Shown piece after piece: positions 1-64,000 of a DNA stretch of 64,000 bases. Positions within the stretch are counted from its first letter, which is position 1. Each line of letters begins with the position of its first letter. This DNA comes from Prochlorococcus sp. AG-347-O22 (GTDB lineage Bacteria; Cyanobacteriota; Cyanobacteriia; PCC-6307; Cyanobiaceae), in the NCBI GenBank assembly GCA_003278845.1, contig QCCX01000003.1:1-64000 (forward strand). Reading direction: 5' to 3'. The translations under genes were made by a program, and so were the position numbers. Below the pieces are notes generated by a model. That model saw only the letters and a program-made list of their open reading frames with translations. It did not search any database and was not told the origin of the DNA.

Positions 1-265
1 CTTTTGTGGCAGGAACAGATTTCCAGGTACAAATTTTTTCTTGGGATTCTTCTTTTAAAATATTCCATCCATCATCTAGGTATTCTGAAATACCATCCTC
101 TCCACAAGAAAACTTTATTTCCATTCTTTTCTTTTCTGAATTAGGATTATCCTCAATATTTTTTTTCAAATTATTTATGGGATACTCTTTATTATTGGAT
201 GTCCTACAAGAAATTAAGAAAATTGCGATTATAATTAAAATAGGAACTTGTTTTATTATTTTCAT
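1..265 (-). CDS. Putative lipoprotein, 3' end beyond the window
   Basis: An open frame starts at an ATG (265-263) and runs without a stop for 88 codons to the left edge, so only the N-terminal part is present. The first 20 residues form a short basic N-tip, a hydrophobic stretch and an LISC lipobox with Cys20, which indicates a lipid-anchored exported protein. The mature part is polar and Lys/Glu-rich, with Cys residues in short FSCGE and ICTWK contexts. I do not recognise a family. It is the first of several small minus-strand genes here. A 99-codon frame on the other strand has no comparable signal and is treated as a shadow. Confidence 0.6.
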   Translation of the reverse strand, partial: MKIIKQVPILIIIAIFLISCRTSNNKEYPINNLKKNIEDNPNSEKKRMEIKFSCGEDGISEYLDDGWNILKEESQEKICTWKSVPATK

Positions 266-306
266 TTTTTTAACTTTTGATGATTCTAAATTATTTAAAT
301 TATAGT

Positions 307-483
307 TTATTTTGATTCTATTAATTTTAATAGTTTATCCATTTTATCCATCAAGTCTTTTACATCATCTGGCTTCGGTAATATTAATTCTTCTGTAACT
401 TCTAAATGCATTTTCTTTAAGTTTTGCCTCAAATCTTTTAAATGAAGTTTTACGTTTTCTTTCTTTTGTTTTATATCAGTCAT
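307..483 (-). CDS. Small conserved-looking hypothetical protein, 58 aa
   Basis: ATG at 483-481 and TAA at 309-307 define a 58-residue protein. It is highly charged and predicted helical, with Lys/Leu heptad-like spacing, a central segment EELILPKPDDV, and a Lys-rich C-terminus. There is no signal peptide, membrane segment or Cys. It lies between the truncated lipoprotein and the membrane protein at 565-1002, all on the minus strand. The function is unknown; the clean ATG and balanced charge make it more likely a real small protein than chance, but AT-rich DNA can produce such frames. Confidence 0.5.
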   Translation of the reverse strand: MTDIKQKKENVKLHLKDLRQNLKKMHLEVTEELILPKPDDVKDLMDKMDKLLKLIESK

Positions 484-564
484 AGGAATAAAATTTAAAC
501 TTTATTAAACTTAAATTTACTATCATAATATTGAGATGCTTATTTATAGAGAATAATTGAAAAT

Positions 565-1002
565 TTAATTTTTTAAATTTTCTATTTCATAGATTTCTTC
601 GCCACCATAACAAAAATTTGTAGATAACATTTTTATCTCTCTATTATTAATTCCGATTGTATTTTTATTTTTAATAATATAATTTTTAGCAATCGCTTCA
701 CAATCTAATTTATTTTTTGCATGTTTAATAACTGGATAAAAATATGCCAATGTAGTAATAACAAACAAAAATATTATTATTGATTTTTTTTCATTTTTAA
801 TAAATTCTTTAGATGTTTTTTTGGTTTTTAATATTTTAATTAGTAATTTATCTGGTAATCCTATTTGAACAAACAATAACTCTACCCACCATGGAAGGTC
901 CTTATCTTTCTTTTTTTTTAAGTTTGAGGAAGTATTCATTTTTTTGGCTTCATAGTTTTGGTTTTTCAGTTCTTTAGGATTAGTTGTTTCTTTTTTATTC
1001 AT
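565..1002 (-). CDS. Hypothetical single-span membrane protein, 145 aa
   Basis: The start chosen is the ATG at 1002; a TTG three codons upstream at 1011 is also possible. The first 35 residues are Lys/Asn/Thr-rich and probably disordered. They are followed by a short PWWVELLFVQIGLP segment, a basic linker, and one clear membrane span at about residues 74-92. The C-terminal 50 residues hold two Cys (in DCEAIA and NFCYGG) and probably lie on the far side of the membrane. I recognise no domain. Neighbours are other small unknown genes, so context gives no function. Confidence 0.6.
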   Translation of the reverse strand: MNKKETTNPKELKNQNYEAKKMNTSSNLKKKKDKDLPWWVELLFVQIGLPDKLLIKILKTKKTSKEFIKNEKKSIIIFLFVITTLAYFYPVIKHAKNKLDCEAIAKNYIIKNKNTIGINNREIKMLSTNFCYGGEEIYEIENLKN

Positions 1003-1130
1003 ATCATCCAATGATTTATTTGGAATGTAGAGGTTTTATTTTGATTTGGAAACTATATTTTTATTTTATAAGTTTTAATTTAATTTATCTATGAATTTGA
1101 GTATTGTTAATTAGTATTTAGAAATTTTAA

Positions 1131-1400
1131 ATGGCAAAAAAAAGAAGGAAGTTAAATAAAGATTTTGAGAGAAAAATATATTCATCAAAAAAAAATGTCG
1201 AATTAGTACTGGCAAAAATCTATGATATCGATGATGAAGACATACAAAAAGAATATATGAGCGCCTTTAACAAAGTGGTTTACTTATATGATGAATTAAA
1301 AGAAGATTACGAACGACAAGGATTTTCTGATAATTCTGAAGAACTTCTCACAAGCTATAAAAATGCATTTTATCTTTTCGAATCAGAATTTGAAATTTAA
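1131..1400 (+). CDS. Hypothetical small soluble protein, 89 aa
   Basis: ATG at 1131 gives an 89-residue protein with a very basic N-terminus (MAKKRRKLNK) followed by acidic, aromatic-rich sequence typical of a small helical bundle. There is no signal peptide, membrane span or Cys. It is the only plus-strand gene in the first 2 kb and stands alone between minus-strand genes. No family is recognised. Codon use and even charge distribution support it being coding. Confidence 0.6.
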   Translation: MAKKRRKLNKDFERKIYSSKKNVELVLAKIYDIDDEDIQKEYMSAFNKVVYLYDELKEDYERQGFSDNSEELLTSYKNAFYLFESEFEI

Positions 1401-1413
1401 ATTCTATTTCTAA

Positions 1414-1620
1414 TTACCGTTTGTAAGGGGTTACAGGTATTTCAATTAGCTTTCCTTTTTGGAGATTAGATCTTTTCTCTTGTAAATTTTTGATACATAA
1501 GAATACTCTTTTCTCTTTTGTGCAAAATCTTTTTATTTGGTAATCAGTAAGTGATAATGATTTATTACTAAATGAAAAAAAGGCCAATAAAAACATAAAA
1601 AAATTTAATACCAATTTCAC
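1414..1620 (-). CDS. Hypothetical small secreted protein, 68 aa
   Basis: The start is GTG at 1620, well supported by an AGGAGA Shine-Dalgarno seven to eight bases upstream. Residues 1-23 form a typical signal peptide: a Lys near the start, a long Phe/Leu core and a small-residue end. That leaves a mature protein of about 45 residues that is basic and carries two Cys (RFCTKEK and LCIKN), which could form a disulfide after export. The function is unknown. It lies 36 bases downstream of the DUF2103 gene on the same strand and may be co-transcribed. Confidence 0.55.
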   Translation of the reverse strand: MKLVLNFFMFLLAFFSFSNKSLSLTDYQIKRFCTKEKRVFLCIKNLQEKRSNLQKGKLIEIPVTPYKR

Positions 1621-1626
1621 TTGTTT

Positions 1627-1632
1627 TCTCCT
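1627..1632 (-). promoter_or_regulatory. Ribosome binding site deciding the GTG start at 1620
   Basis: On the minus strand AGGAGA lies just upstream of the GTG at 1620-1618. Strong Shine-Dalgarno sequences are uncommon among the genes in this window, so this one supports both the reality of the small secreted-protein gene and its non-ATG start. Confidence 0.5.
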
Positions 1633-1656
1633 AAATATTTTCTAATACCATTTAAT

Positions 1657-1938
1657 TTAATTATTTTTATTATAAAGCTCTATGATTTCTTTTAATTCAT
1701 CTTTGCTTAACTCTGTTGAAATAAAAACTTCTTGAGCTGTATTACCCTTTCTTGCGATTGCTTTATATCCGTTTATAGTTTTCACTGACAATCTAATTAT
1801 CAATTTAGAGGATCTTCCCCTAGCTCTTGAAATAACTGCTGGAGTTATTGTCTTGATATCATTTTCCAGTGCTAATTTTTGAAGTATTGGAATTAGACCT
1901 TCTATATTTGTACTATGATTTAAAACTAACCTTCCCAA
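1657..1938 (-). CDS. DUF2103 family protein, 93 aa
   Basis: The 93-residue protein starts at TTG 1938 (MGRLVLNHST) and matches the cyanobacterial DUF2103 family as I remember it: an N-terminal GRLVLNHS segment, an ITPAVISRARGR stretch, and an IARKGNTAQEVF segment near residue 65. The family has been described as a predicted metal-binding protein, but no biochemical role is established that I know of. There is no signal peptide. The gene lies back to back with petN across a 115-base gap that must hold both promoters. Family assignment is moderately secure; function is open. Confidence 0.7.
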   Translation of the reverse strand: MGRLVLNHSTNIEGLIPILQKLALENDIKTITPAVISRARGRSSKLIIRLSVKTINGYKAIARKGNTAQEVFISTELSKDELKEIIELYNKNN

Positions 1939-2053
1939 TTTGAATTTATTAAAATTCTATTGGAAAAAATTTGTTTCTGAGAAATTAACTTTAGCTTTAA
2001 AATGAATAAAAATTTAGAAGTTCTGTTATATTTATAAAAACGATTAAATTCTA

Positions 2054-2155
2054 ATGATCTTTCAAATAGGCTGGGCAGCATTGGCTGCTATTTTTACTTT
2101 TTCAATTGCCATGGTTGTTTGGGGAAGAAATGGGGACGGATCCATTGACATATGA
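2054..2155 (+). CDS. petN: Cytochrome b6-f complex subunit VIII (PetN)
   Basis: The ATG at 2054 encodes a 33-residue protein, [11 protein letters not shown] onward, ending in [10 protein letters not shown]. Length and sequence match PetN, the smallest subunit of the cytochrome b6-f complex, which crosses the thylakoid membrane once and stabilises the dimer that passes electrons from plastoquinol to plastocyanin or cytochrome c6. The membrane helix spans about residues 4-24. Its TGA overlaps the ATG of the next small membrane gene (ATGA), so the two are probably translationally coupled. Confidence 0.93.
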
Positions 2156-2292
2156 TTTCATTTTTAATTTATGAAGTCTATTTAAGTAAATTTCTTATCT
2201 TAACATCGTTTGTTTTACTCATATTCATAACATTAGCTGTAATTTATATATCCTATATCTCTTGGAAAGATAAAAAAAGATTAAAAAAATAG
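2152..2292 (+). CDS. Hypothetical membrane mini-protein coupled to petN, 46 aa
   Basis: The ATG at 2152 overlaps the petN stop in an ATGA arrangement and the frame closes at TAG 2290-2292, giving 46 residues. One long hydrophobic helix (about residues 12-36) is followed by a positively charged tail, WKDKKRLKK, which predicts the C-terminus on the cytoplasmic or stromal side. The size, topology and coupling to petN resemble small subunits of photosynthetic complexes, but I cannot match it to a named Pet or Psb subunit. A role near the b6-f complex is an inference from position only. Confidence 0.6.
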
Positions 2293-2295
2293 TTA

Positions 2296-2952
2296 TTATT
2301 TTTTTAATATTTTTTTCTTATCCTTAACTCTGAGCTCTTCAATTAATTCTTTTGCTTGTTCCATTTTTGATATGCTACTTTTGTAGATTCCAATATCTTT
2401 TTCTGCTTTATTAGCAGATAAGCTTAACTTCTCAAAAATATCAGAGGTCATCTTATTTTTATCTGATTCATTTTTCTCTTTGAAATCTTGGGAGTTTGAA
2501 ATTAATATATATATCCCTAAGTTCAAAATCCTTGATGGATAAAGTTTAGAATTACTTTTTTCTACTAACAATTTTAAAATATCTTTAGATGTTTTATCCT
2601 TTAATTCTTTTTGAGACTTTTTAGATATTTCATTAATTTCCTTCGCCTCAAAATTTGTAGAACTGCATAAAGATTCAAAAAGTAGATCCAAGTGTTTTTC
2701 AGGTTGATATCCTTGCATTAATTCTTTAAATGTTTCGGTGAGGCCGATACAAAAGAGATAATCTTGCGAAAATTCATTTTGATGGTTCAAAAGATTAAGT
2801 TCGACAAGCATTTCATCAACTATTCTTTTATATAAACCTGGAATGACGTAAGGAAATTTTTCATGAAATAACTTTTTGCTATCTGAAACAGTCAATTTTT
2901 CTTTCAATTTTTTATATGTAAACCTTAATAAGGTTAGCGTATGTTGACTCAA
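2296..2952 (-). CDS. psb29: Photosystem II biogenesis protein Psb29 (Thf1)
   Basis: The 218-residue protein matches the Psb29/Thylakoid formation 1 family: a [27 protein letters not shown] segment at about residues 21-47, [15 protein letters not shown] in the middle, and a helical Lys/Glu-rich C-terminus. Members help photosystem II assembly and repair and stabilise FtsH complexes, which fits ftsH lying 600 bases away. The start is TTG at 2952. It diverges from clpP with only 35 bases between them. The C-terminal 70 residues look coiled-coil, as usual for the family. Confidence 0.88.
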
Positions 2953-2987
2953 TATCGTTAATATCTAATAAACAGATAAATATTATT

Positions 2988-3575
2988 ATGATCCCTTTAG
3001 TTTTAGAAGAATCGGGCGGTAGCGAAAGAGTCTTTGATATTTATTCGAGACTATTAAGAGAGAGAATAATTTTTTTGGGAGAACAAGTTACTAGTGAAAC
3101 TGCTAATAGAATTGTTGCTCAATTATTGTTCCTCGAAGCAGAGGATCCGGATAAGGACATTTATATGTACATAAATTCACCTGGAGGATCAGTATATGAC
3201 GGATTGGGTATCTTTGACACAATGCAACATGTAAAGCCTGACATTCATACAGTTTGTGTAGGCTTGGCAGCTAGTATGGGTGCATTTTTGCTTGCGGCAG
3301 GTACTAAAGGTAAAAGAAGCAGCCTTAGACATTCAAGAATAATGATTCATCAACCACTTGGAGGTGCACGAGGGCAAGCCAGTGATATAAGAATTCAAGC
3401 AGATGAAATTTTGTTCTTAAAAGAACGACTAAATACTGAATTATCAGAAAGAACTGGAAAGAATTACGACACTATCAAAGAAGACACTGATAGAGATTTT
3501 TATATGTCCCCAAACGAAGCAGTTGAGTACGGTTTGATTGATCTGGTGTTAGATAAGAAACCAATAAAAGTTTAA
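2988..3575 (+). CDS. clpP: ATP-dependent Clp protease proteolytic subunit
   Basis: The protein is 195 residues, the usual ClpP length. The catalytic triad is in place: Ser96 in [11 protein letters not shown], His121 in [10 protein letters not shown] and Asp170 in TDRDFYMSP, so this is an active ClpP and not a ClpR-type paralogue. It forms the barrel of the cytoplasmic Clp protease and works with a Clp ATPase encoded elsewhere. Cyanobacteria carry several clpP copies, so the paralogue number cannot be decided here. Its 3' end overlaps the 3' end of ftsH by 4 bases, tail to tail. Confidence 0.93.
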
Positions 3576-5485
3576 CTTAACAATTGAGGTGTTCTCTCTT
3601 TCTCAGGAATTTTGGTGAATTTGGAGAGAATACTTAAAAATTCATCACCATCTAATGTTTCTTTTTCGATTAATAGGTCAACTATTTTATCCATAGCTTC
3701 TCTATTTTTGCTTACTATATCGTAGGTTTCTTTATAACATTCTTTGACCATTATTCTTACACTTTCATCTATTTGTTTAGAGATTGAATCAGAAACTTCA
3801 CTTCTAGTCATTAAATCTCTACCAACAAATACTTCTTGATTACCACTTTCTAAAGCTATCGGACCTAAATTACTCATTCCAAATCTAGTAACCATTTGGC
3901 GGGCCATTGAAGCAACTTGTTGGAAATCACCTCCAGCTCCTGTTGTAATCTCACCTTCTCCAAAAACTACATCTTCAGCAGCTCTTCCTCCTAAAGCACC
4001 CATTATCCTAGCTTTTAATTGCGCCCTGCTAACAAGGGTTTGTTCATCATCTGGTGTAAACCAAGTTAATCCTTTAGCTTGACCCCTTGGAATGACGGTA
4101 ACCTTCTGAACAGGATCATGGGCCTTGACAAGTGAACCTATGAGAGCATGTCCCACTTCATGATAAGCAATTAATCTCTTGCTTCTACCATCTGTTAATG
4201 GAGAACCTTCCATTCCTGCGACAATCCTATCTACAGAGTCATCAATTTCTGAGATACTTATAGAGTCTTTTCTCCTCCTGGCAGTTAATATAGCAGCCTC
4301 ATTTAATAAATTTGCTAAATCTGCTCCAGTAAAACCTGGTGTTCTTCTCGCAATACTTTCAAGCGTTAAATCCTCTTGAAGTTTCTTATTCCTTGCATGA
4401 ACTTCCAATATTGATAATCTTCCTTTTATATCAGGTGCATCTACAGTTACCTGTCTATCAAAACGGCCTGGTCTCATTAACGCTGAGTCTAGAACATCGG
4501 GCCTGTTTGTGGCTGCAATTATTATTATGCCACTATTACCTTCGAAACCATCCATTTCAGTAAGTAATTGATTGAGAGTTTGTTCTCTCTCATCATTACC
4601 TCCACCAATACCCGCACCTCTTTGCCTTCCGACTGCATCTATTTCATCAATAAAAATTAAACAAGGACTATTCTCTTTAGCTCTTTTGAAAAGGTCTCTA
4701 ACTCTACTAGCGCCAACACCAACAAACATTTCAACAAATTCAGAGCCTGATAATGAGAAGAATGGTACACCAGCTTCACCCGCAATTGCTTTAGCTAAAA
4801 GGGTTTTACCAGTACCAGGAGGCCCTACCAATAGAACCCCTTTGGGGATTCTTGCTCCAACTGAAGTAAATTTTTCTGGTTTTTTCAGAAAAGTGACAAC
4901 TTCTTGCAAATCTTGTTTAGCTTCATTAACGCCTGCAACATCATCGAATACAACTCCTGTTTCAGCTTCCATTGCAAACCTTGCTTTAGTTTTTCCAAAC
5001 TGCATTGCTTGGCCAGGACCTCCTGGCATACCATTTGACCTCCTCGCTAACAAAATTAAACCTCCAATTAAGAGGGCCGGGAAAAGTAAATTACCTAAAA
5101 TGCCTAATGCAGGAGGAGCTGTTTTTATTGGATGAACATCAAAACTAATTCCCTCATTTTTTAAAATATTTATAAGTTCTGGGGTTAAGCCAGGAAGATC
5201 TACACGCAACCTTTGAACTTTATTATCTAAATCCGAATCTATTGTCTCTATAACTGCATTTCTGCCTCCCTCAAAAATATCAACAGAAGTAACCCTTCCC
5301 GAATTAATGTAATCTAAAAATCTGCCGTAACTTACTCTTGCTACCGCTGAATTTCTTGGTGCAACAGTAGTGCCATTAGATTTAAGCGAATCAACGTTGC
5401 TTGAAGATAAAAATTGGTAGGAGAGCGCTATTACTAAAAGTATAGGTAAAGCCCATAAAATTAATGTTTTAAATTTTTGATTCAT
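3572..5485 (-). CDS. ftsH: ATP-dependent zinc metalloprotease FtsH
   Basis: I place the start at ATG 5485 (MNQKFK), giving 637 residues; a TTG six codons upstream at 5503 is less likely. Two membrane spans (about residues 6-24 and 127-147) flank a lumenal domain. The AAA module follows with Walker A GPPGTGKT (221-228), Walker B FIDEID near 278-283 and an arginine finger region RPGRFDR. The zinc protease motif is HEVGH (442-446). FtsH degrades damaged membrane proteins, in cyanobacteria notably photosystem II D1 during repair. It lies near psb29, whose product is linked to FtsH in this family. Codon use is like its neighbours. Confidence 0.95.
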
Positions 5486-5502
5486 TAATTTGTAGAAAGT
5501 CA

Positions 5503-5520
5503 ATTCTAGGATTCTAGAAT
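5503..5520. repeat. ATTCTAG direct repeat with a 10-bp palindrome upstream of ftsH
   Basis: ATTCTAG occurs at 5503-5509 and again at 5511-5517. The second copy is part of a perfect palindrome, ATTCTAGAAT (5511-5520). The element lies 18 to 35 bases before the ftsH ATG, in the region shared with the divergent sipA gene. It could be an operator in the ftsH leader, or chance in AT-rich DNA. Confidence 0.3.
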
Positions 5521-5592
5521 GAATCAGTGCATTTCGTTGATATTTTCTCTAACTTTATGCTTATACTACTTCTTAATGTATCTAATTTATAA

Positions 5593-5802
5593 ATGAAATT
5601 TGAGATCAACGATAAGGTCAAGTTGATTGCGCCAGTCTCTTACTTGAAGACTTCAGATAATATGCCGATGTTAAGACCACCTGATCTAGTTGCAATTGAT
5701 GAAATTGGGGAAATCCTCTCAATTAAATCTCCAGATACTGTTGAAGTAAAGTTTAGGAGAGGTTCGTTTTTAATAGATATTGATAAGATTGAGAAAAACT
5801 AA
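5593..5802 (+). CDS. sipA: SipA-like regulatory protein (DUF3148)
   Basis: The 69-residue protein has the sequence pattern of cyanobacterial SipA/DUF3148: KFEINDKVKLIAP, then YLKTSDNMPMLRPPDLV at about residues 18-34, and a C-terminal VKFRRGSFLIDIDKIE. The family is a small SH3-like beta barrel. In Synechococcus SipA binds the sensor kinase NblS, which governs light and nutrient stress responses, so this is probably a small regulator of that two-component pathway. It diverges from ftsH and its stop is one base from the 3' end of the M16-type gene on the other strand. Confidence 0.8.
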   Translation: MKFEINDKVKLIAPVSYLKTSDNMPMLRPPDLVAIDEIGEILSIKSPDTVEVKFRRGSFLIDIDKIEKN

Positions 5803-5803
5803 T

Positions 5804-7021
5804 CTAAAAGTTTTTCTTCCACCTATTGGAAATTTCTAAACATACATTTTTATTTCCAGAAATACTAAGAAAAGGTTTTGAAAAATACTTATTAGTTAAT
5901 TTCAAAATATCTAAAGAAGAAATTTCCTCTATTTTTGAGTTTAAATCGTTCTCAGAAATTGGTGTAATACCATAACTAACTAACTGTATCTTTCTCTGTA
6001 AAATTTCATCTAGTGATTGATTTCCTAATAAAAAAGAACCTTTTAGTTTTTCTTTTGCTAAAAATATTTCAGCATCAGTCAACGGATTTAAAAGCAAATT
6101 TTTCCATAGTGTTGATAAAAGTTCAAAAGCAAAAAGTGCTTGATCATTGGATACGGATAAATAAATTAAAAATGGGGCATTTCCACTCCTGATAGGATAA
6201 TAAACACCTAAATCGTAAGTGATACCATGTTTTTCTCTAAAAAGTTTAAATAAAGCAGCGCTCATTCCATAAGATAAATATGACTCCAAAACCTTAAGAG
6301 GAAAATATTCACTACTTCTTCGCGAGCAAGTTTGGTCCCCCATTATTATTATTGTTTGATTTGAATCATTATTGATGTAATCAAATCTACTAGCAGCAGT
6401 TAAATTATGATTTACACGTCCTGATTGTTCTTTTAGGATTTTTTTTTCTAGTGTTTCAAAATTTTCTCCATTTATATTGGGATTATTTGAAATTAAATAC
6501 TTTTCTCTATTTTTAAAATTCTTAAACTCGAGTAAAACATCTTCATATGTAATCTTTGAGACATCTTCTGCATTTCCAATAGTGTTAAAAGCATAAGGAT
6601 GATTTGAGTAAACTATTTTTCTCCATTTTTCAAAACAGATATTGAATGGATTCTCTTTATCTTTCCTAAGGTAATCAGTAGAAGATTTTTTTACTTTTTT
6701 AAATTCTGTTTCAGTGAGTAATGGCTTATTAATTATTAAGTCTAATAAAGGGAATAACTTGCTGAAATGTTCATTTAAGGATTTAAGGCTTATTGAAATA
6801 CCATCTTCAAATATTTCTTGATTTAATTCTGCTCCATAGGACTCAAGATACTCAGAGAGAGTGAAATTGTTAAAACCTACACATCCTCTGGTAAGTAATG
6901 AACAAAGGATCTTGTTTATCCCTTTTTTGCCAGTACTATCCATATCACTACCCCCTTTTATCCAAATTGAAGCAGTTGAAAAATTTCTTTTATTATTATT
7001 TAAAAAATATCTTTTTAACAT
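5804..7021 (-). CDS. M16 peptidase family protein lacking the zinc motif
   Basis: This 405-residue protein follows the active M16 gene with no gap (TAA then ATG). It keeps the M16 fold signs, above all the LFREKHGITYDLGVYYP stretch around residues 265-281, which matches the Arg/Tyr substrate-binding motif of the non-catalytic half. No HxxEH is present near the N-terminus. Paired M16 genes of this kind act as a heterodimer in which one subunit carries zinc and the other shapes the chamber. I infer the same here: a partner subunit for cytoplasmic or exported peptide degradation. Confidence 0.82.
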   Translation of the reverse strand: MLKRYFLNNNKRNFSTASIWIKGGSDMDSTGKKGINKILCSLLTRGCVGFNNFTLSEYLESYGAELNQEIFEDGISISLKSLNEHFSKLFPLLDLIINKPLLTETEFKKVKKSSTDYLRKDKENPFNICFEKWRKIVYSNHPYAFNTIGNAEDVSKITYEDVLLEFKNFKNREKYLISNNPNINGENFETLEKKILKEQSGRVNHNLTAASRFDYINNDSNQTIIIMGDQTCSRRSSEYFPLKVLESYLSYGMSAALFKLFREKHGITYDLGVYYPIRSGNAPFLIYLSVSNDQALFAFELLSTLWKNLLLNPLTDAEIFLAKEKLKGSFLLGNQSLDEILQRKIQLVSYGITPISENDLNSKIEEISSLDILKLTNKYFSKPFLSISGNKNVCLEISNRWKKNF

Positions 7022-8266
7022 TTACTTAGGGGATGCAATTAAAGTAAATTTCTCTCCACGTATGTATTCTGTAATCTCTTTAAAGTTATCCAAGTCACTC
7101 CAATATTTTAAATGACTTTCTAAATTGTTTATTGAAGATTTTCTCCCCCAAAGAAGTTCATTTCCAAAGAATGATGAGAGTTGTGTAGATGTCTCTAAAT
7201 TAAAGATATAGTTACTCTTCACAATATTTATTGCTTTTTTTATTTCATCCAAAGCCAAGGCTTTACAATTTGAGATCTCATCAATTGTTTTATTAATATG
7301 CTTTTCTACTAAATCAATATCTTTGGACTCACAACTTGCTTCCATTATAAATAATCCTCCTAGTTCTCCAGCATTTACATCTACATATACCGATTCAACA
7401 AGATTACTATCTTCTTTCAGAATTTTAACTAATCTACTGTTTCTTCCAACAGAGAGTATTGATGCTAATATCTCAAGTCCAATAATATTTTTTTGATCAT
7501 TTAGGTTTGGGATAAACCAAGCCATAAATATTCTTGAAAACTCTAAATTATCAAACTTAACTGACTCTCTACCATTTCTAATTTTTAAAGATGGTTTATT
7601 TTTTTGATTTATTAAATTTTGGCTTTCTTTTATGCCAGATAGATCACTTTCTTCAAAAATTTTATAAATTTCTTCAGAGATATTTCCCGCAATTGCAATA
7701 CAAATTTTTTCGGTATTGTAATGTTTGCTATGAAATTTCACAAGGTCATTTATCTCTAAGTTTTTAACACTATGTTCAGTTCCCAGAATCGAATTGGCAT
7801 AATTCGGACTTAACCAAACCCTTTTCAAAAAATAATTAAATAGTCTTTCTTCAGGCTGATCATTTTGTTGTTTTATTTCATCGATAACTACCCCTTTTTC
7901 TTTTATAAATTCATTAGGATTAAAATCTGGAGCAATGACAATATTTGTCAAAAGAGCAAGTGATTCTTTAAAGTTACTTGGTGGAACTAGGACATGGTAA
8001 TGTACATCATCATAACCTGTTGAAGCGTTACTTAATCCGCCTAGTGATTCAATTTTATGGTCAAACTCACCAGGCATTATTTTGTTAGATCCCTTAAAAA
8101 TCATATGCTCTAGAAAATGAGCAGTGCCGTTTTTATCAACGACCTCAAATGAAGAACCTGCTTTGCACCAAATATCAATGCTTATAAGCGGCAATTCTTT
8201 ATTATCCACAAACACACATTTAGTTTTGCTTGAATGGGTGTAGTAGATAACATCTCCTACGTTCAT
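7022..8266 (-). CDS. M16 family zinc peptidase, catalytic subunit
   Basis: The 414-residue protein carries the inverted zinc motif HFLEH at residues 50-54 (His50, Glu53, His54) and the third ligand Glu130 in VVIDEIKQ, at the usual 76-residue distance. This makes it a catalytically competent M16 peptidase of the PqqL/processing-peptidase type. A second Arg/Tyr-type half is supplied by the next gene. No clear signal peptide is seen, so action in the cytoplasm is likeliest. The pair is divergent to pcyA with a gap of about 40 bases. Confidence 0.88.
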   Translation of the reverse strand: MNVGDVIYYTHSSKTKCVFVDNKELPLISIDIWCKAGSSFEVVDKNGTAHFLEHMIFKGSNKIMPGEFDHKIESLGGLSNASTGYDDVHYHVLVPPSNFKESLALLTNIVIAPDFNPNEFIKEKGVVIDEIKQQNDQPEERLFNYFLKRVWLSPNYANSILGTEHSVKNLEINDLVKFHSKHYNTEKICIAIAGNISEEIYKIFEESDLSGIKESQNLINQKNKPSLKIRNGRESVKFDNLEFSRIFMAWFIPNLNDQKNIIGLEILASILSVGRNSRLVKILKEDSNLVESVYVDVNAGELGGLFIMEASCESKDIDLVEKHINKTIDEISNCKALALDEIKKAINIVKSNYIFNLETSTQLSSFFGNELLWGRKSSINNLESHLKYWSDLDNFKEITEYIRGEKFTLIASPK

Positions 8267-8283
8267 TTCGGTTCTCTATTTAA

Positions 8284-9032
<749 letters not shown>

Positions 9033-9033
<1 letters not shown>

Positions 9034-9947
9034 TGAAATTAAAAATATTAAAAAATTTATTTATTTATTTTTTATTATTTACACCAATATCTCTTGGTGT
9101 TATTTCTTGTTCTGGAAATAATAAATCTAGTTCAAAATTTAAAGAGGAAATAACTTCAGATTTCATACCTCCTATTACAGCTGTTGCCGCACTTGGTCAA
9201 CTTTCTCCTTCGGGAGAGATTAGACAATTGGCAGCTCCAATAAGTCAGTTTGGCTCTTCCCCGCGAATTGTTGAGATTTTAGTAAATGAGGGAGATTTCG
9301 TAAAAAAAGGTGATATCCTTGCAATCTTTGAAAATGGAGAAAAATTAACCGCTGATCTTGAAAGAAACGAAAATCTAATTAATACTATTAACGAAGAAAT
9401 TACCCTAAAGAAAGATCAAATTCAAAGGTATGAGTTGGCTTTGAACAAAGATGTATATTCTTTTGTAGAGTTTTCACAGAGAAAAGATGAATTATTAAAA
9501 TTGCAAAAACAGAAAATAAACCTTATCGGAGATCAAAAAAACATCAAGATAGATCTATTTAATTCAAAATTAAGAAGTCCAATCGACGGTTTTATCCTAG
9601 GAATAAACGCGAGAGTTGGTGAAAGGCCTCAAAATGAAGGGATTTTGGATATTGGTTCTAGTCAAAAAATGGAAGCTTTGATAGAGGTTTATGAATCTGA
9701 CATCGATAGGGTCTTTATCTCTCAGAATGTTGAATTGAGCAGTGAAAATGGAGGTTTCAAAAAAAATCTTAAGGGAAAGGTGATTAGGATTAGTCCTCAG
9801 GTAAAACAAAGAAAAGTTCTTTCGACTGATCCAACAGGGGATGCTGATTCACGAATTATCGAGGTACTAGTAAAACTAGATAAAGATTCTATAGATATCG
9901 TTCAAAACTATGCAGGAATGAAAGTGATTGCAAAATTTATTCCCTGA
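9033..9947 (+). CDS. devB: DevB-like membrane fusion protein
   Basis: This 304-residue HlyD-type adaptor starts within the pcyA stop (TAATG). The N-terminus carries a hydrophobic stretch ending in VISC with Cys26, consistent with a lipoprotein or a membrane anchor. A lipoyl-like half with VNEGDFVKKGDILAIFENG at about residues 82-100 is followed by a helical hairpin (100-170) and the returning half with SPIDGFILG. It would bridge the inner-membrane DevC/DevA transporter to an outer-membrane channel. In filamentous cyanobacteria DevBCA exports heterocyst glycolipid; here the substrate is unknown. Confidence 0.85.
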
Positions 9948-11119
9948 TGAGGTTTTCTTTTTTAAAATTTAGAAAAATACCATTAGCTTGGTTGCTATTA
10001 ACTAGGCAACCATTAAGGTTAGCAGTTGCCATAGCTGGAATCAGTTTTGCAGGGATTTTGATGTTTATGCAATTAGGTTTTAGAGATGGTTTATTTGACA
10101 CGAGCGTAACTATTCATAAACTTCTAGATGCTGATCTTGTTTTGATAAGTCCCAGATCAAAAAGTTCTATAAGCATGAGTGGATTCCCAAAAAGAAGATT
10201 AATTCAAACTCTCGCAGTAGAAGACGTTGAAAAAACTGCTCCCGTTAATCTAAATTATCTACTTTGGAGAAATCCCGAAAATCTTAAAACTAGATCAATA
10301 CTTGCTTTAGGTTTTAATCCCTCCGATTCACTTCTTTTAGATGAGGGATTCTCAAAGAAAGCTTATAAATTGAGAAATCCATCAAGAGTTCTTTTTGACA
10401 AACTATCTAGACCTGAATTTGGACCGATTGAAGAATGGTTCTTATCTGAAAAAAAAGTTGAGACAGAGGTTGCTGGTAAAAGAGTAATTGTAGAGGGCCT
10501 TGTGGAGTTGGGACCATCTTTTGGCGCAGATGGTAATTTGATAACTAGTCGAGAAACCTTCTTAAGACTTTTTCCTGCTAATCCTCCTGGAAGCATAGAA
10601 ATTGGTTTGGTAAAGCTAAAAAAAGGGTCTGATCCTGAATTGATTTCAAGGATATTAAATAACTCACTTCCAAATGATGTTAGGGTTCTTACAAAAAATC
10701 AATTTATAGAATTTGAGAAGAATTATTGGAAAAATAGTACTGCAATAGGTTTTATATTTAGTTTGGGGGCATTGATGGGTTTCGTTGTAGGGTGTGTGGT
10801 TGTTTATCAAATTCTTTATAGTGACGTTACAGATCACCTCCCAGAGTACGCCACCTTATTGGCAATGGGTTATAGACTTAAGTCCCTTTTCTTTGTTGTA
10901 GCTAGAGAGGGTTTTTTGTTGGCATTGTTTGGTTATTTACCTGCTTATTTCTCTGGTCAAATACTTTACTCAGTTATAAGAAGTTCTACTAAACTCCCAA
11001 TAATAATGGACGCAGACAAAACTATTTTAATTTTCGTATTAGTTTTGGTTATGTGTATGGGGTCCGCTGCTGTTGCGATGCGTAAATTAGTTGATGCTGA
11101 TCCTGCCGAAATTTTTTAA
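9947..11119 (+). CDS. devC: DevC-like ABC transporter permease
   Basis: The 390-residue protein overlaps devB by one base (TGATG). It has a first membrane span at about residues 24-46, a large extracytoplasmic domain, and three C-terminal spans after residue 260, the FtsX/MacB layout. The N-terminal segment IPLAWLLLTRQPLRLAVAIAGI is typical of DevC. Together with DevB and DevA it forms a tripartite efflux pump. There is no sign of truncation. Confidence 0.88.
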   Translation: MRFSFLKFRKIPLAWLLLTRQPLRLAVAIAGISFAGILMFMQLGFRDGLFDTSVTIHKLLDADLVLISPRSKSSISMSGFPKRRLIQTLAVEDVEKTAPVNLNYLLWRNPENLKTRSILALGFNPSDSLLLDEGFSKKAYKLRNPSRVLFDKLSRPEFGPIEEWFLSEKKVETEVAGKRVIVEGLVELGPSFGADGNLITSRETFLRLFPANPPGSIEIGLVKLKKGSDPELISRILNNSLPNDVRVLTKNQFIEFEKNYWKNSTAIGFIFSLGALMGFVVGCVVVYQILYSDVTDHLPEYATLLAMGYRLKSLFFVVAREGFLLALFGYLPAYFSGQILYSVIRSSTKLPIIMDADKTILIFVLVLVMCMGSAAVAMRKLVDADPAEIF

Positions 11120-11132
11120 CAATTGAAGATAA

Positions 11133-11861
11133 ATGGTTAAAGCTAATAAATCAAAAAATGTTGTTAAAAACCTTAAAACAGTCTCAATAAATAATTTGAG
11201 TCACTTTTATGGAAAAAATGAGAATAAAAAACAAGTTCTTAATGACGTTAATTTAAATATTGATAAAGGGGAGTTGGTTCTTTTGAAAGGACCTTCTGGA
11301 TGTGGTAAAACGACTCTTTTAACATTAATTGGTGCCTTGAGAACCTGTCAAAGTGGAGATTTAACTGTATTAAATAAACAGTTAAATGGAGCATCAAGGA
11401 AAACTCGTCAGATTCTTAGAAGAAGTATTGGAATGATTTTTCAAGGTCACAATCTTCTGAGATGTTTAACAGCGGAACAAAATGTCCAGATGGGCGCCGA
11501 TTTAATAAAAGGTTTAACATATTTGCAAAGACGTGAAATAGCACGGAATTGGTTGTCAGCAGTAGGATTAGAAGAACATCATAAAAAGTTGCCAAATGAC
11601 TTATCTGGTGGGCAGAAACAAAGAGTGGCAATTGCTCGAGCTTTATCTGCTAATCCAAAACTTTTATTAGCTGATGAGCCGACTTCTGCTTTAGATAGTG
11701 TCACAGGAAGAGAAATAGTAACCCTTTTAAGGAAACTAGCAAAAGAGCAAAATTGTTCTGTACTTATGGTGACTCATGATCCAAGAATTTCTGATATGGC
11801 AGATAGGATATTAAATATGGAAGATGGTAAAATATATAGTGCTCATAGTGAGCTAATATAA
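11133..11861 (+). CDS. devA: DevA-like ABC transporter ATP-binding protein
   Basis: The 242-residue ATPase has Walker A GPSGCGKTT (53-61), a Q-loop in MIFQGHNLL, the signature LSGGQ (157-161) and Walker B LLLADEPTSALD, followed by the switch His in VTHDPR. This is the MacB/LolD/DevA class that pairs with FtsX-like permeases, and it sits 13 bases after devC. It starts at ATG 11133 with a short Lys-rich extension before the conserved core at residue 17. It powers the DevBCA-type export pump. Confidence 0.9.
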   Translation: MVKANKSKNVVKNLKTVSINNLSHFYGKNENKKQVLNDVNLNIDKGELVLLKGPSGCGKTTLLTLIGALRTCQSGDLTVLNKQLNGASRKTRQILRRSIGMIFQGHNLLRCLTAEQNVQMGADLIKGLTYLQRREIARNWLSAVGLEEHHKKLPNDLSGGQKQRVAIARALSANPKLLLADEPTSALDSVTGREIVTLLRKLAKEQNCSVLMVTHDPRISDMADRILNMEDGKIYSAHSELI

Positions 11862-11879
11862 TTAAAAGCTAAAAATTTC

Positions 11880-12029
11880 ATGTCTAAGAGAAGGAATCTA
11901 AAAAAGGAAAAGCAGGAACGTAATCGAGCGTATGCTAGAAAATTCAAAAAAAGGAAATTAAGAACTGATGGGAGACCTGATAGTGGAAACGTTACAGGTA
12001 CAATAAATAATGGCGGTGCAGCTGATTAG
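11880..12029 (+). CDS. Small highly basic protein, 49 aa
   Basis: ATG at 11880 and TAG at 12027-12029 encode 49 residues. The first 30 are dominated by Lys and Arg (MSKRRNLKKEK onward, then RKFKKRKLR) and the tail is Gly/Asn/Asp-rich. This composition suggests RNA or ribosome contact, but I recognise no ribosomal protein. It follows devA by 18 bases on the same strand. In such an AT-rich genome a long run of Arg codons (AGA, CGT, CGA) is unlikely by chance, which supports coding. Confidence 0.6.
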   Translation: MSKRRNLKKEKQERNRAYARKFKKRKLRTDGRPDSGNVTGTINNGGAAD

Positions 12030-12090
12030 GGAATATCTTTTATTTTTATCTTTTGGAGTTCAATATCTTATGAATATTTAATACATAATC

Positions 12091-13002
12091 ATGAATGTAA
12101 GTATTGTTATACCGACTTACAATAGATTACCTATATTAGAGAAATGTCTCTTTGCGCTTGAGAATCAAAAATTAAATACAAATATCAGTAATTATGAAGT
12201 AATCGTAGTTGATGATGGATCAACTGATGGGACAACCTCTTGGATAAATAAAAACAAAGCTAATCTCCCGCACGTTATTCTATTTCAGCAAGAACATGGA
12301 GGCCCTGCACTTGGAAGAAATCTGGGAGTAATTAAATCAAATTATGAAATTATTATTTTCATTGATAGTGATCTTATTGTTTTAGACAATTTTATAAATT
12401 GCCACGTAGAAAAATTACTTGCCTCTTGGAGAAAAAATGATAAAAAATGTTTTACCTATGGCTCGGTAGTTAATACATCTAATTTTCTAAATCCTCAGAG
12501 TGAAAAACATAAAATAATTGACACTTCTTTTGCTTACTTTGCTACTGGTAATGTTGCGATATCAAAAGACTTAATTTTAAGTGTGGGATTATTTGATACT
12601 TCTTTTAGTCTTTACGGTTGGGAGGATTTAGAACTTGGAGAAAGATTAAAAAAAATTGGAACAAAATTAATTAAATGTCCAAATGCAGTAGGCTTTCATT
12701 GGCATCCGCCATTTAATTGCGAACAAATAGATTCATTAATAGCTCAAGAAAAAGAAAGAGCAAAAATGGCTTTAGTGTTTTACAAGAAACATCCCAACTT
12801 GAGAGTTAGATTTATGATTCAACTAACTCCTTTTCATAATTTACTTTGGCAAATTCTTTGCTTGGGAGGACTAATAAGTGTTGATAGAATCCTTCCTTTA
12901 TTAAGATTCCTAGTAAATACAAGAAGAAATAGACTTGCTCTTGAGATACTTAGGATCCCTCTAAATATGATTTACGTAAAACAGTTAACCAAATCAAGAT
13001 AA
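12091..13002 (+). CDS. Family 2 glycosyltransferase
   Basis: The 303-residue protein is a GT-A fold transferase. It has the SIVIPTYNR start, VVDDGSTDGT with Asp41/Asp42, the metal-binding DSD at 92-94 in IFIDSDLIV, and a GWEDLELGERL segment near residue 180 that carries the putative catalytic base. The last 60 residues are more hydrophobic and may lie against the membrane. It should move a sugar from a nucleotide donor to a cell-envelope acceptor; the sugar cannot be told. Proximity to a devBCA-type exporter makes an envelope glycan or glycolipid product plausible, by inference only. Confidence 0.85.
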   Translation: MNVSIVIPTYNRLPILEKCLFALENQKLNTNISNYEVIVVDDGSTDGTTSWINKNKANLPHVILFQQEHGGPALGRNLGVIKSNYEIIIFIDSDLIVLDNFINCHVEKLLASWRKNDKKCFTYGSVVNTSNFLNPQSEKHKIIDTSFAYFATGNVAISKDLILSVGLFDTSFSLYGWEDLELGERLKKIGTKLIKCPNAVGFHWHPPFNCEQIDSLIAQEKERAKMALVFYKKHPNLRVRFMIQLTPFHNLLWQILCLGGLISVDRILPLLRFLVNTRRNRLALEILRIPLNMIYVKQLTKSR

Positions 13003-13030
13003 AAAACTTTTAGAAATACACATCACTTGC

Positions 13031-13036
13031 TAGAAT
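13031..13036 (+). promoter_or_regulatory. Candidate extended -10 promoter for rpsB-tsf
   Basis: TAGAAT preceded by TGC (TTGCTAGAAT) forms an extended -10 element. Transcription would start at about 13042-13044, roughly a dozen bases before the first strand of the pseudoknot, so the whole structured leader would be transcribed. No good -35 is visible. Confidence 0.45.
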
Positions 13037-13055
13037 CGTAGAAATTAAATCCACA

Positions 13056-13119
13056 CATCTGACAGTTTCGGGTGATTTATTAATATTAATTCCCCGTCAG
13101 ATGGAGGCTAACCCGAAAC
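13056..13119 (+). promoter_or_regulatory. Pseudoknot in the rpsB leader mRNA
   Basis: Two perfect helices interleave. CATCTGAC (13056-13063) pairs with GTCAGATG (13096-13103), and GTTTCGGGT (13065-13073) pairs with ACCCGAAAC (13111-13119). The order a-b-a'-b' makes an H-type pseudoknot with connectors of 1, 22 and 7 bases. A GGAGG at 13103-13107 lies in and beside the junction, and the structure ends 11 bases before the rpsB ATG. In enterobacteria the rpsB-tsf operon is autoregulated by S2 through its leader, so a S2-responsive role is the natural inference here. Confidence 0.75.
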
Positions 13120-13130
13120 CCTTTTAAATT

Positions 13131-13835
13131 ATGGCTGTTGTATCACTATCAGAAATGATGGAAGCTGGTGCTCATTTTGGGCATCAAACTAGACGTTGGA
13201 ATCCCAAAATGTCTAAGTACATATATTGTGCGAGAAATGGAGTTCATATTATTGATCTTGTGAAAACAGCATTGTGTATGAACGATGCTTATAAATGGAC
13301 TAGAAACGCAGCAAAAAGTGGTAAACGCTTCCTGTTCGTCGGTACAAAAAAACAGGCATCAGATGTAGTAGCTCAGGAAGCCACTAGATGTGGAGCTGCA
13401 TATGTTAATCAAAGATGGCTTGGAGGGATGTTGACTAATTGGACAACAATGAAAGCCAGGATTGAAAGATTAAAGGATCTAGAAAGAATGGAAAGTAGTG
13501 GCTCAATAGCAATGAGGCCTAAAAAAGAAGCTGCAGTTTTAAGGAGAGAACTTGAAAGATTACAAAAATACTTAGGCGGACTTAAGGGCATGAGAAGATT
13601 ACCAGACGTAGTTGTTTTAGTTGATCAGAGAAGAGAAACAAATGCAGTACTAGAAGCTAGAAAATTAGATATTTCGTTAGTTTCAATGTTGGATACAAAC
13701 TGCGACCCGGATTTGTGCGAAGTCCCCATTCCATGTAACGATGATGCTGTAAGATCTGTGCAACTTATTTTAGGAAGACTTGCAGATGCTATAAATGAGG
13801 GCAGAAAGGGTTCTAATGCCGAAAGAAAAAATTAA
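13131..13835 (+). CDS. rpsB: 30S ribosomal protein S2
   Basis: The 234-residue protein is a full-length S2. It has the N-terminal [17 protein letters not shown] block, FVGTKKQA near residue 64, [13 protein letters not shown] at about 91-103, and a C-terminal [14 protein letters not shown]2 binds the back of the small subunit near the S1 site. ATG at 13131 follows the pseudoknot leader and leaves no other sensible start. It is followed by tsf after 43 bases, the common bacterial arrangement. Confidence 0.97.
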
Positions 13836-13878
13836 TTTCTAATTTAAAACTTACTAATTACGATTTTTATTACTACAA

Positions 13879-14538
13879 ATGGGAAACATTACAGCAAAAC
13901 TTGTAAAAGATCTTAGAGACAAGACTGGTGCAGGAATGATGGATTGCAAAAAAGCACTTAACGAAACTGATGGAAACGTTGATAAAGCCTTAGAATGGTT
14001 AAGAAAGAAAGGCATAGCTAGTGCTGAAAAGAAATCGGGAAGAGTTGCAGCTGAAGGTTCAATTGGTAGTTATATACATACTGGATCAAGAGTAGGCGTT
14101 CTACTAGAGTTAAATTGCGAAACTGATTTTGTTGCTAGAGGTGATATTTTTCAATCTCTTTTGAAGGATGTCTCGATGCAAGTAGCAGCTTGCCCAAATG
14201 TTGAGTATGTCTCAATTGAAGAAATACCAAAAGGTGTTGTGGAAAAAGAAAAGCAGATTGAAATGGGTAGAGATGATTTATCTGGAAAACCAGAACAAAT
14301 AAAAGAAAAAATAGTTGAAGGGAGAATTGCGAAAAGACTTAATGAGCTGGTTTTACTTTCTCAACCTTATATTAAAGATAGTTCTCTTACTGTCGAGGAT
14401 CTTGTTAAACAAGCAGCAGCAAAAATTGGAGAAAATATCAAAGTAAGGCGCTTTACAAGGTATACATTGGGTGAAGGTATCGAAAAAAATCAGATGGACT
14501 TTGCCGAAGAGGTTGCATCAATGCAATCAAACAAGTAA
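13879..14538 (+). CDS. tsf: Translation elongation factor Ts
   Basis: The 219-residue protein has the N-terminal UBA-like domain with [19 protein letters not shown] and the TDFV motif (82-85), which contacts EF-Tu during GDP release. The length matches cyanobacterial EF-Ts with a single core domain, shorter than the E. coli protein. It is the second gene of the rpsB-tsf operon. The next, unknown gene starts about 10 bases after its stop and may be co-transcribed. Confidence 0.96.
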
Positions 14539-14548
14539 CGTCAATACT

Positions 14549-15625
14549 TTGAATAATTTAAATAATTACGTAGATATAGATAAAGTTAATTCTCAATTAG
14601 AGAGAGCAGACATACAAAAAAGAATTTTAACTAAAAATATCTATAAGGAATATGAACTTTATCTTGATATCGTAAGAGATTTAATTTATATCTCTGTAGA
14701 AAAAGGGCTTAACCATATATATAGCTGTCTAAATAATGATGATCATTTCTTAAATGAAAATGAATTTTGTGATCTTTTTGAAAAAAAAATAAGTAAATTA
14801 ATATTTACGAATTTGCCTTTTTTAACAGTAGAACAATTAAAGATAAATGAAATTGAAAAAAATATTAATAAGGAAATTAATTTTACTATTTTTGATAGTT
14901 CCGCAAAAATAAAGGATGATCAAAAAGAAAAATTTCAATATGAAGATGGTTTTCAATTAGAAGAACCCATTCAGTTCGAGATTACTGAAGACTTATCAAA
15001 TACTTCTGAATATTATCAAGCTCATAATTATGAGAGATTCGTGTCACTTGATTTAGATAAAAACCAAAATAATAATTATTTATCTAAAGACAATATTTTT
15101 GAAAATTTAGGAGTTGAAAAACAATTTATATCCTCCATACTTGAATTAATAGGAGAAGAAAAGGCGGAAAAACCAAGAAATCCAGAAAAAGGAAATATTA
15201 ATCAAAAGGATAATTTACCAAAAAATCAGATTCTTAATAATTTTGATTTAATAGATAAGTCATTGGAAAATTTACTATTGAATCTTTCATATAATATTAA
15301 CCAAGAATTATTCAAGGCAAATCTAATAAAGAAGATGATATCTAAAGAGTCCTTTGATTACTTAGTAGGCAAAAATATTATGATAAAACATCCATATCCT
15401 TTTGTTATTAACTTCGAATTAAACTTAAAACGGTCATCATTAACCGGTAATAATTTTCCAAGCATTATTTTTTTCAATATATCTACTGTTGAGTTAGAGT
15501 TTAAAAATTTAAATCTTGCTATTCAAAGGAACAAAATAAATGAGCTAAAAAATCAATTTCAGCGTTTGATTAAAAAAGAGACATATTGGAGGCAAAAAGA
15601 AATAACCTTGAATAAGATACGTTGA
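14549..15625 (+). CDS. Unknown acidic, Asn-rich protein, 358 aa
   Basis: The frame is open from inside tsf, but the sensible start is TTG 14549 (MNNLNNYVDID), 11 bases after the tsf stop. The protein is rich in Asn, Glu and Lys and has a charged, probably disordered middle (about residues 110-250). The flanking parts look folded: an N-terminal helical region and a C-terminal region with LKRSSLTGNNFPSIIFFN and a long terminal helix. I see no enzyme motif, signal peptide or membrane span. It links tsf to recG on the same strand. The function cannot be inferred. Confidence 0.7.
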   Translation: MNNLNNYVDIDKVNSQLERADIQKRILTKNIYKEYELYLDIVRDLIYISVEKGLNHIYSCLNNDDHFLNENEFCDLFEKKISKLIFTNLPFLTVEQLKINEIEKNINKEINFTIFDSSAKIKDDQKEKFQYEDGFQLEEPIQFEITEDLSNTSEYYQAHNYERFVSLDLDKNQNNNYLSKDNIFENLGVEKQFISSILELIGEEKAEKPRNPEKGNINQKDNLPKNQILNNFDLIDKSLENLLLNLSYNINQELFKANLIKKMISKESFDYLVGKNIMIKHPYPFVINFELNLKRSSLTGNNFPSIIFFNISTVELEFKNLNLAIQRNKINELKNQFQRLIKKETYWRQKEITLNKIR

Positions 15626-15647
15626 AAAAATAACTCTTTTTTCAAAT

Positions 15648-18104
15648 GTGACTATTAGCGGAAATAATAATAAATTAATTAAAGATTGGATAAGACCTCT
15701 TCAAAAATCTCTTACTATTGAAACTGAAAATAAATTTATTAATACTTTAGGAAGAGAAAAATATTTTAATGTTTATTTGCATGAATCACTAAAAAAACTA
15801 GATAATCTAAATCTCTCAGATGAATATTTAAGGATATTTGATGAATTTTCTAAAAAATATAATGAATATAATAAATTAGATGAAAATCAAAGAAAAAGGT
15901 TAGTTGTAGATACAAGAAAAAATCTTTATAAACTAGGTAAAACTCTAGAAATTGAAAGTTCTAATAATATTTCTAATACTGTTTTTCTGAATAAAGCTGA
16001 GGCAAGTTTGTCTTTTGATTCAGATATTTCATTAATAAAAAATGTTGGAAAAGTTTATAAAAATAAGCTTAATGAATTAGGGATATTTCATATAAAAGAT
16101 CTAATTAATTATTTCCCAAGAACATATCTAGACTATACGAATAGAGTCAAGATAATAAATTTAAAACCAGATAATTTATACACGTGCATTGCAAACGTTA
16201 AAAGATTTTATATTCATAAGAGTAAAAAAAATAGTAATTTATCAATAATGAATATTGTTGTTTTCGATGAAACGTCTTCAATAAAGGTTACAAAATTTTT
16301 TTTAGGAAGAAGATTTAGATCTTACTCCTTCTTCACATCTCAAAAATCTTTGTATACACCTGGAACTAAATTAGCAATTTCTGGTAAAGTTAAATTGACA
16401 GAGTATGGCAAAACATTTGTAGATCCGCAGATTGAAATTCTTAGGGACAATAATGATAATTTTAATTTCTCAGGCAAAATATTACCCTTGTATTCATTAG
16501 GTGAAGCATTATCGAATATGAGTTTTATAAAACTTATAAAAAAGGTACTAATTTATGCAAAGCAATATCCAGAAATTTTAAATAAAAAGCAACTTGATTC
16601 ATTATCTTTATTATCAAAAGGAGAGTCGTTGATTAATATTCATTTTCCACCAACTCAACAGGCACTTATTGAGTCAAAAAAACGTTTGGTTTTTGATGAG
16701 TTATTCCTACTTCAAATAAAGTTCCTACTTAGAAAAAGAAAGACGAAAAAAAATGTAAATCCCCAACAATTACCTCAAAAGAAATCTTTACTAAAAGAAT
16801 TTTTAAATACTTTTCCTTTTGAATTAACAAAATCTCAAGAAAACGTTTTAAATGAAATTAAGAAAGATTTATCTAATCCCGTACCAATGTCTAGATTGCT
16901 TCAGGGAGATGTTGGAAGCGGTAAAACTATAATTGCAATAGCGTCTCTTTTGCTTGTAATTGAAAAAAACCTGCAAGGTGCATTTATGGTCCCAACTGAG
17001 GTATTGGCAGAACAGCATTATAAAAATTTATTAAAATATTTGAATCCCCTTTTAGTTTCTGTTGAACTACTTACTGGGAATACTCCTCAAAAAAAGAGAA
17101 AAGAAATTTTCTCTAATTTGAATAATGGATTAGTTGATATCCTCGTAGGTACTCATGCATTATTTGAGGATAAAGTCATCTTTAATGCATTAGGCATGGT
17201 CGTAATTGATGAACAACATAGATTTGGAGTTACTCAAAGAAATAGATTACTAAATAAAGGAGAAAATACTAACTTGTTATCAATGACAGCAACGCCAATT
17301 CCAAGAACTCTTGCGCTTTCTATTTATGGTGATTTAGATGTGAGTCAAATTACAGAACTACCTCCTGGGAGAGTTCCCATAACAACAAAAATAATTTCAG
17401 AAGACGATTTAACTAACTTGTTCAAGATTGTTGAAGATGAGATCAATAAGGGAAAGCAAGCTTATGTTATTTTGCCACTTATAGAAGATTCAGAAAAAAT
17501 GAATTTAAGCTCCGCAAAGAAAACATTCAAACATTTATCAGAAGAGGTCTTTTTTAACAAAAAAGTTGGATTATTACATGGCAAATTAAGTTCACAAGAA
17601 AAGAATGAAGTAATTAATTCGTTTATAAAGAATGAAATTAATATATTGGTTTCAACCACAGTAATTGAGGTTGGCATTGATGTGCCCAACGCCACAATTA
17701 TGATTATTTATAATTCGGACAGATTTGGATTGTCCCAGCTACATCAATTAAGGGGGAGAGTTGGTAGAGGATCAACAAAATCTTTTTGTTATCTGGTAAC
17801 CCCCGATAAAAATGGATTAGAAAATAAACGACTTTGTGTTTTGCAAAAATCTAATGATGGCTTTTATATTGCTGAAAAAGACTTGGAGCTTAGAGGTCCA
17901 GGTCAGATTTTAGGATATAGACAATCTGGACTGCCTGATTTTGTTCTGGACAATTTACCTAATAATAAATTTCTTATTGATAAGGCTCGTGAAGAGGCTA
18001 TTAAGATTGTTAGTGCTGATCCTGATTTAAAAGAAAATATTGTTTTAAGGAATATACTTATTGATAATTCTGATAATAAATTCATTCATGATTTCTTAAA
18101 TTGA
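15648..18104 (+). CDS. recG: ATP-dependent DNA helicase RecG
   Basis: The 818-residue protein is RecG with a long N-terminal extension of about 130 residues before the wedge domain, which begins near GKVYKNKLNELGIFHIKDL, an OB-like fold. The helicase core has Walker A GDVGSGKT (420-427), the DEQH box (521-524), SMTATPIPRT, and the C-terminal motifs STTVIEVGIDVPNA and QLRGRVGRG. It rescues stalled forks by driving branch migration. The start is GTG 15648. Comparable N-terminal extensions are known from other cyanobacterial and plant RecG proteins. Confidence 0.95.
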   Translation: MTISGNNNKLIKDWIRPLQKSLTIETENKFINTLGREKYFNVYLHESLKKLDNLNLSDEYLRIFDEFSKKYNEYNKLDENQRKRLVVDTRKNLYKLGKTLEIESSNNISNTVFLNKAEASLSFDSDISLIKNVGKVYKNKLNELGIFHIKDLINYFPRTYLDYTNRVKIINLKPDNLYTCIANVKRFYIHKSKKNSNLSIMNIVVFDETSSIKVTKFFLGRRFRSYSFFTSQKSLYTPGTKLAISGKVKLTEYGKTFVDPQIEILRDNNDNFNFSGKILPLYSLGEALSNMSFIKLIKKVLIYAKQYPEILNKKQLDSLSLLSKGESLINIHFPPTQQALIESKKRLVFDELFLLQIKFLLRKRKTKKNVNPQQLPQKKSLLKEFLNTFPFELTKSQENVLNEIKKDLSNPVPMSRLLQGDVGSGKTIIAIASLLLVIEKNLQGAFMVPTEVLAEQHYKNLLKYLNPLLVSVELLTGNTPQKKRKEIFSNLNNGLVDILVGTHALFEDKVIFNALGMVVIDEQHRFGVTQRNRLLNKGENTNLLSMTATPIPRTLALSIYGDLDVSQITELPPGRVPITTKIISEDDLTNLFKIVEDEINKGKQAYVILPLIEDSEKMNLSSAKKTFKHLSEEVFFNKKVGLLHGKLSSQEKNEVINSFIKNEINILVSTTVIEVGIDVPNATIMIIYNSDRFGLSQLHQLRGRVGRGSTKSFCYLVTPDKNGLENKRLCVLQKSNDGFYIAEKDLELRGPGQILGYRQSGLPDFVLDNLPNNKFLIDKAREEAIKIVSADPDLKENIVLRNILIDNSDNKFIHDFLN

Positions 18105-18161
18105 AAACTATCATTGTAATTTTTGATATTTATGCCACTATAAATCAATTGCAAATTTCAA

Positions 18162-18845
18162 TTGAAAGTTTGGAATAAAATACCAATTAAAGATAATGGA
18201 GATAAATTAATAGCTATCCCTAGCTGCCTAAAGTTTTTAGATCCCCACCCTTATTTTAATTTAGGAGCACCTTACAAAAATAAAAGTTCTATTTGGAAAT
18301 TAAGAGAGGAGGTTATAAATAGATTAGTAAAAGTAAATGATTATTTGATATCAAAGAGTAGTTTTAACCTTTTAATTTATGACAGTTGGCGACCTTTAGA
18401 AGTCCAAGAATTTATGTTTAAAAGAGCTTTTTTATTGGAGTGTGAAAAATCTGATATTGATATTTCTTTTGAAAACATAAAATCTTATCCATCCATTTTA
18501 AAAAAAGTTGAAAAATTTTGGGCATATCCTTCTTATGACACTAGGTTTCCTCCCCCTCATTCAACTGGGGGTGCACTGGATGTTTGTTTATCAGATAAAG
18601 AAGGAAATCTTGTTGGAATGGGTGGCATGGTTGATCAAATGGATGAGACCTCAAATCCTTATTTTTATTCAAACATAAAGAATGATGAAGCAATTATTTG
18701 GAATAGTAGAAGAAATTTATTAAGGGAAATTATGACTAAATTCGGATTTGCTCAACATCCTAATGAATGGTGGCATTTTAGTTATGGTGATCAATTATGG
18801 GCGTGGAAAAATAAAAAAGCAAATGCCCTTTATGGAAAAATTTAA
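18162..18845 (+). CDS. D-alanyl-D-alanine dipeptidase, VanX family (M15D)
   Basis: The 227-residue protein has the complete VanX active site: His133 and Asp140 in PPHSTGGALDV, Glu202 and His205 in NEWWHFSYGD, and Arg77 in YDSWRP. These zinc enzymes cleave free D-Ala-D-Ala. Outside vancomycin resistance clusters they usually serve cell-wall turnover and recycling. No vanH or vanA-type ligase lies nearby, and no signal peptide is evident, so a cytoplasmic recycling role is the better inference. The start is TTG 18162. Confidence 0.85.
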   Translation: MKVWNKIPIKDNGDKLIAIPSCLKFLDPHPYFNLGAPYKNKSSIWKLREEVINRLVKVNDYLISKSSFNLLIYDSWRPLEVQEFMFKRAFLLECEKSDIDISFENIKSYPSILKKVEKFWAYPSYDTRFPPPHSTGGALDVCLSDKEGNLVGMGGMVDQMDETSNPYFYSNIKNDEAIIWNSRRNLLREIMTKFGFAQHPNEWWHFSYGDQLWAWKNKKANALYGKI

Positions 18846-18848
18846 ATT

Positions 18849-20636
18849 CTATGGATTTTTATTTAGTAAATTCAATATATAATTTTCATCTTGAGTATTT
18901 ATAAAATCTCCGAAATCCAAATCCAAATTACTCTTCCAATTATCAAATAATGGTTGAAGAGTTTTTTCTAAATCGTCAAGTTCCATTCTTTGTAAAAATG
19001 GTTTAGCAAGTCTCTGTAGATTTTTACTTCCCCCCAACCATAATTGGTATTTGTTTTGACCACTTCCAACAAGTGCTAATTCTGCCATATAAGGCCTGGT
19101 ACATCCATTCGGACATCCTGTCATTCTGAATAATATTGTCTTTTGTATTTTTAGATCTAATAGTAAATTTTCAATCCTTTTTAATACGTCAGGTAATATT
19201 CTTTCAGCTTCAGTCATTGCAAGACCACAAAGTGGTAAGGCAGGACAAGCTAAAGCGTGTCTTTGTATTTCATTAATGTTTTCTAAATTTTCGTATCCAA
19301 TTTTTGATAGAGATTTTTGAATTTCACCTTTGTTTTTATTGGCGATATTACAAAGTAAAATATCTTGATTAGGTGTGAGTCTTAAATCTAAATTATATTT
19401 TTTAACAATACTTGTAATGGTATTCTTCTTCTCTCCAGATAATCTTCCTGATAATAATGGTAAACCTACGAAATAGGAGGTTTTATTTTGTTTATGCCAA
19501 CCTAAGTAATCAATAAGAACCTTATCAGGTTCTTTTCTGATTTTTTTAATTTCTTTTTTGAAATACTTATCAGAAAGTAACTTTTTGAACCATTTAATAC
19601 CTTTTCTATGAAGAAGATATTTCATTCTAGAATTTTTTCTTGATTTCCTATCACCATAATCTCTTTGAATAGCCACAATGCTTTGTATTAATTCATAAAC
19701 ATCAGGTTCTTCAACATATCCAAGTGGATCTGCAATTCTGGCAAAGGTCTCCTCATTATTATGTGTGCGACCCATACCACCTCCAACATAGAAGTTGCAC
19801 CCTTCCAAGTTTCCATTTTTAGAAGTAAAGGCAACTATTCCTATGTCATTGGTAAGAAGATCAACAGAATTGTCACCAGGGACCGTCACAGCACATTTGA
19901 ATTTTCTCGGTAAATAAGTTGAACCATAAAGAGGCTCATCTTTTATCCCACTAAAAACATTATCTTTGTATTGGAGCTTCCTAATTGCTTCAATATCTTT
20001 GTCGGGCTTTATAGTGTATTCTAAATCTCCATCAGCCCAAAGCTCTAAAAAAGTGCCTTGGCCAGCCATTGGGGTGAGAAGATCTGCAACTTTTTTTGCC
20101 AATGCTCTTGCAATGTTATAGTCTGGCGAATCAAATGGAGCCGCAGGGGCCATGACGTTTCTATTAATGTCTCCACATGCAGCTAATGTGGACCCCATTG
20201 AATTTACTATTGTTTGAATTACTTCCTTTAGATTCTCCTTTCTGATTCCATGCATTTGAAAGGCTTGTCTTGTAGTGGCCCTAAGTGTTCCATTACCTAA
20301 TTCGTCAGATAATTCATCTAATGCTAAAAATAATTTCCCAGGGACTTCACCGCCTGGATTTCTTAACCTAAGCATCATTTGCCAATCTTTACTTTTTCCC
20401 GGCCTTCTATTTTCCCTGTTATCTTGTTGATAACTACCATGAAATTTTAATAACTGAACTGCATCATTAGTAAAATGATCACTCTCATTGACTAATTCTG
20501 TAGCTAGTGGTTCTTTAAGAAATTGGCTACTTTTTTTAAAATTTTCAAATTTAGAGACTTCTAGTCCATTTGCTAAACAAACAGTCTCTTCCTTTGCAGA
20601 ATCTTTTTTCTTTTTTACTTTCTCAACCTTGATCAA
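18849..20636 (-). CDS. sir: Ferredoxin-sulfite reductase
   Basis: The 595-residue protein carries the siroheme/[4Fe-4S] ligand pattern C-x5-C...C-x3-C at Cys464, Cys470, Cys508 and Cys512, with GCPNGCTRPYMAELALVG. The N-terminal LLKFHGSYQQDNRENR and GTLRATTRQAFQMHG segments are those of sulfite rather than nitrite reductases. It takes six electrons from ferredoxin to turn sulfite into sulfide for cysteine synthesis. The start is taken as TTG 20636. It diverges from glyS, with 87 bases between. Confidence 0.92.
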   Translation of the reverse strand: MIKVEKVKKKKDSAKEETVCLANGLEVSKFENFKKSSQFLKEPLATELVNESDHFTNDAVQLLKFHGSYQQDNRENRRPGKSKDWQMMLRLRNPGGEVPGKLFLALDELSDELGNGTLRATTRQAFQMHGIRKENLKEVIQTIVNSMGSTLAACGDINRNVMAPAAPFDSPDYNIARALAKKVADLLTPMAGQGTFLELWADGDLEYTIKPDKDIEAIRKLQYKDNVFSGIKDEPLYGSTYLPRKFKCAVTVPGDNSVDLLTNDIGIVAFTSKNGNLEGCNFYVGGGMGRTHNNEETFARIADPLGYVEEPDVYELIQSIVAIQRDYGDRKSRKNSRMKYLLHRKGIKWFKKLLSDKYFKKEIKKIRKEPDKVLIDYLGWHKQNKTSYFVGLPLLSGRLSGEKKNTITSIVKKYNLDLRLTPNQDILLCNIANKNKGEIQKSLSKIGYENLENINEIQRHALACPALPLCGLAMTEAERILPDVLKRIENLLLDLKIQKTILFRMTGCPNGCTRPYMAELALVGSGQNKYQLWLGGSKNLQRLAKPFLQRMELDDLEKTLQPLFDNWKSNLDLDFGDFINTQDENYILNLLNKNP

Positions 20637-20723
20637 AGGACCAAAAAATATCTCTTTTTATACATTAGCGAAAAGCTTATTTAACTGGTAGTAAATTATA
20701 GTAAGTGAAGTCATATTTTTTTC

Positions 20724-22886
20724 TTGTCTAAATATTTACTTGAGATAGGAACAGAAGAGTTGCCCGCAAATTTTTCTCATGCTGTTCTAGAGCAATTTAA
20801 ATCTCTAATAGAATTTGAATTGGATAAAAAGTTAATCAAATTCGAAAATATAGTTGTTACCTCCACACCAAGGAGGATAGTTCTACTTCTTGAAGGTTTA
20901 GTTGATTATGCAGAAGATAAGATAATAGAAAGAAAAGGGCCTAAAGCAAATTCAGCTTATTTAAATGGATGTCCTACTAATGCTGCTTTAGGATTTGCTA
21001 ATAGCTTAGGTATAGATGTAGGTGAGCTAGAAATAAAAAATACAGAAAAGGGTGATTTTGTATTTGGAAAGAAAATTGAGAAAGGACTATCAACAAAAAT
21101 TTCTTTGTCTTCGATTATCCCAAAATTAGTAAAGAGTCTTCAAGGCCCTCGATTTATGAAATGGGGAGCTGGGAACATGAAATTTTCAAGACCTATTAGG
21201 TGGATTGCCTCTATTTATAATAATGAAATTCTTGAATTTGAATTTGATGAATGTGATCCAAAGATTAAAATAAGTAATAAAACAAAAAGTCATAGGCTAA
21301 TCAATGAAGTTTTAGAACTTCAGAATCCGGATGATTTTTTTGAATTATTGAAACGAAATAGAGTAATAGCTATTCGAAAAGAAAGAAAAGAAAAAATTGA
21401 AAGTTTAATAAATCAGGCATCTAAATCTTTTAATTTGAAACCTGACCTTTCAGAAGGATTACTAAATGAACTAACTGATTTGATTGAATGGCCAGACTTA
21501 ATTATTGGCAAATTTAGTGATGAATTTCTGGATCTTCCGGTTGAAGTTCTTTCAACAGTCATGAAAAGTCATCAGAGATACGTTCCTCTTTTATTGAATA
21601 ACAAAAGTTTTTCTAAACTAGATTTAAGCTCTGAAAAAAATATTAGTACAACTTTCTGCGTTATTTCAAATGGTCTTGAAGAATCAAATAATAATATTGC
21701 CAAAGGTAATGAGAAAGTATTAAGGGCAAGGTTTTCAGATGCAAAGTTTTTCGTAGAAAGTGACAAAAAAGTTGCTTCAATAGAAAGAAATGAAAAGCTT
21801 AAATCTGTTTCATATTTAAAAGGACTTGGAAATATATTTCAGAGGGTAGAAAGGATAGAGGAAGTTACTAAAAAAATTATTAAATTTTTAAATGATAAGT
21901 CTTTAGAAGAAAAAAAAATAATAGAAGCTGCTAAATACTGTAAAAACGACTTATGTAGCGAAATTGTTTTCGAATTCCCTGAGCTGCAAGGAATAATGGG
22001 TGGTAAATATCTTAAATATGAGGGATTTAATGAGGATGTTTGTTTGGCTGTCGCTGAACATTATTTACCTTCTTTTTATAAAGATGCTTTGCCCTCCACT
22101 AAATATGGTGCAATAGTTTCCATAGCAGATAAGGTCGAAACTTTAATAAGTATATTTATTTCTGGTAAACGTCCTAGTGGATCATCTGATCCTTATGCTT
22201 TAAGAAGAAATTTGAATGGAGTGATTAAAATAATTTGGGATTTTGAACTTAATTTACCTTTAGATAAATTATTCAACGAACTTATTGATTTTTGGAAAAT
22301 CGTATTTCCTAATTTAAACTTCTCAAGAGAAACAGTTTTTAATGATTTAAATGAATTTTTAGTTCAAAGAATTGTTAGTCATCTAGAAGAAATATCACTA
22401 AATAAAGAATTAATAAAGGCCGTTTGCTCTTGTGATGAATTATCTCAAAAAAGAGTATTGAATATTGTTGATCTTAAAAATAGGATTAAGTCTATTATCA
22501 ACTTTAAGGAAAAGGATAATTTTGTTGAAATCCAGAAGGTAATTACCAGGGTAAGCAAATTAGCAAATAAAAGTGATATTTCAAGAGACGTTCTCACAAC
22601 AAGAGATTATGTAAACACAAAACTTTTTGAAAAAGATTGTGAATTCAAAGTTTTTGAATTTATTGGAGAATTAGAAAAACTTTTTTCAGAAGGTTATTGC
22701 AATTATTTGGAACTTCTAAATTTGTTTGAGATTAATGTAAACACTATCGAGGATTTATTTGATAATGATAAGGGAGTCCTAATAATGTCAGAGGATTTAA
22801 AAATAAGAAATAATAGACTCAATTTGTTGAGCTTAATTAGAAATTATTCTCTAAAAATTGCCGACTTTACACTTTTGAACTCTTAA
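20724..22886 (+). CDS. glyS: Glycyl-tRNA synthetase beta subunit
   Basis: The 720-residue protein starts at TTG 20724 with the typical YLLEIGTEELPA. Family landmarks follow: RRIVLLLEGL, MKWGAGNMKFSRPIRWI, EVLSTVMKSHQRYVPL, and the HD-type core RPSGSSDPYALRR at about residue 485. It forms the alpha2-beta2 enzyme that charges tRNA-Gly and binds the tRNA; the alpha subunit gene is not in this window. Its last 20 bases overlap chlP tail to tail. Confidence 0.95.
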   Translation: MSKYLLEIGTEELPANFSHAVLEQFKSLIEFELDKKLIKFENIVVTSTPRRIVLLLEGLVDYAEDKIIERKGPKANSAYLNGCPTNAALGFANSLGIDVGELEIKNTEKGDFVFGKKIEKGLSTKISLSSIIPKLVKSLQGPRFMKWGAGNMKFSRPIRWIASIYNNEILEFEFDECDPKIKISNKTKSHRLINEVLELQNPDDFFELLKRNRVIAIRKERKEKIESLINQASKSFNLKPDLSEGLLNELTDLIEWPDLIIGKFSDEFLDLPVEVLSTVMKSHQRYVPLLLNNKSFSKLDLSSEKNISTTFCVISNGLEESNNNIAKGNEKVLRARFSDAKFFVESDKKVASIERNEKLKSVSYLKGLGNIFQRVERIEEVTKKIIKFLNDKSLEEKKIIEAAKYCKNDLCSEIVFEFPELQGIMGGKYLKYEGFNEDVCLAVAEHYLPSFYKDALPSTKYGAIVSIADKVETLISIFISGKRPSGSSDPYALRRNLNGVIKIIWDFELNLPLDKLFNELIDFWKIVFPNLNFSRETVFNDLNEFLVQRIVSHLEEISLNKELIKAVCSCDELSQKRVLNIVDLKNRIKSIINFKEKDNFVEIQKVITRVSKLANKSDISRDVLTTRDYVNTKLFEKDCEFKVFEFIGELEKLFSEGYCNYLELLNLFEINVNTIEDLFDNDKGVLIMSEDLKIRNNRLNLLSLIRNYSLKIADFTLLNS

Positions 22887-24207
22887 CTTTAATTCCTCCC
22901 TTTATTGAATAATTTTCTAGCATTTTTTCTACCTCTTTATTTTCCCTAACAGCACTATCAACGGGTTTATATTTTAGAGGCGCTAGGGCTTTCCCTCTTA
23001 AAATCGAACCAAGTGTAAGCATCGTAATTTTAAGTTGCTGTAATGGTTTCATAGAGACAACTTTTTTGTATAAGTAACTATCAAAAGTAAGTCTTTGAAC
23101 ATCCATGTCATCACACATCTCAACAAAGGCTTCTCTAGCAGAATCATTTCTGTAAAAAATATTTTGAAGGATTTCTAGCACTTTATAAGTTGTGCCATAC
23201 TTTTTGTCCCATTTTTTAAGATAGTTTTTTAAATCTTTTTCTGATGGAATTACTTGACCATTTTTTGATGCTTCAACAATTTCTTCAGCACACATTCTTC
23301 CGCTTTTTGCAGCAAAATAAATGCCCTCTCCAGAACTTTTTGTAACATAACCAGCTGCATCACCAACCAATGCCATTCTCCCAACAACCCTTCTTGGCCT
23401 TGGATGCTCTGGAATAGGGTGAGCTTCTACCTTTATTACTTCACCATTAACAAGCCTTTTCTTTGCCCTATTTCTTACACCCTCTTGAAGTCCTTTAATT
23501 AATGACTGATTCTTTTGCATGGTTCCTGTGCCCACAGCAACATGATCATATTTAGGAAATACCCACCCATAAAAATCAGGAGAAACATCAGTTCCAACAT
23601 ACATTTCAGCAAGATCTTCGTAGTAACTCATTTCTTCTTTAGGCAATTTAATTCTTTCCTGAAATGCTATAGCAACTTTGTAATCACCTGCATCCATCGC
23701 TTTTGCGACTCTACTATTGGCTCCATCAGCTCCGATCAAAAGGTCAACAGTAAGCTCTTTTAGTTCCCCTTTTTTATCTCCATTCGTAAAATCTGAGTAG
23801 GAAAGCTTATATGGCCCTTGATTATTATCGCCAGTATCAATAGAAGTAACTAAGCCATTTATTAATGTAGCACCAAGATCTGATGCTCTGTTGCGCATAA
23901 AGGCGTCCATAACTTCTCTTCTACACATCCCAATAAACTCATTATCACTTTTCCCATAAACTCTATCTAAACTTATATCGACTTCTCTATTTGATGGAGA
24001 TATCATTCTCATATGTCTTACTTTTCTATCAATAATTGACTCAGGTAAATCAAATTCTTCGACCATGCAAAGTGGAATTGCTCCTCCACATGGTTTCGCA
24101 TTATCTAATTTTCTCTCGAAGAGCCAAGTTTTTATTCCAGCTTTAGCAAGTATTTCTGCCGCACATGAACCACTTGGACCTCCACCAATAACAGCTACCC
24201 TCAACAT
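22867..24207 (-). CDS. chlP: Geranylgeranyl diphosphate/chlorophyll reductase
   Basis: The 446-residue flavoprotein opens with the FAD-binding GGGPSGSCAAE (residues 8-18) and carries KPCGGAIPLCMVEEF, the GADGANSRVA block and ALVGDAAGYVTKSSGEGI. This is ChlP, which reduces geranylgeranyl to phytyl for chlorophylls and tocopherol at the membrane. In Prochlorococcus it would serve divinyl chlorophylls. The start is ATG 24207. It is divergent to the VanY-like gene. Confidence 0.95.
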   Translation of the reverse strand: MLRVAVIGGGPSGSCAAEILAKAGIKTWLFERKLDNAKPCGGAIPLCMVEEFDLPESIIDRKVRHMRMISPSNREVDISLDRVYGKSDNEFIGMCRREVMDAFMRNRASDLGATLINGLVTSIDTGDNNQGPYKLSYSDFTNGDKKGELKELTVDLLIGADGANSRVAKAMDAGDYKVAIAFQERIKLPKEEMSYYEDLAEMYVGTDVSPDFYGWVFPKYDHVAVGTGTMQKNQSLIKGLQEGVRNRAKKRLVNGEVIKVEAHPIPEHPRPRRVVGRMALVGDAAGYVTKSSGEGIYFAAKSGRMCAEEIVEASKNGQVIPSEKDLKNYLKKWDKKYGTTYKVLEILQNIFYRNDSAREAFVEMCDDMDVQRLTFDSYLYKKVVSMKPLQQLKITMLTLGSILRGKALAPLKYKPVDSAVRENKEVEKMLENYSIKGGIKVKSSKV

Positions 24208-24319
24208 ATGAAAAAAAATAATACTGTATATAAAAACTACATCTTTTTTGCTTATAAAAGTGCATTTCTTAAAATAATAGTTAATATCGAAATATCTTTT
24301 CCAAATTCACTTCTAAATA

Positions 24320-25033
24320 TTGGAACTAAACAAAGATATCGATCAATTTGATATACCACTTGCCAAAAGAACTTACTTAAATAATCCAAATTCAACATTA
24401 TTAAAAAAACTATTAATATTTTCTCCATTTCTTTTTCTAATCTTTTCTGTTTCTGCATTGCGATTAATTAAAAATACAGAAATTAGCTCTCTTGATAATC
24501 TTAATTTTCAGGCTCAGATAAATCACGACCATAGAATTTTAGGTCATTTACCCTATGCGGAAATTTCTAAGGAGAAACTCGTTTTAATTGAGCCAAATAT
24601 TGAAGTTCATATGGATATGCGCGATTCTCTACTAAAGATGAGAGAAGAAGCCAAAAAGGATGGGATATATTTAGTCTTCTTGAGTGGTTATAGATCAATA
24701 AATTTGCAAAACGATATCTTTTTTTCTTTAAAATCTATTAGAAATCAAGAAGCGGCAGAAAGAGCTAGAGTTTCTGCACCTCCAGGATATTCTGAACATA
24801 GTACAGGTTTCGCAATCGATATTGGTGATGCTACTCAAAGAGAGACAGACTTTGAAACCGACTTCGAAAATACTGAAGCCTTTAGATGGCTAATAAAAAA
24901 TGCAGCTAAGTTTCACTTTAGGTTATCGTTCAACAAAGATAATAAATATATAGATTACGAACCCTGGCATTGGAGATATGAGGGGTCAATTGAAGCATTA
25001 AAAGTTTTTGAAAGCTCAAATAGAAAATTATAA
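24320..25033 (+). CDS. Membrane-anchored D-Ala-D-Ala carboxypeptidase, VanY-like (M15B)
   Basis: The 237-residue protein has a cytoplasmic N-tip, one membrane span at about residues 30-48 and an exported M15B domain. Active-site residues are His160 and Asp167 in GYSEHSTGFAIDIGD and Glu214 and His217 in YEPWHWRY, with SGYRS at 122-126. It should trim the terminal D-Ala from peptidoglycan pentapeptides in the periplasm. The start is TTG 24320. Together with the VanX-like gene 5.5 kb upstream it could form a trimming and recycling pair. Confidence 0.85.
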   Translation: MELNKDIDQFDIPLAKRTYLNNPNSTLLKKLLIFSPFLFLIFSVSALRLIKNTEISSLDNLNFQAQINHDHRILGHLPYAEISKEKLVLIEPNIEVHMDMRDSLLKMREEAKKDGIYLVFLSGYRSINLQNDIFFSLKSIRNQEAAERARVSAPPGYSEHSTGFAIDIGDATQRETDFETDFENTEAFRWLIKNAAKFHFRLSFNKDNKYIDYEPWHWRYEGSIEALKVFESSNRKL

Positions 25034-25162
25034 ATCTAATTGATTAATTTAATTATTCCATTAGATTATATTTTTCAAAGTCATAGATAGAAAATTCTCA
25101 TAATTTGCATACTTTGAGTTAGCCTTAATAGAGTCAATCTAATATTCATATAAATTCTATAA

Positions 25163-26959
25163 ATGTCATCTTCGATAAAAGAAATTAGAAATGTTGCAAT
25201 TATTGCTCACGTAGATCATGGGAAGACAACTCTTGTAGATGCCTTGTTATCTCAATCGGGAATATTTAGAGACAATGAAGTTATCCCTACATGTGTAATG
25301 GATTCAAATGATCTTGAAAGAGAAAGGGGGATAACAATTCTCTCAAAAAATACTGCAGTTAACTATAAAGATACCAGAATTAATATTATAGATACACCTG
25401 GACATGCTGATTTTGGAGGAGAAGTTGAAAGGGTTTTAGGAATGGTTGATGGTTGTCTTCTTATTGTTGATGCAAATGAAGGACCTATGCCTCAAACAAG
25501 ATTTGTTTTAAAAAAAGCATTAGAAAAAGGACTTAGGCCTATAGTCTTTGTAAATAAAATTGATAGACCACGAGTAGTACCAGAAATAGCAATTGATAAG
25601 GTCCTTGATTTGTTTTTGGAATTAGGAGCTGATGATGATCAATGTGATTTCCCTTATCTTTTTGGAAGCGGCCTTTCTGGTTTTGCAAAAGAAGAGATGG
25701 AATCCAATAGTGATAATATGATGCCTCTTTTTGAAGCTATTATTAGACATGTTCCACCTCCAGTAGGTGATGCCAATAAGCCACTTCAGCTACAAATAAC
25801 TACTTTAGACTATTCTGATTTCTTAGGCAGAATAGTAATTGGGAAGATCCACAATGGAACTATAAAAAACGGCCAACAGGCTAGTTTAATTAAAGAAAAC
25901 GGAAAAACTATTAAAGGTAAGGTTAGTAAGCTTCTAGGATTTGAAGGATTACAAAGAATTGATATAAATGAAGCATTTGCAGGTGATATTGTTGCTGTTT
26001 CTGGTTTCGATGATGTCAATATTGGTGAGACCATAGCATGTCCCGATTCTCCTCATCCTCTTCCATTAATCAAAGTTGATGAACCTACCTTAAACATGAC
26101 TTTTGTTGTCAATGATTCACCATTCGCGGGTAAGGAAGGGAAATTTGTTACTAGTAGACAACTAAAAAATAGATTGGAGAGGGAACTCTTAACAAATGTT
26201 GCCCTGAGAGTAGAAGAAACTGATTCTCCTGACAGGTTCTCAGTTTCAGGAAGAGGAGAATTACATCTAGGAATATTGATTGAAACTATGAGAAGAGAGG
26301 GTTTTGAGTTTCAAATCTCTCAACCTCAAGTAATTTTTAGAGAAATTGATAATGTTGAATGTGAGCCTATAGAGACTTTGGTTTTAGATGTACCTGAAGT
26401 ATCTGTTGGTTCTTGCATCGAAAAACTTGGATCTAGAAAGGCAGAGATGAAAAATATGCAAACAAGTTCAGATGGGAGAACTCAATTAGAGTTTCTTGTG
26501 CCATCAAGAGGACTAATTGGATTTCGTGGTGAATTTGTTCGGATAACAAGAGGTGAAGGTATCATGAGTCACTCGTTTTATGAATATAAACCTAAAACAG
26601 GAGATTTCGAAACCAGAAGAAATGGCGTCCTTATAGCTTTTGAGGAAGGTGTGGCCACATTTTATGCATTAAAGAATGCTGAAGATAGGGGGGTCTATTT
26701 CATTAAACCTGGAGTTAAAGTTTATAAAGGAATGATAATTGGAGAGAATAATCGACCTCAAGATCTTGAGTTGAATATATGTAAAACTAAGCAGTTGACT
26801 AATATGAGGTCTGCAGGAGCAGAAGAACTTGATACTTTGCAGTCACCTGTGGACATTACCCTTGAAAGAGCACTCGAATATATTGGTCCAGATGAAATGC
26901 TAGAGGTTACACCGGATTCAATAAGGATGAGAAAAATAAACAAAAAGAAAAGAAATTAA
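25163..26959 (+). CDS. typA: GTP-binding protein TypA/BipA
   Basis: The 598-residue translational GTPase has G1 AHVDHGKTT (15-23), the G2 threonine in RERGITIL, G3 DTPGHADF (77-84) and G4 NKID (131-134). It keeps the EF-G-like domains III and V and the BipA-specific C-terminal domain with [19 protein letters not shown]. It binds ribosomes under stress and in assembly. The full usual length is present. DUF309 follows after 11 bases and is probably in the same transcript. Confidence 0.96.
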
Positions 26960-26970
26960 TAATTAGTTTC

Positions 26971-27339
26971 ATGAACGAAGAAAGTACAAAAAGTTTTAAT
27001 CATTCCCTCTTTACGGCTTTAAATCTTTTTAACAATCATGAATGGTATGAGGCTCATGATGCTTTTGAAGAAATCTGGAATACCGTTGATGGTGATGAAA
27101 GACAAGTTATCCAAGGAATCTTACAAGTATCTGTTTCTCAGTTTCACTTAAGTAAGGGTAATTTAAATGGAGCTACTATTTTGCTTGGAGAGGGTTTAGG
27201 TAGAATAAAAACTAGAACCAAGATTAATTTAGGAATTGATCTTGAATCCTTCTGCCAATGTTTGGAAGATTTATTGAGAAAATTACAATATAAAGAGCTA
27301 GTAAATGAGAAAGATAAGCCTTTTTTGAAACCTCTTTGA
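26971..27339 (+). CDS. DUF309 family protein
   Basis: The 122-residue protein shows the DUF309 pattern: FNNHEWYEAHDAFEEIW at residues 21-37, then GILQVSVSQFHLSKGN and GLGRI. It is a small helical protein whose conserved Glu, His and Trp face one pocket; the function is unknown in any organism I can name. It lies between typA and lptB, all on the plus strand, and the same arrangement of short spacings suggests co-transcription with typA. Confidence 0.8.
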   Translation: MNEESTKSFNHSLFTALNLFNNHEWYEAHDAFEEIWNTVDGDERQVIQGILQVSVSQFHLSKGNLNGATILLGEGLGRIKTRTKINLGIDLESFCQCLEDLLRKLQYKELVNEKDKPFLKPL

Positions 27340-27433
27340 TGAATATGAATATATCTTTATCTTAAATGAAATTATTATTTTCTATCCCATTTTTTTTTCA
27401 AGAAAAAAAGATAACTAATCGATCTCAAGAAAA

Positions 27434-28162
27434 ATGAACCTAAATATTAATAATGTATCCCTTTCAATTAAAGGAAGATTAATCGTAAATGATGTTTCTG
27501 TAACTGTAAATCCAGGAGAAGTTGTAGGTTTGATGGGGCCTAACGGTGCTGGGAAAACTACAACTTTTAATCTTGCAGTTGGCAATATAAAACCTGATAA
27601 AGGTGAAATTTTAATGAATGGAAAAAATATAACCAATCTTCCTCTCCCAATTAGATCAAGACTCGGGTTAGCTTATTTAACTCAGGAAGCGAGCATATTT
27701 AGAGATCTAACTGTAAAGGATAATATAGATTTGGCTTTGCAGAATTCATCTTATAGTAGAGCGGCAATTAGAAATAGAAGAGAACAATTAATTAATGAAT
27801 TTAATTTGAATAACTTTGTAGATAATTATGGTTATCAACTCTCAGGAGGAGAGAGGAGGAGGTGTGAAATAGCTAGGGCTTTAACTGTAGGTAGAAAAGG
27901 GCCTAAATTTTTGTTATTAGATGAACCGTTTGCTGGAATCGATCCTCTGGCTGTTAATGATTTAAAGAAACTAATTCTTAAATTAAGTAGTGACGGGGTT
28001 GGGATTCTTATTACAGACCATAATGTGAGGGAAACACTTTTAATTACTAACAAATCATATGTATTAAGTGAAGGAAAGATTTTAGCTAACGGTTCATCAA
28101 GTGAATTGGCTGATAATCCAATAGTCAAGAAGTATTATCTGGGAGATAATTTTAAACTTTGA
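27434..28162 (+). CDS. lptB: Lipopolysaccharide export ABC ATPase LptB
   Basis: The 242-residue ATPase has Walker A GPNGAGKT (35-42), the YLTQEASIFRDL Q-loop segment typical of LptB, LSGGE (136-140) and Walker B FLLLDEPFAGIDP. It matches the cytoplasmic ATPase of the Lpt machinery, which extracts LPS from the inner membrane. An lpxD gene at 49.7-50.7 kb shows that lipid A synthesis is retained. The permease partners LptF/G are not in this window. Confidence 0.92.
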   Translation: MNLNINNVSLSIKGRLIVNDVSVTVNPGEVVGLMGPNGAGKTTTFNLAVGNIKPDKGEILMNGKNITNLPLPIRSRLGLAYLTQEASIFRDLTVKDNIDLALQNSSYSRAAIRNRREQLINEFNLNNFVDNYGYQLSGGERRRCEIARALTVGRKGPKFLLLDEPFAGIDPLAVNDLKKLILKLSSDGVGILITDHNVRETLLITNKSYVLSEGKILANGSSSELADNPIVKKYYLGDNFKL

Positions 28163-28273
28163 AATCTTTTTGCAAAATAAATTTAAATTTAATTATTAAA
28201 GATTTACTCATATAGGAATCATTTAAATTATTATTTATTTGTCATAGATTATTAAACTGTATAAATTTCTTGG

Positions 28274-29203
28274 ATGATACTAGATAATCTTCTTAAAAAT
28301 TTAGTTTATGACCCAGTTTCAGTCTTGGGTCTTTTAGTATTTTATTTTTTGTTAATTAACTTACCAATATCTTTGGGTGCATTTTTTAAAAAAAAGTCTT
28401 CTTCTACTGTAAGACTTATTACGATTTTGGTGAACTTATTAATAACATTACAATTACTTTTTAGGTGGTCAATTTCTGGGCACTTTCCTATCAGCAATTT
28501 GTATGAATCTCTTTATTTTCTTACTTGGGGTATCACATTAGGTCAACTATTGGTTGAAAGAGAATACCAAGCTCCAATAATTCCCTCAATTGCTATACCT
28601 ATTGAGTTAATGACTGTGGCTTTTGCTTGTTTTGTTTTACCTGATGATTTGAAATTATCGTCCAACTTAGTTCCAGCTTTAAGGTCTAGTTGGTTAGTAA
28701 TGCATGTTAGTGTCGTAATGCTTAGTTATGCGGCATTAATAATAGGTTCTTTACTTTCAATGTCCGTTTTGTTTATTAATAAAAATAAGCCGCTTCAAAT
28801 CAGAAGCAGTTCTACAGGTATAGGAGGATTTAAACTTTCGAATAGCTATTCTGTAAATGATTTAGTTGAACCTATTGAATTTTCTCATTCAGAAGAATTA
28901 GATACGTTAAGTTATCGTTCTATATTAATTGGCTTTGTTCTTTTAACTCTTGGTTTGATTTCAGGTGCGGTCTGGGCTAATGAGGCTTGGGGCACATGGT
29001 GGAGTTGGGATCCAAAAGAAACATGGGCATTTATCTCATGGTTATTTTATGCCGCTTATCTGCATATGAGAATAAGCAAGGGTTGGCAAGGACGTAGACC
29101 AGCATTATTAGCATCTACAGGCTTTTTAGTAGTTTTAGTATGTTATTTAGGAGTTAATTTTTTAGGAATAGGGTTACACAGTTATGGCTGGATATTTGGG
29201 TGA
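28274..29203 (+). CDS. ccsA: Cytochrome c biogenesis protein CcsA
   Basis: The 309-residue integral membrane protein has about eight spans and the heme-handling WWD motif GTWWSWDPKETW (WWSWDP at 242-247). The conserved His residues fall at 144, 264 and 302. CcsA works with CcsB in system II to attach heme to c-type cytochromes such as cytochrome f and c6 on the lumenal side. The start is ATG 28274. It closes a plus-strand run and faces rpe tail to tail. Confidence 0.94.
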   Translation: MILDNLLKNLVYDPVSVLGLLVFYFLLINLPISLGAFFKKKSSSTVRLITILVNLLITLQLLFRWSISGHFPISNLYESLYFLTWGITLGQLLVEREYQAPIIPSIAIPIELMTVAFACFVLPDDLKLSSNLVPALRSSWLVMHVSVVMLSYAALIIGSLLSMSVLFINKNKPLQIRSSSTGIGGFKLSNSYSVNDLVEPIEFSHSEELDTLSYRSILIGFVLLTLGLISGAVWANEAWGTWWSWDPKETWAFISWLFYAAYLHMRISKGWQGRRPALLASTGFLVVLVCYLGVNFLGIGLHSYGWIFG

Positions 29204-29224
29204 TTTGTAAATTTCCCAGAATAT

Positions 29225-29983
29225 TTATTTAGGTTCAGAAAGAACAATCCCCTTTTGAGCTTCTTGTGCAACTTTTCTCAAGTCATCACATCCCTCTTTT
29301 AATGTTGGGTAAGCAAACATTCCACTACCTGCAATAAAACAATTAGCTCCAGCATCTGCACATTGTGAAATTGTCCAATTTGCTTTTATTCCTCCATCAA
29401 CTTCAATGTCGACATTTAAGTTTTTTTCGATAACAAAGTTTCTTATTTCTCTGATTTTATTAAGCATTGTTGGTATATAAGCTTGTCCACCAAAGCCTGG
29501 ATTAACTGTCATAACTAAAACATGATCAACCATATCCATAATGTTTTTAATCATTTCAAAAGGAGTATGAGGGTTTAATGCAACAGAAGGAGATCCTCCT
29601 AAATCTCTTATTCTTCCGAGAACTCTATGCAAATGAATATTTGCTTCGGCATGAGCTATTACTACTCCAGGTTCACCATTCGCTCCCTTTGTAGCGTTTA
29701 CATAAGATTCAAGCATGGTTTCACAGTTGTATTGACTCACCATTAATTGAGTTTCAAAAGGGACATTGCAATATTTTCTGCATGCCGCAATCATTTCAGG
29801 ACCGAATGTAAGATTTGGCACGAAATTCCCATCCATTACATCAAATTGAATTCTATCCACCCCAGCTTCCTCGAGCTCTTTCACACATGCCCCCATATTT
29901 GCCCAATCTGCTGGCAAAACTGAAGGAATTATTTGAATTGGTCTATTAACACCAGCTAAAGTTGTTTGATTTGACTCAGTCAT
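29225..29983 (-). CDS. rpe: Ribulose-phosphate 3-epimerase
   Basis: The 252-residue TIM-barrel enzyme has IIPSVLPADWANMG, FDVMDGNFVPNLTFGP with metal-binding Asp48, VMTVNPGFGGQ and the DGGIK block. It interconverts ribulose-5-phosphate and xylulose-5-phosphate in both the Calvin cycle and the pentose phosphate path. The N-terminal 15 residues are an extra leader compared with the E. coli enzyme. It diverges from glpX across 187 bases that hold a palindromic element. Confidence 0.96.
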   Translation of the reverse strand: MTESNQTTLAGVNRPIQIIPSVLPADWANMGACVKELEEAGVDRIQFDVMDGNFVPNLTFGPEMIAACRKYCNVPFETQLMVSQYNCETMLESYVNATKGANGEPGVVIAHAEANIHLHRVLGRIRDLGGSPSVALNPHTPFEMIKNIMDMVDHVLVMTVNPGFGGQAYIPTMLNKIREIRNFVIEKNLNVDIEVDGGIKANWTISQCADAGANCFIAGSGMFAYPTLKEGCDDLRKVAQEAQKGIVLSEPK

Positions 29984-30102
29984 TTAATTTTTAAAATATT
30001 TAATAAAGATACTATATTTAGTTGTTTATTCCTAATTTCAAGTCACGGCCTGATAAAGTATCTCCTGTAAAGAGTTAAAAAAAGCTTACTAGCATAATAA
30101 TT

Positions 30103-30129
30103 CTTATAAAAAATGACATTTTTTATGAG
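30103..30129. repeat. AT-rich inverted repeat upstream of glpX
   Basis: ATAAAAAATG (30106-30115) and CATTTTTTAT (30117-30126) form 10-base arms around a single A. With one wobble the arms extend outward by CTT and GAG to 13 bases. The element lies 42 to 68 bases before the glpX start in the rpe-glpX divergent gap. With so short a spacer it is better read as a dimeric-protein operator than as an RNA hairpin. Confidence 0.4.
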
Positions 30130-30170
30130 ATCATACTCAAAACCTTTAAGAAAATCCTCAAAATTTAATT

Positions 30171-31172
30171 GTGAATCAAACTTTAATTCAAGAAATTCTC
30201 GAAGTTGTCGAGCAAGCAGCTATTGCCTCAGCAAAACTAACAGGACTTGGTCAAAAAGATGAAGCTGATGCTGCAGCTGTAGAAGCAATGAGATTGCGAA
30301 TGGGCAAAATTGAAATGAAAGGGAAAATTGTTATTGGAGAAGGTGAAAGAGATGAAGCACCTATGCTTTATATAGGTGAAGAGGTTGGTAGTGGAAATGG
30401 CCCAGGAGTTGACTTTGCAGTAGATCCTTGTGAAGGTACAAATCTTTGTGCAAATAATCAAAGAGGTTCTATGGCGGTTTTAGCTGCCTCTGATACGGGT
30501 GGTCTTTTCAATGCGCCTGATTTTTACATGAACAAATTAGCAGCGCCTCCTGCGGCCAAAGGTAAAGTAGATATTAGAAATTCAGCTACTGAAAACTTGA
30601 AGATACTAAGTGATTGCTTGGACCTTTCTATCGATGAGCTTACTGTAGTTGTAATGGATAGAACTAGGCATAAAGATTTAATTAAAGAGATTCGAGGATG
30701 TGGTGCAAAAGTACAACCGATTTCTGATGGTGATGTTCAAGCTGCGATTGCATGTGGTTTTGCAGGTACTGGAACACATTGTTTGATGGGTATAGGTGCA
30801 GCTCCAGAGGGTGTTATTTCGGCTGCTGCAATGAGAGCTCTCGGCGGACACTTTCAAGGACAACTAGTTTATGATCCGGCAATCGCTCAAACTTCTGAAT
30901 GGGCTGATTACACAAAAGAAGGAAATATAAAACGTCTTAATGAAATGGGCATAACAGATATAGATAAAATCTATGAAGCAAATGAATTGGCATCGGGAGA
31001 AAATGTTGTTTTCGCTGGAAGTGGAATAACTGATGGATTATTATTTGACGGAGTTAAATTTGAAAGGGATTGTGTTAGAACAAGTAGTCTAGTTATTAGT
31101 ACATTAGATAGTACTGCAAGATTCACAAATACTGTCCATATAAAAGATGGTGCTAAGAGTATCAGCCTTTAA
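30171..31172 (+). CDS. glpX: Class II fructose-1,6/sedoheptulose-1,7-bisphosphatase
   Basis: The 333-residue GlpX-type phosphatase has GEGERDEAP at 56-64 and DPCEGTN at 85-91, which bind metal and phosphate, and [15 protein letters not shown] near residue 208. In cyanobacteria this enzyme is the dual FBPase/SBPase of the Calvin cycle. The start is GTG 30171. hemA follows after 18 bases, so carbon fixation and tetrapyrrole synthesis may share a transcript here. Confidence 0.95.
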
Positions 31173-31190
31173 AATTTCACTTTTGATTTT

Positions 31191-32501
31191 ATGCATATTG
31201 TTGTCGTCGGACTGAGTCATCGCACGGCACCTGTCGAAGTGCGTGAGAAGTTAAGTATTCCTGACCAATCCATAACTGAATCATTGAAAGCATTAAAAGC
31301 TTTCTCTGATGTATTAGAGGTGTCAATTTTAAGTACTTGTAATAGGCTGGAAATATATGCGCTAGTAAAGAATAAAAATACTGGAATTTCATCTATTAAA
31401 GAATTCATATCAGAATATTCTGGAATTATTTTTGAAGATTTAAATCCACATCTTTTTTGCTTTAGACAGGAAGAAGCAGTTTTACATTTGATGAAAGTCT
31501 CGGCAGGACTTGATAGCCTCGTTTTAGGGGAAGGACAGATCCTTTCGCAGGTAAAAAAAATGATGAGATTAGGTCAAGAGAATCAATCTACTGGACCTAT
31601 TCTTAATAGATTATTAACTCAATCAGTTAGTACAGGTAAAAAAGTAAGATCCGAAACAAATTTAGGAACTGGAGCTGTGTCAATCAGTTCAGCAGCGGTA
31701 GAATTAGCTCAATTAAAAATTGGACAAGAAAAGGGTTTTGATACTCTTGTAAGTTTGGAATCAGAGAACGTTCTTGTTGTTGGCGCCGGACGAATGAGTA
31801 GGCTTTTAATAACTCATTTAAAATCAAAAGGATGTCATAAACTCATCCTTTTAAATAGAAATATTGATAGAGCATTAAATCTTGCTCAAGACTTCCCTGA
31901 TTTAGAGATTGTTTGTAAAGGGTTAAACAAATTAGAAGAAAACATATCATTATCTTCGCTTGTTTTCACCAGTACTGCTTCTGAAGAGCCAATTATTGAT
32001 CTCACAAAAATTGAAAAAATAAATTTGAGTAATAGACTTAAATTTATTGATATTGGTGTACCGAGAAATATATCTAATGATGTCAAACAACATGAATTTG
32101 TAAAATCATTTGATGTTGATGACTTACAAGAGGTCGTTTCAAGAAATCAAGAATTTAGACAGAAAATAGCAAAGGAAGCGGAATCTTTAGTAGAAGAAGA
32201 AAGGATCATTTTTCTAGAATGGTGGGCAAGTTTAGAGGCCGTTCCAGTAATAAATAAACTCAGATCAGATTTGGAGTTGATTAGAAAAGAGGAATTGCAA
32301 AAAGCACTAAGCAGAATGGGACCAGATTTTTCGGCTCGAGAAAGAAAAGTTGTGGAAGCTCTGACTAAAGGAATAATTAATAAAATACTTCATACGCCGG
32401 TAACCAAGTTGAGAAGTCCTCAATCAAGAGAAGAAAGACAAGTTTCTTTGAAAATCGTTGAAAAATTGTTTTCTTTAGTAGAAGAGGATAAAAATAACTA
32501 A
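31191..32501 (+). CDS. hemA: Glutamyl-tRNA reductase
   Basis: The 436-residue protein opens MHIVVVGLSHRTAPVEVREK and has catalytic Cys50 in ILSTCNRLEIY, the GLDSLVLGEGQILSQVK block, and an NADPH-binding VLVVGAGRMSRL. The helical dimerisation tail is present. It reduces Glu-tRNA to glutamate-1-semialdehyde, the first committed step to chlorophyll, heme and bilins. The sequence TGCATATTGTTGTCGTCGGA at its start is unusually GC-rich against its surroundings. It sits 18 bases after glpX. Confidence 0.96.
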   Translation: MHIVVVGLSHRTAPVEVREKLSIPDQSITESLKALKAFSDVLEVSILSTCNRLEIYALVKNKNTGISSIKEFISEYSGIIFEDLNPHLFCFRQEEAVLHLMKVSAGLDSLVLGEGQILSQVKKMMRLGQENQSTGPILNRLLTQSVSTGKKVRSETNLGTGAVSISSAAVELAQLKIGQEKGFDTLVSLESENVLVVGAGRMSRLLITHLKSKGCHKLILLNRNIDRALNLAQDFPDLEIVCKGLNKLEENISLSSLVFTSTASEEPIIDLTKIEKINLSNRLKFIDIGVPRNISNDVKQHEFVKSFDVDDLQEVVSRNQEFRQKIAKEAESLVEEERIIFLEWWASLEAVPVINKLRSDLELIRKEELQKALSRMGPDFSARERKVVEALTKGIINKILHTPVTKLRSPQSREERQVSLKIVEKLFSLVEEDKNN

Positions 32502-32631
32502 CTTTTTTTGATTTATATTAAGTTTTTCCAGTGATTTTTCGAAATACCTTTGTAAACTGACCATTTGTATTTCTAAATATGCCCATAATCAGTTACTTTA
32601 AGTAGTTGTATATTTACCTCCATTAGATTGA

Positions 32632-33927
32632 ATGAAGCGCGTGTTGGCTATAATCCTCGGAGGAGGAAAAGGTTCTAGACTTTACCCTCTAACAAAAATG
32701 AGGGCTAAACCTGCTGTGCCATTGGCAGGTAAGTATCGTTTGATAGATATTCCGATTAGTAATTGTATAAATTCAGGCATTGAAAAAATGTACGTATTGA
32801 CCCAGTTCAATAGTGCATCTCTAAATAGACATATAGGAAGAACCTATAATTTAAATGGCCCTTTCGGCCAAGGATTTGTGGAGGTTTTAGCTGCACAACA
32901 GACTCCTGATAGTCCGAAGTGGTTTGAAGGTACTGCTGATGCTGTAAGAAAATACCAATGGTTATTTCAAGAATGGGATGTTGATGAATATTTAATATTG
33001 TCAGGTGATCAACTGTACAGAATGGACTACAGTTTATTTGTTCAACATCATAGAGATAATGGAGCTGATTTAACTGTTGCAGCTTTGCCTGTTGATGAAG
33101 CTCAAGCAGAAGGTTTTGGCCTAATGAGAACTGATGATGTAGGAAATATAAAAGAATTTAGTGAAAAGCCTACTGGAGCGAAGTTGAAGGCTATGGCAGT
33201 AGATACCTCAAAATTTGGATTAAGTAAGCAGTCAGCTACCGAAAAACCATATCTAGCCTCTATGGGTATTTACGTTTTTAGCAGAAATACTCTTTTCGAT
33301 CTTCTAAATAAATTTCCTAATTATACGGATTTTGGTAAGGATATAATTCCAGAAGCCCTAAATAGGGGGGATACTCTTAAAAGTTATGTATTCGATGATT
33401 ATTGGGAAGATATCGGCACCATTGGGGCATTCTTTGAGTCAAACCTTGCATTGACTGAGCAACCAAAACCTCCATTTAGTTTTTATGATGAGAAATTTCC
33501 AATTTATACTAGACCTAGATTTTTACCCCCCTCTAAACTTGTAGATGCTCAAATTACTGATTCAATAGTTTGTGAAGGTACAATCTTGAAGTCATGCAGT
33601 ATTTTACATTGTGTTTTGGGTGTAAGAAGCAGGATTGAAAGTGACTCGGTTCTTGAGGATACTCTTGTTATGGGAGCCGATTTCTTTGAATCCCCTGAAG
33701 AGAGGATTGAATTAAGAAAAGGGGGTGGCACGCCTCTTGGAGTAGGTGAAGGAACTACTGTAAAAAGAGCAATTCTTGATAAGAATACAAGAATTGGCGA
33801 TAATGTCGTGATCATTAATAAAGATCGAGTAGAAGAAGCAGATAAGCCAGAATTAGGCTTTTATATTAGAAATGGAATTGTTGTAGTAGTTAAAAATGCA
33901 ACTATTGCAAATGGAACTGTTATTTAA
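32632..33927 (+). CDS. glgC: Glucose-1-phosphate adenylyltransferase
   Basis: The 431-residue enzyme has the nucleotidyltransferase N-terminus [47 protein letters not shown] and [10 protein letters not shown], plus a C-terminal left-handed beta-helix (from about residue 300) with [11 protein letters not shown]. It makes ADP-glucose for glycogen and is the allosteric control point, activated by 3-phosphoglycerate. It is followed by gnd, 95 bases downstream on the same strand, so carbon storage and its oxidation are neighbours. Confidence 0.96.
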
Positions 33928-34022
33928 ATCTTTTCCATCATTTTTCGCTGACATAACCATTTTTTTTGAGCAATTTTGTTGAGTTGCAGGCAGACTATAT
34001 TTATTGAGTTTTTTAATTTTTT

Positions 34023-35441
34023 ATGTCCAAGGCACATTTTGGTTTGATAGGTCTTGGTGTTATGGGCGAAAATTTAGTTCTTAACGCAGAGAGAAATGGA
34101 TTTTCTAGTGTAGTTTTTAATAGGACTTACTCAAAAACCGAAGAATTTTTACAAGGTCGTGGCCTTGGGAAGAATATTGAAGGAGCTGAAACTCTTCAAG
34201 AATTTGTTAATAAGCTAGAGAGACCTAGAAGAATTCTAATGATGGTAAAAGCTGGACCCGCAACAGATGCTGTCATTGATAGTATTTCTGGATATCTCGA
34301 GGAAGGAGATTTATTAATAGATGGCGGCAACTCTCAATTTAAAGATACAGAAAGAAGGGTGAATACTCTTGAAAGTAAAAGTTTTGGATACATTGGGATG
34401 GGAGTGTCAGGTGGTGCAAAAGGAGCTCTAGAAGGGCCAAGTATGATGCCAGGCGGTACTAAGGCTTCATATGACGCAATAGAAAGCTTATTAACAAAAA
34501 TGGCTGCCAAAGTTGGAGACGGACCATGTGTTGCATATGTTGGACCAGGAGGCTCAGGTCATTTTGTAAAAACTGTTCATAACGGAATTGAATATGGAAT
34601 TGAACAAATACTTGCAGAAGCTTATGACCTTATGAAGAGAGTCAAAGGGATGAATGGTAAGCAGATGTCAGAGGTATTTGGTATTTGGAATAATACTGAT
34701 GAATTAGCTTCTTACCTTGTTGAGATAACAGAGATTTGTCTAAATACAAAAGATGAGATAACTGGAGATGATGTCGTGGAAAAAATATTAGATAAGGCTG
34801 GCCAGAAAGGTACAGGTTTATGGACTGTTGTAAGTGCTCTAGAACTGGGGGTATCAGTCCCAACTATTTATGCATCTTTAAATGCCAGAGTAATGAGTTC
34901 TTTAAAAGAGCAACGTAGTGAGATTGAAAAAACTATTCCATCTAAAGATATAGAGGATTTTGATTTAGGAAATATATCAGATGGAATGAAACCTTTATTT
35001 GATGCTGTAGTCCTTGCCACAATTGCTAGCTATGCCCAAGGTATGGATATTTTAAGAGAAGCATCTGCAGTATATAACTATAGTTTGAATATGCCGTCAA
35101 TTGCTCAAATATGGAAAGGTGGTTGCATAATTAGATCAAAATTATTAAGTAAAATTCAAGATGCTTATAACAAAGACCCTGATCTAAAAAATTTAATTTT
35201 TGATGATTGGTTTAATAATGAAATTGCGACAAGATTAGATAACTTAGCTAAAGTAGTTTCTCTATCCACAAAGGCAGGTATACCAGTTCCATGTTTATCC
35301 AGTACTTTAGATTATTTGAATAGTTACAGAACCAATAGACTTCCTCAGAATCTTGTTCAGGCAATGAGAGATTGTTTTGGCTCTCATACATATGAAAGAA
35401 TTGATAGGGAAGGTAGTTTTCATACTGAATGGATGAAATGA
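34023..35441 (+). CDS. gnd: 6-phosphogluconate dehydrogenase (decarboxylating)
   Basis: The 472-residue protein has the NADP-binding GLIGLGVMGENL (7-18), DGGNSQFKDT, GMGVSGGAKGALEGPSMMPGG, and the catalytic segment GSGHFVKTVHNGIEYG. It converts 6-phosphogluconate to ribulose-5-phosphate, CO2 and NADPH, the main dark source of reductant. Its stop lies inside the start of pgl, so the two oxidative pentose phosphate genes are translationally coupled. Confidence 0.97.
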   Translation: MSKAHFGLIGLGVMGENLVLNAERNGFSSVVFNRTYSKTEEFLQGRGLGKNIEGAETLQEFVNKLERPRRILMMVKAGPATDAVIDSISGYLEEGDLLIDGGNSQFKDTERRVNTLESKSFGYIGMGVSGGAKGALEGPSMMPGGTKASYDAIESLLTKMAAKVGDGPCVAYVGPGGSGHFVKTVHNGIEYGIEQILAEAYDLMKRVKGMNGKQMSEVFGIWNNTDELASYLVEITEICLNTKDEITGDDVVEKILDKAGQKGTGLWTVVSALELGVSVPTIYASLNARVMSSLKEQRSEIEKTIPSKDIEDFDLGNISDGMKPLFDAVVLATIASYAQGMDILREASAVYNYSLNMPSIAQIWKGGCIIRSKLLSKIQDAYNKDPDLKNLIFDDWFNNEIATRLDNLAKVVSLSTKAGIPVPCLSSTLDYLNSYRTNRLPQNLVQAMRDCFGSHTYERIDREGSFHTEWMK

Positions 35442-36166
35442 TTGAAAAGGTCAAAAATGGATACACCTTAAATATTTACAAAGACAAGTTAGAACTATCA
35501 ACAGCGGTTTTTAAGTTTATTCAAAGCTACATTATTCATACTTTAAAAAAGAAAGACAGATTCAAATTTTGTGTAAGTGGAGGTTCAACTCCGAAGTCTG
35601 TTTATCAACTTCTTTCTAATAGTGATCTTAGATGGGATATGGTCGATGTCTTTTTAGGAGATGAAAGATGTGTTGATCCAAATTCAGAATTAAGTAACTC
35701 GTTAATGTTGAGAAATTCATTGTTAACTAATTTTGGATCTAAAGCTTTTTTTTATGAAATTTTCAATGATTTAAAGGGTGATGATGAAGCTATAAAAAAT
35801 CAATTTATTTCTAGATTATTTGAAAAATGCGGATCAAACCCTCCAACCTTTGATTTAACATTATTAGGTCTTGGAGACGATGGTCATACAGCTTCACTAT
35901 TCCCTTATCAAAAAAATAATAATGTAGATGACTTTGTGATTTTTAATGAAGGTAAAGGATTAAAAAGAATTTCATTAACTCCAAAAGTTCTTTCAGCTTC
36001 TTCAAAGATAGTATTTTTAGTTAGTGGAGCTTCCAAAAGAATTGCTCTTGAGAGGTTATTAGATGAAAAAGAGCCACCAGATAGAACACCATCAAAATTA
36101 ATAAAATCTATTAATCAAATTTCAATATTTTGTGATCAGGAATCAGCAAAAGAATTAGAAATTTAG
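35438..36166 (+). CDS. pgl: 6-phosphogluconolactonase
   Basis: I prefer ATG 35438, which overlaps the gnd stop as ATGA; an in-frame ATG three codons upstream at 35429 is possible. The product of about 242 residues has the DevB/SOL-family motifs CVSGGSTPKSVY, VFLGDERCV and LLGLGDDGHTASLFP. It hydrolyses 6-phosphogluconolactone, the step just before gnd. This enzyme family is also called DevB in older annotations, unrelated to the exporter DevB at 9.0-9.9 kb. Confidence 0.93.
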   Translation: MIEKVKNGYTLNIYKDKLELSTAVFKFIQSYIIHTLKKKDRFKFCVSGGSTPKSVYQLLSNSDLRWDMVDVFLGDERCVDPNSELSNSLMLRNSLLTNFGSKAFFYEIFNDLKGDDEAIKNQFISRLFEKCGSNPPTFDLTLLGLGDDGHTASLFPYQKNNNVDDFVIFNEGKGLKRISLTPKVLSASSKIVFLVSGASKRIALERLLDEKEPPDRTPSKLIKSINQISIFCDQESAKELEI

Positions 36167-36196
36167 TTAAAGTCTATTAATAATTTAAATTATTTA

Positions 36197-36745
36197 ATGA
36201 GTAAGAAAAAATTTTTATTCCAGAAAAAGGAGTTCGAAGGTTGGAAAACATTAAATGATACTGTTATGGGCGGATCAAGTTCAGCATTTTGTGAAATTTC
36301 AAATTCGGGTTTGATATTAAAGGGTAATATTGTCGAGAAAGCAGGAGGATTTGTTAGTTGTAGATCGTCTATATATAAACCTTCTTTAAATGTATCTGAG
36401 TATTCATCCTTTGAATTAAATATTGATGGACAAGGAAGAACTTTTAAATTTGCTGTTGCTTGTGAAGATGATCTTCTTGGACTAACCGAATTTATTCCGG
36501 GTGGACTTAGATGGATTAAATCATTTCCAACAAAAAAATTTGGGACAACAAATGTTCAAATTCCTTTTAGTGAGTTAAAGCCTTCAGTAAGAGCTAATAA
36601 AGTACGTTTTCCATTTAAATTCAAGCCATCTAAAATTAAAAGATTGCAACTACTACACTCTAAGTTCGGTGATGATGGATTACTTAATAGCGAGTTTAAA
36701 CAGGGTTCAATAAAAGTTTTAATTAAATCAATAAGTGTTATTTGA
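36197..36745 (+). CDS. CIA30/NDUFAF1-like protein
   Basis: The 182-residue protein matches the CIA30 fold: FEGWKTLNDTVMGGSSSA at about residues 13-30, GGFVSCRSS, and a beta-sandwich body ending in KSISVI. In mitochondria the family chaperones complex I assembly; cyanobacterial members may help NDH-1 or another thylakoid complex, which is an inference. It has no signal peptide. Its last 11 bases overlap the following GTG-started gene, suggesting coupling. Confidence 0.78.
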   Translation: MSKKKFLFQKKEFEGWKTLNDTVMGGSSSAFCEISNSGLILKGNIVEKAGGFVSCRSSIYKPSLNVSEYSSFELNIDGQGRTFKFAVACEDDLLGLTEFIPGGLRWIKSFPTKKFGTTNVQIPFSELKPSVRANKVRFPFKFKPSKIKRLQLLHSKFGDDGLLNSEFKQGSIKVLIKSISVI

Positions 36746-37121
36746 AAATCCACCTAAAAATATAGAGGGCTTAATCGCTAAGTCAGCAGATTTAACAAAT
36801 AAACCTTTTGTTCATTCTGTAGTAAAAATAAATGGTGAATACGAATTCGAAGATGAAGATATTGATTTAACAGTTAATATCTTATGTCGAGATAAAGAAG
36901 GCAAAAGATTAGAAATTTATGATCTTGAATTAGAACTTTTTAAATCAAATAAAGAGTTGGTTTTAGTAATCTCTAAGCTTAACTTTCCTGATGAACCAAT
37001 ATTATGGTGTGGAGTTAAAACATTATGGATGAATAGCAATAATGGGAAAAAATGCAACTCACCAAAATACAGCGCTAGATTGGAAAATTTAGCAAATAGG
37101 ATAAAAAGTTTTATTGATTAA
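36735..37121 (+). CDS. Hypothetical protein, 128 aa
   Basis: The start is GTG 36735, inside the end of the CIA30-like gene. The protein is soluble, acidic, and has alternating beta-strand-like segments (EYEFEDEDIDLTVNILC, LEIYDLELELF), with a WCGVKTLWM stretch at about residues 92-100. No family or catalytic motif is recognised. Translational coupling to the CIA30-like gene hints at a shared process. It faces ilvD tail to tail with 21 bases between. Confidence 0.65.
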   Translation: MLFENPPKNIEGLIAKSADLTNKPFVHSVVKINGEYEFEDEDIDLTVNILCRDKEGKRLEIYDLELELFKSNKELVLVISKLNFPDEPILWCGVKTLWMNSNNGKKCNSPKYSARLENLANRIKSFID

Positions 37122-37142
37122 GAAAATAAAATTTGAGCTGAT

Positions 37143-38816
37143 TTATAAATCAGTAACAGCCCCTAAACTTGATGTGCTTACGATTCTCGAATATTTTGAA
37201 AGAATTCCTCTTTTGTATTTTTGAATAGGTTTTACCCAATCTTTTTTTCTTTTTTCTAATTCTTCGTCTGATAAATCAACTTCAATTAGTTGTTTTACGG
37301 CATCTACTGTAATTAAATCACCTTGTTTTATTAGAGCAATATTTCCTCCTACAGCAGCCTCCGGAGCTATGTGACCCACAACAAGACCATAGGTACCTCC
37401 GCTAAATCTGCCATCGGTAATTAAAGCCACCTTCTCTCCTAGCCCTTGACCAACAATCGCAGATGTTGGAGCTAACATCTCTCTCATCCCTGGTCCTCCT
37501 ACAGGACCTTCGTTTCTAATAACAACAACATCACCAGCTTTGATATCGTTATTTAATATCGATTTTAAACAATCCTCTTCACTTTCAAAAATCTTTGCGG
37601 GACCTGTTAATACAGGGTTTTTTACTCCGCTAATTTTGGCTACAGAACCTTCGCTCGCTAAGTTGCCTTTTAATATCGCTAGATGTCCTTTTTTATAAAG
37701 AGGGTCATCTATGTGTCTTATGACATTTTGATTTGTTGGAGGCTTATCTGGAATATTCTGTAAGTATTCTGAGATGCTTTTGCCTTCAATATTTTTGCAA
37801 TCGCCATGAATTAATCCTGCATTCAAAAGTATTTTCATTACTTGTGGAATCCCACCTGCCTTATGAAGATCCACCGTCACATATTTACCACTCGGTTTAA
37901 GGTCACAAATAACGGGTACTTTTTGTCTGATTCTCTCAAAATCATTAATGTTGATATCTATTCCTGCAGTATTTGCAATAGCTAAGATGTGCAATACTGC
38001 ATTTGTTGATCCGCCAATTGCCATAATTACTGATATTGCATTTTCAAATGCTTTCTTTGTCATTAGGTCTAGAGGTCTTATATCTTTATCAATTGCAGAG
38101 ACTAATATCTCAGCACTTTTATCTGCACTTAGTTCTTTTTCAAGATCTTCAGCAGCCATAGTGGAACTGTGAGGAAGACTTAAACCTAATACTTCAATAA
38201 CCGCAGACATTGTATTAGCTGTAAACATTCCTCCACAGCTACCAGCACCAGGAATACAATTTTTCTCAACTTGGATTAGCCTTTCTTCATTAATTTTACC
38301 TGATGTTAATTGTCCAACAGCTTCAAATGCACTAACAACAGTAAGATCTTCTCCATGCAATTTTCCAGGTTTTATTGTCCCTCCATAAATGAAAATTGCG
38401 GGAATATTCATTCTTGCAATCGCAATCATGGCACCCGGCATATTCTTATCACATCCACCTATAGCAAGTACCCCATCCATACTCTGAGCATTGCATGCTG
38501 TTTCAATTGAATCAGCAATAACTTCTCTTGAAACTAGGGAATACTTCATGCCCTCTGTTCCCATAGAAATACCATCACTTACTGTTATAGTCCCAAACAT
38601 CTGAGGCATCCCACCTGATCTTTTTATTGACTCTTCAGCTTTTAGAGCTAACTTATTTAAACCCATATTGCAAGGTGTTATAGTGCTGTATCCATTCGCA
38701 ACTCCAATAATAGGTTTATTAAAATCTTCATCATTAAATCCAACAGCTCTTAACATCGATCTGTTAGGGGATCTTTGCACACCTTGGGTTATTGCAGATG
38801 ATCTGAGTTTATTCAT
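37143..38816 (-). CDS. ilvD: Dihydroxy-acid dehydratase
   Basis: The 557-residue enzyme has the iron-sulfur ligand regions [17 protein letters not shown] and [16 protein letters not shown], and the C-terminal [15 protein letters not shown]. It makes the 2-oxoacid precursors of valine, isoleucine and leucine; leuB of the leucine branch is 10 kb away on the same strand. The length and all Cys-containing motifs are normal. The start is ATG 38816. Confidence 0.96.
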
Positions 38817-38839
38817 ATTATTTGAGAACCTTCTTTATT

Positions 38840-39130
38840 CTATTGCCCTAACTCTTCAAGTTGCTTCCTCACATCAGCAATTGCAGAATTAAGTTGCTCA
38901 ACTTTCTTCTCCAGATTCTCTCCTTCAACTTCATTTATATTTTCATTAGAATCAATCGCTTCTGAGCCGTCTTGAATTCTGGAGGAATACATCATTGCTT
39001 TTTGTTTTTTTTCCTCCTTTCTTTTGTCTGCTTCGGATATTAACCACCAAGCTAGACCTGCTGCTCCAATAAAAGCACCGCTTATTAATGATAAAAGATT
39101 ATTTGAAGACGAATCTCTGTATTCAGACAT
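38840..39130 (-). CDS. Hypothetical membrane-tethered coiled-coil protein, 96 aa
   Basis: The 96-residue protein has a short Ser-rich N-tip, a hydrophobic span with small residues at about 13-31 (LISGAFIGAAGLAWWLI), a Lys/Glu-rich linker, and a C-terminal heptad helix (about 70-95). It resembles small cyanobacterial proteins anchored to a membrane by their N-terminus, but I know of no function. It lies 23 bases upstream of ilvD and downstream of the UPRTase-like gene on the same strand. Confidence 0.65.
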   Translation of the reverse strand: MSEYRDSSSNNLLSLISGAFIGAAGLAWWLISEADKRKEEKKQKAMMYSSRIQDGSEAIDSNENINEVEGENLEKKVEQLNSAIADVRKQLEELGQ

Positions 39131-39159
39131 TGGTAAAATATTTACTCCTATATTCTATA

Positions 39160-39777
39160 TTAGTTCTTATCTTGAAATATAGTACTTAAACGAGATAGAG
39201 GATTCCCAATGCCCGGTACTAATAATTGTGTTTTTTCGTCTTCCTCATCTATGCAAGAAGTGTAAATTACCTGATTAGGGAGTAATTTCGCAATTTCATT
39301 TAACCCTTTATTTGAGCAAATAGCAGTTATTAAAAGAATCCTATTTGAATCAACACCTAATTCCTTTAATTTAATTAAAGTTTCTAATGTTGCTGATTTT
39401 GTTGTTATTTGTTCTGAATAAAATATAACTCCTTCATTTGATTTAATAGTTTTAGGAAGTTCTCCTAATGAGAGGGTTGAATTAGGAATTACTTCTTTAG
39501 ATCCAAACCAAAGAGATAACCCTTCGGGCAACATTGCGAGCACTTTTATTGGATAATCATTATTAATAAAAAATCCATCTGCGTCTCCATTCTCAGTATT
39601 TACTATTTCTTTTTTATATGGCAGCCAATTACGTAATGCTTCATATGTAAGCCATTTCCCTAATTGCTCATATCCTGTTGAGTACAAAATATTTGGAGTA
39701 TTTTTTTCTCGTAATATTGAAAGCCAATGTTTTATTAATGGATGAGGAGGAACAATAACCTTTAGTGACATTGCCAT
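39160..39777 (-). CDS. upp: Uracil phosphoribosyltransferase-like protein, divergent
   Basis: The 205-residue protein aligns over its length with UPRTase: an N-terminal VIVPPHPLIKHWLSILR, LPEGLSLW, ILLITAICSNKGL and a PGIGNPLSRL near residue 188. The PRPP loop, normally with an ATGGS core after conserved acids, reads SEQITTKSAT (121-130). The uracil-binding GDAGDR-like motif reads GNPLSR. It may therefore have lost phosphoribosyl transfer and serve another role. Two ATGs, at 39777 and 39771, are possible starts. Annotation as upp should be held loosely. Confidence 0.65.
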   Translation of the reverse strand: MAMSLKVIVPPHPLIKHWLSILREKNTPNILYSTGYEQLGKWLTYEALRNWLPYKKEIVNTENGDADGFFINNDYPIKVLAMLPEGLSLWFGSKEVIPNSTLSLGELPKTIKSNEGVIFYSEQITTKSATLETLIKLKELGVDSNRILLITAICSNKGLNEIAKLLPNQVIYTSCIDEEDEKTQLLVPGIGNPLSRLSTIFQDKN

Positions 39778-39840
39778 ATATTTTCCTTTAAGATACTCTT
39801 ACAAACTTTAAATACTTAAGTTCTAAAATACAGTCTTATT

Positions 39841-40353
39841 ATGATTAAATCAATTGTTTTCCCCTCACTAAAGAATGCATTAATTACTTTGTTATTCGTT
39901 GGGATTTTATTTTTTAATTCTGTAAATTCTGCATGGGCTAAAAGACCTCCTGAGATTAGAAACCAGCAAGACCTTAATTTAGAGCCAGATATGCATGGAC
40001 AAGACTTAAGCGGTAACGAATACGTTAAGTTTGATTTGAATGGGTTTAATTTCAGTGAAAGTAATTTAGAAGGGGCGGTGTTCAATAATAGTAAATTGCA
40101 AAACTCAAAGTTTACTGGAGCAAATTTAAGAGATGCACTAGCTTATGCAACAGACTTTACAGATGCTGATCTTTCGGATGTTAATTTTACTAATGCCTTA
40201 TTAATGGAGAGTAATTTTGAAGGTGCAAAAATAGATGGTGCAGATTTTACTGATGCTGTTCTTAGTCGTACACAACAAAAACAATTATGTGCGATTGCTA
40301 ATGGCACAAATAGTTCTACAGGGGAAAGCACAGAATACAGTTTAGGTTGTTAA
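39841..40353 (+). CDS. Lumenal pentapeptide-repeat protein
   Basis: The 170-residue protein has a signal peptide ending near AWA (residue 33) and then a run of A(D/N)LxX-type pentapeptides from about residue 55 to 143 (for instance FTGANLRDAL and FTDADLSDVN). Its C-terminal cap, QKQLCAIANGTN...SLGC, has two Cys and is shared with thylakoid-lumen pentapeptide proteins as I remember them. It should fold as a right-handed beta-helix in the lumen or periplasm. The molecular role is unknown. Confidence 0.82.
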   Translation: MIKSIVFPSLKNALITLLFVGILFFNSVNSAWAKRPPEIRNQQDLNLEPDMHGQDLSGNEYVKFDLNGFNFSESNLEGAVFNNSKLQNSKFTGANLRDALAYATDFTDADLSDVNFTNALLMESNFEGAKIDGADFTDAVLSRTQQKQLCAIANGTNSSTGESTEYSLGC

Positions 40354-40362
40354 TAATCAAAG

Positions 40363-41427
40363 ATGAAAAAAAAAATTCCAGTTATTGTTGTTTCGGGATT
40401 TCTTGGTTCAGGTAAAACAACTTTTCTCAGATATCTATTAAAGGAGAGTAATAAAAAATTTGGTTTAATAATTAATGAATTTGGTGATGTTGGAATTGAC
40501 GGGGATTTGATTAAAAGTTGTGATAAATGTGATGAATCTGAAGAAGACTGCGTTATCGAATTAAACAATGGATGTTTATGTTGTACTGTTCAAGATGATT
40601 TTGTTCCCTCAATAAAAGCTCTTCTAGAATTTAATCCTCCTATCGAATCAATAATTATCGAAACAAGTGGCTTAGCACTACCAATTCCCTTAATTCAAGC
40701 ACTTAACTGGCCTGAGATTAGGTCTTCCATCTATCTTGATGTAGTTGTTGGTATCGTTAATGGAGAATCAATGCTTAATGGTTCACCAATTAATGATTTA
40801 AATAAAATAACAAAACAATATAATGATACAGATAGAATTGATCACAACGCCTCTATTGAAGAACTCTTTGAGGAACAACTTGAAGTCTCTGATATCGTTT
40901 TAGTCTCTAGATCAGATATCTTAAATGATCATCAGTTTGATGTTGTAAAAAATAAAATCCAGGGAAGTCTAAACTCATCTACACCAGTCCTTAAATCCAA
41001 GAATGGCAAAATTGATTTAAATTATATATTTGATTCTAATTTTAAAAAAGAGACTTATAAAGAATTTTTAACTGAAGAACATGACCATAATCATGTAGAG
41101 CTTGTATCAGATTCAATTAAATCAAATTATTTCCTTGAAAAAAATGACTTTGAAAAAGAGATGTCAAAAATCTTGGATGAATTAAACATTCTTCGAATAA
41201 AAGGACGTATTTGGATACCAAATAAATCATTGCCTTTACAAATACAAATTGTTGGAAAGAAAATTAATACTTGGTTTGAAGAAGCTCCAGACAATTGTTG
41301 GAGACCAAATGATAATGCTGGGCTTGAATTAGTAATAATTTCCTTTGATGAAAAATCTATAAAAACTTTCAATGGAAAAATTAAAGAGAAATTTAAGATT
41401 TTAAGTGAACCAAAAATAGCAATTTGA
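40363..41427 (+). CDS. CobW/G3E-family metal-chaperone GTPase
   Basis: The 354-residue protein has the P-loop GFLGSGKT (12-19), the metal-binding CxCC motif CLCC (71-74) in NNGCLCCTVQDD, a switch region ETSGLALP, and an SRSD base-recognition motif. A His-rich EEHDHNHVEL stretch sits near residue 242. Extra Cys in KSCDKCDESEEDC may add a metal site. G3E GTPases deliver zinc or cobalt to client proteins. It starts 10 bases after the pentapeptide gene and is followed by a zinc-finger mini-protein. Confidence 0.88.
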   Translation: MKKKIPVIVVSGFLGSGKTTFLRYLLKESNKKFGLIINEFGDVGIDGDLIKSCDKCDESEEDCVIELNNGCLCCTVQDDFVPSIKALLEFNPPIESIIIETSGLALPIPLIQALNWPEIRSSIYLDVVVGIVNGESMLNGSPINDLNKITKQYNDTDRIDHNASIEELFEEQLEVSDIVLVSRSDILNDHQFDVVKNKIQGSLNSSTPVLKSKNGKIDLNYIFDSNFKKETYKEFLTEEHDHNHVELVSDSIKSNYFLEKNDFEKEMSKILDELNILRIKGRIWIPNKSLPLQIQIVGKKINTWFEEAPDNCWRPNDNAGLELVIISFDEKSIKTFNGKIKEKFKILSEPKIAI

Positions 41428-41432
41428 CTTTA

Positions 41433-41457
41433 TAGTTAGCTGCCGGGATACTAACTA
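41433..41457 (+). repeat. Short hairpin between the CobW gene and the zinc-finger gene
   Basis: TAGTTAG (41433-41439) and CTAACTA (41451-41457) are perfect 7-base arms around an 11-base GC-richer loop. It begins 6 bases after the CobW stop and ends 17 bases before the next ATG. No U-run follows, so it is not a standard terminator; it might be a processing or operator site. Confidence 0.3.
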
Positions 41458-41473
41458 CAGTAGACAGCCCAAG

Positions 41474-41638
41474 ATGGAAAATTCAAAAATTACTTTAAAA
41501 CAAATAATCTCTGACGACGTTACATCAATTGATAAAATAAAATGTTCAAAATGTGGAGGGGCAGGAAATTTTAAAACACATGAAAATTCAAGAAGAACTT
41601 GTTTAGTTTGTTTTGGGAGAGGCTACATAAATATTTAA
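41474..41638 (+). CDS. Zinc-finger mini-protein with DnaJ-type Cys repeats, 54 aa
   Basis: ATG 41474 to TAA 41638 encodes 54 residues. Two CxxCxGxG-like units, CSKCGGAG and CLVCFGRG, are spaced by 15 residues and would bind one zinc, as in the DnaJ cysteine-rich domain and plant BSD2-type chaperones. There is no signal peptide. The gene directly follows a CobW-type metallochaperone. Relatives of this fold help RuBisCO or photosystem assembly in plastids; a chaperone role here is an inference from the motif. Confidence 0.75.
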   Translation: MENSKITLKQIISDDVTSIDKIKCSKCGGAGNFKTHENSRRTCLVCFGRGYINI

Positions 41639-41735
41639 TAACTCAGAAAACCTTAAGGTAAAAATATTTGTTTATTAATCAATAGTTTTTTTTATTAGGA
41701 TTTAAACTAATCTTCTAATAGAAATTAATTTTTAA

Positions 41736-41990
41736 TTGGACCAATTTGCCGTAAAAGTTTTTGTAAGACTAAGACCCTCAGTTTTAGATCCAGCAGGGGA
41801 AGCTACCAAATCTGCTTCTATAAAACTTGGAGCCGAAGGAATAAAATCACTACGTATAGGAAAAATGATTGAGGTGAAAATAGAAGGTAATGGTGAAAAC
41901 GAAGTAAGAGAAAAAATTGATTTATTGTGTGATAGGTTATTCGCAAATACTGTTATTGAAGATTATGAGTATTCACTAGAAAAATTATAA
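41736..41990 (+). CDS. purS: Phosphoribosylformylglycinamidine synthase, PurS subunit
   Basis: The 84-residue protein has the PurS pattern: [39 protein letters not shown], and a short C-terminal helix. PurS bridges PurL and PurQ in the FGAM synthase complex of purine synthesis. The start is TTG 41736. purQ follows with one base between, and purL is not in this window. Confidence 0.93.
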
Positions 41991-41991
41991 G

Positions 41992-42657
41992 ATGGATAAT
42001 TTTACTGTAGGAGTTGTTGTCTTCCCTGGTTCTAATTGTGATCGTGATGTTTCATGGGCATTGGAAGGTTGTTTAGACATAAGAACAAAATACTTGTGGC
42101 ATGAGTCTTCAGATTTAAGCGATGTAGATGCAATAGTTTTACCCGGAGGATTTAGCTATGGTGATTATTTAAGATGCGGAGCAATAGCGAGATTCTCTCC
42201 ATTAATAAATGCTTTGGATGACTTTGTGAAAAGTGGAAGAAGAGTTTTAGGAATTTGTAATGGGTTCCAAATTTTGACAGAATCAGGATTTTTGCCTGGT
42301 GCCCTTACTACAAATAAAAATCTTAATTTCATCTGTGATGACGTAGAACTTGATATTGTTTCTTCAAAGGGAGGTTGGTTTAATGATGGAGTTGAAAAAC
42401 AAACTATTAAGTTACCCATAGCGCATGGAGAAGGAAGATATCATTGTGATTCTGATACTTTAAAAAAACTTGTAGATAATGAATTGATATCTTTGAGATA
42501 TAAAAATAATCCTAATGGATCCTCATTCGATATCGCAGGCATAACTAATGAAAAGGGTAATGTTCTAGGTTTAATGCCTCATCCAGAGCGAGCATGTGAC
42601 GAGACAATTGGTGGGACTGATGGTCTCTTTACATTAAAATCATTAATATTGAAATAA
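41992..42657 (+). CDS. purQ: Phosphoribosylformylglycinamidine synthase, PurQ subunit
   Basis: The 221-residue class I glutamine amidotransferase has the nucleophile Cys89 in [10 protein letters not shown] and the FPGSNCDRD and [15 protein letters not shown] segments. The catalytic His and Glu are in the PHPERA motif near the C-terminus. It releases ammonia from glutamine for PurL. An intrinsic terminator follows its stop immediately. Confidence 0.96.
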
Positions 42658-42687
42658 AAAAAGACCCCCAATTTTGGAGGTCTTTTT
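42658..42687. terminator. Bidirectional intrinsic terminator between purQ and fba
   Basis: AAAAAGACC and GGTCTTTTT pair with an internal C/A mismatch followed by CC/GG and an AATTTT loop. The stem is flanked by A-runs and T-runs, so it can end transcription of purQ on the plus strand and of the minus-strand fba gene. It is the clearest terminator in the window. Confidence 0.8.
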
Positions 42688-42706
42688 AATTTTATTTGGG
42701 AAGAAA

Positions 42707-43780
42707 TTAAACAGTAGCTTTTACTTTGGGATCTAATTCACCTTTAGCGTAAAGATCAGCAAAGTAATTGGTGCTGTTTTGCTTGATCTTACTTGCTTGA
42801 CCTTCGCACCAGAACTGCTTGTATCTATCAAGACAAACTTGCTTCATGTATTTTCTAGCAGGCTTGTTGAAATGTCTTGGGTCAAAGTTTGCTTTATCGG
42901 CAAATGCTGCCTCTCTTACCGCGGCAGTGAAAGCAAGTCTGTTATCGGTATCGATGTTGACTTTCCTAACTCCATTTCTTATTCCCTCTTGAATCTCTTC
43001 AACAGGAACACCATATGTTTGAGGAATTTCACCACCATATTTGTTAATGATATCCAACCATTCTTGAGGAACTGAACTTGATCCATGCATTACAAGATGG
43101 GTGTTTGGAAGTGCTTTATGAATTTCAGCAATTCTGCTTATTGCAAGAACTTCTCCTGTAGGTTTCCTTGTGAATTTATAAGCACCATGACTTGTACCTA
43201 TAGCAATAGCTAATGCATCAACTTTTGTTTTAGCAACAAAATCTGCAGCTTCTTCAGGATCAGTCAAAAGCATGTCAGTAGAAAGTTCACCTTCAAATCC
43301 ATGACCATCTTCTGCTTCACCTTTCCCTGTTTCTAATGAACCTAAGCAACCTAATTCTCCTTCAACACTAACTCCAACTGAATGAGCAAAATCTACAACT
43401 TTTTTTGTAACTGCAACATTATATTCGTAACTAGCAGGTGTTTTTGCATCTGCCTCTAGAGAACCATCCATCATTACTGATGTGAAACCATTTATTGCTG
43501 CTGAATAACATGTTGATGGCTCATTACCATGGTCTTGGTGCATTACCACTGGAATATTAGGATATGTTTCTGTAGCAGCAAGGATTAGATGACGTAGGAA
43601 AATCTCTCCTGCATAATTTCTTGCCCCTCTTGAAGCTTGGAGGATTACAGGACTATCAGTTTCATATGCTGCTTCCATAATTGCTTGAACTTGCTCAAGG
43701 TTATTAACATTGAAAGCTGGAATACCGTAACCATTCTCAGCAGCGTGATCTAAAAGTAGTCTTAGTGGAACGAGGGCCAT
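42707..43780 (-). CDS. fba: Class II fructose-bisphosphate aldolase
   Basis: The 357-residue zinc aldolase has [23 protein letters not shown] with metal-binding His, [15 protein letters not shown], and VMHGSSSVP. It is the Calvin-type class II enzyme (cbbA) that joins or splits fructose and sedoheptulose bisphosphates. The start is ATG 43780. A class I aldolase gene lies 148 bases upstream on the same strand, so both chemical types are encoded side by side. Confidence 0.96.
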
Positions 43781-43828
43781 AATTAAAAAAAGTTAAATGC
43801 TATATAAAGCATATGTTTCCGAGAGTTT

Positions 43829-43834
43829 AGTATA
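43829..43834 (-). promoter_or_regulatory. Candidate -10 element for the class II aldolase gene
   Basis: On the minus strand TATACT lies about 50 bases before the fba ATG, which would give a leader of roughly 40 bases. No convincing -35 is present. The 148-base gap means this gene probably has its own promoter apart from the class I aldolase gene. Confidence 0.3.
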
Positions 43835-43928
43835 AAGAGGTATCAAATGTCACGTCATTAGATATACAAAATACTAAATTAAAGAAACTAATTTTATGAC
43901 CCAGAGTATATTTTTAGGATTTTTTTAG

Positions 43929-44996
43929 TTAGTAAGTGTAGCCTGCCACAAACAATTGTTCATCAGATGAAGGTTGAGATCCTGCTACATAGGCACCTTT
44001 TGAAGCTTCAGAGTTTGCTTGAGCTCTCGCTATTAATGCTTTTTGACCTCCTTTAACGTCGCTTCCTTTCCAGGCCTTTAAGCATGAGTGCTGTAATGCT
44101 CTTCCATAGGAGAATGAAACATTCCATAAAGCTTTCCTGTAAAGAGTGTTCATATTATTTAGATAAACAGAAGCAGCTTCTTCGCTTAACCCTCCTGATA
44201 AGAAAACTATTCCAGGAACAGATGCAGGAACGCATCTTTCCATAGTTCTAATTGTCATTTCAGCAACCTTCATAGGATCAGCCTTTGTTGGACAATCTGC
44301 TCCATTAACAGTCATAGAAGGTTTTAATAGAGTGCCTTCTAGAAAAACTCCATTTGCTTGACAGGCAATATAAACCTGCTTTATTACCTCTTCTTGAACT
44401 TCAGCAGTTTTTTCAATAGTATGGTCACCGTCCATTAAGATTTCAGGTTCGATAATTGGTACTAACCCAGATTCTTGAACTGATCTTGCATACCTTGCTA
44501 ATCCCCAAGCATTCTCTTGAATTGATAGTTTTGAAGGACAACCATCATTTGTAATTTGCAGAACTGCTCTCCACTTTGCAAATCTGGCACCTTGTTCATA
44601 ATATTTTGCGGATCTTTCAACTAACCCATCTAGGCCAGAGCAAAAAGTTTCTACATCTCCCCCTCCTGGAAGTGGATTTAGGCCTTTATCGACCTTTATA
44701 CCTGGAATAATACCTAATTCATTTAGTTTCTTAACCATTGACTCTCCATCTTGGTGATTCTGATAAAGAGTTTCTTCGAAGAGGATTGCTCCACTTATAT
44801 ATTTGCCAAGACCTTCTGTAGTAAAAAGCATTCCTCTATATGCCTTCCTATTGTCTTCAGTATTCTCAACGCCAATTCCAGCGAGTCTTTTACCTACTGT
44901 TTTAGTGGATTCATCTACCGCTAATATCCCTTTTCCTTTAGAAGCTAGTAATTGAGCATTTTCTTTAAGCTCATTTTTGTAATAATTTAAAGCCAT
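43929..44996 (-). CDS. fda: Class I fructose-bisphosphate aldolase
   Basis: The 355-residue enzyme has the class I pattern: GILAVDESTKTVGKRLAGIGVENT at residues 23-46, AYRGMLFTTEGLG, GIKVDKGLNPLPGG, and LEGTLLKPSM with the Schiff-base Lys. It does not need a metal. It resembles the eukaryotic and proteobacterial-type class I enzymes more than archaeal ones. Having this next to a class II aldolase suggests redundancy or division between glycolytic and Calvin flux. Confidence 0.95.
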   Translation of the reverse strand: MALNYYKNELKENAQLLASKGKGILAVDESTKTVGKRLAGIGVENTEDNRKAYRGMLFTTEGLGKYISGAILFEETLYQNHQDGESMVKKLNELGIIPGIKVDKGLNPLPGGGDVETFCSGLDGLVERSAKYYEQGARFAKWRAVLQITNDGCPSKLSIQENAWGLARYARSVQESGLVPIIEPEILMDGDHTIEKTAEVQEEVIKQVYIACQANGVFLEGTLLKPSMTVNGADCPTKADPMKVAEMTIRTMERCVPASVPGIVFLSGGLSEEAASVYLNNMNTLYRKALWNVSFSYGRALQHSCLKAWKGSDVKGGQKALIARAQANSEASKGAYVAGSQPSSDEQLFVAGYTY

Positions 44997-45099
44997 TCTT
45001 TAATAATTCAGTTCAATTGATTTTTCCAGAATATGAAAAAAAAATAAAATCAATCCAATACTTTATCGGGTGACAAATGCTACTTATAAATGTATAGCC

Positions 45100-46197
45100 T
45101 TAAATTTTGATACTTAATCCACTTTTGGAAGATTCTCTTATGGCTTCGCAAACTTTATGACTAGCAAGTCCCTCGCATAAGCCTGGGATTACAGGTGTTC
45201 CATTAATTATACTCCGAGCCCATAAATTTTGAATTCTCAAAACTGGAGCTATTCTCCCATCAGTCCATGTTTTTTCAAAATTAAAACTTGAATCTGCAGT
45301 TAGATTTTGTATTTTATTTTCGTTGTTTGAATATTTCAAATTAAAACCATGTACATAATCATTTTGGTTTTCGCTTTTAAGAATTAGTGAACCTTCGCTT
45401 CCATATATTTCTAAACTAAATCCTCTACCATTTTTAGAAATTGATGATAAAGATACCTGACATGGAATAAGATTCGAGCTGTAGTTTGATATTTCTATAT
45501 TGGCTAAACATACATCTTCACTCGTAACATCATTTAACTCAGATGAATTAGGTAAAGGTCTTTTTTTTATTGATGTTGCTAACTTGCCAGACACGTTTAT
45601 TGCTTCTCCAAAAAACCAATTCAACATATCGAATGCATGAGTACCTAAAGCGCCAATAACTCCTCCACCTTTTTCTTCCAATGAATACCAATTCCAGGAT
45701 CTTTTGGGGTCGGATCTACTGCCCATTAACCAATCTAATTTGACTAAATATATATCTCCTAAGATATTTTCATCAATAAGTTTTTTTGTCTGAAGGAATA
45801 GAGGTACTGCTCTATATTCAAAATCAACACATACGCTTAAATTATTAATCAATGATATTCTCTGAAGCTCTTCAATTTCTGAGGAGGATATTGAAACGGG
45901 TTTTTCTAAGAGCAAATTTTTATTATTCTCAAGAGCTTGTTTTGCTAACTTAAATCTTGATTCAGGAGGAGTGGCAATAATAATTCCATCAATTTTTGGA
46001 GATTTAACTAAGTCTTCCCAATTGTGAAAAAAATCTAAGCCTGTTTCTTTTTCTAATATCGATTTTTGCTTTTTCTCGTAATGATAAATTGCTACAGGAG
46101 TTAAGTGATCAGACTCTTTTAATGCCTCTAAATGAACTTTTTTCCCAAACCCTAGCCCAGCGATTGCTATTTTTAATTTTTTATTTTTAGTATTCAT
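45100..46197 (-). CDS. GFO/IDH/MocA-family oxidoreductase
   Basis: The 365-residue protein has an N-terminal Rossmann fold with IAIAGLGFGKKVHLEAL, the LEKPVS motif (EKP) at about residues 94-99, and DWLMGSRSDPKRSWNWYSLEEKGGG leading into the C-terminal beta-sheet domain. Such enzymes oxidise sugars or cyclitols with NAD(P). The substrate cannot be told. It ends 103 bases before the class I aldolase gene and follows the secreted protein gene by 2 bases. Confidence 0.85.
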   Translation of the reverse strand: MNTKNKKLKIAIAGLGFGKKVHLEALKESDHLTPVAIYHYEKKQKSILEKETGLDFFHNWEDLVKSPKIDGIIIATPPESRFKLAKQALENNKNLLLEKPVSISSSEIEELQRISLINNLSVCVDFEYRAVPLFLQTKKLIDENILGDIYLVKLDWLMGSRSDPKRSWNWYSLEEKGGGVIGALGTHAFDMLNWFFGEAINVSGKLATSIKKRPLPNSSELNDVTSEDVCLANIEISNYSSNLIPCQVSLSSISKNGRGFSLEIYGSEGSLILKSENQNDYVHGFNLKYSNNENKIQNLTADSSFNFEKTWTDGRIAPVLRIQNLWARSIINGTPVIPGLCEGLASHKVCEAIRESSKSGLSIKI

Positions 46198-46199
46198 CC

Positions 46200-46595
46200 T
46201 TATTCATTAATAAATTCTGAACAGCTATTTTCAATAACAACATCTATGAGTTCATCATTATTAGAAGTTTGCCATTTTGAATTGAATTGAGGAATTCCAT
46301 TTATTGATGTATCTTTGAACTTTTTTTCATTGCAATTAATTCTCATTACATAAAGTGATAACTCTCCATCATCATCATCAGAATTAGTTGGATTCTTAAA
46401 GAACTTTGTTAATACACTTATTTCACCATTTGAAAGCGACTTAATACTGCCTTTATCAAGCCATTCTTTCCCATCATCATTCTCTTTAAGGAGAACCCAA
46501 TCAACATTTCCTATGGCATATGAATAGGAGGCAAAGTTTAAAATAAAGAGTAGAAGGCTTAAAGAAAAATAAAATAAATTAGAAATTATTCTCAT
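46200..46595 (-). CDS. Hypothetical secreted protein, 131 aa
   Basis: I choose ATG 46595, one base after the accD stop; an upstream TTG at 46616 would overlap accD. A signal peptide covers residues 1-27 (ending ASYSYA). The mature part resembles the adhesin-E-like domain known from other bacteria: VDWVLLKENDDGKEWLDKGSI, YVMRINCNEKKFK and a final IENSCSEF, with two Cys that could pair. That family match is tentative. The acidic DDDDG loop is unusual. Confidence 0.65.
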   Translation of the reverse strand: MRIISNLFYFSLSLLLFILNFASYSYAIGNVDWVLLKENDDGKEWLDKGSIKSLSNGEISVLTKFFKNPTNSDDDDGELSLYVMRINCNEKKFKDTSINGIPQFNSKWQTSNNDELIDVVIENSCSEFINE

Positions 46596-46596
46596 T

Positions 46597-47478
46597 TTAT
46601 ATATTTGATTCTGCAAGTTCTTTTACACCATGAATTTTTAAAATTTTAGTCAGAGTATTCTTGAGATCTTTCCTTTTCACTATTACATCAACAAAACCAT
46701 GCTCAAGCAGATATTCAGCTGTTTGAAAATTATCGGGTAATTTTTCTCTTAATGTTTGTTCTATAACCCTTCTTCCAGCAAATCCAATAAGTGCTTTAGG
46801 TTCCGCCAAAATTAAATCACCTAACATCGCAAAGCTGGCTGTTACCCCTCCAGTAGTTGGATGAGTTAACAAGGGCATATATAGGAGATTTTTCTCTTTA
46901 TGTTTTTTTAGTGCTCCAGATATTTTTGCCATTTGCATGAGACTTAACATACCTTCTTGCATCCTTGCACCTCCTGATGCGCAAACAATAAGAATTGGAA
47001 AATTTTCCAAAGTTGCTCTCTCAATTATCCTTGTAATTTTTTCACCAACTACTGAACCCATGGATCCTCCCATAAATCTAAAATCCATAACAGCTAATGC
47101 TAAAGGCATTGAATTCACAGAACAGATACCTGTTACGACTCCATCTCTTAAACCTGTACCTGCTTGACTTTCTTTAATTCGATCAGCATACGCTCTTCTA
47201 TCTTTAAACCCCAAAGGATCTGTAGGACTTAGTGAACTATCAAATTCTTTGAATGAATTTTTATCAGCAATTATATTTATCCTTTCATCGCTATTAATCC
47301 TATTGTGGTGTCCACAATTACTACAAACATTGAAATTTGAAATTAGGTCTTTTCTATAGGCTACTTGCGAACATTCTGAACATTTAACCCACAAACCATC
47401 TCCTTCGTCAGTATCTTGGGAAACTTTCCCAACAAATTGATCTTTACGCCTTGCGGCAAACCAGTCGATTAATGACAC
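46597..47478 (-). CDS. accD: Acetyl-CoA carboxylase carboxyltransferase beta subunit
   Basis: The 293-residue protein has an N-terminal zinc ribbon (CSECSQ and CSNCGHH, four Cys) and the carboxyltransferase core with [29 protein letters not shown] and [16 protein letters not shown]. It makes malonyl-CoA with AccA. The start is GTG 47478. The gene is followed at once by the secreted-protein gene and preceded by a 139-base gap to prk. Confidence 0.96.
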
Positions 47479-47617
47479 AACTTTTCCTGTTTTTTCTATT
47501 TAAATCTAAGTAAGGTACTTTTATCAAGAAAGATATATAAAAATTTGAGATCCTCTAGATTAAAAACTTCTCAAAGTTAAAAAATAATGATTCGAGTTGA
47601 TAATCGAAAATTAATTA

Positions 47618-48514
47618 TTATTTATTTTTATCCTCAATCATTTTATGAATTATTGGAGTGAGAATTAGCTCCATTGCAAAACCCATCTTTCCTCCATTTA
47701 CAACGATACTTGTTGGACTTGACATGAATGAATCATTAATCATTCCAAGCAAGTATTGAAAATCAATACCCCATTTCTCTCTTGCCCCTTTTCTGAAATG
47801 TATGATCACAAAGCTCTCATCAGGAGTTGGGATATTCCTGCATATAAAAGGATTAGAAGTGTCAATTGTGGGAATTCTTTGGAAATTAATATCGGTTTTG
47901 CTGAATTGTGGGCATATATGATTTATATAATCAGGCATTCTTCTCAATATAGTATCCACAATGGTTTCCGCTGAGTAACCTCTTTCTGCATTATCTCTAT
48001 GGATTTTTTGAATCCACTCTAAATTTGTTATCGGAACAACTCCAACAAGTAAATCAGCATAAGAGGCAACATTGTATCCATCACCTTCTACCCCGCCATG
48101 CAAACCTTCATAAAAAAGTACATCTGTTCCCTCAGGAATATCTTCCCATGGAGTAAATTGCCCAGGTTCTAGGGATGTCCCAAGTCTTGTATTATGTTCT
48201 TCTGCTTCTTCAAGACTATGTAGATAATATCTTTTCTTTCCTCCTCCAGTTTCACCATAGATTTTAAAAAGTTCTTCTAGCTTGTCAAAAAGATTAGCCT
48301 CTGGACCAAAATGTGAGAAATTTTCACCTTTTGAAAGAGCGTCTGCCATAGCTTTTTTCATAGGCATTCTTTCAAATCTGTGGTAACTATCACCTTCAAC
48401 AACTGCGGGAATAATATCTTCTCTGGCAAAAATATGCTCAAAGGCTCTTTTTACTGTACTTGTTCCTGCTCCTGAAGATCCTGTTACAGCGACTACTGGA
48501 TGACGTTTTGACAT
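47618..48514 (-). CDS. prk: Phosphoribulokinase, proteobacterial (PrkB/CbbP) type
   Basis: The 298-residue protein matches the class I PRK of proteobacteria and E. coli PrkB more than the usual cyanobacterial enzyme. It has the P-loop GSSGAGTST at 12-20, VEGDSYHRF near 39-47, HFGPEANLFD, FYEGLHGG, VGVVPITNLEWIQK and GGKMGFAMELI. No Cys lies in or near the P-loop, whereas plant and beta-cyanobacterial PRK carry redox-regulated Cys there. It forms RuBP from Ru5P in the Calvin cycle. It is 90 bases upstream of a gap to accD and follows leuB. Confidence 0.93.
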   Translation of the reverse strand: MSKRHPVVAVTGSSGAGTSTVKRAFEHIFAREDIIPAVVEGDSYHRFERMPMKKAMADALSKGENFSHFGPEANLFDKLEELFKIYGETGGGKKRYYLHSLEEAEEHNTRLGTSLEPGQFTPWEDIPEGTDVLFYEGLHGGVEGDGYNVASYADLLVGVVPITNLEWIQKIHRDNAERGYSAETIVDTILRRMPDYINHICPQFSKTDINFQRIPTIDTSNPFICRNIPTPDESFVIIHFRKGAREKWGIDFQYLLGMINDSFMSSPTSIVVNGGKMGFAMELILTPIIHKMIEDKNK

Positions 48515-48603
48515 TTTTTAAAAACAATATCTAATGATTCTGACAGGTCATATGCCAACTTTATGTTTTACTTAAAAATAATTTTTTATTTATTAATTTT
48601 TTT

Positions 48604-49677
48604 TTAAATTTCATCCATTATTTTATCTCCGATTTCACTGCAAGATAAAACTTCAGTAGACCCATCAGCTAAATCTGCTGTTCTAAATCCTTTTGATAAA
48701 ACTTTATCAATGGCAGTTTCTAAATTTTCTGCAGCTTCTTCTTCATTTAATCCAATTTTTAACATCATGGAAACAGATAAAAGCATTGCAATAGGATTAG
48801 CTATGTTTTTACCAGCTATATCAGGAGCCGAACCATGAACAGGTTCAAAAACGCCTGGGCCATTATTGTTTAAAGAAGCAGATGGAAGCATACCAATAGA
48901 ACCAGTTAACATTGCGGCTAAATCGCTTAAAATATCTCCAAATAAATTACTAGTTAAAATCACATCAAATTGACCAGGATCTCTAACTAATTGCATTGCT
49001 GCATTATCAACGTACATATTGCTTAGAGATATATTTTTATCTTTTGAGGTGATATTTAAAACTGTATCTCTCCACAATTGACTAACCTCAAGAACATTTG
49101 ATTTATCAACAGAACATATTTTTTTATTTCTTTGGTTAGCAATTTTTATTGCTATTTCAGTTATTCTTTCTATTTCGGTCGAATCATAAACCATCGTATT
49201 GAAAGCTTTTGGGATTTTTGTATTTGTTATATGTCCTCTTGGTTTTCCAAAATAAATTCCTCCTATTAATTCTCTTACAACAATAAGATCTACATGCTCA
49301 ATGATTTCTTTTTTTAATGTACTTGCATTTAATAGAGATTTTCTTATTTTGACAGGCCTGATATTTGCGAAAAGGTTTAGGGCAGATCTTAACTTTAGTA
49401 ACCCACTTTCTGGCCTTAATTCTCTTGCAAGAGAATCATATTTAATATCTCCAACACATGCTAAAAGTACCGCATCGCTTTTTTTGCATTGATCTAGTGT
49501 CTCATCTGGAGCAGGAGTACCATATTTTTCATATGCTATCCCACCAAATAATTTTTCAATTATCTCAATATCGAAATTATGATTTTTTGAAAGCTTTTTT
49601 AAAACTATTTTTGAAACTTCTGAAATCTCTGGTCCAATTCCGTCTCCCGACAATAAAACAATCTTATATTTCTTCAT
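48604..49677 (-). CDS. leuB: 3-isopropylmalate dehydrogenase
   Basis: The 357-residue enzyme has LSGDGIGPEI at the start, LRPESGLLKLRSALNLFANIRPV, the DLIVVRELIGGIYFGKPRG block with substrate-binding Arg and Glu, and the metal-binding NLFGDILSDLAA followed by EPVHGSAPDIAGK. It oxidises 3-isopropylmalate in leucine synthesis using NAD. The start is ATG 49677. It follows lpxD by 28 bases and lies before prk in the minus-strand block. Confidence 0.95.
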   Translation of the reverse strand: MKKYKIVLLSGDGIGPEISEVSKIVLKKLSKNHNFDIEIIEKLFGGIAYEKYGTPAPDETLDQCKKSDAVLLACVGDIKYDSLARELRPESGLLKLRSALNLFANIRPVKIRKSLLNASTLKKEIIEHVDLIVVRELIGGIYFGKPRGHITNTKIPKAFNTMVYDSTEIERITEIAIKIANQRNKKICSVDKSNVLEVSQLWRDTVLNITSKDKNISLSNMYVDNAAMQLVRDPGQFDVILTSNLFGDILSDLAAMLTGSIGMLPSASLNNNGPGVFEPVHGSAPDIAGKNIANPIAMLLSVSMMLKIGLNEEEAAENLETAIDKVLSKGFRTADLADGSTEVLSCSEIGDKIMDEI

Positions 49678-49705
49678 TTAAATTTTTGTTTAATAGAACA
49701 ATAAA

Positions 49706-50740
49706 TTATTGCTTGTCTAATTGTCTAAGTTTTTTTGCTAATTCTGGTAATTTTTTAAAAATACTTGAACTCCTTAGCCATGATTTATTTTCCATCGCGG
49801 GGAAACCACTAATTACCTTGCCATCTTCTATGTCACAATGGATTCCGCATTTTGAGCTCGCAATGACATTATTACCAACTTTTACTCTATTATTGACTCC
49901 TACTTGCCCTGCCAAAATAACACCATCTCCAATATTTGCTCCTCCAGCGATACCAACTTGAGCTGCAAATGCACAATTCTTTCCAATTTTTACGCCATGA
50001 CCTATTTGTATTAAATTATCCAACTTTGTTCCCTCATCAATGAAAGTAAATCCAACTGCAGGTCTATCAATACAACAATTAGTTCCAATTTCTACAAAAC
50101 TCATTATTTTTACACCACCTTTTTGCGGCATCTTTACCCATTTGCCATTTTCAGGAATAAAACCAAATCCCTCTGATCCAATAACAGAATTTGAATTAAT
50201 TACACAATTATTTTTTAGAGTAGTATTTTCGTAAATAACACAATTTGGATGAATTACATTATTATTTCCGATTCGAACATTGCCTAAAATTGATGATCCA
50301 GGAAGAATATGATTATTATCTCCAATTACAGTATTTTCTCCAATATAGACATTAGGTCCAATATGACAATCTGCTCCAATTATTGCTGTTTTATCTATAA
50401 CTGCTGAAGCATGAATTCCTGGTTTGAAATTGATAGTTTTATATAAACAATCCAATACTTCTGCAAATGCAATCCTTGGATTTTTAACGATTATGTTTGA
50501 TATATTGAGTTTTTTTAGGGCACTAATGATTTCATCGTTGTTAGTAGTTATTATTGCTGATGCTTTAGTTTGATCTAATTTTTCTTTAAGAATATTATTT
50601 TCTTCTAAAAAAGATATTTGATGTTTAACTGCAGCATCTAATGAGGCAGCATCATCTATATTTAAATCTTCGAAAATATTGGCACTAATAAAATTTGAAT
50701 TTCCTCTTTTTATTAGATCAACTAAATCACTTAAAAGCAT
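49706..50740 (-). CDS. lpxD: UDP-3-O-acylglucosamine N-acyltransferase
   Basis: The 344-residue protein has an N-terminal uridine-binding domain (about 1-100) and a long left-handed beta-helix of hexapeptides such as IGADCHIGPNVYIGENTVIG. The catalytic His sits in LDNLIQIGHGVKIGKN. It adds the second acyl chain in lipid A synthesis, which fits lptB elsewhere in this window. The start is ATG 50740, 20 bases after proB. Confidence 0.95.
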   Translation of the reverse strand: MLLSDLVDLIKRGNSNFISANIFEDLNIDDAASLDAAVKHQISFLEENNILKEKLDQTKASAIITTNNDEIISALKKLNISNIIVKNPRIAFAEVLDCLYKTINFKPGIHASAVIDKTAIIGADCHIGPNVYIGENTVIGDNNHILPGSSILGNVRIGNNNVIHPNCVIYENTTLKNNCVINSNSVIGSEGFGFIPENGKWVKMPQKGGVKIMSFVEIGTNCCIDRPAVGFTFIDEGTKLDNLIQIGHGVKIGKNCAFAAQVGIAGGANIGDGVILAGQVGVNNRVKVGNNVIASSKCGIHCDIEDGKVISGFPAMENKSWLRSSSIFKKLPELAKKLRQLDKQ

Positions 50741-50760
50741 TTTTCAGTTTTAATTTTTTT

Positions 50761-51843
50761 CTAAGAGAGAGCAAGAACATCCCTATGTACGACAATTATC
50801 GAGGAGTTGTTATTTTCTTTATTATTTAAGATACTTCTTAATTTGTCGCTACTTATTGATACTAAACCTTTTGCAACTTCTTTATCATTTGTATTGACGA
50901 TTTTAACTGCCTGATTAATCGTAAAGTTTCCTTCTACATTTTTAACACCAACCGCTAAAAGTGAGGCACCTTTTTTTTTAATTGCAAAAGAAGCGCCATC
51001 ATCTAAGGTAATTTTTCCTACTGTTTGAATTGCATGTGAAAGCCAACTTTTTTTGTTTCCAATAGGTTTTTCTACTGGATAAAATAAAGTTCCAATTTTA
51101 TTATCATTAAATATTTCAATTAAGTTTTTTTTATTAGTTCCATCAACTAGTTGGACTTCGACTCCCCCTTTTGTTGCTATTTCTGCAGAAATTAATTTTG
51201 TAGAAATTCCTCCTGTTCCCCATTCATTATTTGAGTTTTGAATATTTTTATCTTTAATTTTCTTTAATTCACTATTATGAACTTCTTTAATAGGTTGCGC
51301 ATCTTTATTATTACGTGGATCTTTTGAGTATAGATTTTCAATATCGGTTAATAAAATAAGCTTGTTAGCATTTATGGCCAAGGCAACTAAAGCAGAGAGG
51401 GTATCATTATCTCCATATTTAAGCTCTTCATTTGCTACGGTATCATTTTCATTTACTATTGGAATAACATTCAAATCGATTAATCTTTTTAAAGTTTTAG
51501 AAGCGTTATTAAAGGATTCTCGTGAATTGAAATCAGCTTTAGTTATTAAAATTTGAGCAATATTAAGACCTAATTTATTAAATACTTTATCGTATAAGGA
51601 CATTAAATTAACTTGACCTACTGCAGCAGTAGCTTGAAGGGTACTTAAATCATTTGGTCTTGTTTTAATATTTAACTTTTGGCAACCTAATCCAACGGCT
51701 CCACTAGTTACTAAAATCAACTTGTTTCCTTTTGAAAGAAAACTTGTAAAAGATCTAGAAAGGTTTTCAATAATTTCTTCTGTAGATGTTCCCTCTGTTC
51801 CTCTTAAAATGCTAGTACCAATTTTTATAACCCAAGTTTTCAT
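50761..51843 (-). CDS. proB: Glutamate 5-kinase
   Basis: The 360-residue protein has the amino-acid kinase domain ([68 protein letters not shown]) and a C-terminal PUA domain from about residue 270. It phosphorylates glutamate in proline synthesis and is normally feedback-inhibited by proline. Its ATG overlaps the stop of the YqeG-type gene by 4 bases, so the two are coupled. Confidence 0.95.
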
Positions 51844-52334
51844 TTTATAAAATGAGAAATTAATTTTTCTATTGTCAAAGTTAAATTAAATTTTATAGGT
51901 AAGCCATCTCTATTTAATCTCTTAACTAATATTGTTTTTATATCACATCTATTACCAACAATAATATCTGTAAAAATTCTGTCGCCAATTATGGCTATAT
52001 TTTTTGGCTCTTTGCCAATCTCTTTGATAGCAGACAAAGTTACTTTTTTTCTAGGTTTTGATGCATTGTATTTATACCTTAAATTTAATTCTTTCGCTAT
52101 TTTTGCGATTCTTTTTTTTGATGGATTATTACTTATTAGATATAAGGAGAAAAGTTTTTTAGATTCTATGATCCAATTTTTTACAGCTTTTGGGATCATA
52201 TTTGATTTTCTATTTACTAGAGTCCCATCCACGTCTAGCAATAAAGAATTAATTCCTTTTTTTTTCAACTCAGATTGGGAAATATTATATATTGGTAAGT
52301 CTGAATCCCAATTGATATTTAGGATAGATCTCAT
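51840..52334 (-). CDS. YqeG-family HAD phosphatase
   Basis: The 164-residue protein has HAD motif I DVDGT (34-38) with both Asp residues, motif II in [11 protein letters not shown], a Lys before AIKEIG, and motif [14 protein letters not shown]. It matches the YqeG/HAD IIIA family whose bacterial substrates are unclear; one eukaryotic relative acts on phosphatidylglycerophosphate. pgsA at 59.6-60.1 kb makes that phosphate ester, so PGP phosphatase is a possible role, by inference. It overlaps proB by 4 bases. Confidence 0.85.
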
Positions 52335-52339
52335 TTTTT

Positions 52340-52876
52340 TTAAGAACTACTTTTTTCAAGCTCAGTTTCAATCAAAGGTTGAATTTTATCGAACTCATCA
52401 TCTTCAACTAATAAAGCACCTTTGTCTTTTAATTTACCCACAATAAAAAAAGGATCTAGTGGTATATATAAGCCATATTCTTGGTCAAAAAGATTAAAGT
52501 TAACGAGCAATTCATAACTCTCACTATCATCATCGACGTAATCTTCTTCTAATTCATCGTAAATTGGTTCTTCAAGTTCTCCTGATACTGTTAATGTAAC
52601 TGCTGATCTGATAAGTCTTAAATCATGTTCTTGAAGGACTGCTTCAGCATTTTTTAGTATTTGTTCATTTTTATCTATTTTCTCAATTAGTTCAGGTTCA
52701 TCTTTTTCATTAATCTTAAAAAGACTTACTGGCGTATCAACTGGCGTTAATAAAGCATATTCTTGGCCTTCAACACTTACTAATTGTTCAAGATAACAAA
52801 ATAGCTCGTTTCCATTTGAGTCATTTAATAAAAGAGTCTGTGCATCATAATTATCATTTGAATTGGCTTCTTTCAT
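52340..52876 (-). CDS. DUF3727 protein
   Basis: The 178-residue acidic protein has a DUF1292/DUF3727-like N-terminal barrel (TLLLNDSNGNELFCYLEQLV, YALLTPVDTPVSLFKI) and an acidic linker (EEDYVDDDSE). A second barrel follows, with ELLVNFNLFDQEYGLYIPLDPFFIVGKL. The family is found in cyanobacteria and plastids; its role is unknown. It sits 5 bases before the YqeG gene and 26 bases after ruvX. Confidence 0.8.
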   Translation of the reverse strand: MKEANSNDNYDAQTLLLNDSNGNELFCYLEQLVSVEGQEYALLTPVDTPVSLFKINEKDEPELIEKIDKNEQILKNAEAVLQEHDLRLIRSAVTLTVSGELEEPIYDELEEDYVDDDSESYELLVNFNLFDQEYGLYIPLDPFFIVGKLKDKGALLVEDDEFDKIQPLIETELEKSSS

Positions 52877-52902
52877 TTAAAAATTATCTTTCCTTTTTAA
52901 TA

Positions 52903-53364
52903 CTAATATTTTATCTGACGTTTACCAGCTATTTCTTCTAATTCAGGACCTTCTTCGATCCATTGTTCAAGTATTATTTTTGCTGAAAAACTATCAATCA
53001 ATCCGGATTTATCTTTTTTTATTCCAAATCTTTCTGAAGATTCCCATGTTGAACTATGTTCGTTGACATAAGAAAATGGAAGCTTTAATTCATTTGAAAG
53101 TAATTGACCGTAATTTTTACAGTCAATAGCTTGAGTGGTCATTTGACCTTCCTCATCTAGCGGAATACCCACAATAAAACCAGTCAAATTAAATTCATTT
53201 ATATAATTTCTAATGATTCTAATCTCTTGATTATTTTCAAATCGTTTTACGGCTGGAAGTATATTTGATGTTATGCAGAGGGGATCACAATAAGCTAATC
53301 CTATTCTTTTGGTACCTATATCCAAACTCAAAATTGACTTGGGTTTGGGTTTGCAAAATTTCAC
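52903..53364 (-). CDS. ruvX: Holliday junction resolvase-like RuvX (YqgF)
   Basis: The 153-residue RNase H-fold protein has [13 protein letters not shown] near the start, [14 protein letters not shown] in the middle, and the C-terminal [10 protein letters not shown], with the conserved acids Asp16, Glu and Asp. YqgF proteins act on 16S rRNA processing or on junction DNA. The start is GTG 53364, overlapping the upstream GNAT-like gene by 4 bases (GTGA), so the two are translated together. Confidence 0.9.
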
Positions 53365-54416
53365 TTTGTTTTTAATGGAAAAGGAGATGGATATGGATTA
53401 CCTTGTGGACTTAATTTTTCAAAGATTGATTCCAAAGATTGATTTATTATATTTACTTGTTTGGCTTCATTCTTAATTATGGTGTTCCTAATAAGAATTA
53501 TTTCTTGATTTTTTTCTTTGATATTACACTCTTCAAGAAAAACATTTAATTGAGAATTTTCTTTATAGGTTTTTAAATGTGAAACAGGTGATTTTTCAAA
53601 AAATCTTTTTATAAATTCTTTTAAAATAGAATTGAATCTCTTATCCCAATATCTACTTATAGTTAAAGTATAAATTTCGTCATTTTGATAATTAATATCT
53701 TTTAAAATTGTACATAAAACTGAATTTTCATATACTAAGGCACCACTCTTAGAATTATTTCTTTTAAGAATGTCGTCTTGATCAAAATCTAAAATATTTC
53801 TTATTAAGGGAGATTGATTTGATCTTATGAAATTAACTATTTTTAATATATTTTGTTTATTAATGTTTTGGTATTCATTAATTAATGTATAGGCATTGGT
53901 ATCTTGATTTGTAGGTTTATTTAGATCAGAACCATCCCATAGGATTATCTCTCCTAACGGTTGAAAGCCTAATTCTCTTGAACTTGATATGAGGTCAACA
54001 TTATTTATATCTGAATTAATTATCCAACTTGAAGTTTTGATTTCTTTTATTGAGATAGATTTTTTTATCAATCCTAAAGTTAATTGTTTATCGGTTAACG
54101 AACACTTGCTATTAATCAACTTGGGCTTAGATATTTTTAAGCAAGTCTCTTTTTTGTTTAAAGGAAAAATATTCAAATATCCAATAATTTCTTTTCCATA
54201 TATAGCAATTATGCATTTATTTTTATTTTTCTTAAGATTATTCAAGAAGATTTTTAAGTCATCAAAAGTATTGATAATTGCCATCTTTAAAAACCAATTG
54301 TTCAACTCCTTATTTTTAATATCTATTAAAAGATTAATGTGCCGTATATGGAGTTCTTCAAAAGTTACTTCCATTCCTTTTTTAGATTGAAAAGAATAAG
54401 AGGTATCTTTTTTCAT
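53361..54416 (-). CDS. GNAT-fold-like hypothetical protein, 351 aa
   Basis: The first 170 residues look acetyltransferase-like: [20 protein letters not shown] resembles the strand around the acetyl-CoA site, and [15 protein letters not shown] resembles the GNAT closing strands. The second half has a similar pattern ([15 protein letters not shown]), so it may be a tandem GNAT fold that has drifted. No canonical QxxGxG/A loop is seen, so activity is doubtful. It is coupled to ruvX downstream and sits directly after the CofE-like gene. Confidence 0.65.
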
Positions 54417-55583
54417 TTACTTTTTTTCTCTTATTAATACTATAGGGGTTTTTTCATCTCCATTGCCAGCTGGATTAGATAATAAGTTTCTTTTAAGTAT
54501 TTTATTTATTTTTTTATTTGAACTTGCTAAGACTTTCACACCTCCAAGATCATTAACATCGACAACAGCAACATCTATATTTAGATAGTTCGAGACCTCC
54601 TTACAAAATAAATCCGCATTGAGAGGACCCATAACTATACTCTTGTCGTAAGGTGTAACTGTGCCGCTTATATCATCAATGAGGGATGATTCTGAACCCG
54701 TCAACCTATAAAACATACCTTTAATCCCAACTAATTTGAAGAGACATCCAACAAATAGTGCAAAGGTTATTCTTGTGACTCCGATTCTATTTATTAATAA
54801 TTGCATGCCGCAAGCTGTTGCGAGACTGCTTGTAGGGTGAAAAAAATAACATAAAGCTTTCGAAAATAAACTATATTCTAAATTTTGAGGAGAAATATAT
54901 CTATTTTGCATAATCGCTAGCGGACTCTCACCGATAGTTAAAATATCATTTTTTTCTACAATTCCTTTGCAGTATTCAATTACAGTATTTACTGGGTTAT
55001 CAAAGCAACCAAGTAAATCAGTTTTAATAGCAAAAGCTTTATATTTATTATTTATTGGAATTTCAAAAACTTCTTTCGGCCTTTGTTTTTGACCATCTAA
55101 ATTAATTAAGAAACAATCCTTATTATTTGAAATACCAAAATGTCCATAGTTCTCCCAAAATATTTTTAACCATAGATATTTTATTTTTTTTCTAAAATTA
55201 TCATTGCTAAATTTATATTTGATTCTTACAAATAATTCTGAATTTGACTTGATAATTTTTGTTGGCCAGTAATTATTTAAATTCTTAATTTTATTATTTT
55301 CATATATATAAATATCTTGTTGATAATTAAAATTTTGGCAATAATCGTTACCTTTACTTTTAAAAAAATCTAATTCAAAATTTATATTAGAAACCATCGT
55401 CTCTTTGGTTTTACTTTTATTAGTTATTTTTAAATCAATAATTAATTCGTTTAAACCATCCTTTTTTTTGATTTTGTAATTAATAGGAACCAGATTTAAC
55501 TTTGATTTGGGTGAGTTTTTAATATATAAATCTGAAATAATCAAGAATAATAAAAGAACTATGAGGATATTTATTAATATCAT
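54417..55583 (-). CDS. Membrane-anchored CofE-like (F420-0 gamma-glutamyl ligase family) protein
   Basis: The 388-residue protein has an N-terminal membrane helix (residues 1-18), a domain of about 150 residues with beta-strand pattern, and then a CofE-type domain from about residue 175. That domain shows AFAIKTDLLGCFDNPVNTVIEYC, ILTIGESPLAIMQ, FKLVGIKGMFYRLTGSES, DISGTVTPYDKSIVMGP and VVDVNDLGGVKVLASS. CofE adds glutamates to coenzyme F420. No other F420 genes are in the window. A different acceptor is quite possible; the N-terminal addition is unlike free CofE. Confidence 0.75.
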   Translation of the reverse strand: MILINILIVLLLFLIISDLYIKNSPKSKLNLVPINYKIKKKDGLNELIIDLKITNKSKTKETMVSNINFELDFFKSKGNDYCQNFNYQQDIYIYENNKIKNLNNYWPTKIIKSNSELFVRIKYKFSNDNFRKKIKYLWLKIFWENYGHFGISNNKDCFLINLDGQKQRPKEVFEIPINNKYKAFAIKTDLLGCFDNPVNTVIEYCKGIVEKNDILTIGESPLAIMQNRYISPQNLEYSLFSKALCYFFHPTSSLATACGMQLLINRIGVTRITFALFVGCLFKLVGIKGMFYRLTGSESSLIDDISGTVTPYDKSIVMGPLNADLFCKEVSNYLNIDVAVVDVNDLGGVKVLASSNKKINKILKRNLLSNPAGNGDEKTPIVLIREKK

Positions 55584-55593
55584 TTTTTTTTAA

Positions 55594-56142
55594 TTAATTT
55601 TTGATTTTATTTTTTTTTTCAGAAATGATACTGTTGTATTCATTAAAACTTTCTACAGAAAATGTCGTGTCTTCTATATTAATTCCCTTTAGATCTCCTA
55701 TAACTTTGTTTAATTCATCGATATTAATCATTCCATTTTTATCAAATTTAACTTCACCATCACTACTTAAAATAATGGTTTGTGGAATTAATCCGTTCCA
55801 ATAATAATTAGGTTCATTTCTAAGATCAGTGTTTTCTTTATCCTGTAATTCATCAGTAGTTAGAGCAATGATATCTATATTATTTCTCCATATCAAATCT
55901 AAACCAGATATTATCGGAGCCATAGCTTTACTATCTGAACTGTCGTCAAGATAAAAAAATAAAACTGCGACTCTTTTATTTTTTAATGATTCTTTAAGAG
56001 TTGTCTGGGGAGGAACTATAGCCCCATTACCTGCATATATAGGAAAGATGTTGCCATCGTAACTATTAGAATCTCTGGAGGCGTTTGCTTTATATGGACT
56101 TAAGAAAATTAATACTATTAGTATCCATTGAACTATTTTCAT
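55594..56142 (-). CDS. Thioredoxin-fold secreted protein (PSI accumulation factor-like)
   Basis: The 182-residue protein has a signal peptide (cut near ANA, residue 21), the conserved DSNSYDGNIFPIYAGNGAIVPP segment at about 24-45, and a thioredoxin-like core with VAVLFFYLDDSSDSK and LIPQTIILSSDGEVKFDKNG. The place of the CxxC is taken by residues around LDDSSDS, so it is not a dithiol oxidoreductase. It resembles cyanobacterial proteins annotated as thylakoid photosystem I accumulation factors, though I recall that name with moderate certainty only. It would act in the lumen. Confidence 0.7.
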   Translation of the reverse strand: MKIVQWILIVLIFLSPYKANASRDSNSYDGNIFPIYAGNGAIVPPQTTLKESLKNKRVAVLFFYLDDSSDSKAMAPIISGLDLIWRNNIDIIALTTDELQDKENTDLRNEPNYYWNGLIPQTIILSSDGEVKFDKNGMINIDELNKVIGDLKGINIEDTTFSVESFNEYNSIISEKKNKIKN

Positions 56143-56156
56143 TAAAGTATAAGAAC

Positions 56157-57773
56157 TTACTTTGAACTTGATCTTCCTAATCCTTGAAGGATTCCTTTCC
56201 CAACTAAACCGATAGCTTTGCCAACAACTTTTGTAAGGAAAGTTACGAAAAGATCACCAATATATTTTACAGCAACTTCTAACTGAGGCGCTACGGCATC
56301 TCTTATCTCAACTAACAATGTAACTTGTTTCTGTAGCCATTCTAAATTCTCTAACTCTTTCTCCCTATTTTCATTTTTGAAGTATCGGGTAAATTTTTTA
56401 TCGATAATATCAATATATTCTCTTTTACTCTCATACAAGTAGATAGGCATATAAATATTGTCATGCCAACGATTGTAGTTATTAATATTATTTCTAAATC
56501 TTTCAAAATTTCTTGTGGATTGTAATTCGGGATTTATAAGTACAGTTCTTAATTCAGGCCAAGAAGAACAAATATTAAAGATTTCAGAAGCTAATAAATT
56601 ACAGTTCCTTATTGTCCAGTTTGAAATTATATTTTCAAGGATCAAAAACGATTCTGTTTCATATAGAGGGAGTAATTTTCCATCATAGTCAAGAGCTTCA
56701 TTTTTAATAATTGGCTCAATAAATATAATTGATTGATGTGATTCTCTATCTATCTCTTCGCAACTTACCTCACTATAAATAAAATCATTTATTGAAATAG
56801 ATTCGCCTCCTTTTTTTAATCGAAAATAACTGTCGGTGATATTTGAAATTGTATTAACTTTAAGTTCTTTTATAAGAGAATCTAAATCATCTTTAAAATC
56901 TTTCTCCTTATAGTTTTCCTTAATATTTTTTACTAAATTATCTAACTCATCTAACATTTTGCAAATTAGTCGCGAAATAAATTCTTTTTTTATCCCAGAG
57001 AGAATTATTGATGAATTATTGAATTCAACCTGTAAGTTAGTTGAGCTATACCTTTCTTTTAGTCTATCTAAAATTAAATTCCATATTTCAGTAGTGTTTT
57101 TATCTTTAATGAATACAGTGTTCTTATTTTCAAGATTAATTTTATTTTCATTGTAAACTGCCTCTGTATAAAGTTCTAGTGAATTACCCCATAAAAAAAT
57201 TAGAAAAGATTTTGCAGTAATAAGTTCTCTTAATCTACCTTTTAAAATGAATTTATAAAATTCTGGTGTTGAATCAGAATTGACATATTTGAAAATATAA
57301 TTAATTTCAGAATCTATTTGTTTAAGACCTGAAGTTAGAATTTTTTGACTAAAGGTGAGAGGCTTATTTTTGTTTAATTGAACTCGGGAATTATTTTCAA
57401 TATCAAATACTCTTCCTCCATTTAAGATAGTATCAATAGATTTAAGAACTTTTTCTGCACTGGGATTTAAAAGAAAACCTTCAGCATTTAACGATGTAGT
57501 GGTGTTTGCTTCATAAACAAGTTCGCCAGAGAGAATTATAAGAAACTTTGACTCATCATATCTTTCTCTTAATTTTAATAATTCTAACCTTATAAGATCT
57601 TCTGATTGGAAATTAAGAATATTCCATATAACTAAATCAGGAGTTTTATCACCTGTTCCATTATTAAAATTAATGTCTAAATTTTGGTCTAGTGATGTTA
57701 ACTTAAGCGATAAAGATTCTGCTATTAAGCTTGGAGCAATAATCAATATCGATTTTTTTGAAATTAATTCCAA
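56157..57773 (-). CDS. DUF3685 protein with a receiver-like N-terminus
   Basis: The 538-residue protein starts at TTG 57773. Its first 120 residues resemble a response-regulator receiver (SILIIAPSLIAESLSLKL, PDLVIWNI, FLIILSGE) but lack the usual acidic triad, so phosphorylation is unlikely. The rest is long and helical, matching the cyanobacterial DUF3685 family as I know it, and ends with DAVAPQLEVAVKYIGDLFVTFLTKVVGKAIGLVGKG, a hydrophobic, possibly membrane-binding tail. The function is unknown. It shares the minus-strand unit with hisA. Confidence 0.75.
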   Translation of the reverse strand: MELISKKSILIIAPSLIAESLSLKLTSLDQNLDINFNNGTGDKTPDLVIWNILNFQSEDLIRLELLKLRERYDESKFLIILSGELVYEANTTTSLNAEGFLLNPSAEKVLKSIDTILNGGRVFDIENNSRVQLNKNKPLTFSQKILTSGLKQIDSEINYIFKYVNSDSTPEFYKFILKGRLRELITAKSFLIFLWGNSLELYTEAVYNENKINLENKNTVFIKDKNTTEIWNLILDRLKERYSSTNLQVEFNNSSIILSGIKKEFISRLICKMLDELDNLVKNIKENYKEKDFKDDLDSLIKELKVNTISNITDSYFRLKKGGESISINDFIYSEVSCEEIDRESHQSIIFIEPIIKNEALDYDGKLLPLYETESFLILENIISNWTIRNCNLLASEIFNICSSWPELRTVLINPELQSTRNFERFRNNINNYNRWHDNIYMPIYLYESKREYIDIIDKKFTRYFKNENREKELENLEWLQKQVTLLVEIRDAVAPQLEVAVKYIGDLFVTFLTKVVGKAIGLVGKGILQGLGRSSSK

Positions 57774-57852
57774 GATTAGTTTTCTTATCTCTTATACAAA
57801 ATTAACTAACAATTACTGCAAACACCAGCCTTAAATCAATTTTTCTACTCTT

Positions 57853-58620
57853 TTAAGCGTAGTAATTTGTGTTTAAATCAATGTCATTTAATCTCTCTGA
57901 TGACAATACATTATTAGCTTCGTTTATCGTAAATTTATTTTCATATAGAGCTTTACCTACAATCACTCCAAAGAGTCCAGAGTTTTCAAATTTTACTAAG
58001 GATAATAAATCAGAAATTGAACCAACACCTCCTGAGGCTATTACTGGAATATCTGTAATTTCAAGTATGCTTTTTATGAATTCTTCATTTGTCCCTTCTA
58101 AAGTCCCATCTGTATTTATATCTGTAACAATAAAACTAGCTATTTTAAATGAAGAAAACTCCTTTACTAGATCTGTGGCAAAAATATTAGATTGCTCAAG
58201 CCACCCCCTTGTACTAACTTTTCCATCTTTTGCATCTATCCCAACAATTATCCTTCCAGGGAATTTATTTGATAAGTCTTTAACTAGTTCTTTATTTTCT
58301 ATTGCAGAGGTTCCCATGATAACTTTCTCAATACCATAAGAAAATAATTGTTCTATCCTTTCTTGAGACCTTATACCTCCACCTATTTGAATAGGTATGT
58401 TTACTGTTTTTGCAATCTTTTTTATTGATTGATCGTTTGTTGGGGATCCAGTTTTTGCAGCATCCAAATCAACTATATGTATATATTTTGCTCCTTCACT
58501 TTCCCAAAATTTAGCTTGCTCATGCGGCTCTTTTGTGAAGTCTTTTCTTTTATTAAAGTCGCCTTTAAAAAGCCTTACACACTTACCATTCATTAAATCA
58601 ATTGCTGGTATTAGGTCCAT
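57853..58620 (-). CDS. hisA: ProFAR isomerase HisA
   Basis: The 255-residue TIM barrel has MDLIPAIDLMNGKCVRLFKGD with catalytic Asp8, QIGGGIRS, VGIDAKDGKVSTRGW with the second catalytic Asp, DINTDGTLEG and VIASGGVGS. It isomerises ProFAR to PRFAR in histidine synthesis. The family also contains TrpF-type dual enzymes, but nothing indicates that here. The gene heads the minus-strand run and is divergent to the CSP41-like gene. Confidence 0.95.
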   Translation of the reverse strand: MDLIPAIDLMNGKCVRLFKGDFNKRKDFTKEPHEQAKFWESEGAKYIHIVDLDAAKTGSPTNDQSIKKIAKTVNIPIQIGGGIRSQERIEQLFSYGIEKVIMGTSAIENKELVKDLSNKFPGRIIVGIDAKDGKVSTRGWLEQSNIFATDLVKEFSSFKIASFIVTDINTDGTLEGTNEEFIKSILEITDIPVIASGGVGSISDLLSLVKFENSGLFGVIVGKALYENKFTINEANNVLSSERLNDIDLNTNYYA

Positions 58621-58712
58621 AGAATCATCCTTTTCATTAATTACTTATTAGTAGTACTATTCAATATGTAATTCTATTTAAGATTACTACTTCAGTTAAA
58701 TATTTTTTGAAT

Positions 58713-59633
58713 ATGAAAATTCTTGTAATGGGTGGCACTAGATTTGTTGGCAAGTCTTTGGTTGGAAAGTTATTAAGTAAAAATTATGATATTGATATTT
58801 TCACAAGAGGTAATAAAAGTAATCCTGAAAAAACAAATTTAATTAAGGGTGATAGAAATAATTCAGAAGATATCGTCAAGCTAAGAAATAAAAAGTATGA
58901 TGTTGTTTTTGATATTTCTGGACGAGAGTTAGAACAAACCAAACTTCTTATGGAAAATTTAGATAACTCTTTCCAGAGATATATATATGTAAGCTCTGCA
59001 GGTGTTTATAAAGATAATTCTGAACTACCCTTGTCCGAAGTTGATCCAATTGATCCAGAAAGTAGGCACAAAGGAAAGTTTGAGACAGAAAATTGGTTAA
59101 AAAACCAAAAAATTCCTTTTACAAGTTTTAGACCTACTTATATTTATGGACCAGGAAACTATAATAAAATTGAAAATTGGTTTTTTGAAAGGTTATTTAC
59201 AAAAAAATCTATACCAATCCCTGGAGACGGTTCTTTAATTACTCAGCTAGGCCATGTTTCGGATCTAACTGATGTAATGATTAGGTGCATAAATTTTGAA
59301 AATTCCAGAAATAATATTTACAATTGTTCAGGTGAAAAAGGAGTAACAATCAAGGGTTTAATCTTTTTCTGTGCGAAAGTTCTTGGATTAAACCAAAATG
59401 AGATTTCTCTAAAAACATTTGATTATCAAAAATTAGATCCTAAGTCTCGAAAGGGATTTCCAATTAGATTAAATCATTATCAGACTGATATCTCTAAGAT
59501 AAAAGGTGATTTAGAGTGGGCGCCAACTTTTGATTTACTTAACGGTCTAAAGGATAGTTTTGTGAATGATTTTAATAATAAAAAGAGTGAAGAGTTTGAT
59601 GAAAATTCAGATAATATTCTTTTTAATTCTTAA
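58713..59633 (+). CDS. NAD-dependent epimerase-fold protein, CSP41-like
   Basis: I use ATG 58713; a TTG two codons upstream is possible. The 306-residue extended-SDR-like protein begins KILVMGGTRFVGKSL and has YIYVSSAGVYKDN in the usual Ser/Tyr region, TSFRPTYIYGPGNYNKIENWFFERL and PIRLNHYQTDISK. It is closest in pattern to the cyanobacterial/plastid CSP41 group, which binds RNA and ribosomes rather than acting on sugars. That choice is from memory of family patterns. Its last 27 bases overlap pgsA tail to tail. Confidence 0.8.
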   Translation: MKILVMGGTRFVGKSLVGKLLSKNYDIDIFTRGNKSNPEKTNLIKGDRNNSEDIVKLRNKKYDVVFDISGRELEQTKLLMENLDNSFQRYIYVSSAGVYKDNSELPLSEVDPIDPESRHKGKFETENWLKNQKIPFTSFRPTYIYGPGNYNKIENWFFERLFTKKSIPIPGDGSLITQLGHVSDLTDVMIRCINFENSRNNIYNCSGEKGVTIKGLIFFCAKVLGLNQNEISLKTFDYQKLDPKSRKGFPIRLNHYQTDISKIKGDLEWAPTFDLLNGLKDSFVNDFNNKKSEEFDENSDNILFNS

Positions 59634-60146
59634 ATAGCCTAATAAAGTCACTAAGGTCAGGATGAATCCTAACCAATAAAAAATTAAAGCCAAATTATTC
59701 AATAAGGTAATTTTTAATGGTGTAAAGAAGGTAATTACTGAAATAAAAAAGAAAAATGTTTTATATTTTCCTAACATTGATGCTGGTAAACCGTCTTTTG
59801 TAGAGTTCCTTAGGCTAGAAATAATTAATTCTCTAAATAAAATTAATGACAAAGACCAGAAGGGTATAAAATTATTTTTACAAAGGAAGGTCAAAGGAAT
59901 TAAATAGAATACTTTATCGCTTAAGGGATCAAGGATAGCTCCTAATCTGGTTTTAAGATTAAATTTCCTTGCAATTAACCCGTCAAAATAATCAGTTAAA
60001 CCTCCAATAATAATCAATATAAAGACATAAAAAGGTCTGTTAATTTCTAAAAAAAGTATTAATGGAAATACAAGGAAAAGGCGAGATATCGATAATAAAT
60101 TGGGAATATTCAATGCCAAATTTTTAAGATTTTTTCTTAATAACAA
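59607..60146 (-). CDS. pgsA: CDP-diacylglycerol-glycerol-3-phosphate 3-phosphatidyltransferase
   Basis: The 179-residue membrane protein has the CDP-alcohol phosphotransferase motif DYFDGLIARKFNLKTRLGAILDPLSDK with the four Asp residues in the D-x2-DG-x2-AR-x8-G-x3-D-x3-D pattern. Four to five spans surround it. It makes phosphatidylglycerophosphate, the precursor of phosphatidylglycerol, which photosystems need. The start is TTG 60146 (MLLRKNLKN). No PGP phosphatase of the classic types is seen nearby. Confidence 0.92.
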   Translation of the reverse strand: MLLRKNLKNLALNIPNLLSISRLFLVFPLILFLEINRPFYVFILIIIGGLTDYFDGLIARKFNLKTRLGAILDPLSDKVFYLIPLTFLCKNNFIPFWSLSLILFRELIISSLRNSTKDGLPASMLGKYKTFFFFISVITFFTPLKITLLNNLALIFYWLGFILTLVTLLGYLRIKKNII

Positions 60147-60330
60147 ATTAGTTTTTGTATATAAAAAATATATTACACTCTCAACAAGCTTAAATTTTAA
60201 GTAAAAATTTTAAATGGTTTTTGATGCTAGATTCTAAAATTTAATTTAAATCTGAATCCTAAAGATTATAAACTCAACTTCTCTTTATGAATGATGATGT
60301 TTTATATTACAAAATTATTCCTTATATCTA

Positions 60331-60942
60331 ATGCAGCCTCATAGCCTAAAGCTATTTCCAGAATCTGATTTGATAAATTCAATTAAAGAATATTCTTTAT
60401 CGAATAATTTATACGGATATGTTTCTGGAGTGGTTGGTAATCTTAGAACAGTTTGTGTTCAATGCCCAGGTAATCAAGAGATAAATAGATTTGAAGGAAA
60501 TCTAGAAATAGTTTCTTTAAACGGACATTTTAATAAAGGAGATGTTCATTTACATTTGAGTTTTGCAGATGAGGGATGTAATGTGTTTGGCGGGCATCTA
60601 GAGGAGGGATGTATTGTAAAAAAAGGTACTGATATATTTTTACTTTCTTTTGAACAGAAAATTATTAATATCTCAAATCATGATTTAATCACTAATGCAT
60701 CACGTGTAAAAGCATATATTTTAAAGGATTGTCCTTGGTCTAAAAGAGCAATTAGATTGCTCAATTCTTTATCTATCCCTCATGAAGTTACTCTAATTGA
60801 CAATGATGAGAGCTTTCAAAAAATTATGGCTCAAAGTAGCCATAATACTTTCCCTCAAATATTTTTGGATAATAAATTTTTTGGAGGATATGATGAACTT
60901 TCAGAACAAGCAAAATTGGATAACTTAATTTCATTTAAGTAA
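60331..60942 (+). CDS. DUF296 (PPC) domain fused to a glutaredoxin
   Basis: The 203-residue protein is a fusion. Residues 1-122 are a PPC/DUF296 domain with GYVSGVVGNLRTVCVQ and HLHLSFAD (His73, His75), then GGHL (His89), which form the usual metal-like site. Residues 125-203 are a glutaredoxin with CPWS (134-137), a cis-Pro in TFPQIFL and GGYDEL at 185-190 for glutathione binding. The single active Cys points to a monothiol type. PPC domains bind DNA in some bacteria and plants. The junction is inside one ORF with no frameshift sign. Confidence 0.88.
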   Translation: MQPHSLKLFPESDLINSIKEYSLSNNLYGYVSGVVGNLRTVCVQCPGNQEINRFEGNLEIVSLNGHFNKGDVHLHLSFADEGCNVFGGHLEEGCIVKKGTDIFLLSFEQKIINISNHDLITNASRVKAYILKDCPWSKRAIRLLNSLSIPHEVTLIDNDESFQKIMAQSSHNTFPQIFLDNKFFGGYDELSEQAKLDNLISFK

Positions 60943-60952
60943 TCTAAATTTT

Positions 60953-61141
60953 TTAACTATCACGATTAGTAAGCTTTTCAGCAACTAATTCTTCCTCTAA
61001 CTGCTTTATTAATCTTGATACAAGACTTTGAAATTCTGGTTGACAACCTTTAAATGCAGCTTTATGTCTTATTGGCTCATTTCTAGTTCTTAAATCAGTA
61101 AGCATTAATTGTAATGCGTCAATTTTGGGATTTATTTTCAT
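60953..61141 (-). CDS. Hypothetical helical protein, 62 aa
   Basis: ATG 61141 encodes 62 residues, all predicted helical: PKIDALQLMLTDLRTRNEPIRHKAAFKGCQ, then LVSRLIKQLEEELVAEKL. One Cys, no signal peptide, no span. It resembles small cyanobacterial conserved proteins of unknown role. It follows the SDR gene by 26 bases on the minus strand and ends 10 bases from the DUF296-glutaredoxin stop. Confidence 0.7.
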   Translation of the reverse strand: MKINPKIDALQLMLTDLRTRNEPIRHKAAFKGCQPEFQSLVSRLIKQLEEELVAEKLTNRDS

Positions 61142-61167
61142 AGTTTTAATTAATATATTTACATCTT

Positions 61168-61827
61168 TTAAATCATTTGCATAGCTTTTTTAAAAGATAT
61201 CTTTTTATTATCATTCGAACTTGTAACTTCTATTAATTTATTTATGGATTCTTTGTTTTTTAAAGAATCTATACAACATTGCGCAACTAATCTTCTTGGT
61301 ATTGATCCATTAATTTGAGTATCTTCTTTTGAATAATTTATATTTTCTGATTTAATATCTTCATTTTCTTTTAATCCTCCAGGTCTAATAATAGTCCATT
61401 TGAAATTTGAATTTCGTAGAAAGTTTTCACCTAATTTCTTCCAAATAAGAATTAAACCAAATAAGTTTAATGGATGAAATAATTTACCAGTACAAAGGGA
61501 ACTAACTAAAATTACTCTTTTAATTCCAACTCTTTTGCAACTCTCTAATTGCCTGTATACACCTAATGCATCAACCTTTGCAGGACCAGTTAAATCTAAT
61601 GATGCTCTCGCTCCAGTAGCTATTATCAAAGCATCAATATCTTTTAAAGCTTCATCAAGTTCCCCTTTTTTGTCTAAAGAAACCCTAATTGTTTCTAAAC
61701 GCTCTAGTCCTGCTGAGACTTTTGAATTCTTTCTGATGATTTGCCTTACTTTATATCCTTTCTTAACTGCTTCTTCGGAAATTCTATAACCTGTTTTCCC
61801 CGATGCACCAGTAATTGCTATTTTCAT
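61168..61827 (-). CDS. Atypical SDR, NAD(P)-binding protein
   Basis: The 219-residue protein is a short Rossmann-fold enzyme with the NAD(P) loop ITGASGKTGYRI (4-15), DIDALIIATGARASLD, and RVILVSSLCTGK in the place of the active-site Ser. The typical YxxxK is not obvious, which fits atypical SDRs of the NmrA/Ycf39-like kind used as sensors or in assembly of photosystem II. The WTIIRPGGLKE segment is conserved among them. The exact role is open. Confidence 0.78.
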   Translation of the reverse strand: MKIAITGASGKTGYRISEEAVKKGYKVRQIIRKNSKVSAGLERLETIRVSLDKKGELDEALKDIDALIIATGARASLDLTGPAKVDALGVYRQLESCKRVGIKRVILVSSLCTGKLFHPLNLFGLILIWKKLGENFLRNSNFKWTIIRPGGLKENEDIKSENINYSKEDTQINGSIPRRLVAQCCIDSLKNKESINKLIEVTSSNDNKKISFKKAMQMI

Positions 61828-61862
61828 GATTAAAAAACTAATCTTTATATTATATAAATTTC

Positions 61863-62516
61863 TTAAGGCTTTTTACATATAAATTTCTTTTTTCTTTTGG
61901 GATAAAGAGTGCGACATAAATAACATTTTGTTCCATCACAGCCTCTTGCTGTACAGTATTCCCTGCCATAAAAGATTATTTGCAAATGTAAAGTATTCCA
62001 ATCATTAACAGGAAATATTTTTTTAAGGTCCTTTTCTGTTTGAACTACGTTATTGCCATTTGATAGGCCCCATCTTTGTGACAACCTGTGTATGTGAGTA
62101 TCGACTGGGAATGAGGGTATTTTAAACACTTGAGACATTACAACTGATGCTGTTTTATGACCTACCCCTGGAAGAGATTCAAGCTTCTCAAAAGAATCTG
62201 GGACCTTACCATCATGCTTCTCAATCAATAATTTAGATAAATTATAGATGTTCTTTGATTTTTGATTGGATAGACCTAAAAATTTTATGTATTCGTAAAT
62301 GCCATTAATACCTAGCTGCATCATCTTTTCTGGATTATCTGCAACTTTAAATAAGCTTTTCGTTAATTCATTAACTTTTTTATCTGTTGATTGCGCACTT
62401 AAAACTACGGCTACCAGAAGAGTATATGCATTTGTATGATCAAGGGGTATTGGAGGCGATGGATATAGCTTTTTGAGTTCCTTGCGTATTATTTCTGCTC
62501 TTTCAGACTTTCTCAT
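61863..62516 (-). CDS. nth: Endonuclease III
   Basis: The 217-residue protein has the helix-hairpin-helix LESLPGVGHKTASVVM with catalytic Lys121 and the catalytic Asp139 in FPVDTHIHRLS. It removes oxidised pyrimidines and nicks the abasic site. The C-terminal Cys are at 188, 193, 198 and 201 (x4, x4, x2 spacing), not the C-x6-C-x2-C-x5-C of E. coli Nth, so the cluster, if present, uses a variant loop. The start is ATG 62516. Confidence 0.93.
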   Translation of the reverse strand: MRKSERAEIIRKELKKLYPSPPIPLDHTNAYTLLVAVVLSAQSTDKKVNELTKSLFKVADNPEKMMQLGINGIYEYIKFLGLSNQKSKNIYNLSKLLIEKHDGKVPDSFEKLESLPGVGHKTASVVMSQVFKIPSFPVDTHIHRLSQRWGLSNGNNVVQTEKDLKKIFPVNDWNTLHLQIIFYGREYCTARGCDGTKCYLCRTLYPKRKKKFICKKP

Positions 62517-62535
62517 TAAATTTGAAAATTAAATG

Positions 62536-62553
62536 ATGTATAAAATTATACAT
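62536..62553. promoter_or_regulatory. 8-bp-arm palindrome in the nth/ABC divergent gap
   Basis: ATGTATAA and TTATACAT are exact inverted copies separated by AA, centred about 29 bases upstream of the nth start and 49 bases upstream of the ABC ATPase start. The symmetry and location suit an operator for a dimeric regulator that could act on both genes. Confidence 0.4.
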
Positions 62554-62593
62554 GGGTTATTTTAGGTGAATATTTTCTGCTAACTTAATATAT

Positions 62594-63670
62594 TTGAATA
62601 AGAATAACTTAGTGAAAAATGATGCGTTAATAATTGATGATTTGCATCATAAATATGATAAGCGAGAATGTTCAAATTGGATATTAAATGAAATTAACCT
62701 GAAAATTGAAAATGGCGAATTGTTAGGGTTGCTTGGTCCTTCAGGTTGCGGAAAAACTACTCTTTTAAGATTAATCGCGGGGTTCGAATATCCCTCTAAA
62801 GGGAGGATTTCTCTAAATGATAAGGAAATTTCAAGTAGGCAAAAAATTCTTAGTCCTGAGAAAAGAAATATTGGTATGGTTTTTCAAGACTATGCACTTT
62901 TCCCTCACTTAACTGTTTTGGAAAATGTAATTTTTGGTTTGAAAAACAAAAAAGACAGATCTAGAGTTAATTATTTATTGAATGTTGTTGGTCTTGATAG
63001 TTTTGTTGAAAGGTACCCACATGAACTGTCTGGAGGCCAAAAACAAAGACTCGCAATTGCGAGAGCTCTTGCTCCAGGTACAAATTTTATTTTATTAGAT
63101 GAACCTTTTTGTAGTCTTGATATGCATGTCAAACTAAAATTGAGAAGTGAACTCCCTAATATCCTAAAAGGCTGTAATGCAAGCGGACTGATGGTTACTC
63201 ATGATCCGGAAGAAGCGATGTCAATTTGCGATAAGGTCGCCGTTATGAATGATGGGAAAATACATCAAATTGATACGCCAATAAACCTTCTAAATAATCC
63301 CAAGACCATATTTGTTAGTAGTTTTATTTTGGGTAATAATATTATTAATCTCAAAAAAAATGGTAATTCATATATTTCTTGTTTAGGTGAAATAAATTGT
63401 TCAGAGTATTTGAAAAATACAGGCATCAAAAGTATGTCAATTTCGCCTAAATTTATTTCAATTAAAAGATCAGAATCTGGTGATGCGATTGTAATATCTA
63501 AAGAATTTCTTGGAGAATTTCTTATATATAAAGTATCTATTAATGGAAACATATTGAGGGTTAGAACTGATATTAATAATCTTCTAAATAATGGTGATAA
63601 ATGTTCTCTTTCTATAAATAAAAATAGTTATTATTTTTTATATCCTGGAGCACATAAGGTATATATATAG
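62594..63670 (+). CDS. ABC transporter ATP-binding protein, ferric/spermidine type
   Basis: The 358-residue ATPase has Walker A GPSGCGKTT (48-56), the VFQDYALFPHLTV Q-loop, LSGGQ (145-149), Walker B ILLDEPFCSLD and the switch in VTHDPEEAM. After residue 235 a TOBE-type domain follows, as in PotA, FbpC and FutC. The start is TTG 62594 with a GTG alternative at 62612. Permease and binding protein genes are not adjacent. The ferritin-like start 240 bases downstream makes ferric iron a reasonable guess for the substrate. Confidence 0.85.
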   Translation: MNKNNLVKNDALIIDDLHHKYDKRECSNWILNEINLKIENGELLGLLGPSGCGKTTLLRLIAGFEYPSKGRISLNDKEISSRQKILSPEKRNIGMVFQDYALFPHLTVLENVIFGLKNKKDRSRVNYLLNVVGLDSFVERYPHELSGGQKQRLAIARALAPGTNFILLDEPFCSLDMHVKLKLRSELPNILKGCNASGLMVTHDPEEAMSICDKVAVMNDGKIHQIDTPINLLNNPKTIFVSSFILGNNIINLKKNGNSYISCLGEINCSEYLKNTGIKSMSISPKFISIKRSESGDAIVISKEFLGEFLIYKVSINGNILRVRTDINNLLNNGDKCSLSINKNSYYFLYPGAHKVYI

Positions 63671-63677
63671 AATTTAT

Positions 63678-63800
63678 TTATAGGCAATTACACTTGCCTC
63701 CCTTCCAATTAGAGCATTTTTTCTTTTTACATTTCTTTTTTTTACTTTTATATATTTTTTTTGTTAATAGCAGTTCAGAAAAACTGTACTCTGAATTCAT
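63678..63800 (-). CDS. Cys/Lys-rich peptide, 40 aa
   Basis: ATG 63800 to TAA 63678 encodes 40 residues. After a short SFSELL helix-like start, the chain is very Lys-rich and ends in four Cys with CKKKKC, then SNWKGGKCNCL, a C-x4-C-x7-C-x1-C layout that could bind a metal or an iron-sulfur cluster. There is no signal peptide. It is divergent to the ferritin-like gene and the gap contains a Fur-box-like site. I recognise no family. Because it is short and A-rich, chance cannot be ruled out; the spaced Cys argue against it. Confidence 0.5.
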   Translation of the reverse strand: MNSEYSFSELLLTKKIYKSKKKKCKKKKCSNWKGGKCNCL

Positions 63801-63810
63801 TTATAGTATT

Positions 63811-63829
63811 GCGAGTGATTTTCATTATC
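63811..63829. promoter_or_regulatory. Fur-box-like operator
   Basis: Read on the minus strand, GATAATGAAAATCACTCGC agrees with the classic 19-base Fur consensus GATAATGATAATCATTATC at 15 of 19 positions. It lies 11 bases upstream of the Cys-rich peptide start and 85 bases upstream of the ferritin-like start, in the shared divergent region, so it could regulate both genes in response to iron. Confidence 0.45.
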
Positions 63830-63913
63830 ATATTATTTAATTTAATTTAAAGGATTTATTAATTACTAATTTATACAAAATGTTGTATTATTTATCTAGA
63901 TACTTATCTGAAA

Positions 63914-64000
63914 ATGAATGAAAATAATCTAAAAACAAAGAAATTAATTAATTTTGGTCCATCTGGAAGAGCTATCGCTCAACCGATAGATAATAGTTTA
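63914..64000 (+). CDS. Ferritin-like protein, N-terminal fragment cut by the window edge
   Basis: ATG 63914 opens a frame that stays open for 29 codons to the right edge. The sequence, with FGPSGRAIAQPIDNSL at residues 14-29, matches the N-terminal leader of marine picocyanobacterial ferritins as I remember it (a GRA-A-x-x-x pattern before the first helix). None of the ferroxidase ligands lies in the visible part, so the call rests on this short stretch, the Fur-like site and the iron-type ABC gene nearby. Confidence 0.5.
   Translation, partial: MNENNLKTKKLINFGPSGRAIAQPIDNSL

Follow-up and report, generated by a model that had tools for sequence, protein, structure and literature searches.

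The leader upstream of rpsB in Prochlorococcus contains an RNA pseudoknot formed by two interleaved helices. This knot is real and is common to nearly all of the cyanobacteria that we examined: a two-helix descriptor fits 260 of 264 rpsB leaders, a figure that leans towards structure because the descriptor itself seeks pairing. We consider it very probable that the element, as the cyanobacterial rpsB motif, is an autogenous operator in the rpsB-tsf 5' UTR, with ribosomal protein S2 as the inferred ligand. The motif itself was described by Meyer et al. (2009, BMC Genomics 10:268, PMC2704228); to this our analysis adds a test across the class, the observation that neither library model of rpsB leaders detects the element at its cut-off, and a split between leaders with and without a Shine-Dalgarno (SD) sequence.

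The leader pseudoknot and its setting

In the window, the whole stretch of 64,000 nucleotides analysed here, the first helix (P1) pairs CATCTGAC with GTCAGATG over eight perfect base pairs and the second, the pseudoknot helix, pairs GTTTCGGGT with ACCCGAAAC over nine, both on the + strand (Table 1). A single base, A13064, separates their 5' strands. A sequence-only reading of this DNA had described two perfect interleaved helices with one base between the 5' strands, and that is exactly the arrangement found. The GGAGG that it had placed at the junction is likewise there, at 13103-13107, made up of the final P1 base and the junction and ending 23 nt before the rpsB ATG (13131). The two open reading frames that follow, which we take to be rpsB and tsf, lie in the order of the annotated rpsB-tsf of Escherichia coli K-12; relatives of rpsB were found in 121 of the 151 genus genomes, many of which are incomplete.

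Table 1. Features of the rpsB-tsf leader and genes, in window coordinates
Feature	Position	Strand	Remarks
TAGAAT, putative -10 box of the rpsB-tsf promoter	13031..13036	+	25 nt before P1
Unpaired CACA, conserved	13052..13055	+	abuts the 5' side of P1; class alignment; in the E. coli leader too
P1, 5' strand CATCTGAC	13056..13063	+	perfect pairing, class co-variation, genus conservation
Pseudoknot helix, 5' strand GTTTCGGGT	13065..13073	+	perfect pairing, class co-variation, genus conservation
Loop from pseudoknot 5' strand to P1 3' strand	13074..13095	+	P3 hairpin in many relatives; AT-rich and weak in the window
P1, 3' strand GTCAGATG	13096..13103	+	perfect pairing, class co-variation, genus conservation
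Junction GAGGCTA (GGAGG with G13103)	13104..13110	+	conserved motif, P1 to pseudoknot helix
Pseudoknot helix, 3' strand ACCCGAAAC	13111..13119	+	11 nt ahead of the start codon
ORF taken as rpsB, ribosomal protein S2 (uS2)	13131..13835	+	234 aa
ORF taken as tsf, elongation factor Ts	13879..14538	+	219 aa; next gene, same strand

From the -10-like box we predict that transcription starts at about 13043, which would give a leader of about 88 nt with the whole element included. A TANNNT hexamer precedes P1 in about 100 of the 110 distinct leaders of the genus, with 88 counts at 25 nt and 14 at 26 nt (counts made without a shuffle control), and a looser extended -10 pattern, picked after the sequences had been viewed, fits 105 of the 110.

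We considered whether the two helices might pair by chance. We scanned the + strand of the 64-kb window under strict limits: two perfect Watson-Crick helices, one of 8 bp or longer and the other of 9 bp or longer, 5' strands no more than 3 nt apart, and arms starting within 70 nt. The rpsB-leader site was the sole match. No qualifying helix pair arose when the 128-nt gap was shuffled with its dinucleotides preserved (0/20,000), and this result, together with the conservation in the genus, rules chance pairing out. Whole-window shuffles produced a qualifying pair somewhere in 4 of 20, and when the limits are relaxed to 6 and 7 bp, 59 pairs occur in the window compared with 23 to 52 in its shuffles; the exclusion of chance therefore depends on the position in the rpsB leader and on conservation, and not on the window-wide count alone.

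Conservation and co-variation across cyanobacteria

The genus set comprised 130 leaders for which a start codon was found, one of them shortened by a contig end, which left 129. These include duplicates (the window appears twice and several genomes are repeated), and 110 are distinct over the last 140 nt. Both helices are fully paired, with G-U allowed, in 126 of the 129 (107 of the 110 distinct leaders); the remaining three comprise two with one broken P1 pair and one with a broken outermost knot pair. The sequence-only reading had named uncompensated breakage of both helices in close relatives as evidence against its proposal. We looked for such leaders, and none of the 129 from the genus is broken in both helices.

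Within the genus, P1 has compensated changes: three distinct leaders carry CATCTGGC/GCCAGATG, and one leader each has CATCTGGC/GCCGGATG and CATCTGAT/ATCAGATG. The other P1 changes mostly result in G-U pairs. The genus knot helix is nearly invariant, with 106 of the 110 distinct leaders identical. Across the class, the substitutions comprise G-U pairs and compensated exchanges of A-U for G-C, which suggest pairing in RNA; on these grounds a DNA repeat, or a protein site on DNA, was rejected as the source of the pairing. Because the arms hardly vary, shuffling of partners is uninformative within the genus, where it cannot separate real from shuffled partners (P1, 91.1% versus 89.0%; knot equal), and it is equally so for the knot within the family.

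Beyond the genus we assembled the rpsB upstream regions of 65 Cyanobiaceae and 69 other class loci, plus L112, a locus that was chosen because the Rfam model t44 matched there and that is not an unbiased member of the class. No start codon was identified in 2 of the 266 loci (L048 and L253). The four leaders that the descriptor does not fit are L054, which is incomplete, L169, L248 and L266; in L169 and L248 both helices are present by eye (one G-U pair; an insertion ahead of the knot). L248 and L252, both from other cyanobacteria, carry an insertion between the 5' strands of the two helices.

Co-variation was analysed in a letter-anchored set and in an alignment. The letter-anchored set, which used CRCA, GGWRG and the knot core as anchors, held 246 of the 264 leaders with 95 distinct arm sets, the other 18 being dropped because their anchors failed. 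In this set the pairing of P1 is 94.3%; with shuffled partners it averages 75.1% and reaches at most 78.3% in 500 shuffles. The knot helix is 92.4% paired against a mean of 87.3% and a maximum of 89.2%, a comparison in which its four inner pairs are favoured by construction because the knot core served as an anchor. The alignment was made with MAFFT from 55 leaders chosen out of the 260 (8 from the genus, 17 from the family and 30 from the rest of the class), and the analysis based on it includes L237, L240, L242 and L247, which had been dropped from the letter-anchored set. Standard pairs make up 94.7% of its cells, a share that drops to 83.1% when partners are shuffled and to 27-51% when registers are slid, and two-sided changes occupy 122 cells compared with 33.7 in shuffles. 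Two-sided changes occur at 12 of the 17 pairs in total: at 7 of 8 pairs in P1, where 98.6% of cells are paired, and at 5 of 9 in the pseudoknot helix, where 91.5% are. Paired substitutions in aligned leaders, which the earlier reading suggested seeking, are thus present class-wide in both helices. In the knot they are confined to the outer pairs, with exchanged arms such as GTTTCGGGT/ACCCGAAAC, CTACGGGT/ACCCGTAG and TATCGGGT/ACCCGATA; three core pairs never vary, the core GGGT/ACCC is near-constant, and because it hardly varies its pairing rests on conservation. The CACA on the 5' side of P1 is often CGCA in other cyanobacteria in the leader alignment.

The loop enclosed between the knot and P1 is less uniform. 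That of the window has no stable fold alone. Counting distinct loops, 43 of 65 in the genus, 63 of 64 in the family and 62 of 67 in the rest of the class fold better than the mean of their own shuffles; the genus loops do so weakly (mean -1.06 versus -0.13 kcal/mol shuffled), and those of the family and the rest of the class more strongly. In two Cyanobiaceae loci, L181 and L184 (G391), the P3-capable loop is enlarged to 129 and 139 nt, with both helices kept.

The conservation of the second helix also bears on a transcription attenuator, in which that helix and the following CCTTTT would form an intrinsic terminator under S2 or ribosome-level control. A short T run does follow the helix in many genus leaders, but it is only about four to six long and the hairpin loop would be 37 nt. 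The leaders inspected from the family and the rest of the class mostly have no T run at this place and still keep the helix. We rejected the terminator reading on the absence of the T run from most of these relatives, and consider attenuation very improbable.

A covariance model of P1 and its surrounding letters, R1, was built from the 55 leaders, which match it by construction, the window's included. Searched up to E 10, R1 has one match in the window's genome, at the rpsB leader. At E of 0.01 or below it matches 238 of 291 class genomes, and in the genomes whose positions were compared, G107, G186, G200 and G327 among them, rpsB begins just beyond the end of the match. Among the 53 R1-negative genomes, G456 is one in which no rpsB was found either, and G391 has a leader with both helices around its 139-nt loop and an rpsB match at E 0.7. 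A second strong match, G494:C66:6700-6781 (L301; 56.5 bits), occurs in a genome with 4% contamination and is possibly a second or foreign rpsB locus. G200 has a weak second match (E 0.004) on the opposite strand of a reading frame that is presumably leuA-like. Outside the class, R1 matches one of nine rpsB loci from elsewhere in the phylum (L288 among L288-L296, 18.5 bits). P1-like arms of the form CACACGC...GCGGAGG are present in L288, L290, L292 and L293, and no pseudoknot is evident by eye in the last three.

Relation to known rpsB leaders

We compared the leader with models of known S2 leaders, as envisaged in the sequence-only reading. Among 4227 Rfam families compared with the 401-nt leader stretch, t44 (RF00127), the model of the E. 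coli tff/rpsB leader and its S2 operator, is the best, with an alignment that is full-length at 13034-13113, and its score of 26.3 bits (E 0.0017) stays below the gathering score of 44. The Rfam rpsB model, RF01815, with a gathering score of 40, does not hit this stretch even at E values as high as 10, and an Rfam scan of the whole window found no family reaching its cut-off. Neither t44 nor RF01815 exceeds its cut-off in any of 194 class genomes (0/194 each). The sole class genome of the 194 with t44 up to E 1 is G308:C117 (L112), at 35.1 bits and below the cut-off. RF01815 up to E 1 has matches in 34 of the 194; it weakly matches some rpsB leaders, and some of its matches lie away from rpsB, as in the window's genome and in G327. 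Among 14 control genomes, t44 matches E. coli and Thermotoga maritima, and RF01815 matches Caulobacter only (1/14), below its cut-off. We also scanned 20 other cyanobacterial leaders, of which 15 match neither t44 nor RF01815 up to E 1 and five (L115, L125, L203, L215 and L228) match one or the other; the only other family named in that scan, MIR408, was taken as chance. Because both cut-offs are missed, we do not assign the element to t44 or RF01815. At cut-off stringency, then, cyanobacterial leaders escape the two Rfam models, and a likely control of ribosome synthesis is left without annotation in Prochlorococcus and its relatives.

The likeness to the E. coli leader is seen in both directions. 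In a search of 99,984 bases, R1 matches the E. coli K-12 rpsB leader with 19.2 bits (E 0.0019), and the two correspond at CACACA, P1, GGAGG and AACCC; the E. coli leader itself scores 83.5 bits against t44. The window leader and t44 share the letters of CACACA, P1, GGAGGC and AAC, whereas the helix that t44 has inside P1 has no counterpart in the window leader and appears as alignment gaps.

We place the element under the rpsB motif in the sense of Meyer et al. 2009. That paper (PMC2704228) reports an rpsB motif with a pseudoknot and names Cyanobacteria as holders. It describes P2 as absent or at most 3 bp in Cyanobacteria, the pseudoknot as about five bp in which the junction pairs with an extension on the 3' side of P1, and P3 as a loop hairpin, typically of at least 4 bp. 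As in the motif so described, the window element lies upstream of rpsB and combines P1, which co-varies, with a pseudoknot between junction and 3' extension; P2 is absent, with one unpaired base in its place. Because this layout matches, the kind of element is already known. Set against that description, the pseudoknot helix of the window element has nine bp in place of five, P3 appears eroded to an AT-rich loop, and there is no SD behind the helix.

According to a review (PMC10931766), E. coli S2, aided by S1, represses rpsB-tsf through the 5' UTR by means whose details are unclear. The same source places the ribosome binding site outside the S2 operator, which leaves the step at which S2 acts uncertain for E. 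coli too. In searches of open-licence papers we recognised no S2-binding or leader-expression data for any cyanobacterium.

The sequence-only reading had proposed a leader of the S2 type and had added that such an element was little described. The proposal is strongly supported by the place of the element ahead of rpsB, by its class-wide co-variation and by the reciprocal likeness to the E. coli leader; the addition does not stand, since Meyer et al. had reported the motif and its pseudoknot in Cyanobacteria (PMC2704228). A ligand other than S2 for the operator, whether a metabolite, as for pseudoknots of the SAM-V type, or a further ribosomal protein, would draw on the use that riboswitches also make of pseudoknots near start codons (SAM-V is described in PMC2704228). 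However, R1 has its one site in the window's genome at rpsB, and the leader resembles that of E. coli, which is under S2 control; we judge such a ligand to be highly unlikely.

Shine-Dalgarno sequences and the proposed control of initiation

In the descriptor register, the junction reads GGAGG in 127 of the 129 leaders of the genus, in 58 of the 64 from the family and in 48 of the 67 from the rest of the class. It is replaced by GGTGG in 6 of the 64 family leaders and by other letters in 19 of the 67 from the rest of the class, a few of these 19 arising only because the descriptor placed P1 in another register, as in L252. The default reading of GGAGG as a Shine-Dalgarno sequence was rejected, as its end is too far from the ATG for an ordinary SD. 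Both a GGAGG junction and an SD are carried by 48 leaders. These features suggest that the motif is a conserved component of the junction and not a Shine-Dalgarno sequence.

Between the knot core and the ATG, by contrast, GGAG, AGGA or GAGG is found in all 67 of the leaders from outside Cyanobiaceae and in none of the 193 from the family, counts that reduce to 64 other class and 93 Cyanobiaceae leaders when only those distinct from the element to the ATG are taken. In the other class leaders this SD often overlaps or touches the 3' strand of the knot. As a control we inspected tsf starts, where an SD is present in 0 of 110 Cyanobiaceae loci (from the genus only, duplicates included) compared with 11 of 18 other class loci; the window's own tsf has none. 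This control weakens the idea of an SD loss specific to rpsB. Because tsf starts show a similar split, the loss is at least partly general, and that in the Cyanobiaceae rpsB leaders is probably part of a general loss, with SD presence, we infer, the older state. The use of SD sequences in cyanobacteria is the subject of PMC6847405. The split between SD-bearing and SD-less leaders over one conserved operator amounts to a natural experiment on S2 repression.

In a rival reading, the pseudoknot is a constitutive translation element that would keep an SD-less start open and protect the 5' end of the mRNA, with no S2 feedback. Indeed, none of the 193 leaders counted for Cyanobiaceae has an SD in the start region. 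However, the fold is also kept upstream of rpsB in cyanobacteria that do bear an SD, and the conserved CACA and GGAGG letters would be needless in a mere spacer. The likeness to the E. coli leader, for which S2 repression has been reported (PMC10931766), also speaks against a constitutive role, which we regard as unlikely.

Under the favoured S2 operator, S2 in excess over 30S subunits would bind the fold made of P1, junction and pseudoknot and keep it closed, perhaps together with S1 as in E. coli. The stabilised fold would cover the ribosome landing site, because the 3' strand of the knot ends 11 nt before the AUG; a stretch at this distance lies inside the footprint of the 30S subunit. Initiation by 30S would be blocked, and translation of rpsB would fall, and that of tsf along with it. 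In SD-bearing cyanobacteria the fold would hide or crowd the SD, and in Cyanobiaceae it would block docking on the SD-less start. More tentatively, and as a possibility to which we give low odds, the S2 operator of Cyanobiaceae may have outlived the SD that it once masked, the SD being lost and the nine bp of the pseudoknot helix retained. S2 would then regulate SD-independent initiation: the folded knot, perhaps with the junction GGAGG, would be a docking or standby site, and S2 (with S1) would compete at docking instead of masking an SD.

A local hairpin of CGGG with CCCG, pairing 13069-13072 with 13093-13096, would preclude the pseudoknot. When pseudoknots are disallowed in folding, the P1 fold, the knot-helix fold and the CGGG/CCCG hairpin fold lie within 0.4 kcal/mol of one another in the calculation, and the hairpin is a possible candidate for the open state of a switch.
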